From Verrucomicrobia bacterium LP2A (GTDB lineage Bacteria; Verrucomicrobiota; Verrucomicrobiia; Methylacidiphilales; Methylacidiphilaceae): DNA of 64,000 bases. The position numbers and the translations under genes were made by a program. This document shows, in pieces, positions 1 through 64,000 of the stretch; positions within the stretch are counted from its first letter, which is position 1; every line of letters begins with the position of its first letter. The stretch is from positions 1,178,001-1,242,000 of the forward strand of contig JAFS01000001.1 in NCBI GenBank assembly GCA_000526255.1. The letters run 5' to 3'. The notes under the pieces are model-generated. The model ran no database searches. It was not told where the DNA came from and saw only the letters and a list, made by a program, of their open reading frames with translations.

Positions 1-5
1 AGGTC

Positions 6-443
6 TTGGCCGAGCCAGCGGCGACGGCCGTCCTGATGCGTCCCCGGGCCCGCCGCTCTCCCGACGCCCAATCCGGAGCCCCCACCGCCTGCCGGCTCCC
101 CTTGACCACGCATGCCCTCGAGCTCTTCGCCGTTGCGGGGACGCTCGTGGCAGGGAACGTCCTGGCCGCCCGCCCTCTGGACGGAATGCCCCCCGTCCTG
201 GCATTCCGCTCGACCGACCTCCTGATCCTGCCTCTGCTCCTGCTCGTGGCCGCCGGAGGCCATCGGCTCTTTCATTTCAGCCGGCAGCTCGTACAAGCCT
301 GCCTCGATCTACCCCGGGAGGAAAAGCCCGACCGGGTTCCCCCGGTCCTGGTCCTGCTCGGGCTGCGCCAATGGCTCTGGGCTGGAGGGGTCTTTTCTCT
401 GGGTGCCATGGCGATCGTCACGGTGACGAGCCATCTCCATTGA
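6..443 (+). CDS. Small hydrophobic membrane protein, possibly 5'-truncated by window edge
   Basis: I do not recognise a family. The frame is open to the left edge, so the gene may begin before the window. Inside it the possible starts are TTG at 6 and ATG at 36, giving 145 or 135 residues. Three hydrophobic stretches are visible, at about residues 36-57, 68-84 and 121-140, with a charged Arg/Glu/Asp segment (about 100-111) between the last two. This fits a small inner-membrane protein with a cytoplasmic loop. The tRNA-Glu gene follows about 95 bases downstream on the same strand. No function is proposed. Confidence 0.5.
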   Translation: MAEPAATAVLMRPRARRSPDAQSGAPTACRLPLTTHALELFAVAGTLVAGNVLAARPLDGMPPVLAFRSTDLLILPLLLLVAAGGHRLFHFSRQLVQACLDLPREEKPDRVPPVLVLLGLRQWLWAGGVFSLGAMAIVTVTSHLH

Positions 444-538
444 AAACGAATGGGCTCCCCGACTCCTTTCCCGCTTGCCGCTCCCGCCCGGATCTGCTTT
501 GCTCCTCCCGTAGGCGTTCGCGCAAGCATCGCCGATCC

Positions 539-613
539 GACCCCATTGTGTAGTGGTTAGCACCCCACCCTTTCAAGGTGGTAGCACGGGTTCGAATCCC
601 GTTGGGGTCGCCA
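539..613 (+). tRNA. tRNA-Glu (UUC anticodon)
   Basis: The seven-base acceptor arms GACCCCA (539-545) and TGGGGTC (603-609) pair perfectly, followed by discriminator G610 and an encoded CCA (611-613). The anticodon arm has stem CCACC/GGTGG around the loop CTTTCAA, so the anticodon is TTC and decodes GAA/GAG. The T-loop TTCGAAT is canonical. The gene stands alone between the membrane protein and the convergent old yellow enzyme gene. Confidence 0.96.
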
Positions 614-647
614 TTCCCCAGCAACCGTTCAACCCAGTCGGGGTTCT

Positions 648-1793
648 TTACTTTCGGATGTTCGCTCCTCGCTGCGCTTCCCGGCCGACCGCATCGAGGC
701 TCGGGTAGTCGGTGTACCCCTTCTCCCCGCCTCCGTAAAACGTGGACGGGTCGGGCGCGTTGAGCGGCGCCTGGCGGCGGAATCGCTCCGGTAGGTCGGG
801 ATTGGCCAGGAAAAGCTTGCCGAAGGCGATCGCGTCCGCGACCCCCGCGGCGATCGCCGCCTCGGCACGCGCGGCGGTATAATTTCCGCAGAAGGTCAAA
901 ACCGCAGAAAAGGCCCTGCGCAGCGCACCCCTCTCCTCCTCGGTCAGCGGCGAACCGCCCGCCCAGTCGGGCTCCGCGATATGGAGATAGGCGATCTTTC
1001 GCCTGTCGAGCTCGGCTGCGACGTAGAGCGAGGTCTCCAGGCTCCCTTCGACGCTCATATCCGAGAAGACCCCATTGGGGGAAAGCCGAACCCCGATCCG
1101 CTCGCGACCGACCGCCTCGGCGGCCGCATCGACGACTTCGAGCAAGAATCGCGCCCGGTTCGGGAGAGAGCCCCCATATTCGTCGCGGCGCTGGTTGGCC
1201 CGAAGGTCGAGAAACTGGTTGAGGAGGTAGCCGTTGGCTCCGTGGATTTCGACCAGGTCGAATCCCGCCCGGCGTGCTCGGAGGGCCGCCGCGGCATATT
1301 CCCCGACGATTCTCCGGATCTCCGGCTGCGAAAGCTCCCGCGGTGCTTCCACCGGCACCTGGGCCGGGGTGCCATCGGGGAGGACGACGAAGCATTCGGT
1401 CTTCTCCGCGCGAATCGGGGAAGCGCCCACGGGCGGCTGCCCTCCTTCCTGGAGGAGAGGATGGGAGACCCGGCCGACATGCCAGAGTTGGAGGGCGATC
1501 CGTCCGCCCGCGTGGTGAACCGCCTCGACGACCCGGCGCCAGCCCGCTTCCTGAGCATCGGTATAGATCCCTGGGGTCCAGGCGTACCCCTGCCCTTCCC
1601 GGCTGATCTGGGTGGCCTCGCTGACGATGAGGCCCGCAGAAGCCCGCTGCGCGTAATACCGGGCATTGAGCTCGGTGGGAACATCTCCGGGCTGCCCCGC
1701 CCGCGATCGCGTCAGGGGAGCCATCCAGATCCGGTTAGGCGTCGGCACCGCCCCCACGGTCAACGGGGAGAAAAGATGGGATCGAGAAGACAT
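648..1793 (-). CDS. Old yellow enzyme family FMN oxidoreductase (NemA-like)
   Basis: Predicted FMN-dependent ene-reductase that reduces activated alkenes or N-ethylmaleimide-like electrophiles with NAD(P)H in the cytoplasm. It has 381 residues, slightly above the usual 360-370. The N-terminal barrel start (SPLTVGAVPTPNRIWMAPLT), the substrate/FMN motif HGANGYLLNQFL with its His-Asn pair, the DEYGGS turn and the FMN-phosphate segment near GKLFLANPDLP are all present. I chose ATG at 1793 because the barrel begins directly after it; a longer frame runs upstream into the divergent NAT gene. The neighbouring acetyltransferase is also a xenobiotic-type enzyme, but they are divergent and not an operon. 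The exact physiological substrate cannot be told. Confidence 0.9.
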   Translation of the reverse strand: MSSRSHLFSPLTVGAVPTPNRIWMAPLTRSRAGQPGDVPTELNARYYAQRASAGLIVSEATQISREGQGYAWTPGIYTDAQEAGWRRVVEAVHHAGGRIALQLWHVGRVSHPLLQEGGQPPVGASPIRAEKTECFVVLPDGTPAQVPVEAPRELSQPEIRRIVGEYAAAALRARRAGFDLVEIHGANGYLLNQFLDLRANQRRDEYGGSLPNRARFLLEVVDAAAEAVGRERIGVRLSPNGVFSDMSVEGSLETSLYVAAELDRRKIAYLHIAEPDWAGGSPLTEEERGALRRAFSAVLTFCGNYTAARAEAAIAAGVADAIAFGKLFLANPDLPERFRRQAPLNAPDPSTFYGGGEKGYTDYPSLDAVGREAQRGANIRK

Positions 1794-1874
1794 GGTGGCT
1801 TTGTAGCGGCTTTTCCGGTCCGAGGCGAGCCGCGAAGCGGGCAGACCGCCAAACGATCTGCTATCCTTCGCCCG

Positions 1875-2714
1875 ATGAGCCAACAAGCCACCCGCCTCGA
1901 CTCCTATTTTGCCCGGATCGGCTACGGCGGCCCGGCAACCCCTTCTCTCGATACCCTCTGCTCCCTCCACTCCCTCCATCCCCAGGCCATTCCGTTCGAG
2001 AACCTCGATCCGCTACTCGGCCGAGTGGTTGCGCTCGACCTCGGCTCGATCGAGCAGAAGCTCGTCTTCGGGGGGCGCGGAGGCTACTGCTTCGAGCAGA
2101 ATCTCCTTTTTGCCGAGATCTTGCGCTCTCTCGGATTCCCGGTCACCGGGCTCGCCGGGCGCGTCTGCTGGAATGTCCCGGAGGGGGCCACGCGGCCGCG
2201 AACCCACATGGCTCTTCGGGTCGACCTCGACCGTCCCTACCTTGTCGACGTCGGCTTCGGCGGGCTCACCTTCACCTCCCCTCTCTGGCTCGAACCCGAC
2301 GTCATTCAGGAGACCCTCCATGAGCCGATGCGCATCCTCCGTTCGGGAGAGAGTCTCCTGACCCAGGTGCTCCTCCGCGGGGAGTGGCGCTCCCTCTATC
2401 ACTTCGACCTCCAGCCCCAGCTGCCGGTCGACTATGAGATGGCCAACTGGTATCTCTGCTCCCACCCAGAGTCGCACTTCCGGAAGGAGCTGGTGGCGGC
2501 CCGGCCTGATGCCGGCCGCCGGTATGCCCTGCGGAACAACGAGCTGACGATCCACCGGCTCGACGGAACGAGCGAACGGCGGCGGCTGGCGAGCGGGACC
2601 GAGATCCGGCGGGTGCTCGAAGAGGATTTCCGGCTCACGCCGCCCGAAGAACCGAGGCTCGACGACCTCCTGGAGGAGATAGCCGCAGGTGGGTGCCCCA
2701 GCTCCTCCTCCTGA
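1875..2714 (+). CDS. nat: Arylamine N-acetyltransferase
   Basis: Transfers an acetyl group from acetyl-CoA to arylamines, hydrazines or hydroxylamines in the cytoplasm. It has 279 residues, the usual length. The Cys-His-Asp triad is visible: Cys72 in RGGYCFEQN, His111 in RTHMALRV and Asp125 in YLVDVGFG. The N-terminal segment with HPQAIPFENLD is also typical of the family. ATG at 1875 is the only start that gives a normal N terminus. The gene diverges from the old yellow enzyme with about 80 bases between them, which must hold both promoters. Its physiological substrate in bacteria is usually unknown. Confidence 0.93.
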   Translation: MSQQATRLDSYFARIGYGGPATPSLDTLCSLHSLHPQAIPFENLDPLLGRVVALDLGSIEQKLVFGGRGGYCFEQNLLFAEILRSLGFPVTGLAGRVCWNVPEGATRPRTHMALRVDLDRPYLVDVGFGGLTFTSPLWLEPDVIQETLHEPMRILRSGESLLTQVLLRGEWRSLYHFDLQPQLPVDYEMANWYLCSHPESHFRKELVAARPDAGRRYALRNNELTIHRLDGTSERRRLASGTEIRRVLEEDFRLTPPEEPRLDDLLEEIAAGGCPSSSS

Positions 2715-2799
2715 TCGGGGAAACCCGGATAGGGCGAAGGGGACAACGCCCGTAATCTTTCCCCTTTCTCCGGCTAGCGAAAGAGGGAATCTTCTTTCG

Positions 2800-3318
2800 A
2801 TGGCTCGCCCGATTGCCAGCGCTTCCGCTTTCCGGCTCTTTGCTGCCCTCTCCCTGCTGCTTTTCCTCGGGGCTCCCTCCCTCCCTGCCAAGAGCGGGCG
2901 CGCCCTCTTCCTCGAGAACTGCTCGGTCTGCCACGGCTCCCGCGGAGAGGGGCTCGATTCCATCCCGCCTTTACGGAACTCTCCCTGGGTGACGGGCGAT
3001 CCGGATCGGCTCATTCACATCGTCTTGAACGGCTATGCCGGGAGGATCCGCGTCGGGGAGGAGGAGTACCGGGGCCGGATGCCCTCCTGGAGAACGAGGC
3101 TCGATGACGATCAGGTGGCTTCCCTCCTCTCCTATCTGCGCTCCGAATGGGGGGGAGAGGAGATCACCGCCGGAGCGGTCGCGTCCGTTCGCCAGAAGAC
3201 CAAGGGCGAGCCGACCACGGGAGCCTTTTCCGGCTGCATGGGAGGTCGAGGCGGAATGGGGCACGGACATCGCACGGGAATGGGCTGCGGGATGGGAGGC
3301 TGCGGCTGCGGGAGATGA
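2800..3318 (+). CDS. Exported monohaem c-type cytochrome with Gly/Met/His/Cys-rich tail
   Basis: A 172-residue exported class I cytochrome c. An N-terminal signal peptide ends near Ala30. CXXCH at residues 41-45 binds haem c, and a Met in the RGRMPSW segment is the probable sixth ligand, so it should carry electrons in the periplasm. After the cytochrome fold (to about residue 125) the last 28 residues are almost only Gly, Met, His, Cys and Arg, with at least four Cys, four Met and two His. That composition suggests a soft-metal site, perhaps Cu(I), but this is inference. ATG at 2800 precedes the signal peptide directly. The antiporter gene converges on it with a 13-base gap. Confidence 0.88.
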   Translation: MARPIASASAFRLFAALSLLLFLGAPSLPAKSGRALFLENCSVCHGSRGEGLDSIPPLRNSPWVTGDPDRLIHIVLNGYAGRIRVGEEEYRGRMPSWRTRLDDDQVASLLSYLRSEWGGEEITAGAVASVRQKTKGEPTTGAFSGCMGGRGGMGHGHRTGMGCGMGGCGCGR

Positions 3319-3331
3319 TCCCCAGGCCCCG

Positions 3332-4726
3332 CTACGGATGGAGCAGCAGCAGGGCGATTGCGGTCGGCAACAGCGCTCCCGCGGCCAAGCCGAGGGGGGA
3401 GATCCCGTTCGGGAAGTATCGGCTCAAGAGGGCCTGACCCGCCGGGTTGGGAGCGTTGGCGATCACGGTCAGCCCCCCACAGGCGATCGCTCCGGCCATC
3501 ACGGCCTGCTTCGAGGATTCCCCCAGATTGGGAACGAGGCTGGCCAGATAGGTCACCAGGGCATTGTCGTTAAAAGCGGTGATGACCGAGCTGCTGAGCA
3601 GGAGGCCAGGTTTGTCGAGCCGCTCGAGGAGCGGGCCGATCCACCAGCTCTGCCGGCTCCCGAGCAGCTCCAACCCGGCCAGGAAGAAGCCGACGAGCAC
3701 CGCTTGCCGGAGGGAGACCTCATCCTGGAATGGGCTCGTCACGCGCAGGAAGCCCAGGAAGAGGAGGAGGCCGCCCACGCAGAGCGCCGGGATGGCCGCG
3801 GTCGCCACGATCCAAGCCAGAAAGAGGAGATGGGCGCCGGTGATCCAGGGCGGGACGCGCTCTCCTGCGGCTTCTTCGGTTAGCCTCCCGTGACGGAGCC
3901 CGTCCAAGCGGGCAAACTCCTTTCGGAAGACCACGAGGTAAGCCAGGCTTCCCAATACCGTGGCCACCGCCGCCTTCCATCCAAAGTGAACGAAGAGATA
4001 TCCGCTCCCCCAGCCCCAGGCCTGCGCGGCCAGGACCACCGGAGGGGCGGCGAAATGGGTCAGGGAGCCACCGATCGAGACGTTGACGAAGAGCAGGCCG
4101 ATGGTCGCATACGAGAGGGCCGGACGCGGACCGAGCGCAAAAAAATGCTTGCCGAGCAATAGGGCGCTCACCGTCATCGCTCCCGGCTCGGTGACGAGGG
4201 AGCCCGCCAAGGCACCCAGGGTCAGAAGGGAAAGCCACCAGGCGGAGACTGAGTCCCGGCCGATGGCCGCAACCCGTCGCAGCAAGCTCTCCAGAAAGAG
4301 AAGGATGGGCCGGCTCGAAGCGACCGTCATGACCGCAACGACAAAGATCGCCTCAGCGAAATCCCGGCCCAGTCCCAAGCGTTCGATCGCACCGCTCCAG
4401 CCCTTGACGCCCACAAGAATCCAAAAGAGCGGGATGACCCAGAGGCCGAAGACGACTTCGACCTCGCCCAGGAGAAGAAGCAGCTCCGCGACCACCTGCT
4501 GCGTCGCCGCCTGGGAGCTTGGCCCGGGTTCGAGCTGGCGTACCCGCTCCAGGCGACGGCTTCCCAGTCGATGAAGGGAAGGAGCCAGAAAGGTGTGAAC
4601 GATCGCCAGGAGGAAGATTCCCGCCTCGACGAGCCGAAGCGGGTCTTGCCCGGCGGCCTTCCGCAGACACTCCGCCAGGGGGAGAGTGCCCGCTCCACTC
4701 GCAAGGACCGTAAACCACGCGATCAT
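3332..4726 (-). CDS. Putative Na+/H+ antiporter (PF07399-type)
   Basis: A 464-residue polytopic membrane protein with about eleven hydrophobic segments. It resembles the Na_H_antiport_3 family, a branch of the ion transporter superfamily. Two conserved re-entrant-like segments support this: one near ASSRPILLFLE and a second with TAFNDNALVTYLASL followed by NAPNPAGQALL. The expected role is sodium/proton exchange for pH or ion homeostasis, though few members have been tested. It is the last gene of the minus-strand run starting at copA, 30 bases after bioA, so it is probably co-transcribed. Confidence 0.8.
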   Translation of the reverse strand: MIAWFTVLASGAGTLPLAECLRKAAGQDPLRLVEAGIFLLAIVHTFLAPSLHRLGSRRLERVRQLEPGPSSQAATQQVVAELLLLLGEVEVVFGLWVIPLFWILVGVKGWSGAIERLGLGRDFAEAIFVVAVMTVASSRPILLFLESLLRRVAAIGRDSVSAWWLSLLTLGALAGSLVTEPGAMTVSALLLGKHFFALGPRPALSYATIGLLFVNVSIGGSLTHFAAPPVVLAAQAWGWGSGYLFVHFGWKAAVATVLGSLAYLVVFRKEFARLDGLRHGRLTEEAAGERVPPWITGAHLLFLAWIVATAAIPALCVGGLLLFLGFLRVTSPFQDEVSLRQAVLVGFFLAGLELLGSRQSWWIGPLLERLDKPGLLLSSSVITAFNDNALVTYLASLVPNLGESSKQAVMAGAIACGGLTVIANAPNPAGQALLSRYFPNGISPLGLAAGALLPTAIALLLLHP

Positions 4727-4756
4727 CGTCTCTTTCCGCTCTCTTTTGCTTGGGCG

Positions 4757-6127
4757 TCATGGCAGCTCCTCCCAGAGTGCCCGCTCGAGCGCGCCCACCA
4801 TCCCGGCCAGATCGTCGGTCGTGGCGCAGAGGGGAGGGATCAGCACGAGGACATCCCCGATGGGCCGCGTCAAGAGCCCGTGCGCCCGCGCCCGCTCGCA
4901 GACCCGGAAGGCCACCTCCCGCTCCGCCGGAAAGGGTGCCCGATCCTCCCGACGTTCCACAAGCTCAACCGCTAGCACGAGCCCTTCCTGGCGGACATCC
5001 CCCACGTGGGGATGCCGCCAGAACCGCCGGGAAAGGGCGCCCAGGGCCTCCGCGGCCCGGGCGGTCCGCTCAAAGACCGCTTCCTCCTCGAAGAGCGCGA
5101 GCGTCGCCAGGGCCGCCGCGCAGCCGATCGGGTGTGCCGTGTAGCTGTGCCCATGGAGGAAGGCCCGACTCTTCCCTCCCGTGAATCCCCCGTAGATTTC
5201 TTCTCGCACGAGGGTAGCCGCCAGAGGCGTCATTCCCCCGGACAGCCCCTTGGCCAAGCAGAGCAGGTCGGGAAAGACCCCTTCCCTCCGGCAGGCGAGC
5301 CACTCCCCCAGCCGGCCGATGCCCGTGAAGACCTCATCGGCGATCCAGAAGATCCCTCTCTCCCGGCAGAGGCGGTCGAGCTCGCGGAGGTAACCCTCCG
5401 GATGCATCCACATCCCAGCGGCCGCCTGCACCTTGGGCTCGATCACGAGAGCGGCCACCCGATCGCCGTGGCGATCGAGCGCCTCCTCCAGCGTCCGGAC
5501 GCACTCCCAGGCGCAGCGGCGGTCGAGCCTCGCATCCCGGCTCCCCGCCGGCGCCCGATTGAAGGGACAGCGGTAGCAGGCTGGCGGAAGGATCGAGACC
5601 GAAGGGAAGCGCAGCCCCGCGAAGATCCGGTGAAAACGGCTCTGGGCGACGCTCATCGCACCGACGGTGTCCCCGTGGTAGCTCTCACCCAGGCAGAGAA
5701 AGAGATCGCGCTCCGGCTGGCCGTTCTGCTGGAAATATTGCCAGGCGATCTTGACCGCCGCCTCGATCGCGGTCGCCCCGTCGTCCGAGAAGAAGGCCCG
5801 ATAGCGCCGACCGCTCTCGCCAGCGGCAATGGCGGAGAGCCTTTCCGCGAGCTCGACCGCCCAGGGATGGGTCAGGCCAAGAAAGGAGACATGGTCGATC
5901 CGATCGAGCTGCTCCCGGATGGCCGCCACCACCCGCGGATGGCGGTGCCCATGGACATTGGTCCAGATCGAAGCGTTCCCGTCCCAATAGCGCCTTCCCT
6001 CCTGGTCCCAGAGATAGGGTCCCTCCCCACGCACGATCACCGGCAGGCGATAGGCGGGATCCCGCCAGGGCTGATCCGGGGTGAAGGGATGCCAGACAAA
6101 GGCCTTGTCTTGTTCCTCCGCACTCAT
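4757..6127 (-). CDS. bioA: Adenosylmethionine-8-amino-7-oxononanoate aminotransferase
   Basis: Converts 8-amino-7-oxononanoate to 7,8-diaminononanoate with S-adenosylmethionine as amino donor, in biotin synthesis. It has 456 residues, a little over the family norm of about 430. The class III PLP aminotransferase motifs are complete: the aromatic SYHGDT motif (149-154), Asp264 in IADEVFTG and the PLP lysine Lys293 in LAKGLSGG. The N-terminal WHPFTP motif is diagnostic of BioA. The gene overlaps bioF by four bases (ATGA, 6124-6127). No bioB, bioC or bioD is present in the window. Confidence 0.95.
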   Translation of the reverse strand: MSAEEQDKAFVWHPFTPDQPWRDPAYRLPVIVRGEGPYLWDQEGRRYWDGNASIWTNVHGHRHPRVVAAIREQLDRIDHVSFLGLTHPWAVELAERLSAIAAGESGRRYRAFFSDDGATAIEAAVKIAWQYFQQNGQPERDLFLCLGESYHGDTVGAMSVAQSRFHRIFAGLRFPSVSILPPACYRCPFNRAPAGSRDARLDRRCAWECVRTLEEALDRHGDRVAALVIEPKVQAAAGMWMHPEGYLRELDRLCRERGIFWIADEVFTGIGRLGEWLACRREGVFPDLLCLAKGLSGGMTPLAATLVREEIYGGFTGGKSRAFLHGHSYTAHPIGCAAALATLALFEEEAVFERTARAAEALGALSRRFWRHPHVGDVRQEGLVLAVELVERREDRAPFPAEREVAFRVCERARAHGLLTRPIGDVLVLIPPLCATTDDLAGMVGALERALWEELP

Positions 6128-7257
6128 CCTTCTTCTCTCGGAAGCTCCGACCGGAGCCTCCGGATCTCTTCGGGCGTGTGGAACGCGCAGAGCGAGATCC
6201 GCAGCCGTGCCTTCCCCTTGGGGACGGTCGGAAATCGGATAGCCGGGGCGAAGATCCCCTTTTCCCGAAGCCGGCCCGCGACCGCGACCGCCCGCCTCTC
6301 CTCCCCGTAGATCACGGGGAAGATGGCGGAGCGATCTCCCTCACCCCCTCCGAAGAGGGCGATGAGCGATCGCAGCCGCTCCCGCCGCTTCTCCCCCTCG
6401 GCCGAAGTCAGCAGGGCGAGCGCCGCCTGCGCTGCCGCGGCCGCCGGCGGCGGCAGGGCCGTGGAGTAGATGAACGGGCGCGACCGGTTGACCAGGAGCT
6501 CGACGAGCTCCCGGTCCCCCGCGACGAACCCGCCCCCCGATCCCAACGCCTTGGAAAGAGTTCCCAGCTCCACCTCGATCTGGCCTTCCAAGCCGAGCGC
6601 CTCGATGAGTCCCGCTCCGGTCCCTCCGAAGATTCCCTCGGCATGGGCTTCGTCCACCAGGCACCAGGCCCGATGCTTCTCCTTCACGGCCACCAGCTCC
6701 CGCAAGGGAGCCAGGTCTCCGTCCATGGAGAAGACGGATTCTGTGACCAGGAGCACCCGCCGGAACTTCGCCCTCATCCGGAGCAAGATCGCTTCGAGCC
6801 CGGCGACATCGTTGTGGGGGAAGACGCGCAGCGTCGCCTTACTGGCGCGCGCCCCGTCGATCAGGGATGCATGGCTCAGCCGGTCGAGAAGGACCAGATC
6901 CTCCCTCCCCACCAGGGCGGGAATCGTTCCGACCGCAGCCGCATAGCCGCTCGAAAAAACCAGGGCCGCCTCGCGGCGCTTCCAGGATGCGAGCTGCGTT
7001 TCGAGCTCCCGCTGGAGAGAGGCGTCGGGACAGAGCAGACGGGAGGCGCCGGCACCCGATCCCCGCTCGCGGAATGCCCGGCAGCCCGCCTCGATCACCT
7101 CCGGATGGCGGGCGAGGCCGAGGTAGTCGCTCGAGGCGAAGTTGACCCAGGGCCCCGCCACTCCCTCGCCCGCCGGCCGCGGCAGGGAACGGAGCAGACC
7201 CGCTTCAGCGAGTCCTTTGAGCTCCTTGTGGAGCGCCCCGCGAAATTCCGCGCTCAT
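6124..7257 (-). CDS. bioF: 8-amino-7-oxononanoate synthase
   Basis: PLP enzyme of the alpha-oxoamine synthase family that condenses pimeloyl-ACP (or CoA) with alanine to give 8-amino-7-oxononanoate. It has 377 residues, a normal length. The SSDYLGLA N-terminal motif, Asp202 in VDEAH and PLP lysine Lys236 in TLSKALGS are all present. The close relative 2-amino-3-ketobutyrate ligase is excluded mainly by context, because bioA follows immediately with a 4-base overlap. The amidohydrolase gene upstream also overlaps it by four bases. Confidence 0.93.
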   Translation of the reverse strand: MSAEFRGALHKELKGLAEAGLLRSLPRPAGEGVAGPWVNFASSDYLGLARHPEVIEAGCRAFRERGSGAGASRLLCPDASLQRELETQLASWKRREAALVFSSGYAAAVGTIPALVGREDLVLLDRLSHASLIDGARASKATLRVFPHNDVAGLEAILLRMRAKFRRVLLVTESVFSMDGDLAPLRELVAVKEKHRAWCLVDEAHAEGIFGGTGAGLIEALGLEGQIEVELGTLSKALGSGGGFVAGDRELVELLVNRSRPFIYSTALPPPAAAAAQAALALLTSAEGEKRRERLRSLIALFGGGEGDRSAIFPVIYGEERRAVAVAGRLREKGIFAPAIRFPTVPKGKARLRISLCAFHTPEEIRRLRSELPREEG

Positions 7258-8474
7258 CGGTACCTGCGGTCCTCCGTCTGGAGCACCTTCCCATTCACCA
7301 TGAGGAAGAGTGGTTCCTCACGCCCTTCAATGCAGGCTTCCCAGGGATCGGAACCCTTCACCCACCGAAAGGCGGCCAAGTCGGCCCAGGCTCCGCTCCG
7401 GATTTCGCCCAAAGTGCCGGGAAAGCCCAAGGCTCGCGCCGGTGCGGAGGTGACCATCTCCCACCAGCGCTGGGCCGGAACCCCGGGATGCCGCTCGCGC
7501 GCCACGCGGATCTCCTCCCGCAAGTCGAGGGAATCATTGCTGGCGAGGCTGTCGGTCGCCAGGCAGACGGGGATGCCGAGGGAGAGCATCCGCTCGAGAG
7601 GGAAAGGAGGGTACGAAAAGAAGGCGTGCGACTTGGGGCAGTGGACGACCGGGTGCTCCCCTCGCGCCAGGAGAGCCCAGTCCGCATCCGCCAAGTAGTT
7701 CAAGTGGACGAGCAGCATTCCCGGGACCAGGCCGCCGATCCGGTCGAGCCACTGGAGCGGGGAGAGCTCCCGGCCGTTCTCCCTTGGGCGCCCGGCCTGC
7801 CGGACCAGATCGAGGAGGGCGCCGCCTCCCTGGCAAAACATCTCCCACTCCTCGGGCGACTCGGAGAGGTGCGTGGTCGCCGGAAGACGAAATCGCTGGG
7901 CGCTCTGCCGGACGAGCCGGTAGAGCTCCGGCGAGACCGTGTAGGGCGCATGCGGTGCGAGCCCCAGCTTGCCGAGCGGGCGGTGGGGATCGTCAAAGAA
8001 GCGGAGCGCCCCGCAAGTCGCCTCGGGAGACCAGACGTGCGGACGGATGTCGAGCAGCTCGAGGAACCACCAGCAGCGGAGCGGAAAGCGATCGGCCAGG
8101 AGCAGAAGCTCGGGATAGGCCTCCATGTTGACCACTCCGGTCGTGCCGGACCCCGCGAGGAGACGGAAGCCCTCCTCGAGTGCCGCTTCGAGCTCCACTG
8201 GGCTCAAGGAGGCCTTGAGGCGAATGATCTCCTTGACCCAGGCGGGAAAGGAGTCGGCGGGAAGCTTCCCCCGGAGTCCCGTGTAGTCGAGATGAACATG
8301 GGCGTTGATCAGGCCCGGGGAGAGAACGGCATCCTCGAGGACGACCCGCTCCTCGCCGAGCCGGAGAGGAATCTCCTCCGCTACCTGGACGATCCGGTTC
8401 CCGAGGACACGAACCATCCCGGGGGCCAGGAGCTCCCCGGGTCCGAGGATGAGAGCCTTTGCGGAAATGAGCAT
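7254..8474 (-). CDS. Amidohydrolase-superfamily metal-dependent deaminase/hydrolase
   Basis: A 406-residue cytoplasmic TIM-barrel hydrolase of the TRZ/ATZ/MtaD branch. The first metal pair is His59/His61 in NAHVHLDYT. A later His lies in THLSESPEEW, and HCPKSHAFF and the Asp of LATDSLASND complete the site. The substrate is probably an adenosine- or futalosine-like nucleoside, and aminodeoxyfutalosine deaminase of menaquinone synthesis is one candidate. No mqn gene is near, so I leave it unnamed. It is locked into the biotin operon by a 4-base overlap with bioF and starts six bases after the PAP2 gene. Confidence 0.75.
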   Translation of the reverse strand: MLISAKALILGPGELLAPGMVRVLGNRIVQVAEEIPLRLGEERVVLEDAVLSPGLINAHVHLDYTGLRGKLPADSFPAWVKEIIRLKASLSPVELEAALEEGFRLLAGSGTTGVVNMEAYPELLLLADRFPLRCWWFLELLDIRPHVWSPEATCGALRFFDDPHRPLGKLGLAPHAPYTVSPELYRLVRQSAQRFRLPATTHLSESPEEWEMFCQGGGALLDLVRQAGRPRENGRELSPLQWLDRIGGLVPGMLLVHLNYLADADWALLARGEHPVVHCPKSHAFFSYPPFPLERMLSLGIPVCLATDSLASNDSLDLREEIRVARERHPGVPAQRWWEMVTSAPARALGFPGTLGEIRSGAWADLAAFRWVKGSDPWEACIEGREEPLFLMVNGKVLQTEDRRYR

Positions 8475-8480
8475 CCGTCG

Positions 8481-9143
8481 TTACCCGATCCTGCTCTCCT
8501 CTTCTTCTTGCGGCTTTTCCCCGCGCCGATCCCGAGCGTAGAGGAGTCGGGGATGGGCAGCAAAGAGGCGTGGGGAAACCTGGGCTCCCCACCGGCGCCA
8601 GGCGTAGGCGGCTCCAGAGCAGAGCGCCCAGCCGTAAAAGGCTCCCGCAAGCCAGCCGGCGAGAACGTCCGAAGGATAGTGGACCCCGAGATAGATCCGC
8701 GAGTAGCCCACCAGGCCCGCCCAGAGCCAGACCCAGGCCAGCCGTGGCCCGTAGAAAGCGGTCGCCAGGTAGGCGAGCGCTGCGTTGTTCGCCGCATGCC
8801 CGGAAGGAAACGACTTGCCCCGGGGTCCCTGGCTCGGATCGGACCAGGAGATCTTCCCTTCCTCGACCTGCCGAACCCCCGGAAGGACGGAAAACGGACG
8901 GGGACGGTTGACGAGATGCTTGAGCCCGTCGGTCATGCCCATATCCCCGACCACGAGGCTCAGCCCCACAAGGCCCAGGAAGCAACGCTCCCGGAAGCGG
9001 CCAAGGAGGGTCAAGAAGACCACTCCCGCCAGAACGATCCCCTGGAAATGGTGATAGTGGGAAACGAAGGGCATCCAGCGGTCAAAGAGGGGGCTGGTCC
9101 AATGGGTGTTGATCTCGTAGAAAAGCCAGAGATCCCAACCCAT
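8481..9143 (-). CDS. PAP2-family membrane phosphatase
   Basis: A 220-residue integral membrane phosphatase, probably acting on lipid phosphates such as undecaprenyl pyrophosphate or phosphatidylglycerophosphate. The three family motifs are present: KHLVNRPRP, PSGHAANN and SRIYLGVHYPSD with the catalytic His. About six membrane segments surround them. ATG at 9143 places the first membrane region normally; a longer open frame overlaps copA and is unlikely. It sits 58 bases after copA and six bases before the amidohydrolase on the same strand. Confidence 0.88.
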   Translation of the reverse strand: MGWDLWLFYEINTHWTSPLFDRWMPFVSHYHHFQGIVLAGVVFLTLLGRFRERCFLGLVGLSLVVGDMGMTDGLKHLVNRPRPFSVLPGVRQVEEGKISWSDPSQGPRGKSFPSGHAANNAALAYLATAFYGPRLAWVWLWAGLVGYSRIYLGVHYPSDVLAGWLAGAFYGWALCSGAAYAWRRWGAQVSPRLFAAHPRLLYARDRRGEKPQEEEESRIG

Positions 9144-9201
9144 ATCGTTTGACCGCTCCGCCGCGCTCCCTGCAGCCGGGAGCGCGAACCCCCTTCGTAC
9201 G

Positions 9202-11310
9202 TCAGCGGCGGTAGAGTCGCAAGGCATTCCCGACGACAAAGAGGTCGGACATGCCCATCGCCGCCGCGCAGACGGCGGGGGCGAGCACCCCGAAGATTGC
9301 CAGAGGAATGGTCGCCGCGTTGTAAAAGAAGGCCCAAAAGAGATTCTCGTGGATCGTCCGGAGGGTCTTGGCACTCAAGGAGAGAATTTCCGGGATCGCC
9401 TCGATGTCCCTCCGCAGCAGGATCACGTCGGCCGATTCCCGGGCGATGTCGGTCGCCTGGAGCACGGCGATGCCGAGGTCGGCCTGCGCGAGAGCGGGCG
9501 CATCATTGATCCCATCTCCCACGAACGCGACTCCCTCTCCTTGGGACTGGAGCTTTTGCACGAGCTCGGCCTTGGCTTCCGGACGCACCTCGGCAAAGGT
9601 CCGCTCCGCCGGAATTCCCACCTCGCGGGAGAAGGCGAAGGCCGCCTCGGCCCGATCGCCCGAAAAGAGATAGACCGCGTAGCCCTCTTCCTGCAGCCCG
9701 CGGAGCACCCCCGCCGCCGAGGGCTTGGGCCGGGCGAGGATCGGCAGGGTCGCCAGGAGTTGCTTGCCCAAGGCGAGCCCGAGCGTTCCGTTGGCTCCTC
9801 CTGCCCCCTCGGCAGGAAGAGAAACGCCGAGCCCTTCGAGCCAGCGCAGCGAGCCCAGCCGCACGCTCTCTCCCCGGTAGGATGCCCGCACTCCCAGGCC
9901 GCGCTCCTCCTCCCAGTCTTCCAGCTCGACACCCTCCGCCTCCGCAAAATGCCGAGAGACCGCCTGGCTCAACGGATGGCGACTGGGAGCGGCGAGCGCC
10001 CGCGCGAGCCTTTCCGCTTCCGCCGGATCGCCCGCGTAATAGGAGGGCTTCCCCACGGTCGGCTCGGTGAGCGTGCCGGTCTTATCGAAGACGATCCTCC
10101 GGATCCTCCCGCACTTTTCGAGCGCCTGGGCATCTCGCAAAAGAACTCCCCGCCGGGCCGCCACGTTCGCAGCCACGAGGATCGCCGCGGGAGTCGCCAG
10201 CCCCATTGCGCAGGGACAGGCAACGACCAGGACCGAAGCGGCGCGCAAGAGGGCCTTTTCCCACCCGAGCCCGACCCATCCCCAGCCGAGGACGGTCCCC
10301 GCCGCCACGGCGAGGACTGCGAGCACGAAGACGTTGCTCACCCGATCGACCAGCCGCTGGATCGCCGCCCGGCTCTGCTGGGCCCGCTCGACGATCGCCG
10401 CGATATGGGCGAGCACCGTCTCCGATCCTGCGGCCGCCACCCGCATCACGATCCGCCGGCTCACATTGATCGTCCCGGCGTAGAGCAAGCCTCCCGCCGC
10501 CTTTTCCACGAGCTGCGACTCCCCGGTCAGCATGCTCTCATCGAGCACGCCCTTTCCTTCCTCGACGACCCCGTCAACGGGCACCCGGTCCCCCGGCCCC
10601 AGAACCACGAGATCCTCCTTCTTGAGCTGCTCGACCGAGACCTCCTCCTCTTCTCCGCCCGGGTGATAGAGGCGTGCTTTCGGAGGGGCAAGGGACAAGA
10701 GCGTGCGCAGGGTCCGAGAGGCGCGAAGGGAGACGCGGGCCTCGAGCCAGTGGCCCACGCTCACCAGGGTAAGGATTGCGGCCGCCTCGTCGAAATAGCC
10801 ATGGCCGAGCGCCCCCGGGCGCAGCAGACCGTAGACGCTCAAAAGGAAGGCGGCTGTGCTGCCCAGGGAGACGAGCACATCCATGTCGAGCCTGCCGTTG
10901 CGAAGCTGCCGATAGGCCCCCTGGTAGAAGGGCCCCCCGGTGATCAGCTGCACCGGCAGGGCCAGGGCAAGCTCGACCCAGCCGAGCCAATGCGGATGGG
11001 GGGGAGCCCGGACGAGCCAGGGCAGGATGAAGAGAAGAGGGGTGAGAATCACCCCGACCAAGAGGCCCCGCTGCCAAGGGCCCGATGAGTCCTCCTCGTC
11101 GTCCGCGGGTGCCGCCTCATAGCCGGCCTTCTGCACCGCTTCGACGAGCGCGGCCGGCGAGGGTCCTCCTTCGCCAACCTCCACCGTCGCCCTGCCCTTT
11201 TCGAGATCGACCCGCGCCGAGCTCACCTTGGGAACCGCGCTGAGCGCTGTCTGCACGTGTCGGGCACAGTTGGAGCAGGTCATTCCGCCAATTCGCAGTC
11301 GGATGTTCAT
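9202..11310 (-). CDS. copA: Copper-exporting P1B-type ATPase
   Basis: Pumps Cu(I) (or Ag(I)) out of the cytoplasm using ATP. It has 702 residues. An N-terminal HMA domain carries the metal pair Cys12/Cys15 in GMTCSNC. The membrane metal site CPC is at 365-367, the phosphorylated Asp409 is in DKTGTLTEP, and GDGINDAPAL is in the hinge. The last membrane helices carry Met and Ser residues (MGMSDLFVVGNALRL) as in Cu(I) exporters. ATG at 11310 begins right at the HMA fold. It is the first gene of the minus-strand run toward bioF/bioA. No CueR-like regulator is seen nearby. Confidence 0.93.
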   Translation of the reverse strand: MNIRLRIGGMTCSNCARHVQTALSAVPKVSSARVDLEKGRATVEVGEGGPSPAALVEAVQKAGYEAAPADDEEDSSGPWQRGLLVGVILTPLLFILPWLVRAPPHPHWLGWVELALALPVQLITGGPFYQGAYRQLRNGRLDMDVLVSLGSTAAFLLSVYGLLRPGALGHGYFDEAAAILTLVSVGHWLEARVSLRASRTLRTLLSLAPPKARLYHPGGEEEEVSVEQLKKEDLVVLGPGDRVPVDGVVEEGKGVLDESMLTGESQLVEKAAGGLLYAGTINVSRRIVMRVAAAGSETVLAHIAAIVERAQQSRAAIQRLVDRVSNVFVLAVLAVAAGTVLGWGWVGLGWEKALLRAASVLVVACPCAMGLATPAAILVAANVAARRGVLLRDAQALEKCGRIRRIVFDKTGTLTEPTVGKPSYYAGDPAEAERLARALAAPSRHPLSQAVSRHFAEAEGVELEDWEEERGLGVRASYRGESVRLGSLRWLEGLGVSLPAEGAGGANGTLGLALGKQLLATLPILARPKPSAAGVLRGLQEEGYAVYLFSGDRAEAAFAFSREVGIPAERTFAEVRPEAKAELVQKLQSQGEGVAFVGDGINDAPALAQADLGIAVLQATDIARESADVILLRRDIEAIPEILSLSAKTLRTIHENLFWAFFYNAATIPLAIFGVLAPAVCAAAMGMSDLFVVGNALRLYRR

Positions 11311-11442
11311 CCCTCCACTATACGGGATTCCCGCCGAACCCAAAGCGGGCAGATGCTTCTGAGGAGGCGAAGGGAGAGCAAGAGCGAGGATCGGGTGCGC
11401 GCGAGGCCCCGATCGCCTAACAAAGAATGTGGGGAGCGAATC

Positions 11443-12180
11443 GTGGAAGGGGTGTCGAAAACGCCGAAGCGTTCCCGGGCCTTCGCCCGGGCCGCAAGCA
11501 TCCTTTTACTCCTCTTCCTGATCCTTCCCAGCGCCCCGATTCCCTCGCTCGGCCAGAGCGTCCTACCGGAGCCAGACGGCTCAACCCAACACGGGGACGC
11601 GCCAGCGGCGCCGAGCGGAGAGGGCACCATGAACTCGGTGCTGCCGGGCGGCTCCTCGAATCCAGCCGTGCCTGGGGCAACCGACCCGTGCAACGCCTGT
11701 CCGCCACTTCCCGCATCGGCCGCTTCTGGCGCAGCGCCCCCGGCTACTTCCGCCAACCCAGCCTCCACGGCCGCATCGGGATCCGGATCCCCGATTGCGC
11801 CAGCGGCGGGTGGAGCGGAAGCGGAGGCCGATGCAGCGCCAAGTGTCCCAAAAGCTCCGTGGTTTGCGCCACCCAAAGCCCTCTCTCCCGCCGATGCCGA
11901 GGATAAGAAGGTCTGGAACCTGCTCGATCAGGCGGGAATTCAGGTGCTCGTATTGGGAGAGCTCCATCTCGATCCTGAGATGATGAAGCGCGAGCAAAGC
12001 TTCCTCCTGTTGACCTATGGGCATGGGGTCCGGACCTTGGTAATCGAGTTTCCCAAGAACGAGCAGCCGAGGCTCGACCGCTACCTCAACAATCCCACCT
12101 ATGCGAACATGGCCGACGCGCTCCTTGCGATGTGGCCTCAGGCGGGCGGGTTAAAGCCAAGGGGCTCCCCGCTGAATTGA
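11443..12180 (+). pseudogene. Truncated exported protein with a ChaN/Tiki-like start
   Basis: A 245-residue product read from GTG 11443, which has a GGGGAG Shine-Dalgarno seven bases upstream. A hydrophobic signal segment is followed by about 110 residues of low-complexity Ala/Ser/Pro/Gly linker. Only the first part of a folded domain follows, with VLVLGELHLDPEMM and then TLVIEFPK. This resembles the first strand-helix-strand of ChaN/TraB (Tiki-superfamily) proteins, but the remaining 150 or more residues expected are missing. The frame ends abruptly just before the hairpin at 12206, where composition changes. I read it as a gene cut at its 3' end by insertion of the accessory island. The family assignment is tentative. 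Confidence 0.5.
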
Positions 12181-12205
12181 GTGGGTAAGGGGAGCGGATT
12201 TTCAG

Positions 12206-12245
12206 TTAAGGGATGGCAAGAAGCGGGGTTCTTGCCATCCCTTAA
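12206..12245. repeat. Perfect 17-bp inverted repeat with 6-base loop
   Basis: TTAAGGGATGGCAAGAA (12206-12222) and its exact reverse complement (12229-12245) are separated by GCGGGG. There is no T-tract on either side, so it is not a standard intrinsic terminator. It lies just past the truncated end of the 11443 gene and before the VapD pair, at the left border of the foreign island. It may be the end of a mobile element. Confidence 0.85.
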
Positions 12246-12296
12246 ACACCGTGGCTTTGGATTGCAAGTATGTTCATGCTGGGAGGACTCGCAATC

Positions 12297-12575
12297 TTAT
12301 GACTTCACCACAGCAGTGAAGTCAGACCACTGCTCGATGCGGAAGGCGCGAATGTCACGCACCGACTTCGGGAACCAGTCGCGTGCGCGCAGCGATTGAA
12401 TCGCGAGAAACAGGTTCGCCATGTCTTCGTTGTCGCTAACGTAGAGACTACCCTGCACACGCCGAAAGCCGTGCTCGCCCAGCACGGCACCAATTTCGGT
12501 GTACGCCTGCGTCACCCCCTTTGGATGGTGCTCCTCGGTGTCGGCAACCACCAAGTCAAAAGCAACTGCATACAT
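12297..12575 (-). CDS. vapD: VapD-family endoribonuclease toxin
   Basis: A 92-residue protein matching the VapD family, which has a Cas2-like ferredoxin fold and acts as an mRNA-cleaving toxin. It begins with the typical MYAVAFDLVVADTEEHHPKG and contains RVQGSLYVSDNEDMANLF and a conserved AFRIEQWSDFT end. Length is normal for the family. The start overlaps the stop of the partner gene by one base (TGATG, 12573-12577), so the two are translationally coupled. Base composition is clearly less GC-rich than the surrounding chromosome, a sign of transfer. Confidence 0.9.
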   Translation of the reverse strand: MYAVAFDLVVADTEEHHPKGVTQAYTEIGAVLGEHGFRRVQGSLYVSDNEDMANLFLAIQSLRARDWFPKSVRDIRAFRIEQWSDFTAVVKS

Positions 12576-12775
12576 CAGTGCGCTTCCGGGTCATCAGACA
12601 GGTGCGTCCAGCGGTATTCGGCCTTCTCGCCGGTTTCTACCATCGTGACTTCAACCATCCAGTCGCCATCATCCAACTGGCGAAGGGCTTCTCCAACCTC
12701 ATACTTCGGACCGAAGGGGCCGAAGCTTTTGATTTTGCCGACGGGAACAGAAGGCGCTTCGATGGTTGCTTGCAT
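12575..12775 (-). CDS. VapD-partner small protein (DUF5397-like putative antitoxin)
   Basis: A 66-residue acidic protein directly upstream of vapD in the same transcript. ATG at 12775 has an AGAGG ribosome site five bases before it, and a sigma70-like promoter lies about 30 bases further up. The sequence (PVGKIKSFGPFGPKYEVG, then RQLDDGDWMVEV and a Glu/Asp-rich end) resembles the DUF5397 proteins often found before vapD. The order, small protein then toxin with a one-base overlap, is that of a type II toxin-antitoxin operon. The antitoxin role is inferred from position. Confidence 0.75.
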   Translation of the reverse strand: MQATIEAPSVPVGKIKSFGPFGPKYEVGEALRQLDDGDWMVEVTMVETGEKAEYRWTHLSDDPEAH

Positions 12776-12805
12776 GTTGCCTCTCACACATTTAAATCCA
12801 GATTC

Positions 12806-12834
12806 ATTATAGCCTGCGTGGGCTTTGGACGCAA
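12806..12834 (-). promoter_or_regulatory. Sigma70-type promoter of the DUF5397-vapD pair
   Basis: On the minus strand TTGCGT (12834-12829) and a perfect TATAAT (12811-12806) are 17 bases apart. Transcription would start about 20 bases before the ATG at 12775. The consensus -10 is unusual in this GC-rich window and fits an imported operon. Confidence 0.6.
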
Positions 12835-13047
12835 CAACCAAATCCGGTTTTACTCCAGGATGACGGGTGCAGGATTTGAAGCCTGAAACACACTCACATC
12901 CGGATACCTCAAACAACAAGACCCACAAAAATCGACTCGCACACAAAAAGGCGGACACTGCCTTGCCCTGGATGCCGGTGCCCGTGAACTAGAGAGTAGC
13001 GTATCTCAAGAGATGCAAAGTCGACAGGGGTTTGAGAAGGTTTAAAA

Positions 13048-13335
13048 ATGCTAAGGCTGGATATGCGTTCTGGCGGCACGCTAAACCGACTCCAGCAGGA
13101 ACTCCCCGAGGGACTCCTGGCCGATGCCGCTTGGATGGAGGCCCACGGCTACTCGTCTGCGCTGCGCAGCCACTACGTTCGCACGGGCTGGCTCGATAGC
13201 CCGGCCCGGCGCGTCTATCGCCGCTCGCGCACGCCGCTTACCTGGCAGCAGGTGGTCGTCTCGCTTCAGAAGGTGCTGGACCTACCGCTGACCGTGGGAG
13301 GGCGCACCGCGCTCGAACAGCAGGGTTGCCAACAG
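13048..13335 (+). pseudogene. AbiEi-type antitoxin, N-terminal fragment
   Basis: About 95 residues of the N-terminal domain of an AbiEi-family antitoxin, the regulator of type IV AbiE toxin-antitoxin and phage-abortive systems. The winged-helix part is recognisable: LNRLQQELPEGLLADAAWME, SHYVRTGWLDSPARRVYRR, then TWQQVVVSLQ and VGGRTALEQQG. Intact proteins continue for about 100-150 more residues. Here the reading leaves the family right after EQQG and stops at 13350, where the IS607 remnant begins. The toxin's C-terminal end seems to survive at 16966-17130, so both ends of the operon flank the inserted DNA. Confidence 0.75.
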
Positions 13336-13382
13336 TTGACTAATAAATAGACATAACTCACGTTATATGGCATTCTCTTCAC

Positions 13383-13783
13383 ATGAAGCTGAGCGTCTGG
13401 GCAAGGCGGCAGGATCTTTGCTACAAGACGGCTTGGCGGATGGGGAAGGACGGGAAGATGCCGGTGCCGGTCGAGCAACTGCCGACTGGGACGGTGATCG
13501 TGCATGCGGAGGAGAGGCAGCCCGGCGGAGTTGCCCTCCACGCGCGCGTCTCCAGCGCCGACCAGAAGGCCGATCTGGACAGGCAGCTGGCGCGGCTGAC
13601 GGAGTGGGCGCTTGCCAGGCGGTTGCCGATTGTCGATGCGGTCAAGGACGTCGGCTCCGGGGTGAACCGTCCCGGCAGGGGCTCTTGCGGCTTTTGCGCG
13701 ATCCGAAGGTCGGCGTCATTCTGGTCGAGCATCGGGACCGGTTGATGCGGGCGAAAAAGGCGCTGGAGGCTCTCCATGAGTGA
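13383..13783 (+). pseudogene. tnpA: IS607 TnpA serine recombinase, frameshifted and internally deleted
   Basis: The first frame gives a MerR-like DNA-binding start (SVWARRQDLCYKTAWRM, PVEQLPTGTVIV) and the serine-recombinase motif ARVSSADQKADLDRQ with the nucleophilic Ser. Near 13668-13684 the frame breaks. Homology resumes in another frame as GLLRLLRDPKVGVILVEHRDRLMR and then jumps straight to KALEALHE, the normal C terminus. Intact IS607 transposases have roughly 60 more residues between these two blocks. The gene therefore has one frameshift plus an internal deletion and must be inactive. Confidence 0.85.
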
Positions 13784-15409
13784 TCGTCCGGTCTTCACCT
13801 ACCAGACGCGCTTGAGGCTCGCGGCAGAGCAGGTCGCGGCTCTTGACGGCTATGCGGATCTCTACGGGCAAGCCCAAGCGGGCACTCTTTGCCAGGATGC
13901 GGGTGGGGATTCCGATGGGCGATCTCAAGTGCGAGTTCCTGCGGCGCTTTGGGATCACCGCCCGGCAGTTCAACGCGATTCGCGTGGGCCTTGAGGGCAA
14001 GATCGCCTCGATCCGGGAGCGGCTTCCGGAGTGGATCGCCGAGGCCGAATCCCGCATCCAGAGAGCCGAAAGGGCAATCCGCATTCTCTCGGCGAGGGAG
14101 CCAGGCTCGGAGAAGCTGCACCAGAAGAAGCGTCGGCTTGGGAACCTTCGCGCCAGGCTTGCGGCACTGATCGCCGACCGGGACTCGGGTCGCGTCCGCT
14201 TCTGCTTCGGCTCCCGCCGCCTGTTCCGCAAACAGTTTCACCTCAAGGAGAACGGCTACGCCAGCCATGCGGAGTGGAAAAAGGATTGGCAATCCGCACG
14301 GAGCGCCCAGTTCTTCGTGATCGGCTCGAAGGACGAGACCGCGGGCAACCAGTCCTGCCAGGCTTCGGTCGAGGAAGACGGCAGTGTCACGCTGCGCCTG
14401 CGTCTTCCCGATGCGCTGGCCTCGGATGGCAAGCTTCTGGTCATTCCCGGCGTGCGATTCGCCTATGGCCAGGAGGAGATCCTTCAGGCGCTTGCCGCGA
14501 GCCGGGTTGTCTTGTCGCAGACCAAGGGCGGCAAGCCAGCCAGGAGACGAGACGGCGTCGCTGTAAGCTACCGCTTTGTGAGGGACCGGAAGGGCTGGCG
14601 GGTCTTCTCGAGCGTCCCGGCCAGGCCGGTTCCCATTGCGACAAGCCGTCTGGCGGGAGCGGTTGGAATCGACATCAACCACGACCATCTGGCCGTGGCG
14701 GAGACGGACCGGTTCGGCAACCTGCGGCGGGCCCTTCGGGTGGATCTCAACCTCTACGGCAAGACCGAGGATCAAGCCAAGGCGATCATCGGCGACGCGG
14801 CGAGGATGATTGTGGAGATGGCCCGGGAGCGTGGTCTTACCCTGGTCCTTGAGCGGCTGGATCTGAAGAAAAGGAGGGCTGAGCTTGAGGTGGCGAGTCC
14901 ATCCGCCGCCAGGAAGATCTCGTCGTTTTGCTACTCCAAGACCATTTCCCTGCTCAAGGCGGGGTGTTTTCGAGCCGGAGTCGAGGGGATCGAAGTCGAT
15001 CCGGCCTATACTTCCGTGATGGGCGCCATGAACCACGCGCGTCGTCACGGCATCAGCTCTCACCAGAGCGCGGCCTATGCCGTGGCCAGGAGAGGCTTGG
15101 GCCTCTCCCAAGCGTCCGACCGTGCGGGAGGCCGCCCGCGCCGGCCCGCGCAATGGCGGCCACCTCACCTTTGCCCTACCCGCGAGGAATCGGGCGAAGC
15201 ATGTGTGGTCGTTCTGGTCGGAGGTTCGGAGGAGGCTCAAAGCGGCGTATGCATCGCATGCCCGGTCGGGAGGCTTGCGAGAGCCGCCCGCGCCTTTGCT
15301 CCCGGAAACGCGGGCATTGGGCGCAACCTGGGCATTGCCGGCGGAATCCCGGCACGCGAACCGTCGGCAGAAGTGTTCGGCCGACGTCGTCGACGACCTC
15401 CACTGGTAG
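13776..15409 (+). pseudogene. tnpB: IS607-associated TnpB-like nuclease, two frameshifts
   Basis: A long TnpB-related protein of about 540 residues when spliced across frames. The start (MSDRPVFTYQTRLRLAAEQV) is in one frame. An extra base near 13869 moves the main body to the next frame (KPKRALFARM through HARRHGISSHQSAAYAVARR). A second shift near 15095-15110 moves the C-terminal 100 residues again, ending at the TAG at 15407-15409. The body keeps the RuvC-like Asp of GIDINHDHLAVAETD and the Glu of LVLERLDL. I see no CXXC zinc finger, as in other long TnpB-related proteins. It starts inside the end of tnpA (ATGAGTGA). Confidence 0.8.
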
Positions 15410-15413
15410 TGGG

Positions 15414-16031
15414 ATGGTTGTCTATGGTTTTAGGAACGGTGTGATCCGATCACGGCTGACGACGGTCGTCCTGGACGACGGAGAGGTCTGGCGGACGAGG
15501 TTGGGCGATGGGAAGGCCGCGCTCGCCGTGGCACCAACCGTCCTGGGAGGGAACGCGGGCAAACTCGACGTGCAATCGAAGGCACCCTCCTCGGAGGAGG
15601 CGTATTCATTCGTCGCCCAGTCGGGAGACGCGCTTTTGTTCGATCCGGATCAGCCGGTGCTCGAGATTCGGAGGACCGCCACGGGCGGGCTTCTCTTGGC
15701 GCCGGCCTCAGTGCTCGGGCCTAGGTCGGCCGCCAACGACCAATTGCGGCCCAGTTCGGAAATTCCGTTCTCAATGCAGTCGCTCGCCAGGTCGATTGGA
15801 CGGCGCGGGCTGCCGCCGGCTCCGGCGAGGAACGGACTCATGCCGGAGCCGGCGAACTCGGTCGCGGCCAGGGAGAGGGGGCTTCGGTCGTCGCCGGAAG
15901 AGCGGCATCGCGACCCGCAGCCCAAAAAGGCGTCTGGATCGGAGGCGAAAAGGAAGGCCCTATCCAAGAAGGAGCAGGAAGCGCGCAAGAGGAAGGCCGC
16001 CCAGAGGAAGAAGCACGGCTTCTGGTGGTAA
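15414..16031 (+). CDS. Uncharacterised protein with strongly basic C terminus
   Basis: I do not recognise a family. ATG at 15414 opens a 205-residue frame four bases after the tnpB remnant. The first 120 residues look like a small globular domain rich in beta-type sequence. The last 35 are almost all Lys, Arg, Ala and Glu, ending in HGFWW, suggesting nucleic-acid binding. There is no signal peptide. It may be a passenger of the IS607 element or a fragment of an older gene. Coding status is uncertain. Confidence 0.35.
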   Translation: MVVYGFRNGVIRSRLTTVVLDDGEVWRTRLGDGKAALAVAPTVLGGNAGKLDVQSKAPSSEEAYSFVAQSGDALLFDPDQPVLEIRRTATGGLLLAPASVLGPRSAANDQLRPSSEIPFSMQSLARSIGRRGLPPAPARNGLMPEPANSVAARERGLRSSPEERHRDPQPKKASGSEAKRKALSKKEQEARKRKAAQRKKHGFWW

Positions 16032-16087
16032 GCGCGGTGGGCTCCCGAGCCGTTGCGCAAGGACGCGAGGCGACGCATACTGATGAC

Positions 16088-16294
16088 ATGAGCGTTGAGA
16101 TCCGATCCACCGATGACATCCTGGCCGCCCTGGACAGTCATCCGGACTGGGCGGACGCCGTCATCGACTCCATCCTGGCCGATGAGCGGCGGGTGGAGAG
16201 GATTCGTCGGAAGATCCTGACCGACGATCTTTTGCGCCTGCCGGAGGAATTCCAAAGGGCAAGGGAGGAGTGGCGGGAGGACCGGCGAGCGACA
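16088..16294 (+). pseudogene. N-terminal fragment of an acidic coiled-coil protein, cut by the intron
   Basis: From ATG 16088 about 69 residues read as a coherent acidic/basic helical segment (ILAALDSHPDWADAVI, LLRLPEEFQRAREEW). This type of start is common in proteins that continue with coiled coils and a nuclease-like domain, but I cannot name the family. At about 16294 the frame enters the antisense of the group II intron and the remaining residues to the stop at 16441 are not protein-like. I read it as a gene interrupted by the intron insertion or by an earlier rearrangement. Confidence 0.45.
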
Positions 16295-16927
16295 TGGGAG
16301 GCGGCAGTTAGCCGCGCCCCTGCCACACCACCTGGCATGCGGGTCCGCACCAGGCGGTTCGAGAAGTTGAGGTCATGTGAGTTCTCACGCGATAGGACTT
16401 GCGTTAGCAAATCGTCTCGCCCCAAGCCTTCTTGTTGTTGACGCGCCGGACGTGCTTCATCACGAGCCACAGCGACACGGGCTTCACTCGCGCCAACAGT
16501 GTCCCACCCTGGTTGCCCAGGCTTCTGATGCGATGCACTTCCAAGCGTCATAACTTCCAGCTCTCCTTCTCGTTTGGCCCTTCGCCGGTTGCCCGGCTAC
16601 TACGGCCTCTGCTGACTTCTCGCCCCGGCTTGCGCCGTCACCCTTTCAGGCGTGAAGCGAGATATCCCCAGGTAAGAGCGCGATCCTTCCCCGCACAACC
16701 GCCAGATCTACGCGATTTCACATTGACCACAAAAGCTTCGCAGTGATGTGCCTGCTCGCCTTGATCCACCACGCCTCGTATCTGATTCTTGTCCATCGGC
16801 TCGCGGGTTCATTCCATGCTTCCTTCCCACGCTCGGTCACCCTCACGCAGTTGCACTTCCTTTCGTTCGCTGTGGCCAGCTCACGGGAGGACTTTCACCT
16901 CCAAGATCGCGCCCATGCTGGGCGCAC
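16294..16927 (-). mobile_element. ORF-less group II intron, apparent class IIC
   Basis: Read on the minus strand, the element starts with GTGCGCCC at 16927, the group II 5' consensus, followed by a domain I-like region with GGAGGTGAAAGTCCTCC. Near the 3' end, about 16316-16353, lies a domain V: a lower stem CCGCCTGG/CCAGGTGG with one G-T wobble, a two-base TG bulge, and an upper stem TGCG/CGCA. The triad reads CGC, as in IIC introns. Domain VI follows (GCGGC/GCCGC with a TAACT loop) and the end is ...CCCAT near 16294. Total length is about 634 bases with no maturase gene, so it can only move or splice with help in trans. It is inserted directly after a hairpin, the usual IIC target. Boundaries are by eye. 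Confidence 0.75.
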
Positions 16928-16965
16928 CTATCCTTCCCCGCCCTGAAGGACGGGGCTTGACGCGC
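16928..16965 (-). repeat. Hairpin motif shared with 40922-40959 (IS605 right-end-like)
   Basis: On the minus strand the 38 bases contain CCCCGTCC-TTCA-GGGCGGGG followed by AAGGATAG, ending exactly where the group II intron begins. The copy at 40922-40959 on the plus strand is identical at 34 of 38 positions. Stem plus GGGGAAGGAT resembles the subterminal hairpin at right ends of IS200/IS605-type elements (compare GGAGAGGATGTCAA at 42339-42352). No tnpB gene is attached to this copy. Confidence 0.7.
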
Positions 16966-17130
16966 ACCAAGGTCAGTTTCAAGCGAAGCGAACCAGATTG
17001 GGAGCTTCTCGGAATCCCGGAGGCCCGGCATTTGCCCGCCGTCCTGTGGAAGCAGCGCAACCTCGCCAAGCTGCCGAATACGAGACGGCGCGAGCTGGTC
17101 GATGCGTTGGAGCGTGTTCTCTTTCCCTGA
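16966..17130 (+). pseudogene. AbiEii/AbiGii toxin, C-terminal fragment
   Basis: The last 54 codons before the TGA at 17128-17130 read FKRSEPDWELLGIPEARHLP, then AVLWKQRNLAKL and RRRELVDALERVL. This matches the C-terminal pattern I know from AbiEii nucleotidyltransferase toxins (EPDW..., LPAV.WK..NL.KL, then a final helix). There is no start codon; the fragment emerges from the hairpin and intron border. With the AbiEi fragment at 13048-13335 it marks the two outer ends of one AbiE operon. The match is from memory of the family and rests on a short stretch. Confidence 0.55.
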
Positions 17131-17262
17131 CCGTAACGCACATCGGAAGCGGCGTGTCCTTTGGCGATACGGATGCTCAGTTACTTGGGAGCTTGTCAGC
17201 GATCCAGAGCAGCGCGCCGTAGATCTAGATATCGCGTAATTGCCGCAGCGCGGCTGGTTTTT

Positions 17263-18264
17263 TCAGCCCGCGGCCAGGAGCTCGAGGATCTGGACGGCGT
17301 TCCAGGCCGCTCCCTTGAGGAGCTGGTCTCCGCTCACGAAGAGGGCGAGCGCGCGCGGATGGGAAGGATCCTCCCGAAGCCGGCCGACCAGCACCTCCCG
17401 CTTGCCCGCCGCCTCCAGGGGGGTAGGAAAGCGGTTGGCCTTCCGGTCGTCGACCAGTGTGACACCCGGGGCATGGCGGAGGATCTCCCGGGCCTCCTCC
17501 GCGGAGAGCTTGCGCCGGGTCTCGATCACGACCGCTTCGGAATGCGCCCGAAAGACCGGAACCCGGATGCAGGTGGCGCAGATGCCGAGCTCGGGCTCTC
17601 CGAAGATCTTCCGAATCTCCTGCGCAACCTTGTTCTCCTCATCGTTGAAGCCCGACTCGCCGATGGGCGTGTTGTGGGAAAAGACGTTGAAGGCGATCTG
17701 CTCGGGAAAGACCTTCTTCTCAATCGGCTCTCCGCCCGCATATTGCCGGACTTGGGCGTCGAGCTCGGCGAGCGCCTTCGCCCCGGCGCCGCTTGCCGCC
17801 TGGTAGGTTGCCACGACGATCCGCTCGATGACAGCCGCTTGGTGGAGGGGCCAGACCGCGGTGGCGAGGATGGCCGCGGTGCAATTCGGATTGGCGATGA
17901 TCCCCGAATGACGGCTAAGCGCCTTTGCGTTGACCTCGGGCACCACCAGGGGAACCTCGGCCGCCATCCGGTAGGCCGAAGAGTTGTCGATCACGACCGC
18001 CCCGCCTTCAACCGCCGGTGGCGCATACTCCCGGGAAACCGAGCCGCCGGCGCTGAAAAAGACGTAGTCGAGCCCAGCAAGCCGCTCTGCCCGGATCTCC
18101 TCGACCCGGACCGGCTCGCGGCGAAAGGAAAAGGATCGGTCCGCGGAACGGGCCGAAGCAAAGAGGCGGATTTCGGCGATCGCGAGGGTCCCCTGCTCCA
18201 GCAGGCGGAGGGCCTCCTGACCGACCGCCCCGGTCACTCCAACGATGCCGATGCGCAAGCCCAT
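17263..18264 (-). CDS. asd: Aspartate-semialdehyde dehydrogenase
   Basis: Reduces beta-aspartyl phosphate to aspartate semialdehyde with NADPH, at the branch to lysine/diaminopimelate, threonine and methionine. It has 333 residues, the usual length. A Rossmann start GIVGVTGAVGQE and the catalytic Cys128 in ANPNCTAA are clear, as is the C-terminal substrate region around RVPVFRAHSEAV. I chose ATG at 18264, directly before the Rossmann strand and 25 bases after the bactofilin stop; a further-upstream ATG at 18312 would overlap that gene. It is transcribed after the bactofilin gene. Confidence 0.94.
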   Translation of the reverse strand: MGLRIGIVGVTGAVGQEALRLLEQGTLAIAEIRLFASARSADRSFSFRREPVRVEEIRAERLAGLDYVFFSAGGSVSREYAPPAVEGGAVVIDNSSAYRMAAEVPLVVPEVNAKALSRHSGIIANPNCTAAILATAVWPLHQAAVIERIVVATYQAASGAGAKALAELDAQVRQYAGGEPIEKKVFPEQIAFNVFSHNTPIGESGFNDEENKVAQEIRKIFGEPELGICATCIRVPVFRAHSEAVVIETRRKLSAEEAREILRHAPGVTLVDDRKANRFPTPLEAAGKREVLVGRLREDPSHPRALALFVSGDQLLKGAAWNAVQILELLAAG

Positions 18265-18289
18265 GGTGCGCGGGTGGATGCTCCGAGGG

Positions 18290-18844
18290 CTAGGCGGCGG
18301 TTCCTTTTTCAACGGGCTTCGCTTCCGCGCCGGGAAGCGGCCTGGTCGAGTCGGCCCCCTTTCCCACCCTCGCAGGAGCGGTTTCCCGAACGGCGGGGGT
18401 CAGCATCTTGAAGAAGGAGGCGATGTCGGGTTTCTCGACCTTGTCCGCCTGCAGGCTTTCCGACTTTCCGACGAAGACCGCGCCCTGCTCGATCGCAAGC
18501 GCTCCGGTCTGCACGTCACCGAAGACGCGGGCCGATCCGACCATTTCCAGCCGCTCGCGGGCGAGAATGTTGCCGAATACCTGACCGTGAACGACCACCT
18601 TCTTTGCCCGGATGTCGGCTTTGACCAGAGCTGTATCACCGATGACCAGGGTTCCGTCTTCCGAGAGGATCTCTCCTTCGAGCCTCCCGTTGAGCTGCAA
18701 CTCTCCCGTGAAGCCGACCGTCCCGCGGAATTCGGTATCCCTTGTCAGCACCGTCACCTTGGGACCGAGATTCTCGCTCTGGCTTTTCATCGCATCCGTC
18801 GAAATGTTCATAAGAGGTAAGAGAAGGGGGATTTTGCTTTCCAT
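18290..18844 (-). CDS. Bactofilin-family cytoskeletal protein
   Basis: A 184-residue bactofilin, a polymer-forming beta-helix scaffold used in cell shape, stalk or chromosome positioning. The core (about residues 30-135) has the repeated hydrophobic-Gly pattern: FRGTVGFTGELQLNGRLEG, then VVVHGQVFGNILA and ARVFGDVQTGALAIEQGAVF. The tail is disordered and rich in Pro, Ala and Lys. The start is ambiguous: ATG 18844 has an AGGGGG about 12 bases upstream, and ATG 18811 would remove eleven residues without touching the core. It precedes asd on the same strand. Confidence 0.85.
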   Translation of the reverse strand: MESKIPLLLPLMNISTDAMKSQSENLGPKVTVLTRDTEFRGTVGFTGELQLNGRLEGEILSEDGTLVIGDTALVKADIRAKKVVVHGQVFGNILARERLEMVGSARVFGDVQTGALAIEQGAVFVGKSESLQADKVEKPDIASFFKMLTPAVRETAPARVGKGADSTRPLPGAEAKPVEKGTAA

Positions 18845-18953
18845 AGCAAACGCGGCCCCCTGGCTCTTTTCAATCTCTTTTTTCCGGCTTTTCCGCCGGT
18901 CCCATGCTTTGCGGTTTTCGGGCCGGGAGGTCGCTGCTAAGATCCCGCTTCCA

Positions 18954-20735
18954 ATGACGGGCGATGGACAAGAGCCGCCACGGAACGTCCGCCCCCGGAA
19001 GAGACGATTTCTCCGGCGCATCGTCCTGACGCTCGCGCCGCTGCTCCTCCTCATCCTGCTGGTTTTCGCCGGCGGGCCCTGGGCCGGCCGGCGGATCCGA
19101 GCCAATACCGCCCTCCTTCTCTCCGGGCTCGCCCGCCGCTTCGACCTTCCACTCGATATCGCCTCGGCGGACTGGTTGTCCCCGACGGCTTGCCATCTCC
19201 ATGGCGTCTCGTTGGGAGACGTCGCCCTGATCTCCGATGTCGTGATTCGGTGGAGATGGGACGATCTCCTCCTGCGGCAGAGGCTGGCCTATGTCGAAAT
19301 TCATTCTCCGACGGTCTGGACTTCGGCCCTCATCTCCTTTCTCGAACGAGCCTCGAAGGGAGGAGGCCAACCGAACCGGTGGCTCCAGCTTTTCCCCCGA
19401 CCCCGCCTCCAGATCGACACCGTCCGGGTGGCTCGGGCGACGATCAACATCGACCGGCTCGCCCCCCACCTGCCGCCGATCCCGCTCGCCTTAGGCTTTC
19501 ACGACCAGCCGATCGAGATCCATGACATCCCGGTCGCCGGCCTGGGTCGGGACGATCGCCTCTTAAGCATCGCCGCCGCACGGAACGTGATGATCTATTC
19601 TCCCTACGATCCGCTCTCCAAGATTCTCACGATCGGCGCGCTCCGGGTGAAGTTTTCCTGGCGCGGGCTCTCGGAGCACCGGATCGACCAGCTGGCGATG
19701 TTCAATCCGGTGCTCTATCTCGGACCCGATCTTTTCTGGTACGTGGAACAATTTCGCAAGGAGGAGGAGATCCGACGAAAGAGGGGTCGCGAACGGACCC
19801 TCGAGCAGTGGAACGCCGAGAAGGTGCTCGTTCGGGGAGGACAGTTCGTGATCAGCGCCTTTGGAGCGCCAGGGATCGTCCTTCCGTTTCTCTTCGGCGT
19901 GACCTCCGCAAACGTTCCGCTCAACGACTGGACCCAGGCAAGCCTCAAGAACGAGATCGAGATCATGCCGGAACGAATCGAGTATCCTTCCTATCATGTC
20001 GTCCTCGAAGTGCGCCGAGGGCGTCTCTCCTTCAACCTGCCGCTGAGCGAGCGCAAGGCCAACAACCTCGTCCACACGATCTTCTTTGACTCGGTGTCCT
20101 GGCGGGGGATCACGGCGACTGACGACTGGCTCGACATCACCTTCACTAGCAGCGGCATCTTCGGCCACTTCGGAGGGAAGCTCTACGGCGGATATGGAGA
20201 TGGGGGATTTTCCGTCCTCTTCCAAAACGACTTCCCGTGGGACGGATGGATCCATCTGAGAGGAGTCCCGGTCGAGCCGATCGCGCGGCAGTTCACGAGC
20301 GACCGTTTCGCCCTGTCGCTCACGGGGACGGCGGGCGGACGCCTTCACCTCGATGCGCGGGGAACGAGCCTCCGGAGCGCGATCGGCTTTTTGACGCTCG
20401 ACGGCCCGGGAAAGCTCGAGATGCGCGACGTCGACTCTTTCCTCCAGCGCCTTCCCGCCGATTGGAGTCCGACCAAGCGGCAGTTGATGGAGATGCTCGC
20501 CCGATCCCTCCGCAGCTATGCCTACAACGTCGGCTTCCTTTCGCTTTCCTATGCTCTGCCGGAGAGCCGCCTCCGGCTGGAATTGCGCGGGCCCGATGGG
20601 AAGAGAAACTTCACGATTCGCTGGCAGCAAGATCCTCGCTTGGGGAAACCGATCGCAAGCGGCTTGTCTCTCGAGCAAAATTCTGGTCAGGTGCCGGAGA
20701 ACACGAATGGAGAGTATCCGCCCATCTCCCCGTAA
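18954..20735 (+). CDS. YdbH-like AsmA-superfamily intermembrane lipid transport protein
   Basis: A 593-residue protein with one N-terminal membrane anchor (about residues 23-42) and a long periplasmic region rich in beta strands. This is the layout of AsmA/YdbH bridge proteins that move phospholipid between the membranes. The primary sequence alone is only weakly diagnostic. The main support is the next gene, which overlaps it by 29 bases and encodes a YnbE-YdbL-type lipoprotein, reproducing the ydbH-ynbE-ydbL order of Escherichia coli. E. coli YdbH is longer (about 880 residues). ATG at 18954 places the anchor at the N terminus. Confidence 0.65.
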   Translation: MTGDGQEPPRNVRPRKRRFLRRIVLTLAPLLLLILLVFAGGPWAGRRIRANTALLLSGLARRFDLPLDIASADWLSPTACHLHGVSLGDVALISDVVIRWRWDDLLLRQRLAYVEIHSPTVWTSALISFLERASKGGGQPNRWLQLFPRPRLQIDTVRVARATINIDRLAPHLPPIPLALGFHDQPIEIHDIPVAGLGRDDRLLSIAAARNVMIYSPYDPLSKILTIGALRVKFSWRGLSEHRIDQLAMFNPVLYLGPDLFWYVEQFRKEEEIRRKRGRERTLEQWNAEKVLVRGGQFVISAFGAPGIVLPFLFGVTSANVPLNDWTQASLKNEIEIMPERIEYPSYHVVLEVRRGRLSFNLPLSERKANNLVHTIFFDSVSWRGITATDDWLDITFTSSGIFGHFGGKLYGGYGDGGFSVLFQNDFPWDGWIHLRGVPVEPIARQFTSDRFALSLTGTAGGRLHLDARGTSLRSAIGFLTLDGPGKLEMRDVDSFLQRLPADWSPTKRQLMEMLARSLRSYAYNVGFLSLSYALPESRLRLELRGPDGKRNFTIRWQQDPRLGKPIASGLSLEQNSGQVPENTNGEYPPISP

Positions 20736-21192
20736 GGGTTGGCTTCTTCTGGCCATTCCGATCCTCCTTCTTGGCTGCTCTCCAACGGTGCGCGTGACGA
20801 CTCCAGAGCCGGTGAGGATCAACGTCCACATGGGGGTCGTCGTCACGGAGAAGCAGAACCCGCGCGTCGCACCGGTCTCCCCCGAGGTTGCGGAGCGACG
20901 ACGGCTCCGTTCGGGGGAGATCCAGGGATTGAAAAACGCGGGCGTGGTCGGAGAAGACCGCGACGGATTCCTAGCCGTCGTCAATCCCCCGACCGACGCT
21001 TCCTACAAGCAGTACGCCGAACACGTCGTCCAGGAAGAGAACCGGGATCGCTTGAAGCTCTACATGGCGCAGACTAAATTGCAGGAAAAGCCCCTCGAAG
21101 AGATCCAGGACGAGTACGCGCGCCGCTGGGGCAGGCGCACCTTCCCGGGAGAGTATGTACAGCAGCCAGACGGAGCATGGATTCGCAAATAA
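20707..21192 (+). CDS. YnbE-YdbL fusion lipoprotein
   Basis: A 161-residue lipoprotein with lipobox LLGC at Cys24. Residues 24-48 (CSPTVRVTTPEPVRINVHMG) match YnbE, the small outer-membrane partner of YdbH. From about residue 66 to the end the sequence matches YdbL (DUF1318): a Gly-Val start, FLAVV, a helical Glu/Lys region, and the C-terminal PGEYVQQPDGAWIRK, very like the E. coli ending. In E. coli these are two separate genes. ATG at 20707 lies inside the end of the YdbH-like gene, implying coupled translation. The fusion would fix both partners at the outer membrane, which is inference. Confidence 0.8.
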   Translation: MESIRPSPRKGWLLLAIPILLLGCSPTVRVTTPEPVRINVHMGVVVTEKQNPRVAPVSPEVAERRRLRSGEIQGLKNAGVVGEDRDGFLAVVNPPTDASYKQYAEHVVQEENRDRLKLYMAQTKLQEKPLEEIQDEYARRWGRRTFPGEYVQQPDGAWIRK

Positions 21193-21199
21193 CGAATCG

Positions 21200-21822
21200 A
21201 TGAGTTTCGCCCACCGATCGTGGCTCGTCGCGCTGCCCCTCCTTCTCGCCGCTCTCGCCCTTCTCCCCCCGGCCCGAGCGCAAAGCGACCCCGAATATCC
21301 TCTTCCCGACGCGGGGGAACCATCGAGCCCGGCGCCCGAGCAGGCCCCCTCGGAAACGCCTCTTCATCCGGTACAGATGGGCCCGGCCAACTCCCCCGCG
21401 CCCGGACAGGTTCCCGCAGTCGGCGGCCCCCCCAAACCGGCCGGGAGGCGCCGTTCGATCCGACGGGAGGGCTGCGGCAGTTCCTCGAATCCCTGCCGGA
21501 GAAGCAGCGAAAAGGGATCGAGCACCGGCTCAACCGGAAAGCGACCCATGCGCTGGTCGGCAGGACCGACTCGCTCAGCGGAACCTACATCCTCGTCCAC
21601 GAAAGGCCGCCGCCCCCGAGAGCTCCGCTCGTCCACGCCTTCCTGTTGACCGACGGAAAGGTTCAGATGCTCTTTACCAGCGGCATTCCCTTCCGGGTAC
21701 CCGTGAGCCTCCGCATCTCCCGTGAAGACAAAATGTCCCTGCTCCTCTCCTACATCTTCTTCCAGCAGGCCTACCGGGTTCCGCCGGTCCTCTCCCAGGA
21801 AGCACAGCCAACGGGCCCTTGA
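21200..21822 (+). pseudogene. Exported protein gene with a frameshift at a C7 tract
   Basis: From ATG 21200 a good signal peptide (to about ARAQ) and a Pro/Ala/Ser linker are read. Coding character then moves to another frame at a run of seven C (21427-21433). The second frame continues with EAPFDPTGGLRQFLESLPEK and a compact domain of about 120 residues to the stop at 21822. One missing C would explain it exactly. It could be a real mutation, a slippage-controlled gene or an assembly error. Family unknown. It lies seven bases after the YnbE-YdbL gene, so it probably belongs to the same envelope operon. Confidence 0.65.
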
Positions 21823-21911
21823 TGCGAGGAAAACACCGAGCCTCGTGGGGAAGAGCGGAGCTATTTTCCTTGATCCTGTCCGGGAATCGTTTCAATTGAG
21901 CAGGAAATCCG

Positions 21912-22340
21912 ATGCGGTTCGTCGAGCGCCCAAAGCGGCAACCCCTGATCAATCTGGTTTCTCTGATCGACATCTTGTCGATCGTGCTCCTCTTTTTCGT
22001 CGTGACGACGACCTTTCAGCGGGAGGAGCCCGCCGTGAAGATCGACTTGCCGGAGTCGGCCCGAGCCAAGCCGGTTCGGGCGGACGTCCCCCGCATTCTC
22101 TACGTGACCGAGGAAGAAAAAGTTTTCCTCGACGACAAGCCGGTCGAGCCCAAGGAGCTGGGCCGGACCCTCAAAGAGATCCTTGCCAAGTCTCCGGAGA
22201 CGAAGATTGCCCTCAAGGCCAGCAAGAAGGCTCCTTTTGAAATCATTCTTCAGGTGATGGATGCCGCAAAAGTTGCCGGCATCACCAATCTGCCTACGTT
22301 TACGGTAGATCCCAAATCCGCGCAGGGCCCCCAACCGTGA
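21912..22340 (+). CDS. ExbD/TolR-family proton-channel protein
   Basis: A 142-residue single-pass inner-membrane protein of the ExbD/TolR type. The membrane helix (about residues 13-35) carries the essential Asp20 in SLIDILSIVLLFF. A periplasmic domain of about 100 residues follows, with the ILYVTEEEKVFLDDKPV strand typical of the family. Such proteins work with an ExbB/TolQ partner to energise outer-membrane transport or division, but no partner gene is present here. An AGGA ribosome site precedes ATG 21912, and the stop overlaps def by four bases (GTGA). Confidence 0.85.
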   Translation: MRFVERPKRQPLINLVSLIDILSIVLLFFVVTTTFQREEPAVKIDLPESARAKPVRADVPRILYVTEEEKVFLDDKPVEPKELGRTLKEILAKSPETKIALKASKKAPFEIILQVMDAAKVAGITNLPTFTVDPKSAQGPQP

Positions 22341-22900
22341 CTCTCCCGATCGCTCTCTTCGGCAACCCGATCCTTCGCCAAGCGGGGGCACCGATTCGCC
22401 GCTTCGATGCACATCTCCGGAAATTCGCTGAGGAGATGCGCGAGACCATGATCGCCAATCACGGAGTCGGACTCGCCGCTCAGCAGGTGGGCAAGGCTCT
22501 GCTCTTCGCGGTCATCGACGTTACGGCGGCCAAGGAGAGCTCCACGATGATCGTGGATGGCCTGCCGATTCCGGTCGAAGAGCAGATGCCCCTCTTTCTG
22601 GCCAACCCCGTGCTCTCGCTGACGAAGTCGAAGGAGATCGGAAACGAGGGCTGCTTGAGCTTCCCCGGGCTCCGGATCGATGTTCCGCGCTCCCGGCGCG
22701 TCTCCGTGCAAGCACAGGATCTCCACGGGAAGCCTCTGGTCTTCGAGGCAAGCGGCTTTCTCGCCGTGGTCATTCAACACGAGGTCGATCACCTCTTCGG
22801 CAAGCTCTTCATCGACTATCTCAAGCCCGCGCAGCGAAAAGGGATCAAGGAGGAACTCATCCGGATCCAGCAAGGTCTGCCTGCGGGCACACCGGACTGA
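22337..22900 (+). CDS. def: Peptide deformylase
   Basis: Removes the formyl group from the initiator methionine of new proteins. It has 187 residues. All three metal-site motifs are present: GVGLAAQQVG, EGCLSFPG with the metal Cys, and QHEVDHLFG (HEXXH). The start is GTG at 22337, fixed by its overlap with the exbD stop and the family N terminus (IALFGNPILRQ). A roughly 20-residue insertion (ESSTMIVDGLPIPVEEQMP) before the ANPV strand is a mild peculiarity. Confidence 0.95.
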   Translation: MTLPIALFGNPILRQAGAPIRRFDAHLRKFAEEMRETMIANHGVGLAAQQVGKALLFAVIDVTAAKESSTMIVDGLPIPVEEQMPLFLANPVLSLTKSKEIGNEGCLSFPGLRIDVPRSRRVSVQAQDLHGKPLVFEASGFLAVVIQHEVDHLFGKLFIDYLKPAQRKGIKEELIRIQQGLPAGTPD

Positions 22901-22924
22901 GGCTGACGCTCGCTCCCGAGCGGA

Positions 22925-23170
22925 TCAGGACAGGTCCTTGTCGCGGAGGAAGTCCTCGAGCTCCTCGGCGCCGAAGTCGGCAAGCACTTCGTCTCCCCAT
23001 TCCATGGTCGGCGCGCGCGACTGGCCGGAAATCGCCTTCATCCGGCGATAGGCCTCCGAATTGCGCAGAACGTCGCAACGGTCGTAGGAGATTCCATACC
23101 GCTGAAGCAGCGCCTCCACCTCGACGCACCAAGGACAACCCGTTTTCACGTAGAGAGTGACTCGTTGCAT
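22925..23170 (-). CDS. Glutaredoxin-like thiol-disulfide protein
   Basis: An 81-residue thioredoxin-fold protein with active site CPWC at residues 12-15 and the conserved cis-Pro in SRAPTMEW. Size and motif fit a glutaredoxin/NrdH-type reductant. The end is short and acidic. It stands 24 bases from the convergent def gene. The preceding minus-strand gene hemQ ends in the opposite arrangement, leaving about 97 bases between them. Confidence 0.85.
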   Translation of the reverse strand: MQRVTLYVKTGCPWCVEVEALLQRYGISYDRCDVLRNSEAYRRMKAISGQSRAPTMEWGDEVLADFGAEELEDFLRDKDLS

Positions 23171-23267
23171 GGATCAAAACGGCTTTACACTCGCATTCAT
23201 TTCCTTCGCCGAACTTGCTTTCCCCTCCGTCGCAGAGAGTCGCTGAAAACTCGGGAGACAGGACGGT

Positions 23268-24122
23268 TCAAAGGGCAAGCTGACCGAGGATCTCGGCGAC
23301 GGGCGCCTGCAATCCGGTAAAGAACGGGCCGAACTCCCCATAATGGGCACTCACGGGATCGAAGCGCATCTCCGCCACGATCGCCTTCACCTCGTAGGGG
23401 TCATGAGCAAACAGGGTGACTCCCCACTCCCAGTCGTCCAATCCGGTCGACCCCGTCACATACTGGATCACCCGGCCGGCGTAGCGCCGACCGACCAGCG
23501 AGTGCCCTTGCATCAGCTCCTTCCTTTCGGCAAAGGGGAGAGCATACCAGTTGGCACCCGCCTCCCTCTTCTTGTTCATTGGATAGAAGGCGAAGAAGCG
23601 CCAGTCCGGCAGGGTCGGATAGAGCCGGACCTCGGTATAGCGGCGCATCCGCTCGCGAAAGGATCGCATCTTCTCCTCGAACTCCGGCGAACCGGGGACG
23701 AGCCCCTCTTGAGAGGAGAGCTGATCGGCATGTTCCTCTTCGGAGGGGGTGTAGTCGGAGCGCTCGGTCATCGAGAAAAAGGAAAAGACCTTCCTCCACC
23801 CGTGGCGACCGAGCAGGGCGACGAGGCGCTGCTCCCAGCCGTGCAGCCGGTGGAGGTCCGGGGAGAAAAAGAGGAAGCCGAGATCGGCCCTTCCGATCAA
23901 GGAAAGGGTCGCCGCTTGGGTGCGATCCGCCTCGCGGGCCTCCCTGAGCAATGTCTCCAGGCCTTCGAGCAGCGCCTTGGACGACGCCGCCCCCGCAGCC
24001 TCTCCCGCCGCGAACTGATAAAAAAGATGCAGGACGAAGAGCCCCTCCTTGGGCTCGAGCTTCTCGATTGTTGCTTGGCTCACAACCCATGGATCTTTGC
24101 GGAAATCGGCGCGGAATGCCAA
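23268..24122 (-). CDS. hemQ: Coproheme decarboxylase HemQ (chlorite dismutase family)
   Basis: Catalyses the last step of the coproporphyrin-dependent haem pathway, converting iron-coproporphyrin III to haem b with peroxide. It has 284 residues. The HemQ signature is clear: MRRYTEVRLYPTLPDW with the catalytic Tyr, FFAFYPMNKKR, LPFAERKELMQGH with the proximal His, and GLDDWEWGVTLFA. True chlorite dismutases carry an Arg and a different surround, so HemQ is favoured. It implies that other genes of this haem route lie elsewhere. The divergent lptB gene starts about 255 bases away. Confidence 0.92.
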   Translation of the reverse strand: MAFRADFRKDPWVVSQATIEKLEPKEGLFVLHLFYQFAAGEAAGAASSKALLEGLETLLREAREADRTQAATLSLIGRADLGFLFFSPDLHRLHGWEQRLVALLGRHGWRKVFSFFSMTERSDYTPSEEEHADQLSSQEGLVPGSPEFEEKMRSFRERMRRYTEVRLYPTLPDWRFFAFYPMNKKREAGANWYALPFAERKELMQGHSLVGRRYAGRVIQYVTGSTGLDDWEWGVTLFAHDPYEVKAIVAEMRFDPVSAHYGEFGPFFTGLQAPVAEILGQLAL

Positions 24123-24377
24123 TCGAAACTCTCTTCCGCCGCCTCGTTCGCGGGAGCCCGTTGCAAGACGTCAGCGCTTCTGGTATGGTCCGCAAGCAGC
24201 ATGGACAGCACCCGCCAGGACGGCCTACCCGATCCGGCTTTCCCCCACCTTGGCTCCCGAAGAGAGATCTCCCTTCCTCCCTGGGGCCATCCTCCTCCGC
24301 TCGGCCCCGAAGCCTCCCTGCCGCACGATCACACCCCGGAAGTCTCCGAAGCCCCGGCGGACGAGACGGAGTCCCAC

Positions 24378-25151
24378 ATGGTCCAGGCCCGAGTCCTCCA
24401 CCAACCCGTAGGGGAGGAAGAGGACGGGATCTACCCCCTCTCCGCGAAGGGGCTCGTCAAGCAGTTCGGCCACAGGCGCGTCGTCAACGGAATCGATCTG
24501 CACATCGGAAGGGGAGAGATCGTGGGCCTCCTCGGTCCCAACGGGGCCGGGAAGACAACCACCTTTTACATGCTCGTCGGCCTCATCCAGCCGACGCAAG
24601 GCGATGTCTTCATCGACGGACAGAAGGTGACGCGGATGCCGATGCATCGGCGGGCGCGGATGGGACTCGGCTACCTTCCGCAGGAAGAGTCGATCTTCCG
24701 CAAGCTGACCGTCGAGGAGAACCTGATGGCGATCTTGGACTTTCTCGACGTGGATGCCGAGGAGCGCGAGACCCGATGCGAGGCTCTCCTCGAAGACTTC
24801 GGCATCGCTCATCTTCGCCGGACTATGGCGCTGGCCCTGAGCGGCGGCGAAAAACGACGGCTGACCATCGCCCGAGCGCTGTCAACGGCTCCGACGGTCC
24901 TTCTGCTCGACGAACCGTTTAGCGGCGTCGATCCTCTGGCGGTCGACGACCTGCAGCAGATCGTGCTCGGCCTGCGTAACCGGGGCTTGAGCGTGATCAT
25001 CAGCGACCATAACGTCCGGGAAACCCTCGCCATCGTCGATCGCGCTTACCTCGTCTGCGAGGGGCGCGTGATGAGCCATGGATCGAGCGAATTCCTGATC
25101 AACGATCCGGTCACCCGCGAGCTCTACCTCGGTCCCCGTTTCTCGATGTGA
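24378..25151 (+). CDS. lptB: LPS export ABC transporter ATP-binding protein
   Basis: The ATPase of the LptB2FGC complex that drives lipopolysaccharide from the inner membrane toward the Lpt bridge. It has 257 residues from ATG 24378. The Walker A GPNGAGKTTT, Q-loop region YLPQEESIFR, signature LSGGEKRRLTIARAL and Walker B VLLLDEPFSGVDP are complete. I chose ATG 24378 for its GGAG ribosome site and normal length; ATG 24201 would add a 59-residue Pro-rich extension. It overlaps prmA by four bases (GTGA). Confidence 0.92.
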   Translation: MVQARVLHQPVGEEEDGIYPLSAKGLVKQFGHRRVVNGIDLHIGRGEIVGLLGPNGAGKTTTFYMLVGLIQPTQGDVFIDGQKVTRMPMHRRARMGLGYLPQEESIFRKLTVEENLMAILDFLDVDAEERETRCEALLEDFGIAHLRRTMALALSGGEKRRLTIARALSTAPTVLLLDEPFSGVDPLAVDDLQQIVLGLRNRGLSVIISDHNVRETLAIVDRAYLVCEGRVMSHGSSEFLINDPVTRELYLGPRFSM

Positions 25152-26029
25152 ACGAGCCGGCACTCCTCTGGATATGGAGTCGGCTGGTTTCCGCCAAGAT
25201 GGCGGACTGCTGGGTCGAGCGTCTCCACTTTCTTGGCGAAGGCAGGCTCGCCCTCCATCGCCTGGCGGGCCGCCCGACCGTCCGGCTGGAAGCCTACCTG
25301 CCCGACCTTCCCGCGGGCCGCGATCTCCTCGCCCGATACGGGGGAAAGCTGCGAAGGGCCCCCGCCCCTGGCTCCGTCCCCTCTCCGCCGGGCAAGCGGA
25401 TCCGGATCGGGGGAAAGCTCTGGATCGTGACGGAGACGGAAGCCGGCACCCCCGCCAAGGACCCTTCCGGAAATCATCCCCTCTCTCTGGTCATTCCGGC
25501 GGGAATGGCCTTCGGCACGGGACGGCATGCCACCACCGGGATGCTCCTGAGGGAGATGGCCGCACTCCCCGATTGGCGGGGAAGCCGCGTGCTCGACATC
25601 GGAACGGGCAGCGGGATCCTGGCCCTGGCCGCCCGGCGGCTCGGAGCGACCCGCATCTGGGCGCTCGACACCGACCCCTCGGCCCTGGAGGTCGCCCACC
25701 GGAACGAGGCGGCCAACTTTCCTGCGGCCGCCATCCACTGGGTCGAAGCCGATCTGGCCCGCTGGTGCTCGCGGGTACGGTTCGAGCGGATTGTCGCCAA
25801 CCTCTTCCTGATGCCCCTGCTGCAAGGGGCTAACCGGCTCGCGGCCTGGCTCCGCCCCCAGGGCGTACTCCTGGTGAGCGGCCTGCTCCGGGAGCAGGCT
25901 GCGGAGGTCGAGGCGCGTTTCCAGGCAGAAGGTCTTTGCCTGCAAGGAAGGAAGCGCCGAGGCAAATGGATGATGCTCCGCTTCGGTGCGCCGGCGCATT
26001 GTCATTCGACGGAAGCCCCGCTACCTTGA
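25148..26029 (+). CDS. prmA: Ribosomal protein L11 methyltransferase
   Basis: SAM-dependent methyltransferase that trimethylates ribosomal protein L11. It has 293 residues. The substrate-entry motif GMAFGTGRHATT, the SAM-binding VLDIGTGSGILALAA and the acidic ALDTDPSAL loop match PrmA, as does the IVANLFLMPL motif. The start is GTG 25148, coupled to the lptB stop. The N-terminal substrate-recognition domain is diverged. The next gene starts inside its 3' end. Confidence 0.88.
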   Translation: MNEPALLWIWSRLVSAKMADCWVERLHFLGEGRLALHRLAGRPTVRLEAYLPDLPAGRDLLARYGGKLRRAPAPGSVPSPPGKRIRIGGKLWIVTETEAGTPAKDPSGNHPLSLVIPAGMAFGTGRHATTGMLLREMAALPDWRGSRVLDIGTGSGILALAARRLGATRIWALDTDPSALEVAHRNEAANFPAAAIHWVEADLARWCSRVRFERIVANLFLMPLLQGANRLAAWLRPQGVLLVSGLLREQAAEVEARFQAEGLCLQGRKRRGKWMMLRFGAPAHCHSTEAPLP

Positions 26030-27938
26030 TCCGACCGTGATTGACTACGTAAAACTCCTCAACGAAGAGCAGCGCGAGGCGGTAACGGCCGCTCCCGGGC
26101 CGATTCTGGTCGTGGCGGGGGCCGGCAGCGGAAAGACCCGGGCGCTCACCTACCGGGTCGCCTATCTCCTGGACAACGGCGTCGAGCCCTCCCGCATCCT
26201 TCTGGCCACCTTCACCAACAAGGCCGCCCGGCAGATGCTCGAGCGGGTCGCCCGACTGATTCCCCACGGGACCGAAGCAATCTGGGGAGGGACCTTCCAC
26301 CACCTCGCGCACCGGCTTCTCCGCCGCCACGCCTCGCTCGCCGGCTACGACCCGAGCTTCACCATCTTGGACCGCTCCGATGCGGCCGAGCTCTTGTCCG
26401 AGTGCTACGACGAGCTCAAGCTCTCCCGCAGTGAGCTCCACTTTCCGCGGCGCGAAGGAGCCCTCGAGATCTTCGGGCTGGCGGCCAACCGGGAGATGCC
26501 GCTGGAGACCCTGATCTCCGAGGAGTTTCCCCATTTCGCCGAGCAGACCGACCGCCTGGTCGAGCTCGCGCGCCTCTACCGCAAGCGAAAGCAGAAGGCA
26601 TCGTCGGTCGACTACGACGACCTTCTCTCGGAAGCCGCCCGGCTGCTCCGCGAGCAGGAGCCGCTCCGGGAGGAATACCAGGACCACTTTCACCACATCC
26701 TCGTCGACGAATACCAGGACACGAGCCGGCTGCAGGCCGACTTCATCCACCTTTTGGCCTCCGGGCACCGGCAGATCATGGCCGTCGGGGACGACGCCCA
26801 ATCGATCTACTCCTGGCGCGGGGCCGACATCCGGAATATGCTCTCCTTTCCGGAGCGCTATCCCGACTCCCGCCTCCTCTACCTGCGGGCCAACTATCGC
26901 AGCACCCCGGAAATTCTTTCCTTGGCCAACGCGGCCATCGCGGCGAACCGCTTTCAGTTCCCGAAGGAGCTCGCTCCGGTGCGGCAGGGCCAGCGCCTCA
27001 AGCCTTCGGTCGTCTGCTGCCCGACCGCCAACGCACAGGCCTCCTTCGTCTCCTCCCAGATCCAGGAACTGCGAGGGGAGGGAATCCCTTGGGAAGAGAT
27101 CGCCATCCTCTATCGCGCGCATTTCCATGCCCTCGAGCTCCAGCTCGAGCTGACCCGAGCGGGCATCCCCTTCGCCATCACCAGCGGCCTCCGCTTCTTC
27201 GAGCAAGCCCACCTCAAGGACGTCGCCGCCTTCCTGCGGCTGGCGACCAACCCGCGCGACTCGGTCGCGTTTGCCCGACTCGTCCGGATGTTCCCGGGAG
27301 TCGGGGAGAAGACGGCGGGGCGCCTCTGGGAAGATTTTTCCCAAACAGGCGACCTCGCCTCCGTCGCTCCGCCCAAGACCTCTGCCGCCGCATGGAAGGA
27401 GTGGGTGGCGCTCCAGCGGGAGATCGCCTCGCCCGAGCTGCGGCGCCAGCCCGCGGCGCAAATCGAGAAGGTGATCGACTCCTTCTACCGCACCTACGTC
27501 GAATCGCAGCATGCGGACGCGGTCCACCGGTTGGAGGATCTCTCCCAGCTCGTCTCGTTTGCCGCCGAGTTCCCCGACACCGAAAGCCTGCTCACCCAGC
27601 TCACCCTCCTGACCAACACCGATCGTTCCGGCTCGCGGGAGGGGGTCCAGCTCTCCACCATCCACCAAGCCAAAGGCCTTGAATGGCGGGCGGTCTTCGT
27701 GATCATGCTGGCCGACGGTCTCTTCCCCTCGAGCCGCTCCGCCGAATCCCTCTTGGGGGAAGAGGAGGAACGCCGGCTCTTCTACGTGGCGACGACCCGA
27801 GCCCAGGACCATCTTTTCCTGGTCTATCCGCGCTACCGCGCCTCCCATTACGGGGAAAATTCTCTCCGCCCCTCGCGCTTCCTTTCGGAGATTCCCCGCG
27901 AGCTTTACAGCGATGTCCGCACCTCGCGCACGGGATGA
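25986..27938 (+). CDS. UvrD/PcrA-type superfamily I DNA helicase
   Basis: ATP-dependent 3'-5' DNA helicase of the UvrD/Rep/PcrA group, for repair or replication restart. It has 650 residues. Visible motifs are the Q motif (LNEEQREAV), motif I GAGSGKTR, motif Ia TFTNKAA, motif II VDEYQDTS, motif III GDDAQSIYSWRGA, motif IV NYRS, motif V TIHQAKGLEW and motif VI FYVATTRAQ. The long C-terminal tail of UvrD is absent. The start at GTG 25986 overlaps prmA by 44 bases; GTG 26037 is an alternative but would cut into the family N terminus. Confidence 0.93.
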   Translation: MRRRIVIRRKPRYLDPTVIDYVKLLNEEQREAVTAAPGPILVVAGAGSGKTRALTYRVAYLLDNGVEPSRILLATFTNKAARQMLERVARLIPHGTEAIWGGTFHHLAHRLLRRHASLAGYDPSFTILDRSDAAELLSECYDELKLSRSELHFPRREGALEIFGLAANREMPLETLISEEFPHFAEQTDRLVELARLYRKRKQKASSVDYDDLLSEAARLLREQEPLREEYQDHFHHILVDEYQDTSRLQADFIHLLASGHRQIMAVGDDAQSIYSWRGADIRNMLSFPERYPDSRLLYLRANYRSTPEILSLANAAIAANRFQFPKELAPVRQGQRLKPSVVCCPTANAQASFVSSQIQELRGEGIPWEEIAILYRAHFHALELQLELTRAGIPFAITSGLRFFEQAHLKDVAAFLRLATNPRDSVAFARLVRMFPGVGEKTAGRLWEDFSQTGDLASVAPPKTSAAAWKEWVALQREIASPELRRQPAAQIEKVIDSFYRTYVESQHADAVHRLEDLSQLVSFAAEFPDTESLLTQLTLLTNTDRSGSREGVQLSTIHQAKGLEWRAVFVIMLADGLFPSSRSAESLLGEEEERRLFYVATTRAQDHLFLVYPRYRASHYGENSLRPSRFLSEIPRELYSDVRTSRTG

Positions 27939-28010
27939 AGTCCGGCGAGGAGAGGCGAAAAAGCGTTTCGGTGATCCGGCTCCGATCGAGTAGCTTTGGA
28001 ACGACGAATC

Positions 28011-31000
28011 ATGCCGTCCACCGATTTTGTTCACCTCCACGTTCACTCCGACTATAGCCTGCTCGACGCCACCTGCCGGATTCCTCGGCTCGCCGATGCC
28101 GCGCGCGAGGCGGGCATGCCGGCGGTTGCCCTGACCGATCACGGCAACCTGTTCGGCGCCATCGAATTCTACAAGGCTTGCCGTTCGGCGGGAATCCGGC
28201 CGATCCTCGGATACGAAGCCTATCTGGCGCGAGAGAGCCGTTTTTCCCGGAAGGGCGGCCAATCCGAAACGAGCCACATGACCCTCCTGGTTCGGAACGA
28301 GGAGGGCTATCACAACCTCCTCCGCCTGGCGACCGCGGCCTACCTGGAGGGCTTTTACTACAAGCCCCGGATCGACAAGGACCTTCTGCGCGAGCACGGG
28401 AAGGGGCTAATCGGGACGACCGGCTGCCTGAAGGGAGAAGTCCCGCAGCGCCTCCTCGAGGGAGACCTCGACGGCGCCCGTCGGACGATCGAGACGCTCG
28501 CCTCCTGCTTCGAGCCCGGCTGCTTCTATCTCGAAATCCAAAACCACGGGCTGCCCGAGGAAGAGATCGTCCGGGATGGGCTCGCCCGGCTCTCCCGCGA
28601 GACGGGTCTCCCGCTGGTTGCCACCAACGACGCACACTACATCCGAAAGGAGGATGCCGCCGCCCACGACGCGCTCCTCTGCATCGGGACCGGCGCCCGG
28701 CTGACCGACAGCGCGCGCAAGCGCTACGGGGCTCCCGAGTTCTACTTCAAATCGGGCGAGGAGATGGCAAGCCTCTTCCCCGACCATCCCGAGGCCTTGG
28801 CCAACACGGTCCGGATCGCTGAGAGCTGCCACCTGGAGATCGCGCTCGGAGGCAACCGCTACCCCTCGTTCCCGCCGCCCGCGGGCCAGAGCCAGGCAGG
28901 CTACCTCCGGGATCTCTGCGAGAAGGGCCTGAAGGAGCGCTACGGCAGCCCGGGCGAGGAGCTGCGGCGACGGCTCGACTACGAGCTCGGGGTGATCGAG
29001 AAGACCGGATTCGTCAGCTACTTTCTCATCGTCTGGGACTTCATCGACCACGCCAAGAAACGCGGCATTCCCGTGGGGCCGGGCCGCGGAAGCGCAGCCG
29101 GCAGCCTCGTCGCCTATGCGCTCGCGATCACCGACATCGATCCGATCCGCTACGGGCTCGTCTTCGAGCGTTTTCTCAATCCGGAACGGATCTCCCCCCC
29201 GGATATCGACATCGACTTCTGCTATGCCCGCCGCCCCGAGGTGATCGACTACGTCCGGAAGAAGTATGGCGACGGCTCGGTCGCTCAGATCATCACTTTC
29301 GGAACGCTCGGGGCCAAGTTGGCGGTGCGGGACGTCGCCCGCGTGCTCGGGCTCTCCTACGGCCAGGCCGACCGCCTGGCCAAGATGATCCCGACCGATC
29401 CCTCGATGACCTTGGAGCGGGCGCTGCGGGAGAGTGCCGACCTTCGCTCCGAGAGCGAGCACGACGAGGACGCGCGGGAGGTGTTGCGGCTCGCCCAATG
29501 CCTGGAGGGATTGACGCGCCAGCCGGGCGTCCATGCCGCCGGGGTGGTGATCGCCCCCGCCGATCTCGTGGAGTTCGTCCCGCTCTCCCGGGGGGAGCAG
29601 GGCGAAACGGTCACCCAGTGGTCGATGGAGCCGCTCGCCGATGTCGGCCTGCTCAAGATGGACTTCCTCGGGCTCAAGACGCTCACGGTGATCGCGGATG
29701 CGCTTGCGGCGATCCGGGAGCATACCGGCTTCTCTCTCGAACCGGGCTCCATCCCGCTCGACGACGCCCTCACCTACGAGTCTCTCTCCGCCGGAAGGAC
29801 CGTGGGCATCTTCCAGCTCGAGTCTCCGGGCATGCTCGATCTCTGCCGCCGGCTCAAGCCGCGCAACATCGAGGATGTGATCGCGCTTGTGGCGCTCTAC
29901 CGCCCGGGACCGATGGAGAACATTCCGGCCTACGCCGACCGGAAGCTCGGCAAGATCCCCATCGAGTATGCCCACCCCCTGCTCGAGCCGATCCTCAAGG
30001 ACACCTACGGGGTGATGATCTACCAGGAGCAGGTCATGCAGGCGGCGAGCCTCCTCGCCGGCTATTCGCTCGGGCAGGCCGATCTCTTGCGGCGGGCCAT
30101 GGGAAAGAAGAAGCCGGAGGAGATGCGCAAGCAGCGGGACCTCTTCGTCCGCGGCTGTGGAGAAAAGAACCGGATTCCGGAGGAGCAGGCCGGAAGGATC
30201 TTCGACACGCTCGAAAAGTTCGCGGGCTACGGCTTCAACAAGGCCCACAGCGCCTGCTACGGGCTCCTCGCCTACCAGACCGCCTATCTGAAGGCCCACT
30301 ACCCGGTCTATTTCCTGAGCGCCCTGCTCTCCAACGAAATGGGGGACAGCGACAAGGTCGCCTCTCTGGTCGCTGAGGCGGGCCGGATGGGCATCCCCGT
30401 CCTCGGGCCGGACGTCACCCGGAGCGAGGCCCGCTTCACGGTCGAAGGCGGGGGAATCCGGTGGGGCCTGGCCGCGATCAAGAACGTCGGAGTCGGCATA
30501 GCGGAGGATCTCGTCCAGGCGCGGAAGCAGCAGGCCTTCTCCTCCTTGGCTGATCTCTGCCTGCGCACGACCGGAAGGACGCTCAACCACAAGCTCTTGG
30601 AAAGCCTGATCAAGGCCGGGGCCTGCGACGGCTTCGGCCGCTCGCGCGCCCAGCTCTGCTCCGAGATCGATCCGTGCCTCTCCTCGGCGTCGACGGCCGC
30701 CCGGGAGCGGGCCGAGGGACAAGGGTCGCTCTTCGACCTCTCCTACTCGCCGCCGCCGGATCGGCAAGATACAGGCCTTCCCGAGTTCCCCACCTCCCAA
30801 AAGCTCCGTTTCGAGAAAGAGCTCTTGGGTGTCTATCTCTCAGGCCATCCGGTCGAGGAGTTCCGGAGCGAGCTCCGTCCCTTCCAGACCGCGGAGATCG
30901 TCGCCCTCTCCTCTCTGGGCGACGGCACCCCGGTTCGGCTCGCCGGCATCGTCGGCCGCGTTGAGGTACGGACGTCGAGCCGCGACAGGCGTCCCTTTGC

Positions 31001-31535
31001 CCGGCTTCAGATCGAAGATTCGACCGGTTCGGTCGAAGCGATCGTCTTCCCCGACCTCTACGCCTCTCTTGCGAAGGCGTGGGAGCCGAGCGAGATCGCG
31101 ATCCTGGCCGGTACGGTTTCCCGGCGGGACAACGGGATCAGCGTGCGGACCACCGAGCTTCTGTCGCTGCCGGAGGCCCGCGAACGGCTCGTCCTGGCCC
31201 TGCTTCTCCACCTCTCCCTCGACCGCTGGTCCTCCGGACGATGGCAAGAGCTCGGCGGCATCCTCCGGCAGTGGCCCGGCGGGGTTGCCGTGCGCCTCCA
31301 TTGCCGGCGAGCCGACGGAGCCTTGGTCGAGATCGAGCTCTCGCGAAAATTTTTCGTCCAGGCGACTCCTCCGCTTCTCGCCGCCCTCGAGGAGCTCCTC
31401 GGCGCGGATGGGGTCGAGCTTCTCGTCTCCTCCCGAATCCCGCTGCGCGTCGGCTCCCGCCGACAAAGCCGGGAGGAGGGACCGAGCTCTTCCCCTCGCC
31501 CCACCTCACCTCCTTCTCAATATTCCTCCCCATGA
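28011..31535 (+). CDS. dnaE: DNA polymerase III subunit alpha
   Basis: The replicative DNA polymerase, 1174 residues. An N-terminal PHP domain begins HLHVHSDYSLLDA. The polymerase core contains GPGRGSAAGSLVAYAL and the catalytic PDIDIDF, followed by a helix-hairpin-helix and beta-clamp region and a C-terminal OB fold (RLAGIVGRVEVR). All parts of DnaE1 are present. ATG 28011 is preferred over the upstream TTG at 27996. Its stop overlaps aroB by four bases. Confidence 0.96.
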   Translation: MPSTDFVHLHVHSDYSLLDATCRIPRLADAAREAGMPAVALTDHGNLFGAIEFYKACRSAGIRPILGYEAYLARESRFSRKGGQSETSHMTLLVRNEEGYHNLLRLATAAYLEGFYYKPRIDKDLLREHGKGLIGTTGCLKGEVPQRLLEGDLDGARRTIETLASCFEPGCFYLEIQNHGLPEEEIVRDGLARLSRETGLPLVATNDAHYIRKEDAAAHDALLCIGTGARLTDSARKRYGAPEFYFKSGEEMASLFPDHPEALANTVRIAESCHLEIALGGNRYPSFPPPAGQSQAGYLRDLCEKGLKERYGSPGEELRRRLDYELGVIEKTGFVSYFLIVWDFIDHAKKRGIPVGPGRGSAAGSLVAYALAITDIDPIRYGLVFERFLNPERISPPDIDIDFCYARRPEVIDYVRKKYGDGSVAQIITFGTLGAKLAVRDVARVLGLSYGQADRLAKMIPTDPSMTLERALRESADLRSESEHDEDAREVLRLAQCLEGLTRQPGVHAAGVVIAPADLVEFVPLSRGEQGETVTQWSMEPLADVGLLKMDFLGLKTLTVIADALAAIREHTGFSLEPGSIPLDDALTYESLSAGRTVGIFQLESPGMLDLCRRLKPRNIEDVIALVALYRPGPMENIPAYADRKLGKIPIEYAHPLLEPILKDTYGVMIYQEQVMQAASLLAGYSLGQADLLRRAMGKKKPEEMRKQRDLFVRGCGEKNRIPEEQAGRIFDTLEKFAGYGFNKAHSACYGLLAYQTAYLKAHYPVYFLSALLSNEMGDSDKVASLVAEAGRMGIPVLGPDVTRSEARFTVEGGGIRWGLAAIKNVGVGIAEDLVQARKQQAFSSLADLCLRTTGRTLNHKLLESLIKAGACDGFGRSRAQLCSEIDPCLSSASTAARERAEGQGSLFDLSYSPPPDRQDTGLPEFPTSQKLRFEKELLGVYLSGHPVEEFRSELRPFQTAEIVALSSLGDGTPVRLAGIVGRVEVRTSSRDRRPFARLQIEDSTGSVEAIVFPDLYASLAKAWEPSEIAILAGTVSRRDNGISVRTTELLSLPEARERLVLALLLHLSLDRWSSGRWQELGGILRQWPGGVAVRLHCRRADGALVEIELSRKFFVQATPPLLAALEELLGADGVELLVSSRIPLRVGSRRQSREEGPSSSPRPTSPPSQYSSP

Positions 31536-32611
31536 AGCCCGTCTGCACCGTCACCGTTTCCGCTGGCAGCCATACCTATTCCGTCCGGATCGGCAGCGGC
31601 CTTCTGGAAGAGCTTGGAACCCGGCTTTCCGCCGACTACGCCTTGGGCGCACGCATCGCGCTGGTCGCCGACGCCCGCCTCGGCTCCTACGCGGAAGCGG
31701 CCCGGAGCTCGCTCGCGAACGCGGGCTTCGAACCGGTGGTTCTCTGGATTCCTTCGGGAGAAGGTTCGAAGAGCCTTTCGCAGCTCGGCCACCTTCTGGA
31801 AGCGATGGCCGAGAACCGGATCGATCGGAAGGGAGCGCTGCTCGCCCTGGGCGGAGGGGTGGTCGGCGATCTCGCGGGCTTCGCCGCTTCGATCTTCCTC
31901 CGGGGGATCGCTCTCTTCCAGATTCCGACAACCCTCCTCTCGATGGTGGACAGCTCGGTCGGAGGAAAGACGGGAATCAACCTCCCCCAGGGGAAGAACC
32001 TGGTCGGAACCTTTTATCAGCCCTGGGCGGTCCTGGCCGATCTCCAGACCCTCGCAACCCTTCCCGAGCGGGAGATCCGCGCGGGCCTGGCCGAGGTGAT
32101 CAAGTACGGCATGATCGCCGATCCCTCGCTCCTTTCGACCCTCGAAGAGAGCGCGCTCGATTGGCAGGCGATCGTGCGGCGGTCGGTGGAGATCAAGGCG
32201 GCGATCGTCGGCGAGGACGAGCGGGAGACCAACGGAAGGCGCGCGATTCTCAACTTCGGCCATACTGCGGGCCACGCCCTCGAAGCCGCCCTCGCCTACG
32301 GGACGCTCGTCCACGGGGAAGCGGTCGCCCTCGGCATGCGGGTGGCGACCCTTCTCTCCCAACGGCTCTGCGGACTCCCCGAATCGGCGGGCGCCCTTCT
32401 CGACCGGCTGCTCGTCCGTCATGGCCTTCCCCAGACCCTCTCGGGAGTTTCCCGAGCCCGGATTCGCGAGGCACTGCTCGTCGACAAGAAGCGGGAGAGG
32501 GGAGTCAACCACTGGGTCCTCCTTCGCGCACTGGGCGATCCGCTCGTCACCCGCGTTCCCGAGGAGGAAGTCGACCAGGCGCTCGGCGTCATCCTCGATC
32601 CGCCGGCATGA
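31532..32611 (+). CDS. aroB: 3-dehydroquinate synthase
   Basis: NAD+- and metal-dependent cyclisation of DAHP to 3-dehydroquinate, the second step of the shikimate pathway. It has 359 residues. The NAD-binding GGGVVGDLAGF, the PTTLLSMVDSSVGGKTGIN motif, the metal ligands Glu in AEVIKYG and the His residues in FGHTAGHALE and LVHGEAV are all present. It is coupled by ATGA overlaps to dnaE before and dprA after, although the three functions are unrelated. Confidence 0.96.
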   Translation: MKPVCTVTVSAGSHTYSVRIGSGLLEELGTRLSADYALGARIALVADARLGSYAEAARSSLANAGFEPVVLWIPSGEGSKSLSQLGHLLEAMAENRIDRKGALLALGGGVVGDLAGFAASIFLRGIALFQIPTTLLSMVDSSVGGKTGINLPQGKNLVGTFYQPWAVLADLQTLATLPEREIRAGLAEVIKYGMIADPSLLSTLEESALDWQAIVRRSVEIKAAIVGEDERETNGRRAILNFGHTAGHALEAALAYGTLVHGEAVALGMRVATLLSQRLCGLPESAGALLDRLLVRHGLPQTLSGVSRARIREALLVDKKRERGVNHWVLLRALGDPLVTRVPEEEVDQALGVILDPPA

Positions 32612-33696
32612 CCCACCGCGAGGCAGTACTCCTCCTTCACCTGCTGCCGGGAATCGGCTCGGCTCGCGCCCGCCGGCTGATCGAGGCTTTCGGCTCACCC
32701 GAAGCCGTCTTCGGCGGGGGGGAAGCCGCGCTCGCCCGCCTTCCCGGGATCGGGCCCAAGCTCGCCGCAGAAGTCGCCCGCGCCGATCCCGCCGCGGCCC
32801 AAAAGGAGGCGGCTCGCTGCCGGAGCCTGGGAATCGAGCTTCTCTTCCTCGGAGAGACGGGCTACCCGGAGGCGCTCGCGGAGATCCCCGATCCTCCGCT
32901 TCTGCTCTATCTGCGCGGCAAGCGACCCGAGCGCTGGCTGCGCGGAGTCGGTGTCGTCGGGTCGCGCCGCACAAGCGTCTACGGAATCGAAACGGCCCGG
33001 CGGCTCTCCTACCAGCTCGCCTACTCGGGCATTCCGGTGATTTCGGGACTGGCGCGCGGCATCGACACCGCTGCGCACATGGGGGCCTTGGCTGCTCAAG
33101 GATCGACCTGGGCCGTCCTCGGCTGCGGAATCGATCGCGTCTACCCTCCGGAAAACGAGGAGCTCGCCCGCCGGATCGAGCAGACCGCCTGCCTCTTGAG
33201 CGAGCTGCCGCTCGGCACGGCCCCCGCCCGTCATACCTTCCCGCAGCGCAACCGGCTCATCAGCGGCCTCTCCTCGGGAGTGGTCGTGATCGAGGCGCCG
33301 ATCGCGAGCGGGGCTCTATTGACCGCGCAGTGCGCCCTCGAGCAGGGCCGGCAGGTCTTCGCGGTCCCCGGCCGGATCGACAACCCACTGGCCGCCGGCT
33401 CCAACCGGCTGATCCAGCAGGGAGCCAAGCTCGTGGCGGAAGCCGGGGACATCGTTTCGGAGCTGGCACTCTGGCTCCCCGCGGCTTCCGTGTCCCGTGA
33501 GCGCGCGCTCCCCCCCTCCCTGACCGAGGATGAGCGCACGGTCTTTGCGGCACTTGGCCTGGACGAGAGCCTCTTCGATGCGATCGTCGCGAGAACAGGT
33601 TTGCCATCGCCGACCGTCTCTTCTACGTTGCTGCGACTCGAAATGAAGCGGCTCATCCGCCGACTGCCGGGAAACGCCTTCGTGCGTGTCGCCTAG
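32608..33696 (+). CDS. dprA: DNA-processing protein DprA
   Basis: Binds incoming single-stranded DNA during natural transformation and loads RecA. It has 362 residues. An N-terminal helix-hairpin-helix (LPGIGSARARR and LPGIGPKLAA) precedes the Rossmann-like core with GSRRTSVYG, ISGLARGIDTAAH, VLGCGIDRVYP and PQRNRLISGLS. A C-terminal winged helix (about 305-362) resembles DprA domain 3. Its presence suggests competence, but no other com genes are in view. Confidence 0.94.
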   Translation: MTHREAVLLLHLLPGIGSARARRLIEAFGSPEAVFGGGEAALARLPGIGPKLAAEVARADPAAAQKEAARCRSLGIELLFLGETGYPEALAEIPDPPLLLYLRGKRPERWLRGVGVVGSRRTSVYGIETARRLSYQLAYSGIPVISGLARGIDTAAHMGALAAQGSTWAVLGCGIDRVYPPENEELARRIEQTACLLSELPLGTAPARHTFPQRNRLISGLSSGVVVIEAPIASGALLTAQCALEQGRQVFAVPGRIDNPLAAGSNRLIQQGAKLVAEAGDIVSELALWLPAASVSRERALPPSLTEDERTVFAALGLDESLFDAIVARTGLPSPTVSSTLLRLEMKRLIRRLPGNAFVRVA

Positions 33697-33768
33697 CGGG
33701 GCGGCAGGCACCCGGCTCGGAAACCCGGAGGAAAGCCTGCGGAAGAAAGGCGCGTCATTCGAAGAGGC

Positions 33769-36327
33769 ATGCCCAAGACTCTGATCATCGCGGAAAAGCC
33801 GAGTGTAGCCGCCGATCTCGCCGCGGCCATCGGCGGATTTCCCCACGGCCGCCACGAGGTCTACGAAAACGACCGCTACCTCGTCTCCTCGGCGATCGGC
33901 CACCTGGTCGAGCTCTGCCGACCGGGCGACATGGACGAGAAGCACAAGGAGTGGTCGCTCGAACATCTCCCCATCCTCCCCTCCGCCTTCCGGCTGCGGC
34001 CGATCGCTCAGACCAAGCAGCGGCTCGATCTGCTCCTCCGGCTGCTCCGGAGGAGCGATGTCGAACGGATCATCAACGCCTGCGATGCGGGAAGAGAAGG
34101 CGAGCTCATCTTCCGCTACCTGATCGACTACGCCCGCGTCGAGAAGCCGGTCGACCGCCTCTGGCTCCAGTCGATGACCCCGGAGGCGATCCGTCAAGCC
34201 CTCAGCAATCTTCGCCCCCAGGCGGAAATGGAGCCTCTGGCCCAGGCGGCGCTCTGCCGATCCGAAAGCGACTGGCTCATCGGCATCAACGGCACCCGCG
34301 CGCTGACCGCCCTCCACTCGAGACCCGGTGGCTTTGCTCTCACCCCGGTCGGAAGGGTGCAGACGCCGACCCTGGCGATTGTCGTCCAGCGGGACCGGGA
34401 GATTCAGGATTTCCGTCCCCGCGACTACTGGGAGGTCCACGGCACCTTTCAAGCCGCTACGGGCTCCTACACCGGCCGCTGGTTCGATCCCGCGATCGCC
34501 TCCGCGAGAAAAAGAGCCGAGGCTGCGGAAGAGCGGCCGGAGCGGATCTGGGAAGAGGCGCGGGCTCGAGCAATCCGGGAGAAATGCCTCGGGAAGGGTG
34601 GACCCGTCACCGAGGAGCGGAAGGCCCTTCTCCAAGCCGCTCCCCCCCTCTTCGACCTCACCTCCCTCCAGCGGGAGGCCAACGGACGCTTCGGCTTCAG
34701 CGCCAAGCGGACCCTTCAGGTCGCCCAGGCCCTCTACGAGAGCCACAAAGCCCTTACCTACCCGAGAACCGATTCCCGCCATCTTCCCGAAGACTACCCG
34801 GCAACCGTCCGCGGTGTCGTGGAAAAGCTCGCGCAGCTCTGGGAGGGATCGGCCCGCGCGATTCTCGAGAACGGCTGGATCCAACCCAACAAGCGGATCT
34901 TCGATAACGCCAAGGTCTCCGACCACTTTGCGATCATCCCGACGGGAACCCTGCCGGGCGGTCTCGATCCGGCGCAGCGGCGGATCTACGATCTTGTGTG
35001 CAAGCGCTTCCTGGCCGCCTTCTACCCGCCGGCCCGCTTCGAGGCGGTCACCCGGATCACTGCGATCGAGGGAGAGAGCTTCCGAACTGAGGGGAAGATC
35101 CTTCGCGATCCGGGCTGGCTCTCCGTCTACGGAAGAGAGGCCGCGGCAGAGGCGGGCGGGGAGGGAGAGGCCAACCTCGCTCCCATCCCCGATGGGGCGA
35201 CGGCCCGGGCGGAAGCCATGGAAGTCGTGGGGCTCTCGACCAAGCCTCCTCCCCATTTCACCGAAGCCACCCTTCTCTCGGCCATGGAAAACGCCGGAAA
35301 GCTCGTGGAAGAGGAGCAGCTCCGGGAGGCCATGGCCAAGAAGGGACTGGGGACGCCCGCCACCCGGGCGGCTATCATCGAAGGCCTCGTCCAGGAAGAA
35401 TATCTGCGCCGGCAGGCACGCGAGCTTCTCGCGACTCCGAAGTCCTTCGCGCTCTTCGAGCTCCTGCGGGCCGCAGGGATTCCCGTCCTCTCCTCCCCCG
35501 AGATGACGGGCGACTGGGAGTGGAAGCTCCAGCAGATCGAGCGCGGCACCTTCACCCGGCCTCGCTTCATGGAGGAGATCTGCCGACTCACCCGCCAGAT
35601 CGTCGACGATGCGCGCCGCTTCGGCTCGGCCGATGCCTACGCGAAGCCGATGGAGGCCGAGGGACCGGACGGCTCTCCCCTCGTCGAGACGCTCTACGAC
35701 TATCGTTCGTCGAGCGGCTTCCGGATTCCCAAGTTTCTCGCGAGTCGCCCGATCTCCCGGGAAGAGGTGGCGACACTCGTCCGGCAGGGCGAGATCGGAC
35801 CCCTCTCGGGCTTCCGGAGCCGCTCGGGCCAGCCGTTCTCGGCTCGGCTCAAGCTCGGGCCCGAGGGAAAGGTCACCTTCGTCTTTTCCCAGGAGAGCTC
35901 CGAAGGAGAATCCCGGCAGATCGTCAACGAGGAACCGCTCGGCTCCTGTCCCGTCGACGGAGGAAGCATCCTCGAGACCGCCACCGCCTACACCTGCGAG
36001 CATGCCCTCAAGGAGGCTCCCAGCTGTTCCTTTCGGATCGGCAAGCAGATCCTGAGCCGGGAGATCTCCCGCGAGGAGGTCGCCCAGCTCCTCCGCGAGC
36101 GAAAGACGGCACTCCTTCCGGGCTTCCTCTCCCGAAAGACCAAGCGCCGCTTCTCGGCCTTCCTCGAGCTCAAGGAAGGGGGGAAGATCGGCTTCGCCTT
36201 CGAGAAGCGCGCCCCCTCCTCCGCTCCGAAAGCGGGATCCCGCGGCTCTGCCGGCGGCGCGAAGGCAGCGCCCGCCCGGGCCAAGAAGGCCGCGCAGAAG
36301 AAATCCTCCCCCCGAGCGCGCGGGTAG
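33769..36327 (+). CDS. topB: Type IA DNA topoisomerase (topoisomerase III type)
   Basis: Relaxes or decatenates DNA through a transient 5'-phosphotyrosine. It has 852 residues. The Toprim domain starts LIIAEKPSVA with Glu9 and has the Asp106 DAGREGEL motif; the catalytic Tyr331 lies in LTYPRTDSRHLP. The start IIAEKPS and lack of CXXC fingers fit TopB better than TopA. The C-terminal 190 residues contain two repeated Toprim-C-type units (ISREEVATLVRQGEIGPLSG and ISREEVAQLLRERKTALLPG) and end in a Lys/Ala/Arg-rich DNA-binding tail. Confidence 0.9.
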   Translation: MPKTLIIAEKPSVAADLAAAIGGFPHGRHEVYENDRYLVSSAIGHLVELCRPGDMDEKHKEWSLEHLPILPSAFRLRPIAQTKQRLDLLLRLLRRSDVERIINACDAGREGELIFRYLIDYARVEKPVDRLWLQSMTPEAIRQALSNLRPQAEMEPLAQAALCRSESDWLIGINGTRALTALHSRPGGFALTPVGRVQTPTLAIVVQRDREIQDFRPRDYWEVHGTFQAATGSYTGRWFDPAIASARKRAEAAEERPERIWEEARARAIREKCLGKGGPVTEERKALLQAAPPLFDLTSLQREANGRFGFSAKRTLQVAQALYESHKALTYPRTDSRHLPEDYPATVRGVVEKLAQLWEGSARAILENGWIQPNKRIFDNAKVSDHFAIIPTGTLPGGLDPAQRRIYDLVCKRFLAAFYPPARFEAVTRITAIEGESFRTEGKILRDPGWLSVYGREAAAEAGGEGEANLAPIPDGATARAEAMEVVGLSTKPPPHFTEATLLSAMENAGKLVEEEQLREAMAKKGLGTPATRAAIIEGLVQEEYLRRQARELLATPKSFALFELLRAAGIPVLSSPEMTGDWEWKLQQIERGTFTRPRFMEEICRLTRQIVDDARRFGSADAYAKPMEAEGPDGSPLVETLYDYRSSSGFRIPKFLASRPISREEVATLVRQGEIGPLSGFRSRSGQPFSARLKLGPEGKVTFVFSQESSEGESRQIVNEEPLGSCPVDGGSILETATAYTCEHALKEAPSCSFRIGKQILSREISREEVAQLLRERKTALLPGFLSRKTKRRFSAFLELKEGGKIGFAFEKRAPSSAPKAGSRGSAGGAKAAPARAKKAAQKKSSPRARG

Positions 36328-36471
36328 AACGGGAAAAAATAGCGCGCAACCCCCCGCCTCCCTGGAACACCGAATCCCGCTTGCGCTCGAGCCGGGCCTT
36401 TTGCCAAACTGTCTTCGTCGTCGGCCTCCGGCGCATCACACCAACCCTCCACCGGGAGACTTCGTCCCATC

Positions 36472-38838
36472 ATGACCCCCCTCTCCGCTGAAAGACTCGA
36501 AAAGCTCGACTCCTATTGGCGCGCGACCAACTACCTGGCCGCCGCTCAATTCTACCTCAGGGACAATCCGCTTCTCCAGGAACCGCTGCGGCCCGAGCAT
36601 CTCAAGCCGCGGATCCGCGGCCACTGGGGCTCCGCTCCCGGGCTCAACCTCATCTACGTCCATCTCAACCGTCTGATCCAGGACACGGGCGCCCGGTTCC
36701 TCTTCCTTGCCGGCCCGGGCCACTGCGCCTCGGCCATCTTGGCCAACGTCTACTTGGAAGGCACCTATGCGGAGTTTTTCCCGGAGATCACCCATGACTT
36801 GGCGGGCCTCACGCGCTTCTGCCGACAGTTTTCCTCGCCGGGAGGCGTGCCAAGCCACGTGAGCGCCATGACCCCGGGCTCGATCCACGAAGGGGGAGAG
36901 CTCGGCTACTCCTTGCTGCACGCTTTCGGAGCGGTCTTCGACCGGCCGGAGCTCATCGCGGTCGCCGTCGTAAGCGATGGCGAGGCGGAAACGGGCCCTC
37001 TCTCTGGAAGCTGGCAGTCGATCAACTTCCTCAACCCAAAGCGGGACGGGGCGGTGCTGCCGATCCTTCACATCAACGACGGCAAGCTCTCCGGTCCCAC
37101 GATCTTCGGCCGGATGGAGGACGAGGAGCTCCGCCTGCTCTTCTCGGGCTTCGGCTACCAGGTGCTCACGGTCGCCGGCTCCGATCCCGCGAAGGTTCAT
37201 CCTGAAATCGCGCAGGCCCTCGACGAGGCCTACGAGCAGATCCGCTCCTTCCAAAAGGAGGCTCGGGAAAGCGGTGTCAAGGGACGCCCGCGATGGCCCT
37301 TGATCCTGCTACGCACCCCGGATGGATGGACGGGCCCCAAGGTGGTGGATGGCGTTGCCCTGGAGGGCACCTGGAGGGCCCATCGCGCGCCCCTGATGGA
37401 CGCACGCGAGAACCCCGAGCATCTCCGGCTCCTGGAAGGCTGGCTGCGCAGCTACAAGCCCGAAGAGCTCTTTGAGGAGAGCGGGCGTCTCCGGTCCGAG
37501 CTCGAGGCGTTCGCTCCGAGAGGCGATCTCCGGATGGGGGCCAGCCCCTACGCCAACGGGGGGAAGCTCCTGGTCGATCTCGACCTGCCCGATTTCGCCA
37601 ATTACGCGGTCTCGATCAAGCCGCGCGGGACAGTCAACGCGGAAGCCACCCGGGTAGCGGGGAGCTTCGTCCGCGACGTGCTTCGCCGCAACCCCAACAA
37701 CTTCCGTGTCTTCTGCCCCGACGAGACCGATTCGAACCGGCTCGGTGCGGTCTTCGAGGTGACCGACCGCTGCTTGGTCTCCAAGGTCTTGCCGGGGGAT
37801 GACCATATCTCTCCCGACGGGAGGGTCATGGAAATCCTGAGCGAGCACGCCTGCGAGGGCTGGCTCGAAGGCTATCTCTGGACCGGGCGACACGGCCTCC
37901 TGGTCTCCTACGAGGCCTTTGCCACCGTCCTCGATTCGATGGCGAGCCAGCATGCGAAGTGGCTCAAGCTCTACAAGGAGATCCCTTGGCGCCACCCGAT
38001 CGCCTCGCTCAACTACCTGCTCACCTCCCACGTCTGGCGGCAGGAGTACGACGGCTACACCCACCAGGGGCCAGGATTCATCGACACGCTGATCAACAAG
38101 AAGGGCGGGGTCGTCCGGATCTATCTTCCGCCCGACGCGAACACGCTCCTCTCGACCCTCGACCACTGCTCGCGCAGTCGCCACTACGTCAACCTGATCA
38201 TCGCCGAGAAGCAGCCGGCGCTCCAATGGCTGACTCTCGATGAGGCTCGGGCCCATTGCGCCCGCGGCGCCGGTACCTGGGAATGGGCGGGGAACGACGG
38301 GGGCGACCCCGACATCGTCTTCGGCTGCGCGGGCGACGTTCCGACCCTCGAGGCGGTCGCAGCCTCCTGGCTGCTCCAGACCCACATTCCCGAGCTCCGG
38401 GTCCGGGTCGTGAACGTCGTCGACCTGATGACCATGTCGCCTCCCGCTTACCATCCGCACGGGATGGATACCCAGGACTTCGTCAACCTCTTCACCGAAG
38501 ATAAAGAGGTGATCTTCGCCTTCCACGGCTACCGGCGAATGATTCACGACCTTGTGCACGGACGGCCCAACCCGGAGCGCTTCCACGTGCGGGGCTACAT
38601 AGAGGAAGGGACGACGACGACCTCCTTCGACATGGTCGTCCTCAACGAGATGAGCCGGTACCATCTGGCCATCGACGCGCTTCGCCGCGTCCCCCGCCTG
38701 GCCTCCCGCACCCAGCCAATCATCGATCTCTTCGAGAAGAAGCTGGCCGAGCACCGCATCTACGTGAAGAGCCATCTCGACGACCTTCCCGAGATCGAGA
38801 ATTGGACCTGGAGCGTCCCGCACCCGGCGGTCGGATAG
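36472..38838 (+). CDS. xfp: Phosphoketolase (xylulose-5-phosphate/fructose-6-phosphate)
   Basis: Thiamine-diphosphate enzyme that splits xylulose-5-phosphate or fructose-6-phosphate with phosphate into acetyl phosphate plus a shorter sugar phosphate. It has 788 residues, the family norm. The N-terminal WRATNYLAAAQ, LFLAGPGHCASA, the ThDP/metal motif VSDGEAETGPLSGSW, HINDGKLSGPT and the substrate motif near ETDSNRLGAVFEV are present. It links pentose phosphates to acetyl units. A 144-base gap before it may hold its own promoter. An exported-protein gene begins inside its 3' end. Confidence 0.96.
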   Translation: MTPLSAERLEKLDSYWRATNYLAAAQFYLRDNPLLQEPLRPEHLKPRIRGHWGSAPGLNLIYVHLNRLIQDTGARFLFLAGPGHCASAILANVYLEGTYAEFFPEITHDLAGLTRFCRQFSSPGGVPSHVSAMTPGSIHEGGELGYSLLHAFGAVFDRPELIAVAVVSDGEAETGPLSGSWQSINFLNPKRDGAVLPILHINDGKLSGPTIFGRMEDEELRLLFSGFGYQVLTVAGSDPAKVHPEIAQALDEAYEQIRSFQKEARESGVKGRPRWPLILLRTPDGWTGPKVVDGVALEGTWRAHRAPLMDARENPEHLRLLEGWLRSYKPEELFEESGRLRSELEAFAPRGDLRMGASPYANGGKLLVDLDLPDFANYAVSIKPRGTVNAEATRVAGSFVRDVLRRNPNNFRVFCPDETDSNRLGAVFEVTDRCLVSKVLPGDDHISPDGRVMEILSEHACEGWLEGYLWTGRHGLLVSYEAFATVLDSMASQHAKWLKLYKEIPWRHPIASLNYLLTSHVWRQEYDGYTHQGPGFIDTLINKKGGVVRIYLPPDANTLLSTLDHCSRSRHYVNLIIAEKQPALQWLTLDEARAHCARGAGTWEWAGNDGGDPDIVFGCAGDVPTLEAVAASWLLQTHIPELRVRVVNVVDLMTMSPPAYHPHGMDTQDFVNLFTEDKEVIFAFHGYRRMIHDLVHGRPNPERFHVRGYIEEGTTTTSFDMVVLNEMSRYHLAIDALRRVPRLASRTQPIIDLFEKKLAEHRIYVKSHLDDLPEIENWTWSVPHPAVG

Positions 38839-39695
38839 GGAAGAGGCCGAGGGAGCGGCTGCGGCCAGCGATTCCCGGCCTCCTCCTCGTCCTCCTCTGC
38901 TGCCCCGCCGGAGCGGGCCAGCTGCAGACGGAGCCTACGAAGAAGGCTTCGGAACTGCACGAGCGGGCCGTCCGGGTCTTCGGCCCGCTCACTCCAGCCG
39001 AGACCGCTCTCTTGTCGGCGGTTTCAGCCGGGCTGCCCGCACGGATCGGCTCGACCGTTCCCCCATGGCTTCCCCGCAATCCCAAGAGCCTTCCTCCGGG
39101 GGAGCTCCACCGGACGATTCGCGCCGAGATCATCCGCTGGCTCTTCCTGAATCGAACCGCGCGGGGTTTTCTCACCCAGCGCGGGATCGAGATCGAAGGA
39201 GCCAGGATCTGGGGCCCAATCTACCTCTCCTACCTCCGGATCGGCGTTCCCCTCCGTCTTCGCCGCTGCTTCCTGCACTATCCGGTGGACATCCTCCACT
39301 TGACCATCCCGGCGCTCTCCTTCGCCGGCTGCGCGGGGAGTGCGATCTACGGAGAGCGGCTCCTGGTCTCCGGCGACGTTGACCTCCGCGGCCTCCAGGC
39401 TTCGGAGGAGGTCCGGCTCGGTAGCCTCCATGTCGGCGGGAACTTCGATGCCTCGCAGGCGCGCTTCACCTATCGCCGCCCCTGCGCCCTCTTTCTGGAA
39501 GACGGTCGAATCGGCGGTTCGCTTTCCCTGTTCGACAGCTCGTTTCTCCAGACCGGGGCGATTCTCCGCCGCCTCCGGATCCGAGGCAACGCCGACCTCC
39601 GCGAGATCCACCGCGGACCAGAGAGCAAGTTCGATCTGCGCGAGATGAGGGTCGGCGGCCGTTTCCTCGGATCCGAATTCCTCCGACGGGACTGA
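38802..39695 (+). CDS. Exported protein with pentapeptide-like repeats
   Basis: I do not recognise the exact family. A 297-residue product from TTG 38802, which overlaps the end of xfp by 37 bases; no better start exists before the signal sequence (IPGLLLVLLCCPAGAG). The second half shows a repeating pattern near every five residues (VDLRGLQ, VRLGSLHVGGNF, FLEDGRIGGSLSLF, LRIRGNADLREI), which suggests a right-handed quadrilateral beta-helix. It is probably periplasmic or surface-attached. A TTG start is unusual for the region, so expression level or the start may differ. Confidence 0.65.
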   Translation: MDLERPAPGGRIGKRPRERLRPAIPGLLLVLLCCPAGAGQLQTEPTKKASELHERAVRVFGPLTPAETALLSAVSAGLPARIGSTVPPWLPRNPKSLPPGELHRTIRAEIIRWLFLNRTARGFLTQRGIEIEGARIWGPIYLSYLRIGVPLRLRRCFLHYPVDILHLTIPALSFAGCAGSAIYGERLLVSGDVDLRGLQASEEVRLGSLHVGGNFDASQARFTYRRPCALFLEDGRIGGSLSLFDSSFLQTGAILRRLRIRGNADLREIHRGPESKFDLREMRVGGRFLGSEFLRRD

Positions 39696-39718
39696 GGTGC
39701 TCTATTCCCCGGCACCGG

Positions 39719-40669
39719 CTAGTAATAGAAGCGGAACATCAGGTCCCAGGCATGGTTGAAGATGGCCGGCTCTGTCACCGCGATCTCATAACCCACGCCG
39801 AGCACCACCATGTAGTGAGTGCCGGGGATCGGAACATAGCCGATTTCCAGCTCGGGCATGAGCACGACCTGCGTCTCCCCGGAATAGGGGCCATTGGCCC
39901 AGTACGTGGAAAAGACCTCCAGCGTCGGCCAAAGATAGGTGAGCCAGTTGTACTGCATGGCTACCCGGAGCGAGGCGGGAGTCCCTAGCTGCGAGGAGAG
40001 GCCAGTCGGGATCGCGACATCGACTCCGCTCTGGATGTCGAAATGGCCCCAGCCTTTTCCGACCACAAAAAAGGGATCAAAAATCCAGGCGCCCGTGCTG
40101 ACCGGCACGGGCCCGATGGGCGCCTCGGTCAGCAGGAGGACGCTCACAGCGTAGTTGCCGTTCTCCTCATTGGCGGAAGCGATCCGGTACTTGAGGAAGG
40201 CCGCCGCATCCCCAAACCCGTTGATCCCCGGTCCTCCGACATTGGTGGCATACATCGGCGGACTGAGCGCCAAGGCCAGGTTATCGCCGATGATATTCTT
40301 CATTCCGGTGAAAGGAGCCGCGTACTGCGTCGACTGGATCCCCCCCGGCGATTGCTGCCAGCCCTGCGAGTATTGCACATACTCTTCCAACCTCGGGGTT
40401 TGGGTCACCATGGCCGCCGGCCAGATCGGCTGCTCCTGGGAACGGGCGATCTCGGAATGCGTGAGCCAGCGATCGATCCAGAAATGCGGCCCCAATCGGA
40501 CGGGCCCGGCGGAGGCGGCAGTCGCGCCGCTCGACCCAGCGCCCCCCCTTCCGCCCTCGACCGCCTCCAGCCAGTTTCCAAGATACTGGCGGCGACTCGC
40601 ACCCTCGACATCCGCCCATCCCGACCGCGCGTCGACGAGCCAGAGCAGACAGACCAGCCCGACGACCAC
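39719..40669 (-). CDS. Exported outer-membrane-like beta protein
   Basis: About 316 residues read from GTG 40669, ending in the aromatic sequence MFRFYY, typical of outer-membrane beta-barrels. The N-terminal half has a hydrophobic export segment (VGLVCLLWLVDARSGWA) and a Ser/Gly/Ala-rich stretch. The C-terminal 200 residues look like alternating strands with many Tyr, Trp and Gly (GWGHFDIQSGVDVAIP, YVPIPGTHYMVVLGVGYE). The start is doubtful: the frame is open further upstream to 41077 into the insertion element, so the 5' end may have been altered by it. Function unknown; a porin or transport-type barrel is possible. Confidence 0.6.
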   Translation of the reverse strand: MVVGLVCLLWLVDARSGWADVEGASRRQYLGNWLEAVEGGRGGAGSSGATAASAGPVRLGPHFWIDRWLTHSEIARSQEQPIWPAAMVTQTPRLEEYVQYSQGWQQSPGGIQSTQYAAPFTGMKNIIGDNLALALSPPMYATNVGGPGINGFGDAAAFLKYRIASANEENGNYAVSVLLLTEAPIGPVPVSTGAWIFDPFFVVGKGWGHFDIQSGVDVAIPTGLSSQLGTPASLRVAMQYNWLTYLWPTLEVFSTYWANGPYSGETQVVLMPELEIGYVPIPGTHYMVVLGVGYEIAVTEPAIFNHAWDLMFRFYY

Positions 40670-40921
40670 CGCCAGCCAAGGGCTCGGAACCGGGGCAAGG
40701 ATCGTCCGCCGGCCGAACGGTCGGCCGCCAGGCTGGGCAGCGCGCAGGAGAGTTGCCACGAGAGCAGTCGCCACGAGCAAGAGAGCAAAAAAGGAGTGCT
40801 CAGGCGAGCCCCCTTCCTCCGCGAGGAGCCCTTCCCGGACAGGAAGAGGCTCCCTACCGGCTGCCCAGCTCTTTCCGGGCGCGATCCCTGGCGCCCTCGA
40901 CTGCCGCGAAGCTGACCTGGA

Positions 40922-40959
40922 GCGCGACAAGCCTCGCCGTTCAGGGCGGGGAAGGATAG
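40922..40959 (+). repeat. Second copy of the hairpin motif at 16928-16965
   Basis: 34 of 38 bases match the minus-strand sequence at 16965-16928, including TTCAGGGCGGGGAAGGATAG. Here the motif is uninterrupted and continues as CGGGGGAGG, whereas the other copy runs into the group II intron. It lies about 105 bases before the tnpB start and may be the remnant right end of a separate IS605-type element. Confidence 0.7.
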
Positions 40960-41063
40960 CGGGGGAGGCGTTAGCTTTGGCTGAGTGTCCGTTGCTGGAT
41001 GGACTCGTCACTGGACATTTCACGGAGACCAGGGAACGTTTGCATCCATCATGATACGCCCGT

Positions 41064-42335
41064 ATGATTGAGCGCATGCGGCGGCTGCAAGCCTTCAGGT
41101 TTCAACTGCGGCCAGACGGCCAGCAAGAGCGGCAAATGCGCCGCTTCGCTGGCTCGTGTCGGGTTGTGTTCAACGAGGCGTTGAACTTGCAGATGGCGCG
41201 TTACGATGCCGGAGAGAAGAGGCTCGGTTACGCCGGGCTGTGCAAGGAGCTTACGAAATGGCGTAACGGCGATCCCATGCCTTCCGGGCGTGTCGCGCCT
41301 TGGCTGGCCGATGCGCCCGTTCATCCCTTGCAACAGGCGCTCAAGGACTTGGAGCGGGCCTACGGTAATTTCTTCGCCAAGCGGGCCGACTTCCCGCGCT
41401 TCAAGAGGAAGGGCCAGTCGGATGGCTTCCGTTACCCCGACCCGAAGCAGATCAAGCTCGACCAGGCGAATGGCCGCCTCTTCCTGCCCAAGCTCGGCTG
41501 GCTGCGCTATCGCCTCAGCCGGGACGTGTTGGGAGAAGTGAGGAGCGTCACCGTCAGCCAGTCCTGCGGCAAGTGGCACGCGAGCATCCTGGCCGAGCGC
41601 GAAGTCGAGCAACCCATCCCGAAGGGCGGCGCGGTCGGCATCGACATGGGCGTGGCGCGGTTCGCCACGCTTTCGGATGGCACGTTCTATGCGCCGCTCA
41701 ACAGCTTCAAGCGGCATGAAACCGCCCTGCGCAAGGCGCAGCAGGCCATGAGCCGCAAGGTCAAGTTCAGCAACAACTGGAAGAAGGCCAAGGCCCGAAA
41801 CCAGAAGATTCATTCCCGCATCGGCAATGCCCGCCGCGACTCCCTGCACAAAGTCACGACCACGATCAGCAAAAACCACGCGATGGCGTGCATTGAGGAC
41901 TTGCAGGTGCGGAACATGTCCAAGTCGGCTTCGGGCACGGCGGATGCACCGGGAAGAAACGTTCGGGCCAAGTCTGGACTGAACAAGTTCATCCTCGACC
42001 AAGGCTGGTTCGAGTTCCGGCGGCAGCTGGAGTACAAGATGGAGTGGAGAGGCGGCCGCCTTCTGGTCGTGCCGCCGCGGAACACGAGCCGGGCTTGTCC
42101 GTGTTGCGGCCACGTGTCGGCGGACAACCGTCGGACGCAAGCCCGGTTCGAGTGCGTGGAGTGCGGTTTTGAGGAAAACGCCGATTTGGTCGGCGCGATC
42201 AATGTTTTAAGGGCGGGGCACGCCCGGATCGCCTGTGAAGTGAGCGGCATCGAGCCGCCAGCAGCAGGAACCCACCGAAGCGGCTCATTCCGGTTTAAGC
42301 CCGGATTGAGCGCCGTAGGAATCTCCGAACTTTAG
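41064..42335 (+). CDS. tnpB: Intact TnpB RNA-guided nuclease
   Basis: A 423-residue TnpB, the ancestor family of Cas12 and an RNA-guided DNA nuclease. The split RuvC site is complete: Asp194 in GIDMGVARF, Glu278 in CIEDLQV and Asp374 in NADLVGAIN. The zinc finger is Cys345/Cys348 and Cys364/Cys367. The N-terminal helix-turn-helix region (QQERQMRRFAGSCRVVFNEA) is also present. No frameshift or stop is visible, in contrast to the tnpB remnant at 13776. ATG 41064 or ATG 41076 could start it. Confidence 0.93.
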   Translation: MIERMRRLQAFRFQLRPDGQQERQMRRFAGSCRVVFNEALNLQMARYDAGEKRLGYAGLCKELTKWRNGDPMPSGRVAPWLADAPVHPLQQALKDLERAYGNFFAKRADFPRFKRKGQSDGFRYPDPKQIKLDQANGRLFLPKLGWLRYRLSRDVLGEVRSVTVSQSCGKWHASILAEREVEQPIPKGGAVGIDMGVARFATLSDGTFYAPLNSFKRHETALRKAQQAMSRKVKFSNNWKKAKARNQKIHSRIGNARRDSLHKVTTTISKNHAMACIEDLQVRNMSKSASGTADAPGRNVRAKSGLNKFILDQGWFEFRRQLEYKMEWRGGRLLVVPPRNTSRACPCCGHVSADNRRTQARFECVECGFEENADLVGAINVLRAGHARIACEVSGIEPPAAGTHRSGSFRFKPGLSAVGISEL

Positions 42336-42352
42336 GCCGGAGAGGATGTCAA
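42200..42352 (+). ncRNA. Candidate omega/reRNA scaffold at the 3' end of tnpB
   Basis: In TnpB systems the guide RNA overlaps the 3' end of tnpB and ends at the right end of the element, with the guide taken from flanking DNA. Here the end of tnpB plus the right-end hairpin (42322-42343) and GATGTCAA fill that position. The guide would begin at about 42353 (CTCCCTTACC). The 5' limit is only a guess from known lengths. Confidence 0.45.
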
Positions 42353-42429
42353 CTCCCTTACCGAGCACAAGGAGTGGCCGCTCGCGGAAGGCTTGGCTCG
42401 GGAAGAACGGCTTCCCTAGCTCCCTCGCC

Positions 42430-43296
42430 TCATGCGGCGGCCTTCTTCCGCCGCTCGAGCGCTTCGGCCGAGAGCAGGATCACCTCGATCTCCTCGGTGA
42501 TCTCCTCCTGCCGGAGCCGGTTGGCCGCGCTCGTCAGCTCGGCGACCCGCTTGTCCAACCGGTCGAGCGCATTCTGCATGTGCTCCATCCGCTTGCGGTT
42601 CTCGGCGGCGAGCGACGAGTAGAGGGCTTCGTGCAGCGCCGCCAGCAGGTAGGTTTCGACCAGATCCTCCGAAACGTGGCGAGGCGAGATTTGGAGGAGG
42701 GGTGGAGCTCCGACAGCTCCCTTCCGCAGCATTTCGGCGGCGATGGGAAGGGGCAACAGCCTCCGCTCCTCGATCGACTCCTGATCGGGCTCATGAAAGA
42801 CGACGATGAGCCCGGTCGAACCCGCCTCGACCAGCTCCCGGATCGTGGCCATCAGCCGCGGGAGGAAGTCGGCCACCTCCTCCCAGACGCTCGGTCCCGC
42901 CAGCGATCGAGAGATTTTCGGGAAGCCCGTCGCCCGTCCCTCTAACCGCCCTCCGACCACGATCAGCTCGTAGTCCCCCTTTGCCGCGACCGCCTTGACC
43001 CGCTCCTCCCAAAAGCGGACGAGCGAGGAGTTGAAATCGGCGCAAAAGCCCCGTTCCGAACCCAGGAGCAGATAGATGGGACGCTCCCCGGGACGGTCCG
43101 GGGGCAGCAACTCGGGATGTGCCCCGTAGAAGCCTTTGGCCATCCCTTCGAGAGCCGCGATCAGATCGCGCTGTACGCCCGAAAATTTGGCGAGCTTGCG
43201 CACTTCCACGAGCGCCATGTTTTTCATGGCCTTCATGATCTCGCCGATCTCCTGGAGGGAGTGGCGATAGTGGAGGATTTCGCGGCGGCGGCTCAT
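42430..43296 (-). CDS. atpG: F-ATPase gamma subunit (N-type cluster)
   Basis: The central rotor shaft of F1, 288 residues. The N-terminal helix ([21 protein letters not shown]) matches the conserved gamma start, and the C-terminal helix ([20 protein letters not shown]) the conserved end. The middle is diverged, as in N-type enzymes. It is the last gene of the operon and overlaps atpA by four bases (ATGA). The insertion element begins about 80 bases after its stop. Confidence 0.93.
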
Positions 43297-44816
43297 GCGG
43301 CAACGGGCGCGGGTTGGCCTTGAGCGGGGCCGGGTGTCAAGGGAGAGAGCGGCACGAGGACCTCTTTCGCCAGGGTCAGCCAGCGCTCGCGGGGCTCCTC
43401 GAGCGTAAGGCCCGACCCCGCGATGCGGGAGAAGAGTGCCGCTTGCGCAGCCCGGACCCGATCGCCAGGAATGGCGTCGAAGAGATTCTCGTTGAAGGCC
43501 GCCAGCCAGCCGAGCTCCTGCTCGGGGCTCGCCGGGACAAGCTTTTCCTGCTTGAGGAGCTCGCGCAGGAGCCTTCCCCGTTGAATTCTTTTTTCGAGCG
43601 ATGCCTCGAGCTTGGTTCCGAACCGGGTGAAGACCTCGAGCTCGAGGAACTGGAGGAAATCGAGCTTCATCCGTCCCGCCTCCTTCCGCAGCGCGGGATG
43701 CTGCGCCGCTCCCCCGATGCGGGAGACCGATCGCGTCACGTCGATCGCGGGGAGGGTACCGGCCGCGAAGAGGCTCTGCTCGACAAAAACCTGCCCGTCC
43801 GTGATCGAAATCAGGTTCGTCGGGATGTAGGAAGCGAGCTCCCCCTGCTGCGTCTCCACGATCGGGATCGCCGTCAGGCTTCCTCCGCCTTGCGCAGCGG
43901 ACAACCGGGTCGACCGCTCCAGGAGCCGGCTATGCAAGTAGAAGATGTCTCCCGGGTAGGCCTCCCGCCCGGGCGGCCGGCGGAGCAGGAGCGAGAGCTC
44001 CCGGTAGGTCTGCGCATGCTGCGAGAGATCGTCGTAGATCACCAGCGTCTGCCGTCCAAAGCGCATCCATTCCTCGGCCAAGGCGCAGCCGGCAAAGGGG
44101 GCGAGGTATTGGAGCCCGGGGAGCGCGGTCGCCTCGGCCACCACGACCGCCGTGTATGCGAGAGCCCCTTGCGCCCGGAGCGTCTCCACGACCTGGACGA
44201 CGCTCGAGCGCTTCTGCCCGATCAGGACATAGACGCAGAGCACGTCCCGCCCTCGCTGGTTCACAACCATGTCGAGGCAGAAGCTGGTCTTTCCCAGCCC
44301 GTTGTCCCCGATCACGAGCTCCCGCTGCCCCTTGCCGATCGGAACCATCGCGTCGACCATCTTGTTGCCCGTGTAGAGGGGTTGGTCGACAGACTCGCGG
44401 TCCACGATCGCTGGCGCCGGAGCTTCCAGGAGTCCCCTCCGATCCGCCGCCGGAGCGGCCTTCCCGTCGAGCGGGTTTCCTACGGGATCGACCACTCTCC
44501 CCAGCAAGGAGTCTCCGACGGGAATGCTCAGCCGCCTGCCCGTCCGATGGGCGAGCGTCCCGGAGGTCAGCCATCTGGTCTGCACCAGCAGCATCACCGC
44601 TACCGATTCACGGCTCAAGCTGTAGACGAGCGCTTGGCTCCCGTCTTCCAGCTCGAGCAAATCGTCGATGGCGGCCGAGGAGAGCCCGTCGATCCAGGCG
44701 ATTCCGTCGCCGACGGAAGTGACCCGGCCGAATTCGGCGACCTCGGGGGCAAAATGATACTGCTCGACCCAGTTCGCCTTCTGTTCGAGCGGGGAAAGTT
44801 CCTTCTTTTCCGGCAT
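43293..44816 (-). CDS. atpA: F-ATPase alpha subunit (N-type cluster)
   Basis: Non-catalytic nucleotide-binding subunit of F1, 507 residues. The P-loop reads [10 protein letters not shown] instead of the usual GDRQTGKT, a divergence expected of the N-type branch. The [22 protein letters not shown] segment and the C-terminal [16 protein letters not shown] region are normal. It follows atpF by three bases and overlaps atpG by four. Confidence 0.94.
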
Positions 44817-44819
44817 GAT

Positions 44820-45566
44820 TTAGCCCTCTCCTTTCGAAGCAAAAAACAAAAGCTCGTCCTTCACGTTCGCCCGGGCCATCCAGCCGCCCACGACCGCACG
44901 CACCCCCGCCCCGAGCGAACTGTCAACAAGGGAGTCACAGGGCAGCTCCTTCCCGCACGCCACCCACAACGCGCGCACCAGGCGCTCACGCCGGGCGGGA
45001 TCGAGCGGAAAGGCGGTTCGAACCTCCATCCGCTGGACACCTTCCCGAGTCACCGAGCTCCGAATTTCCGCGAGCGTCTCCTCGGGCAGCCGCTCGACCT
45101 CCTCGATCGCCCGATCGACCAGCTTCGCCTCGAGATCCGGTGTCGCCAGATCGTGGAGAAAGCGGCTGGCAAATTGGCTGGCGATGCGCAGTGCACGGGT
45201 CTCCGCCTCCTGGGAGAGGGCAGCCAGCCGATGGGCTTCCACCGCTCGCGACCGCTCCCGCTCCTCCTTCATGAGCCGGTCGTTTTCGCTCTGCAGCCGG
45301 CTCCGTTCCCCCTGCATCTCTTGGAGAAGCTTGGCCCGCGACTGTTCCTTTTCCACCTCCCAGAGGGTCATGCGATTCGCATAGGCACTCTGCAGATCCT
45401 CGCCCTCCTTCTTGACCCGCTGCGCTTCCTCCCACGCCTTCCCGGTCGCCGCCTTCCGCTCCGCGAGCAGCCGCAAGACGGGACGGAAGAGGAGCCGGTG
45501 CAGGAGCCAGACCAGGACAAGGAAGTTAATTACCTGGAGCAGAAAGGTCGTCCAATCCAAGCTCAC
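44820..45566 (-). CDS. atpF: F-ATPase b subunit with delta-like C-terminal domain
   Basis: A 248-residue peripheral-stalk protein, much longer than a usual b subunit (about 160). Residues 8-28 form the membrane helix, and residues 30-140 a charged coiled coil rich in Glu, Arg and Gln. The last 85 residues (from about 160) resemble the C-terminal part of the delta subunit: VRTAFPLDPARRERLVRAL followed by DSSLGAGVRAVVGG. The operon has no separate atpH, so this tail could replace delta at the top of F1. It starts 33 bases after atpE. Confidence 0.85.
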   Translation of the reverse strand: MSLDWTTFLLQVINFLVLVWLLHRLLFRPVLRLLAERKAATGKAWEEAQRVKKEGEDLQSAYANRMTLWEVEKEQSRAKLLQEMQGERSRLQSENDRLMKEERERSRAVEAHRLAALSQEAETRALRIASQFASRFLHDLATPDLEAKLVDRAIEEVERLPEETLAEIRSSVTREGVQRMEVRTAFPLDPARRERLVRALWVACGKELPCDSLVDSSLGAGVRAVVGGWMARANVKDELLFFASKGEG

Positions 45567-45599
45567 GGCGATCGCCTCTCGTTCGATTCCACCCGGGAC

Positions 45600-45869
45600 C
45601 TACTTGTGGAGCAGGTAATCGAGCATCGGGCTTCGGAAGAGAACGATGAGCACGACGACCAGGACGTAGATCGCCAGCGACTCGATCATCGCCAGGCCGA
45701 TCAAGAGCCAGCGCATGATCGACTTTTCGGCCTCCGGCTGACGGGCCAGAGCCTCAAGCGCCTTGGCGATCGCCATCCCCATGCCGATCCCGGGCCCCAA
45801 GACGCCAAGTCCCATGGCCAAGACCGCGAGCGCGGTCACGAGCGTGGTGAAAAGACCTAAATTGCTCAT
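45600..45869 (-). CDS. atpE: F-ATPase c subunit (N-type cluster)
   Basis: Proteolipid ring subunit, 89 residues in two membrane helices joined by the polar loop ARQPE (42-46). The ion-carrying Glu63 is followed by Ser64 and, four further on, Tyr68 (MIESLAIY), as in sodium-binding c rings. However the helix-1 Gln that also coordinates sodium is Met30 here (GIGMGMA), and the Thr after Ser is Leu65. The ion is therefore uncertain. It overlaps atpB by four bases. Confidence 0.94.
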   Translation of the reverse strand: MSNLGLFTTLVTALAVLAMGLGVLGPGIGMGMAIAKALEALARQPEAEKSIMRWLLIGLAMIESLAIYVLVVVLIVLFRSPMLDYLLHK

Positions 45870-46567
45870 CGTGCGATTCCTCCTTTTTGTTGTTCCTTCT
45901 CCACCAGCGTCTGCATGCTGCCAGCGATGTAGACCAGAGACAGCATCCCGAAAATGTAGGCCTGCAAGAGAGCCTCGATGAGATGGAGAAAGAGAAAGGC
46001 GACCGGCACCAGGAACCCGGCCAGCAGGAGCAGAATGCCGATTGCCACCTCCATCCCCGTCATGTTGCCGAAGAGACGGACGGCCAGAGTCAAGGTTCGG
46101 GTCAGCTCGCTCATGACATGAAAAGGGAACATCCAGAACATCGGAGCGAAATATTCCCGAAGGTAGGCGGCCAGCCCGCCGGCACGCACCCCATAGAAGG
46201 GCACCGCCAGAAAGACGATCGCTGCTAGCGCCCCCGTCACCGAAAGATCTCCGGTCGGGGAATGGAGACCGGGAATGAGCCCGATCAGGTTGGCAAAAAG
46301 AATATAGATCCAGAGGGCTCCGATGAGAGGCAGAACACGCTCCGGCGCCTTGGGGATCGACTCGCGAACGGTCGATTCGATCGCTTGAACGGCCATCTCC
46401 ACGACGACCTGCCAGCCGGCCGGATCCCGGAGGCGAAGCCGGCTCTTCGCCCAGCCGGCCGCCCCGGCCAGCAGGATCGTGAGTGCCGTCGCACTCACCG
46501 CCGACTCGCTCACGGCGAAGGAGCCGATCCGAAGCATCGGCTCTCCAAGAAGTCCTCCCGAGCTCAT
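45866..46567 (-). CDS. atpB: F-ATPase a subunit (N-type cluster)
   Basis: The stator half-channel of Fo, 233 residues. The essential Arg lies in LAVRLFGNMTG, and the preceding ELTRTLTL and the last helices (LIEALLQAYIFGMLSLVYI) match subunit a. ATG 46567 is fixed by its ATGA overlap with the upstream atpQ stop; the frame remains open far upstream across other genes, which is not coding. It overlaps atpE by four bases. Confidence 0.94.
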   Translation of the reverse strand: MSSGGLLGEPMLRIGSFAVSESAVSATALTILLAGAAGWAKSRLRLRDPAGWQVVVEMAVQAIESTVRESIPKAPERVLPLIGALWIYILFANLIGLIPGLHSPTGDLSVTGALAAIVFLAVPFYGVRAGGLAAYLREYFAPMFWMFPFHVMSELTRTLTLAVRLFGNMTGMEVAIGILLLLAGFLVPVAFLFLHLIEALLQAYIFGMLSLVYIAGSMQTLVEKEQQKGGIAR

Positions 46568-46911
46568 AAGTTTTGTCGGATATGGTTGTAGACGCTCAAG
46601 GCACCGAGAATGACCCCCAGCAGAATCCCCGTGATCGTCCAGTGGATGGCATAGCCCGCCAGATGCTGGTCGAGCCATCGTCCGAGGAAGGTCCCAACGA
46701 CGACCGGAAGGATGAAGAGAAGACCGATCGTTCCGAGGGAGAGCCACGCGGATAGGACGTTGTGTTTCTCCTTCTCGGCTTTCTTCATCCGCTCCACGTC
46801 CTTGCCCACCTGACCAGCCAACCGCCTTCGGTCTTCCTCCGGCAGCTCTCGCCTTGGTTCCCGCCCCGCTTCGTTCTCTTCGTGATCCTCCACGAGCCCC
46901 GCTCTCCCCAT
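46564..46911 (-). CDS. atpQ: AtpQ/AtpZ-like two-helix ATPase assembly protein
   Basis: A 115-residue protein. The first 50 residues are charged (Glu, Arg, Lys), followed by two membrane helices at about 54-76 and 88-108 (LGTIGLLFILPVVVGTFLG and TITGILLGVILGALSV). Position between epsilon and a subunits matches atpQ of N-type operons, a relative of AtpI/AtpZ assembly factors. The second small gene usually there, atpR with three helices, is absent. It begins two bases after the atpC stop. Confidence 0.75.
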   Translation of the reverse strand: MGRAGLVEDHEENEAGREPRRELPEEDRRRLAGQVGKDVERMKKAEKEKHNVLSAWLSLGTIGLLFILPVVVGTFLGRWLDQHLAGYAIHWTITGILLGVILGALSVYNHIRQNL

Positions 46912-46913
46912 GG

Positions 46914-48841
<1,928 letters not shown>

Positions 48842-48873
48842 TCATCTAGTCCTAATCCCCCCAGGCAAAACGG

Positions 48874-50217
48874 ATGAACCTCGAATCGACCCTCCTCCTC
48901 ACCGATCTCTACGAACTGACCATGCTCCAGGGCTATGTCCACGAGGGAATGAACGAGAGGGCCGTCTTCGAGTTCTTCGTCCGAAGGCTCCCGAAGAGCC
49001 GAAACTTCCTCCTTGCCGCCGGCCTCGAGCAGGTGCTCGCCTTTCTGGAATCGGCCCGGTTCGAGCCCGAGGAGGTCGACTGGCTGGCCGGTCAGGGATT
49101 CCACCCGGAGCTCCTCGAATGGCTCCGCGACTTCCGCTTCCGGGGCGATGTCCACGCGATGCCCGAAGGCACGGTCTGCTTTCCCGAGGAGCCGATCCTC
49201 CGGGTCACCGCACCCATCCCGGAAGCCCAGATCTTCGAGAGCCGGATCATGAACCTGCTCCACTTCCAGACCATGATCGCCTCCAAGGCGGCCCGGTCGG
49301 TGCTGGCCGCCCCCGGCAAGGAACTGGTCGATTTCGGCCTGCGCCGGGCGCATGGCGCCGAAGCCGGCCTCTATGCGGCCCGCGCCGCCTTTCTGGCCGG
49401 CTTCTCGGCGACCGCCACGGTCCTCGCGGGCCGGCGATTCGGCATTCCCCTCTCCGGGACGATGGCCCACTCCTTCATCCAGGCGCACGACTCCGAGGAA
49501 GAGGCATTCTTGCGCTTCGCCGAGGCCAACCCCGAGCGGGCCGTCTTCCTGGTCGACACCTACGACACCGAGGAGGCCGTCCGCAAGCTCGTCGCCCTGG
49601 CCCCACGCCTGCGGGAGCGGGGGATCCGGCCGCTGGCCGTTCGGCTCGACAGCGGCGACCTCGGCTCCCATGCGCGACACGTCCGCCGAATCCTCGACCA
49701 GGCGGGCCTGACCGACATCGCCATCTTCGCGAGCGGGAACCTCACCGAGGAAAGACTCCAGGAGCTCGTCTGGACGGAGGCTCCCATCAACGGCTTCGGG
49801 ATCGGCACCTCCCTCGATACTTCCTCCGATGCCCCCTACCTCGACTGCGTCTACAAGCTCGAGGAGTACGCGGGCAAGCCCCGGCGGAAGCGCTCCGAAG
49901 GCAAAGCGACCTGGCCCGGATGCAAGCAGGTCTTTCGGCAGTGCGATCGCGAGGGCAAGATCGCTTCCGACCTTGTGGCTCTCGAAGGGGAGGAGCATCC
50001 CGGCGATCCCCTGCTGCTTCCCGTGATGCGGGAGGGCAAACGCCTGGCAGCTCCCGAGCCGCTGCGCTCGTCCCGGGAGCGGGCCGCCCGATCGCTCGCC
50101 TCCCTGCCGGAGGATCTGCGCGGGCTCGTTCCAGGAGCGGTCTCGGCCCCCTACCCGGTGCGCTTCTCGACGAAGCTCGACGCCTTGCGCCGCACCCTCG
50201 AGCGCGCCCTCGCCTGA
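48874..50217 (+). CDS. pncB: Nicotinate phosphoribosyltransferase
   Basis: Converts nicotinate and PRPP to nicotinate mononucleotide in NAD salvage. It has 447 residues. The start [15 protein letters not shown], the catalytic His in [12 protein letters not shown], the PRPP-binding VDTYDT and AVRLDSGDL segments, and [14 protein letters not shown] are all typical. It opens a plus-strand run with queH and tatC, with about 100 bases before queH. Confidence 0.95.
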
Positions 50218-50318
50218 TCCGGAAACGAGGGAGGAGCGGCCCCGGGGAAAGGCGGCCGGGAGCCGCCGGAGCAACTTCCCCTTGCCAACCCTCGTCTTTC
50301 CGAGCTTGGCTTGGAGGA

Positions 50319-50984
50319 ATGCCGCGCCGATCCCCCGTTCCGACGTTCGAGCTGCCCGCCGGGGCGAAGAAGGTCCTGCTCCACTCCTGCTGCGCCCCCT
50401 GCTCGGGCGCCGTCATGGAGCGCATCCTGGCTGCGGGGGCCGGGCTCACGGTCTTCTTCTACAACCCGAACATCCATCCGCTCCGCGAGTACGAGCTGCG
50501 CAAGCGGGAGAACATCGCCTTCGCCCAGAAGCTCTCGGTGCCCTTCATCGATGCCGATTACGATACCGACAACTGGTTTTCCCGGGTACGGGGCCTCGAA
50601 TGGGAGCCCGAACGGGGCGCGCGCTGCACCGCCTGCTTCGACCTCCGCTTCGAACGGACGGCCCTCTATGCGGCCGAGCGGGGATTCCCCGTGTTCACGA
50701 GCAGCCTGGGCATCTCGCGATGGAAGGATTTCGACCAGGTCACCGGTGCCGGAATGCGGGCCGCAGCCCGCTACCCCGGCCTCCTCTATTGGGCCCACAA
50801 CTGGAGGAAGCGCGGCGGCTCCGAACGGATGATCGAGATCTCCCGGGAAGAAGGCTTCTACCAGCAGGAATATTGCGGCTGCCTCTACTCGCTGCGCGAC
50901 GCCAACCGCTGGCGGAGCGCCCAAGGCCGCCCCAAGATCGAGCTGGGAAAGAAGTTTTACGGGAGACCGGCGCCTCCCGCTTAG
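50319..50984 (+). CDS. queH: Epoxyqueuosine reductase QueH
   Basis: Reduces epoxyqueuosine to queuosine in tRNA with an iron-sulfur cluster; QueH is the cobalamin-independent alternative to QueG. It has 221 residues. The cysteine motifs are LHSCCAPC near residue 22-29, [10 protein letters not shown] in the middle and EYCGCLYS near the C terminus. The GGAGGA ribosome site lies immediately before ATG 50319. It is followed two bases later by tatC. Confidence 0.92.
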
Positions 50985-50986
50985 CG

Positions 50987-51793
50987 ATGCTCCACTCCTC
51001 CGACGAAAAGCCCTTCCTCGACCACCTGGAAGATCTGCGCTGGACGGTCTTCAAAGCACTGGCCGCCCTGGCGCTCGCTTCCCTCGTCGGCTTCGTCGAA
51101 ACCAAGCCGATCCTCGGCCTGCTCCTCGGGCCGCTCAAGCAAGCGGGAGAAGACCCGGCGAAGATTCTCCGCTTCCTGGGTGTGGTCGATCCCTTTTCCG
51201 TCCAGCTCAAGATCAGCCTCTTGACCGGAATCGTCCTCTCCCTGCCCGCCATCCTCTACTTCGTCGGCGACTTTCTCCTTCCCGCGCTCACCCCGACGGA
51301 AAAGCGGGCGCTCCTTCCCGTCTTTTCCACCGGAGCCTTCCTCTTCCTCCTCGGCGGATTCTTTTCCTACGCCCTCCTTCTCCCCCAGACCCTCCGCTTC
51401 TTCGTCCAGTACAGCCACGACCTCGGGGTCGAAACCCAGTGGACCCTGCCCAACTACCTCGACTTTGTCGTCCAGATGATCGTCGGCTTCGGCCTCGCCT
51501 TTGAGCTTCCCCTGGTCGTCGTCCTGCTCACCTACTTCGGCATCCTCCGCGCCGAGCTCCTGCGCCGCTACCGCCGCCACGCGATCGTTGTCATCATCGT
51601 CGCCGCCGCCTGCATCACCCCCACCTCCGATCCCTTCACCCTCTTCCTCCTGGCGGTTCCGATGTATCTCCTCTACGAGCTCTCCGTCTGGATCGCCATC
51701 GGCATCGAGCGGAAACGGGGCCGGCCCATCTCCCCTCCCGGGCCGCCGCCCGCGCTCGAGCCGCAAACCGAGGGGAACAAGCCGGCGCCTTAG
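50987..51793 (+). CDS. tatC: Twin-arginine translocase subunit TatC
   Basis: Receptor component of the Tat system, which exports folded proteins. It has 268 residues with six membrane helices. The N-terminal FLDHLEDLRW motif binds the signal peptide, and the inter-helix LPQTLRFF and ITPTSDPFT segments are typical. The C-terminal tail is Pro-rich. tatA/tatB are not nearby. Its stop overlaps the convergent pabC-like gene by four bases. Confidence 0.95.
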   Translation: MLHSSDEKPFLDHLEDLRWTVFKALAALALASLVGFVETKPILGLLLGPLKQAGEDPAKILRFLGVVDPFSVQLKISLLTGIVLSLPAILYFVGDFLLPALTPTEKRALLPVFSTGAFLFLLGGFFSYALLLPQTLRFFVQYSHDLGVETQWTLPNYLDFVVQMIVGFGLAFELPLVVVLLTYFGILRAELLRRYRRHAIVVIIVAAACITPTSDPFTLFLLAVPMYLLYELSVWIAIGIERKRGRPISPPGPPPALEPQTEGNKPAP

Positions 51794-52533
51794 CCGGTCT
51801 TCCCGCTCAAGGCGGCTGCCTGCAGCGCCGTTTCGAGCTCCTTGCGCAGCCGACGGACGACCGGGCCGATGGGAAAAGCCCGGCCCAGGTACCGGTTGAC
51901 GGGCATGATCCCGATCCAGCTGTTGGTCAAGAAGATCTCCTCCGCGTCCTCGAGTACGGAAAGGGGGAAGCATCCCTCGACGACCTTGGACCGGCCCAAG
52001 ACCCATCCTCGAACAACACCCGCCCGGCAGCCCGCCTCCGGAGCGGGGGTGAAGATCGACTTCCCGCGGACCCAGAAGAGATTGCTGCAGGCTCCCGCCG
52101 CGATCTCGCCCCTCTCATTGCAGAGAAGCGCCTCGTCGGACGCCACCGCCCTCCGAGCCTGCCAGCGCGTCAAGTAGCTGAGCGTCTTGAAGCGGGCATC
52201 CCAGTTTGTGGAGCCGACGCGCTGGGGAGCCGGTTCGAGAGAATAGGCAACCCGATCGGAGGGACTCTCCCGGGCAAAGCTCTCCCACTGGTCTTCCCAG
52301 GTGACCACCCAGCGCCAGCGGCCCGTTTCCCCGGGCGGCAGGCCAGGGAGCCGCCTTCGAAAATCGACCTTTCGGTCGATGCCGAGAGCCTCGGTTGCTT
52401 CTCCGAGAGCCTGCCAATGCTCCTCCACGAATTGCGGAAACCCTTTTTCAACGCGGAGCGTTTCAAAGACGCCGAATCCCGGTAAGAACGAACGGCCTCC
52501 TCCCGGTTTCCCCAACGGCTCGCTGCGCTTCAC
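51790..52533 (-). CDS. Class IV PLP aminotransferase / aminodeoxychorismate lyase-like
   Basis: A 247-residue fold-type IV PLP enzyme. The start GTG 52533 overlaps the dsbD stop (GTGA), which fixes it. The N-terminal GFGVFETLRVEKG is a family hallmark; Lys116 in RFKTLSYL should bind PLP, and Glu143 in ERGEIAAGACSNLFWV holds the ring nitrogen. The end has the usual SWIGIMPV loop. Aminodeoxychorismate lyase (PabC, folate synthesis) is most likely by size; branched-chain or D-amino acid transaminase is possible. Confidence 0.8.
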   Translation of the reverse strand: MKRSEPLGKPGGGRSFLPGFGVFETLRVEKGFPQFVEEHWQALGEATEALGIDRKVDFRRRLPGLPPGETGRWRWVVTWEDQWESFARESPSDRVAYSLEPAPQRVGSTNWDARFKTLSYLTRWQARRAVASDEALLCNERGEIAAGACSNLFWVRGKSIFTPAPEAGCRAGVVRGWVLGRSKVVEGCFPLSVLEDAEEIFLTNSWIGIMPVNRYLGRAFPIGPVVRRLRKELETALQAAALSGKTG

Positions 52534-54710
52534 GGGCGGCCCTGCGGCGAGGACGAGAGCGCGGGTGCCCCAGGGCCCGGGCTTGGGAGCTTGTCGAGCT
52601 CGTCCAAAAGGATGCGGGGGGTCAGCAGCTCCGGAAGCAGCTTCGGCTCCGACTGGGGGTCGGGTCCGTAGAGCACGTAGGTCGGAACTCCGCTCCGCCC
52701 CAGCTCGGTCAAGGCCTGCGTGATCGCCGGATCCCGGTTCGTCCAATCGGCCACCATCCAGACCACCCCGCGGTCGGCAAACCGCTTGCGGACTTCCGGG
52801 TTGTTGAGAGCGACCCGCTCGTTGACCTTGCAGGTCAAGCACCAGGAGGCCGTGAAATCGAGGAAGACGGGAACCCTTTCGCTCCGCAGCTCGTTGAGTC
52901 GCGCCGCCGAGTAGGAAGTCCAAGGCTCCTCGGCTCTTCGGCTCGACGCATCCCGCAGGAGATAGCCGATGGCCGCACCCGCCACGAGCACCCCGACCAG
53001 ACCCGCGACCAGCCGGACCGGCAGGATCCGGCTCAGGTTCGCGTATCTTCCGAAGAGCCAGGCGCCGAAGCCCACCCCGACGAGGGCGAGGAGGAGAGAG
53101 CCCACGCCGTCGATCCCGCGCAGCTTCCCATAGACCCAGAGAAGCCAGACCACGGCTGCCATCATGGGAAACCCCAAGAGCTGCTTGAAATCCTCCATCC
53201 ACCGTCCCGGACGCGGCAGCAGCTGCATCAGCACGGGAAAGGCACAGAGCAAAAAGACGGGAGCGGCGACCCCCAGCCCCAAGGCGCCGAAGACAAGCAA
53301 GGCGATCCACATCGGCTGGGCCAGGGCAAAGCCGAGTGCCACCCCCATGAACGGGGCGGTGCAGGGACTGGCCACCACGGTGGCCAGCACCCCGCTGCCA
53401 AAGCTCCCCCAGAGGCCCCGCACCCGATCGGCGACCCCCCCCATTCTCCCGAAGGAGGCTCCAAACTCGAAGACGCCGAAGAGGCTCAACGAGACCAGAA
53501 AGAAGAGGACGATCAGAAGCGCGACGAACGGAGCGGATTGGAGCTGAAAGCCCCATCCGAGCTCCGCCCCTCGCGCCCGGAGGGAGAGCAGGACCGTCGC
53601 CAGAACGAGGAAGGACGAAACGACTCCGACCAGAAAGGCAAGCCCATGCGAAAACGAGCCGCCGCCTTCCTCCCGGCCCCGTTCCACCAGGTGCAGGACC
53701 TTGAGCGAAAGGACGGGGAAGACGCAGGGCATCAAGTTGAGGATCATCCCGCCGAGAAAGGCGAAGCCGAGCACCAGCCAGAGCTCCCGGGAGGCGGGAA
53801 GGGAGCGGAGGCTGATCGGCACGGGCACCTGCTCCGCTTCGAGCGCCCACGCAATCTTCCGCGTCCCCTTCCATTCGGTCGACTGGGCGAGAAGCAGGCC
53901 GCCTAGCTTCCTTGGCAGAGGCTTGGCCTTCGGCGGCTGGGGAATCTCGAGAATGATGCCAAACTGCTTCAGCCGGAACGTCTGCGGCGCGCTGTCAACG
54001 ATCAGGCCCTCCTCGGCGGGCAGGAAGCGGGGCGCCTCCAGGACGGCCGCCTTCTTTTCGGCGCTCTTCAGCTCCAGGTGGAGCTTGCCGCGTTCGACCC
54101 AGACGTTCGTCTGCACCGTCTTGGGAGGAGCCTGCGGCAGAGCCCCCCGGGCCTGCAGAAAGGCCACCCGCAGCGACGGGTCGATCTTTCCCGGAGCCGC
54201 CACGACCGGAAGGACGAGCACGAGATCGGCACTCCCTGGAATACAGCTCTGCGCGCACTCCACCCAGCTCGCCTTCGCCGAGAGGGCAATGGTTTGCCCC
54301 AAAGGCAGCGACGCCGGAGGCGTCACGGAGACCAGAAGCCACGTCTCTCCCTCGTATCCGTAGCTCGTCAAGGGAGGAATAGAGATCACCTCGGGCACCG
54401 GCCACTGGATCGGCCCGGCTTGAAACCCCTCGGGAAGCTTCCACTCGATCCGCGTCGCCGATCCGGCGTCCCCGGGATTCCGCCAATAGGTGTGCCATCC
54501 CTTCTCCATGCGGAGACGAACCGCCATGAGGACCGGCACCCCCGGGGAGAGGGAGTTGGTCTCCGAGAGGAGGACCACTTCCACATGCCTGCTGCGGGCC
54601 GGCAGGGATTCCGCAGCACGGGAGGCCGAAGGATCGACCGCAGAGAACGCCACGACGAGCGCCAGCCCGAAAAGCCAAGCTCCTCTCTTCATCGTGGAAA
54701 GATGTACCAT
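52530..54710 (-). CDS. dsbD: DsbD/ScsB-type thiol:disulfide interchange protein
   Basis: Carries reducing equivalents from cytoplasmic thioredoxin across the inner membrane to periplasmic thiol proteins, including cytochrome c maturation. It has 726 residues. After a signal peptide comes a large periplasmic domain with Cys pairs (WVECAQSC). Eight membrane helices follow with LNLMPCVFP and VASPCTAPF, the two redox cysteines. A C-terminal thioredoxin domain has the active site CLTC in TASWCLTCKVNE. Starts at ATG 54710 or 54692 are both without a clear ribosome site; the second begins straight at the signal peptide. Confidence 0.92.
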   Translation of the reverse strand: MVHLSTMKRGAWLFGLALVVAFSAVDPSASRAAESLPARSRHVEVVLLSETNSLSPGVPVLMAVRLRMEKGWHTYWRNPGDAGSATRIEWKLPEGFQAGPIQWPVPEVISIPPLTSYGYEGETWLLVSVTPPASLPLGQTIALSAKASWVECAQSCIPGSADLVLVLPVVAAPGKIDPSLRVAFLQARGALPQAPPKTVQTNVWVERGKLHLELKSAEKKAAVLEAPRFLPAEEGLIVDSAPQTFRLKQFGIILEIPQPPKAKPLPRKLGGLLLAQSTEWKGTRKIAWALEAEQVPVPISLRSLPASRELWLVLGFAFLGGMILNLMPCVFPVLSLKVLHLVERGREEGGGSFSHGLAFLVGVVSSFLVLATVLLSLRARGAELGWGFQLQSAPFVALLIVLFFLVSLSLFGVFEFGASFGRMGGVADRVRGLWGSFGSGVLATVVASPCTAPFMGVALGFALAQPMWIALLVFGALGLGVAAPVFLLCAFPVLMQLLPRPGRWMEDFKQLLGFPMMAAVVWLLWVYGKLRGIDGVGSLLLALVGVGFGAWLFGRYANLSRILPVRLVAGLVGVLVAGAAIGYLLRDASSRRAEEPWTSYSAARLNELRSERVPVFLDFTASWCLTCKVNERVALNNPEVRKRFADRGVVWMVADWTNRDPAITQALTELGRSGVPTYVLYGPDPQSEPKLLPELLTPRILLDELDKLPSPGPGAPALSSSPQGRP

Positions 54711-54756
54711 AGGCGGACGTCCGAAAACATGCCAATGATTCTCATAGTCGACTCCG

Positions 54757-63380: not shown

Positions 63381-63953
63381 TCAGGGGCGCGGTCTTCTCG
63401 CTCTCTCCAGGAGCCGCTTGCGCCAGAAGCGATAGCCAAGAAATCCCAGGATCGCCACCGCGACAACCTCCCCAACGCCGAGCGAAGCGAAGCTCTTTGG
63501 AGAAGGGAAGCCGACAGCGATGGGAAACCGGAGCACGACCGGCTGGTTCGCGGCACTCACAACCCCTTGGGGCTTGACCTCCAGGATGTACCGTCCCGGG
63601 GTGGAAAAATAGACGCGAAAGGAGGCGATTCCTTCCCGATAGACATGCGCCGGTGCTTCCGCCGCAACCTCCCGACTCGCCTCCCGGACGAGGGTAAGAA
63701 CGACCGGCACCTTCCAGAGAGGGTGACTGATGAGATCGAGCACCAAGGTCGCCTCGCCGGTCTTGGGAACGTTCTCGCAGTAGCTCTCGTACATCTTCAT
63801 CGGTTCGTACTTGCAGATGTCGAGATGAGCGGTGTAGCCACCTTCGCTGACGATACCGCAGTCGATCGGTCCCTTCGGGCGATGGCGGTGGGCAGACGCG
63901 GAATTCGGAAGAAGGAGGCAGGCGGCGAAGAGGCAAAACGCGAACCGAAGCAT
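63381..63953 (-). CDS. Exported protein with C-terminal membrane anchor
   Basis: A 190-residue protein I cannot assign. A signal peptide ends near SASA, followed by a His/Arg/Lys-rich start (HRHRPKG) and three Cys (DCGIV, DICKY, SYCEN) within 40 residues. A beta-sandwich-like central part (VVLTLVRE, FRVYFSTPGRYILEVK) and one C-terminal membrane helix with a basic end (GYRFWRKRLLERARR) complete it. The layout resembles periplasmic YtkA/FixH-like domains held at the inner membrane, possibly metal-linked, but that is inference. The 135 bases before the stress-protein gene show nothing recognisable. Confidence 0.6.
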   Translation of the reverse strand: MLRFAFCLFAACLLLPNSASAHRHRPKGPIDCGIVSEGGYTAHLDICKYEPMKMYESYCENVPKTGEATLVLDLISHPLWKVPVVLTLVREASREVAAEAPAHVYREGIASFRVYFSTPGRYILEVKPQGVVSAANQPVVLRFPIAVGFPSPKSFASLGVGEVVAVAILGFLGYRFWRKRLLERARRPRP

Positions 63954-64000
63954 CTCGCCGGGAATGTCCCGGCCTCGTCTCCTACTCGCTCTCCCTGGGA

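Follow-up and report, generated by a model that had tools for sequence, protein, structure and literature searches.

The analyzed window, a stretch of 64,000 nucleotides, comes from a genome of 2.47 Mb (G000). The close relatives of this genome that bear a name are Methylacidimicrobium species, which are acidophilic methanotrophs within the Verrucomicrobiota. The window contains two consecutive genes on the plus strand: one (18954..20735) codes for a YdbH-like protein of 593 amino acids, with a predicted N-terminal membrane helix followed by a predicted beta-rich periplasmic part, and the other (20707..21192) codes for a lipoprotein of 161 amino acids in which a YnbE-like segment is fused to a YdbL domain. 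The two genes overlap by 29 bases according to the ORF coordinates (20707..20735), which suggests that they are translationally coupled. The original prediction, made from this DNA alone, had the coordinates, lengths, overlap and sequence right, all of them matching the ORF data. An ExbD/TolR-like protein and a bactofilin are encoded near the pair, and a long ORF in the upstream flank (13843-15444) resembles, by eye, an OrfB/TnpB-type transposon protein. The gene next downstream of the fusion (21200-21822) codes for a secreted protein with no assigned function. Its reading frame is interrupted near 21426-21433, where a C-rich run differs in length by one base from that of two relatives; either the assembly is wrong at this point or the frameshift is genuine.

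In Escherichia coli, YdbL is a separate periplasmic protein, and its job for the YdbH-YnbE bridge is, to our knowledge, poorly understood. YdbH and the outer-membrane lipoprotein YnbE take part in the supply of phospholipids to the outer membrane (PMC8593681, PMC11784454, PMC12977461), and the ydbH-ynbE-ydbL genes have been linked to lipid homeostasis in this bacterium (PMC8593681, PMC11784454).

The fusion lipoprotein consists of a signal peptide, the lipobox LLGC (20767..20778, plus strand), the YnbE-like segment, an approximately 19-residue linker and a DUF1318 (YdbL) domain that extends to the last residue, the C-terminal end being PGEYVQQPDGAWIRK. Cys24, the predicted lipid attachment site, was invariant across 20 aligned fusions. 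The YnbE-like segment, recognized by YnbE profiles and by a conservation peak, comprises residues 24-47 (CSPTVRVTTPEPVRINVHMGVVVT; 20776..20847), and it is followed by the poorly conserved linker (residues 48-66; 20848..20904) and by the YdbL domain (residues 70-161; 20914..21189), all three on the plus strand. The identity of the YdbL half is certain: Pfam PF07027 (DUF1318) matched residues 70-161 above its cut-off (6.9e-18, profile positions 6-92 of 92), and an AF2 model that was confident in this domain (block pLDDT 92-98) superimposed on the E. coli YdbL crystal structure (28oj, named "probable chaperone-like protein YdbL" by its depositors) with a Z of 13.5 and an rmsd of 1.4 Å over 86 of 87 residues. 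The same entry was also found by sequence with the fusion profile (1.3e-14). The predicted presence of a complete YdbL/DUF1318 domain was thereby confirmed by profile and structure, as was its proposed physical tie to a YnbE-type lipoprotein by the single reading frame that they share. The domain is not a separate soluble periplasmic protein here, as it lies in one frame with the lipobox and the YnbE part; this is a difference of architecture, not of domain.

The Pfam model for YnbE (PF13617) gave no match to the fusion protein of the window, and across 387 genomes of the phylum it never exceeded its cut-off, producing only sub-threshold matches even where YnbE is encoded by a separate gene. 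This failure is a limit of the Pfam model, since 43 fused and 89 separate YnbE loci were found by other means. An iterated YnbE profile, which had taken in relatives of the window's protein, matched the segment at 2.6e-5. Using a leave-out profile built from stand-alone YnbEs only, the window's segment scored 3.8e-4 and that of a relative (genome G008) 2.9e-6, against 0.046 for the best negative control, and fused N-terminal parts from other families gave E-values down to 2.5e-23. Some relatives carry an unmistakable YnbE sequence in frame with DUF1318, for example CTPTIKTENEVTIKPIQITLDVNLKVDQEL. The stretch from C24 to T47 was also the region with the highest conservation in the fusion (2.63 bits per column, compared with 2.02 for DUF1318 and 1.50 for the linker), and it shows the layout of a YnbE, a lipobox followed directly by a conserved strand motif and encoded between ydbH and the YdbL domain. 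In the AF2 model of the fusion monomer the segment was without structure. Judged from the window's protein alone, its identification as YnbE is suggestive; considering the chain of relatives, the position and the conservation, the segment probably belongs to the YnbE family. It had been expected that profiles would match both halves: this was borne out for DUF1318, and for YnbE the negative Pfam result was overturned by the relatives and the more sensitive profile, so that the YnbE label is probably right.

The 593-amino-acid YdbH-like protein gave no match to any Pfam or NCBIfam family, PF11739 (YdbH) included. Among 27 aligned relatives, PF11739 matched three (best 8.8e-6), other matches being to DUF748 (1.1e-6) and AsmA (1.1e-4). 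In an hhalign run of its family profile (A4) against a profile combining E. coli YdbH with PF11739 proteins from Verrucomicrobiota, residues 332-555 aligned to the C-terminal region of YdbH (probability 90.5; P 1.3e-6, calculated for a single comparison), and the A4 profile found one verrucomicrobial YdbH at 2.8e-9. The hhalign result and the PF11739 matches among the relatives uphold the YdbH-like label given in the original prediction. With a profile built from seven A4 members, relatives were detected in 64 out of 236 genomes belonging to the class, and G000 had a single one. The AF2 model, of moderate confidence (mean pLDDT 75.7), contained an N-terminal helix and about 25 strands. The helix (residues 16-50; 18999..19103, plus strand), modeled with low to middling confidence in a hydrophobic sequence, is the predicted inner-membrane anchor. 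A Foldseek search of the model against the PDB gave no significant match; in a second look with VIA-align, LPD-3 had the top rank (Z 11.1 over 244 residues), and Vps13 (8.4), ATG2A (7.8) and TamB (6.3) came further down. Outer-membrane barrels, scoring 6-9, filled much of that list and Z values lack specificity below about 8, so for this model LPD-3 alone of the bridge-type matches stands clear of the barrels. These matches point, with moderate confidence, to a bridge-like lipid-transfer fold. The last beta strand of the model, GKRNFTIRWQ (E549-558; 20598..20627, plus strand), corresponds to the 12-residue block that ranks fourth in conservation within the family and would offer a natural edge for an added YnbE strand, which makes it a candidate docking edge.

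DUF1318 was present in 134 of the 387 sampled genomes of the phylum, and PF11739 in 118. We collected 141 distinct DUF1318 loci, 140 verrucomicrobial ones and that of E. coli. Fused YnbE-DUF1318 proteins were found at 43 of the 140 (41 by the iterated profile; the other two, recognized by eye, are second paralogs from the genus of the window) and belong to 13 of the 33 families represented in this collection; at 89 verrucomicrobial loci, as in E. coli, a separate YnbE ORF lies upstream of ydbL, and eight loci had YnbE neither fused nor separate. The question raised with the original prediction, whether the fusion occurs across the phylum, was thus answered positively, and the fusion is no peculiarity of the window's locus. 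Five of the 13 fusion families contained unfused members as well. On the DUF1318 tree the fused state required at least 3 changes, against 36.5 with shuffled labels, and the supported branches, on a tree of few columns and long branches, are compatible with one origin of the fusion. Within the window's YdbH-like family, a fused lipoprotein followed the YdbH-like gene at 58 of 66 loci (a redundant set), among them loci of Methylacidiphilum, Verrucomicrobium and Prosthecobacter. At the other eight (L210, L212, L214, L217, L220, L232, L233 and L245) no DUF1318 or YnbE lipoprotein adjoined the YdbH-like gene, the partner being elsewhere or lost. Chance as a source of the gene arrangement is excluded, because the same arrangement recurs in dozens of genomes. 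Two loci of one genus (L186 and L187, genomes G145 and G165) had an in-frame TGA within the DUF1318 profile match, which represents either an early stop or a recoded TGA.

The arrangement resembles ydbH-ynbE-ydbL of E. coli K-12, where the genes follow in this order and the first two overlap by 4 bases: both systems share gene order, tight spacing with overlap, an AsmA-type protein of the inner membrane (predicted here), a YnbE-type lipoprotein and a YdbL domain. They differ in that YnbE and YdbL are one protein here and separate proteins there, and in that the YdbH-like protein has 593 residues and falls below Pfam detection, compared with about 880 residues for YdbH. The 89 separate verrucomicrobial operons have the three parts in the same order, with YnbE sequences close to those of many fusions, but in them YnbE and YdbL are encoded by two genes, and YdbL carries a Sec signal of its own and lacks a lipobox. 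The TamB-TamA and TamB-TamL systems also combine an inner-membrane AsmA-type protein with an outer-membrane partner; that partner, however, is a barrel or a barrel lipoprotein and not a YnbE, and G000 has no TamB match. LPD-3, Vps13 and ATG2, eukaryotic bridge-like lipid-transfer proteins, gave the N-terminal half of the model its best structural matches, although they are much longer and the likeness seen is one of structure. The description of the locus as a compact version of the system applied to the number of genes and to the short YdbH-like protein, but did not hold for fusions as such, since these also occur beside YdbH-like proteins of 1000-1200 residues. An association of the fusion with short YdbH proteins was accordingly rejected, the upstream YdbH-like ORFs of fused loci reaching 1222 residues.

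Genome G000 codes for a second fused lipoprotein (C2:695756-696040; locus L033, ORF 5727-6227, minus strand) with no YdbH neighbour, and such a second fusion was also found at this site in relatives of two genera, Methylacidimicrobium and Methylacidiphilum. The YnbE parts of the two second paralogs from the window's genus scored no better than the controls with the stand-alone-YnbE profile (0.15 and 0.23). In G008, which has a single copy, ydbH and the fusion lie in a gene neighbourhood matching that of the orphan, with homologous CHASE2 and Nudix-like genes and two further neighbours in common; since a ydbH-fusion pair occupies that site in G008, the orphan has probably lost its ydbH. PF05359 (DUF748, of the AsmA superfamily) gave one strong and two weaker matches in G000 (C1:506994-509990, C1:992284-992649 and C1:625442-625894), proteins that could be further bridges, and the idea that the pair is the only AsmA-type bridge of the genome was therefore rejected. 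Two MCE (MlaD-type) proteins are coded elsewhere in G000. No match to PF04357 (TamB), PF05170 (AsmA) or PF13116 (YhdP) was obtained in this genome; this is weak evidence for the absence of these proteins, because Pfam misses the YdbH-like protein too.

On the computed domain identities, fusion, gene order, recurrence and YdbL fold, the pair probably constitutes a two-gene, fused version of the ydbH-ynbE-ydbL system, a bridge for phospholipid transfer in which YdbL is tethered beside YnbE. By analogy with E. coli we infer an outer-membrane location, docking, lipid transfer and a guarding role of YdbL, which would operate as follows. The YdbH-like protein would be anchored in the inner membrane and extend a beta-rich groove through the periplasm towards the outer membrane, where the lipoprotein would be held by Cys24. 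The YnbE segment would join the YdbH-like protein at its C-terminal edge as an additional strand, closing the bridge, and phospholipids would be transferred along the closed bridge. The linker would keep the YdbL domain next to YnbE, on which it would act; tethered in this way, each YnbE would have its own YdbL, one per YnbE and with no free diffusion, and YdbL would guard the sticky strand until docking. With 593 residues, a third fewer than in YdbH of E. coli, the YdbH-like protein may be too short to span a periplasm as wide as that of E. coli. In a tentative and rather unlikely elaboration of this model, the attached YdbL would be a built-in cap or gate that, at one copy per YnbE, blocks the stacking of YnbE into multimers and so controls both bridge length and bridge opening, and the orphan second fusion would serve another AsmA-type protein, such as the DUF748 protein at C1:506994-509990. 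If this were true, one modulator design would feed several bridges.

Other explanations of the locus were considered. That the fusion arises from annotation, assembly or a frameshift joining two genes could be suspected from the one-base frameshift in the C run of the next gene downstream, but the same single open frame was found at 43 distinct loci in 13 families, and this recurrence in independent genomes refutes the artefact, leaving it a vanishingly small probability. The N-terminal part could instead have ceased to work as a YnbE and be a generic lipid anchor and linker, placing at the outer membrane a YdbL-type domain that alone meets the YdbH-like protein. The missing PF13617 match, the score of just 3.8e-4 with the stand-alone profile and the second paralog, which lacks a YdbH neighbour and whose YnbE part is weaker still, are in line with such an anchor. 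We nevertheless regard it as unlikely, given that the segment is conserved above the YdbL domain and far above the linker, that fusions of other families contain unmistakable YnbE sequence, and that no separate YnbE gene was found in G000 at the Pfam level. The pair might also be a structural envelope tether, or serve outer-membrane protein assembly as TamB does with TamA, and not transfer lipids; TamB appears among the structural matches, and the ExbD/TolR-like and bactofilin genes are nearby. The closest folds, however, are those of lipid-transfer proteins, and the genes are ordered as in ydbH-ynbE-ydbL, which in E. coli has been linked to lipid homeostasis (PMC8593681, PMC11784454); a tether or assembly function is therefore quite improbable.

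Short, diverged relatives of YdbH occur throughout one class of the Verrucomicrobiota, where current models miss them, and the known range of the YdbH-YnbE-YdbL system is thereby widened beyond Pfam detection. The fusion is a widespread variant of ydbH-ynbE-ydbL of which no description was found in the literature searched. Its main value lies in what it says about the target of YdbL: because the natural fusion recurs in many families, it provides Rosetta-stone evidence suggesting that YdbL acts on YnbE, its partner in the bridge, by a direct route and at the membrane of YnbE, and that neither diffusion nor an excess of YdbL is needed.
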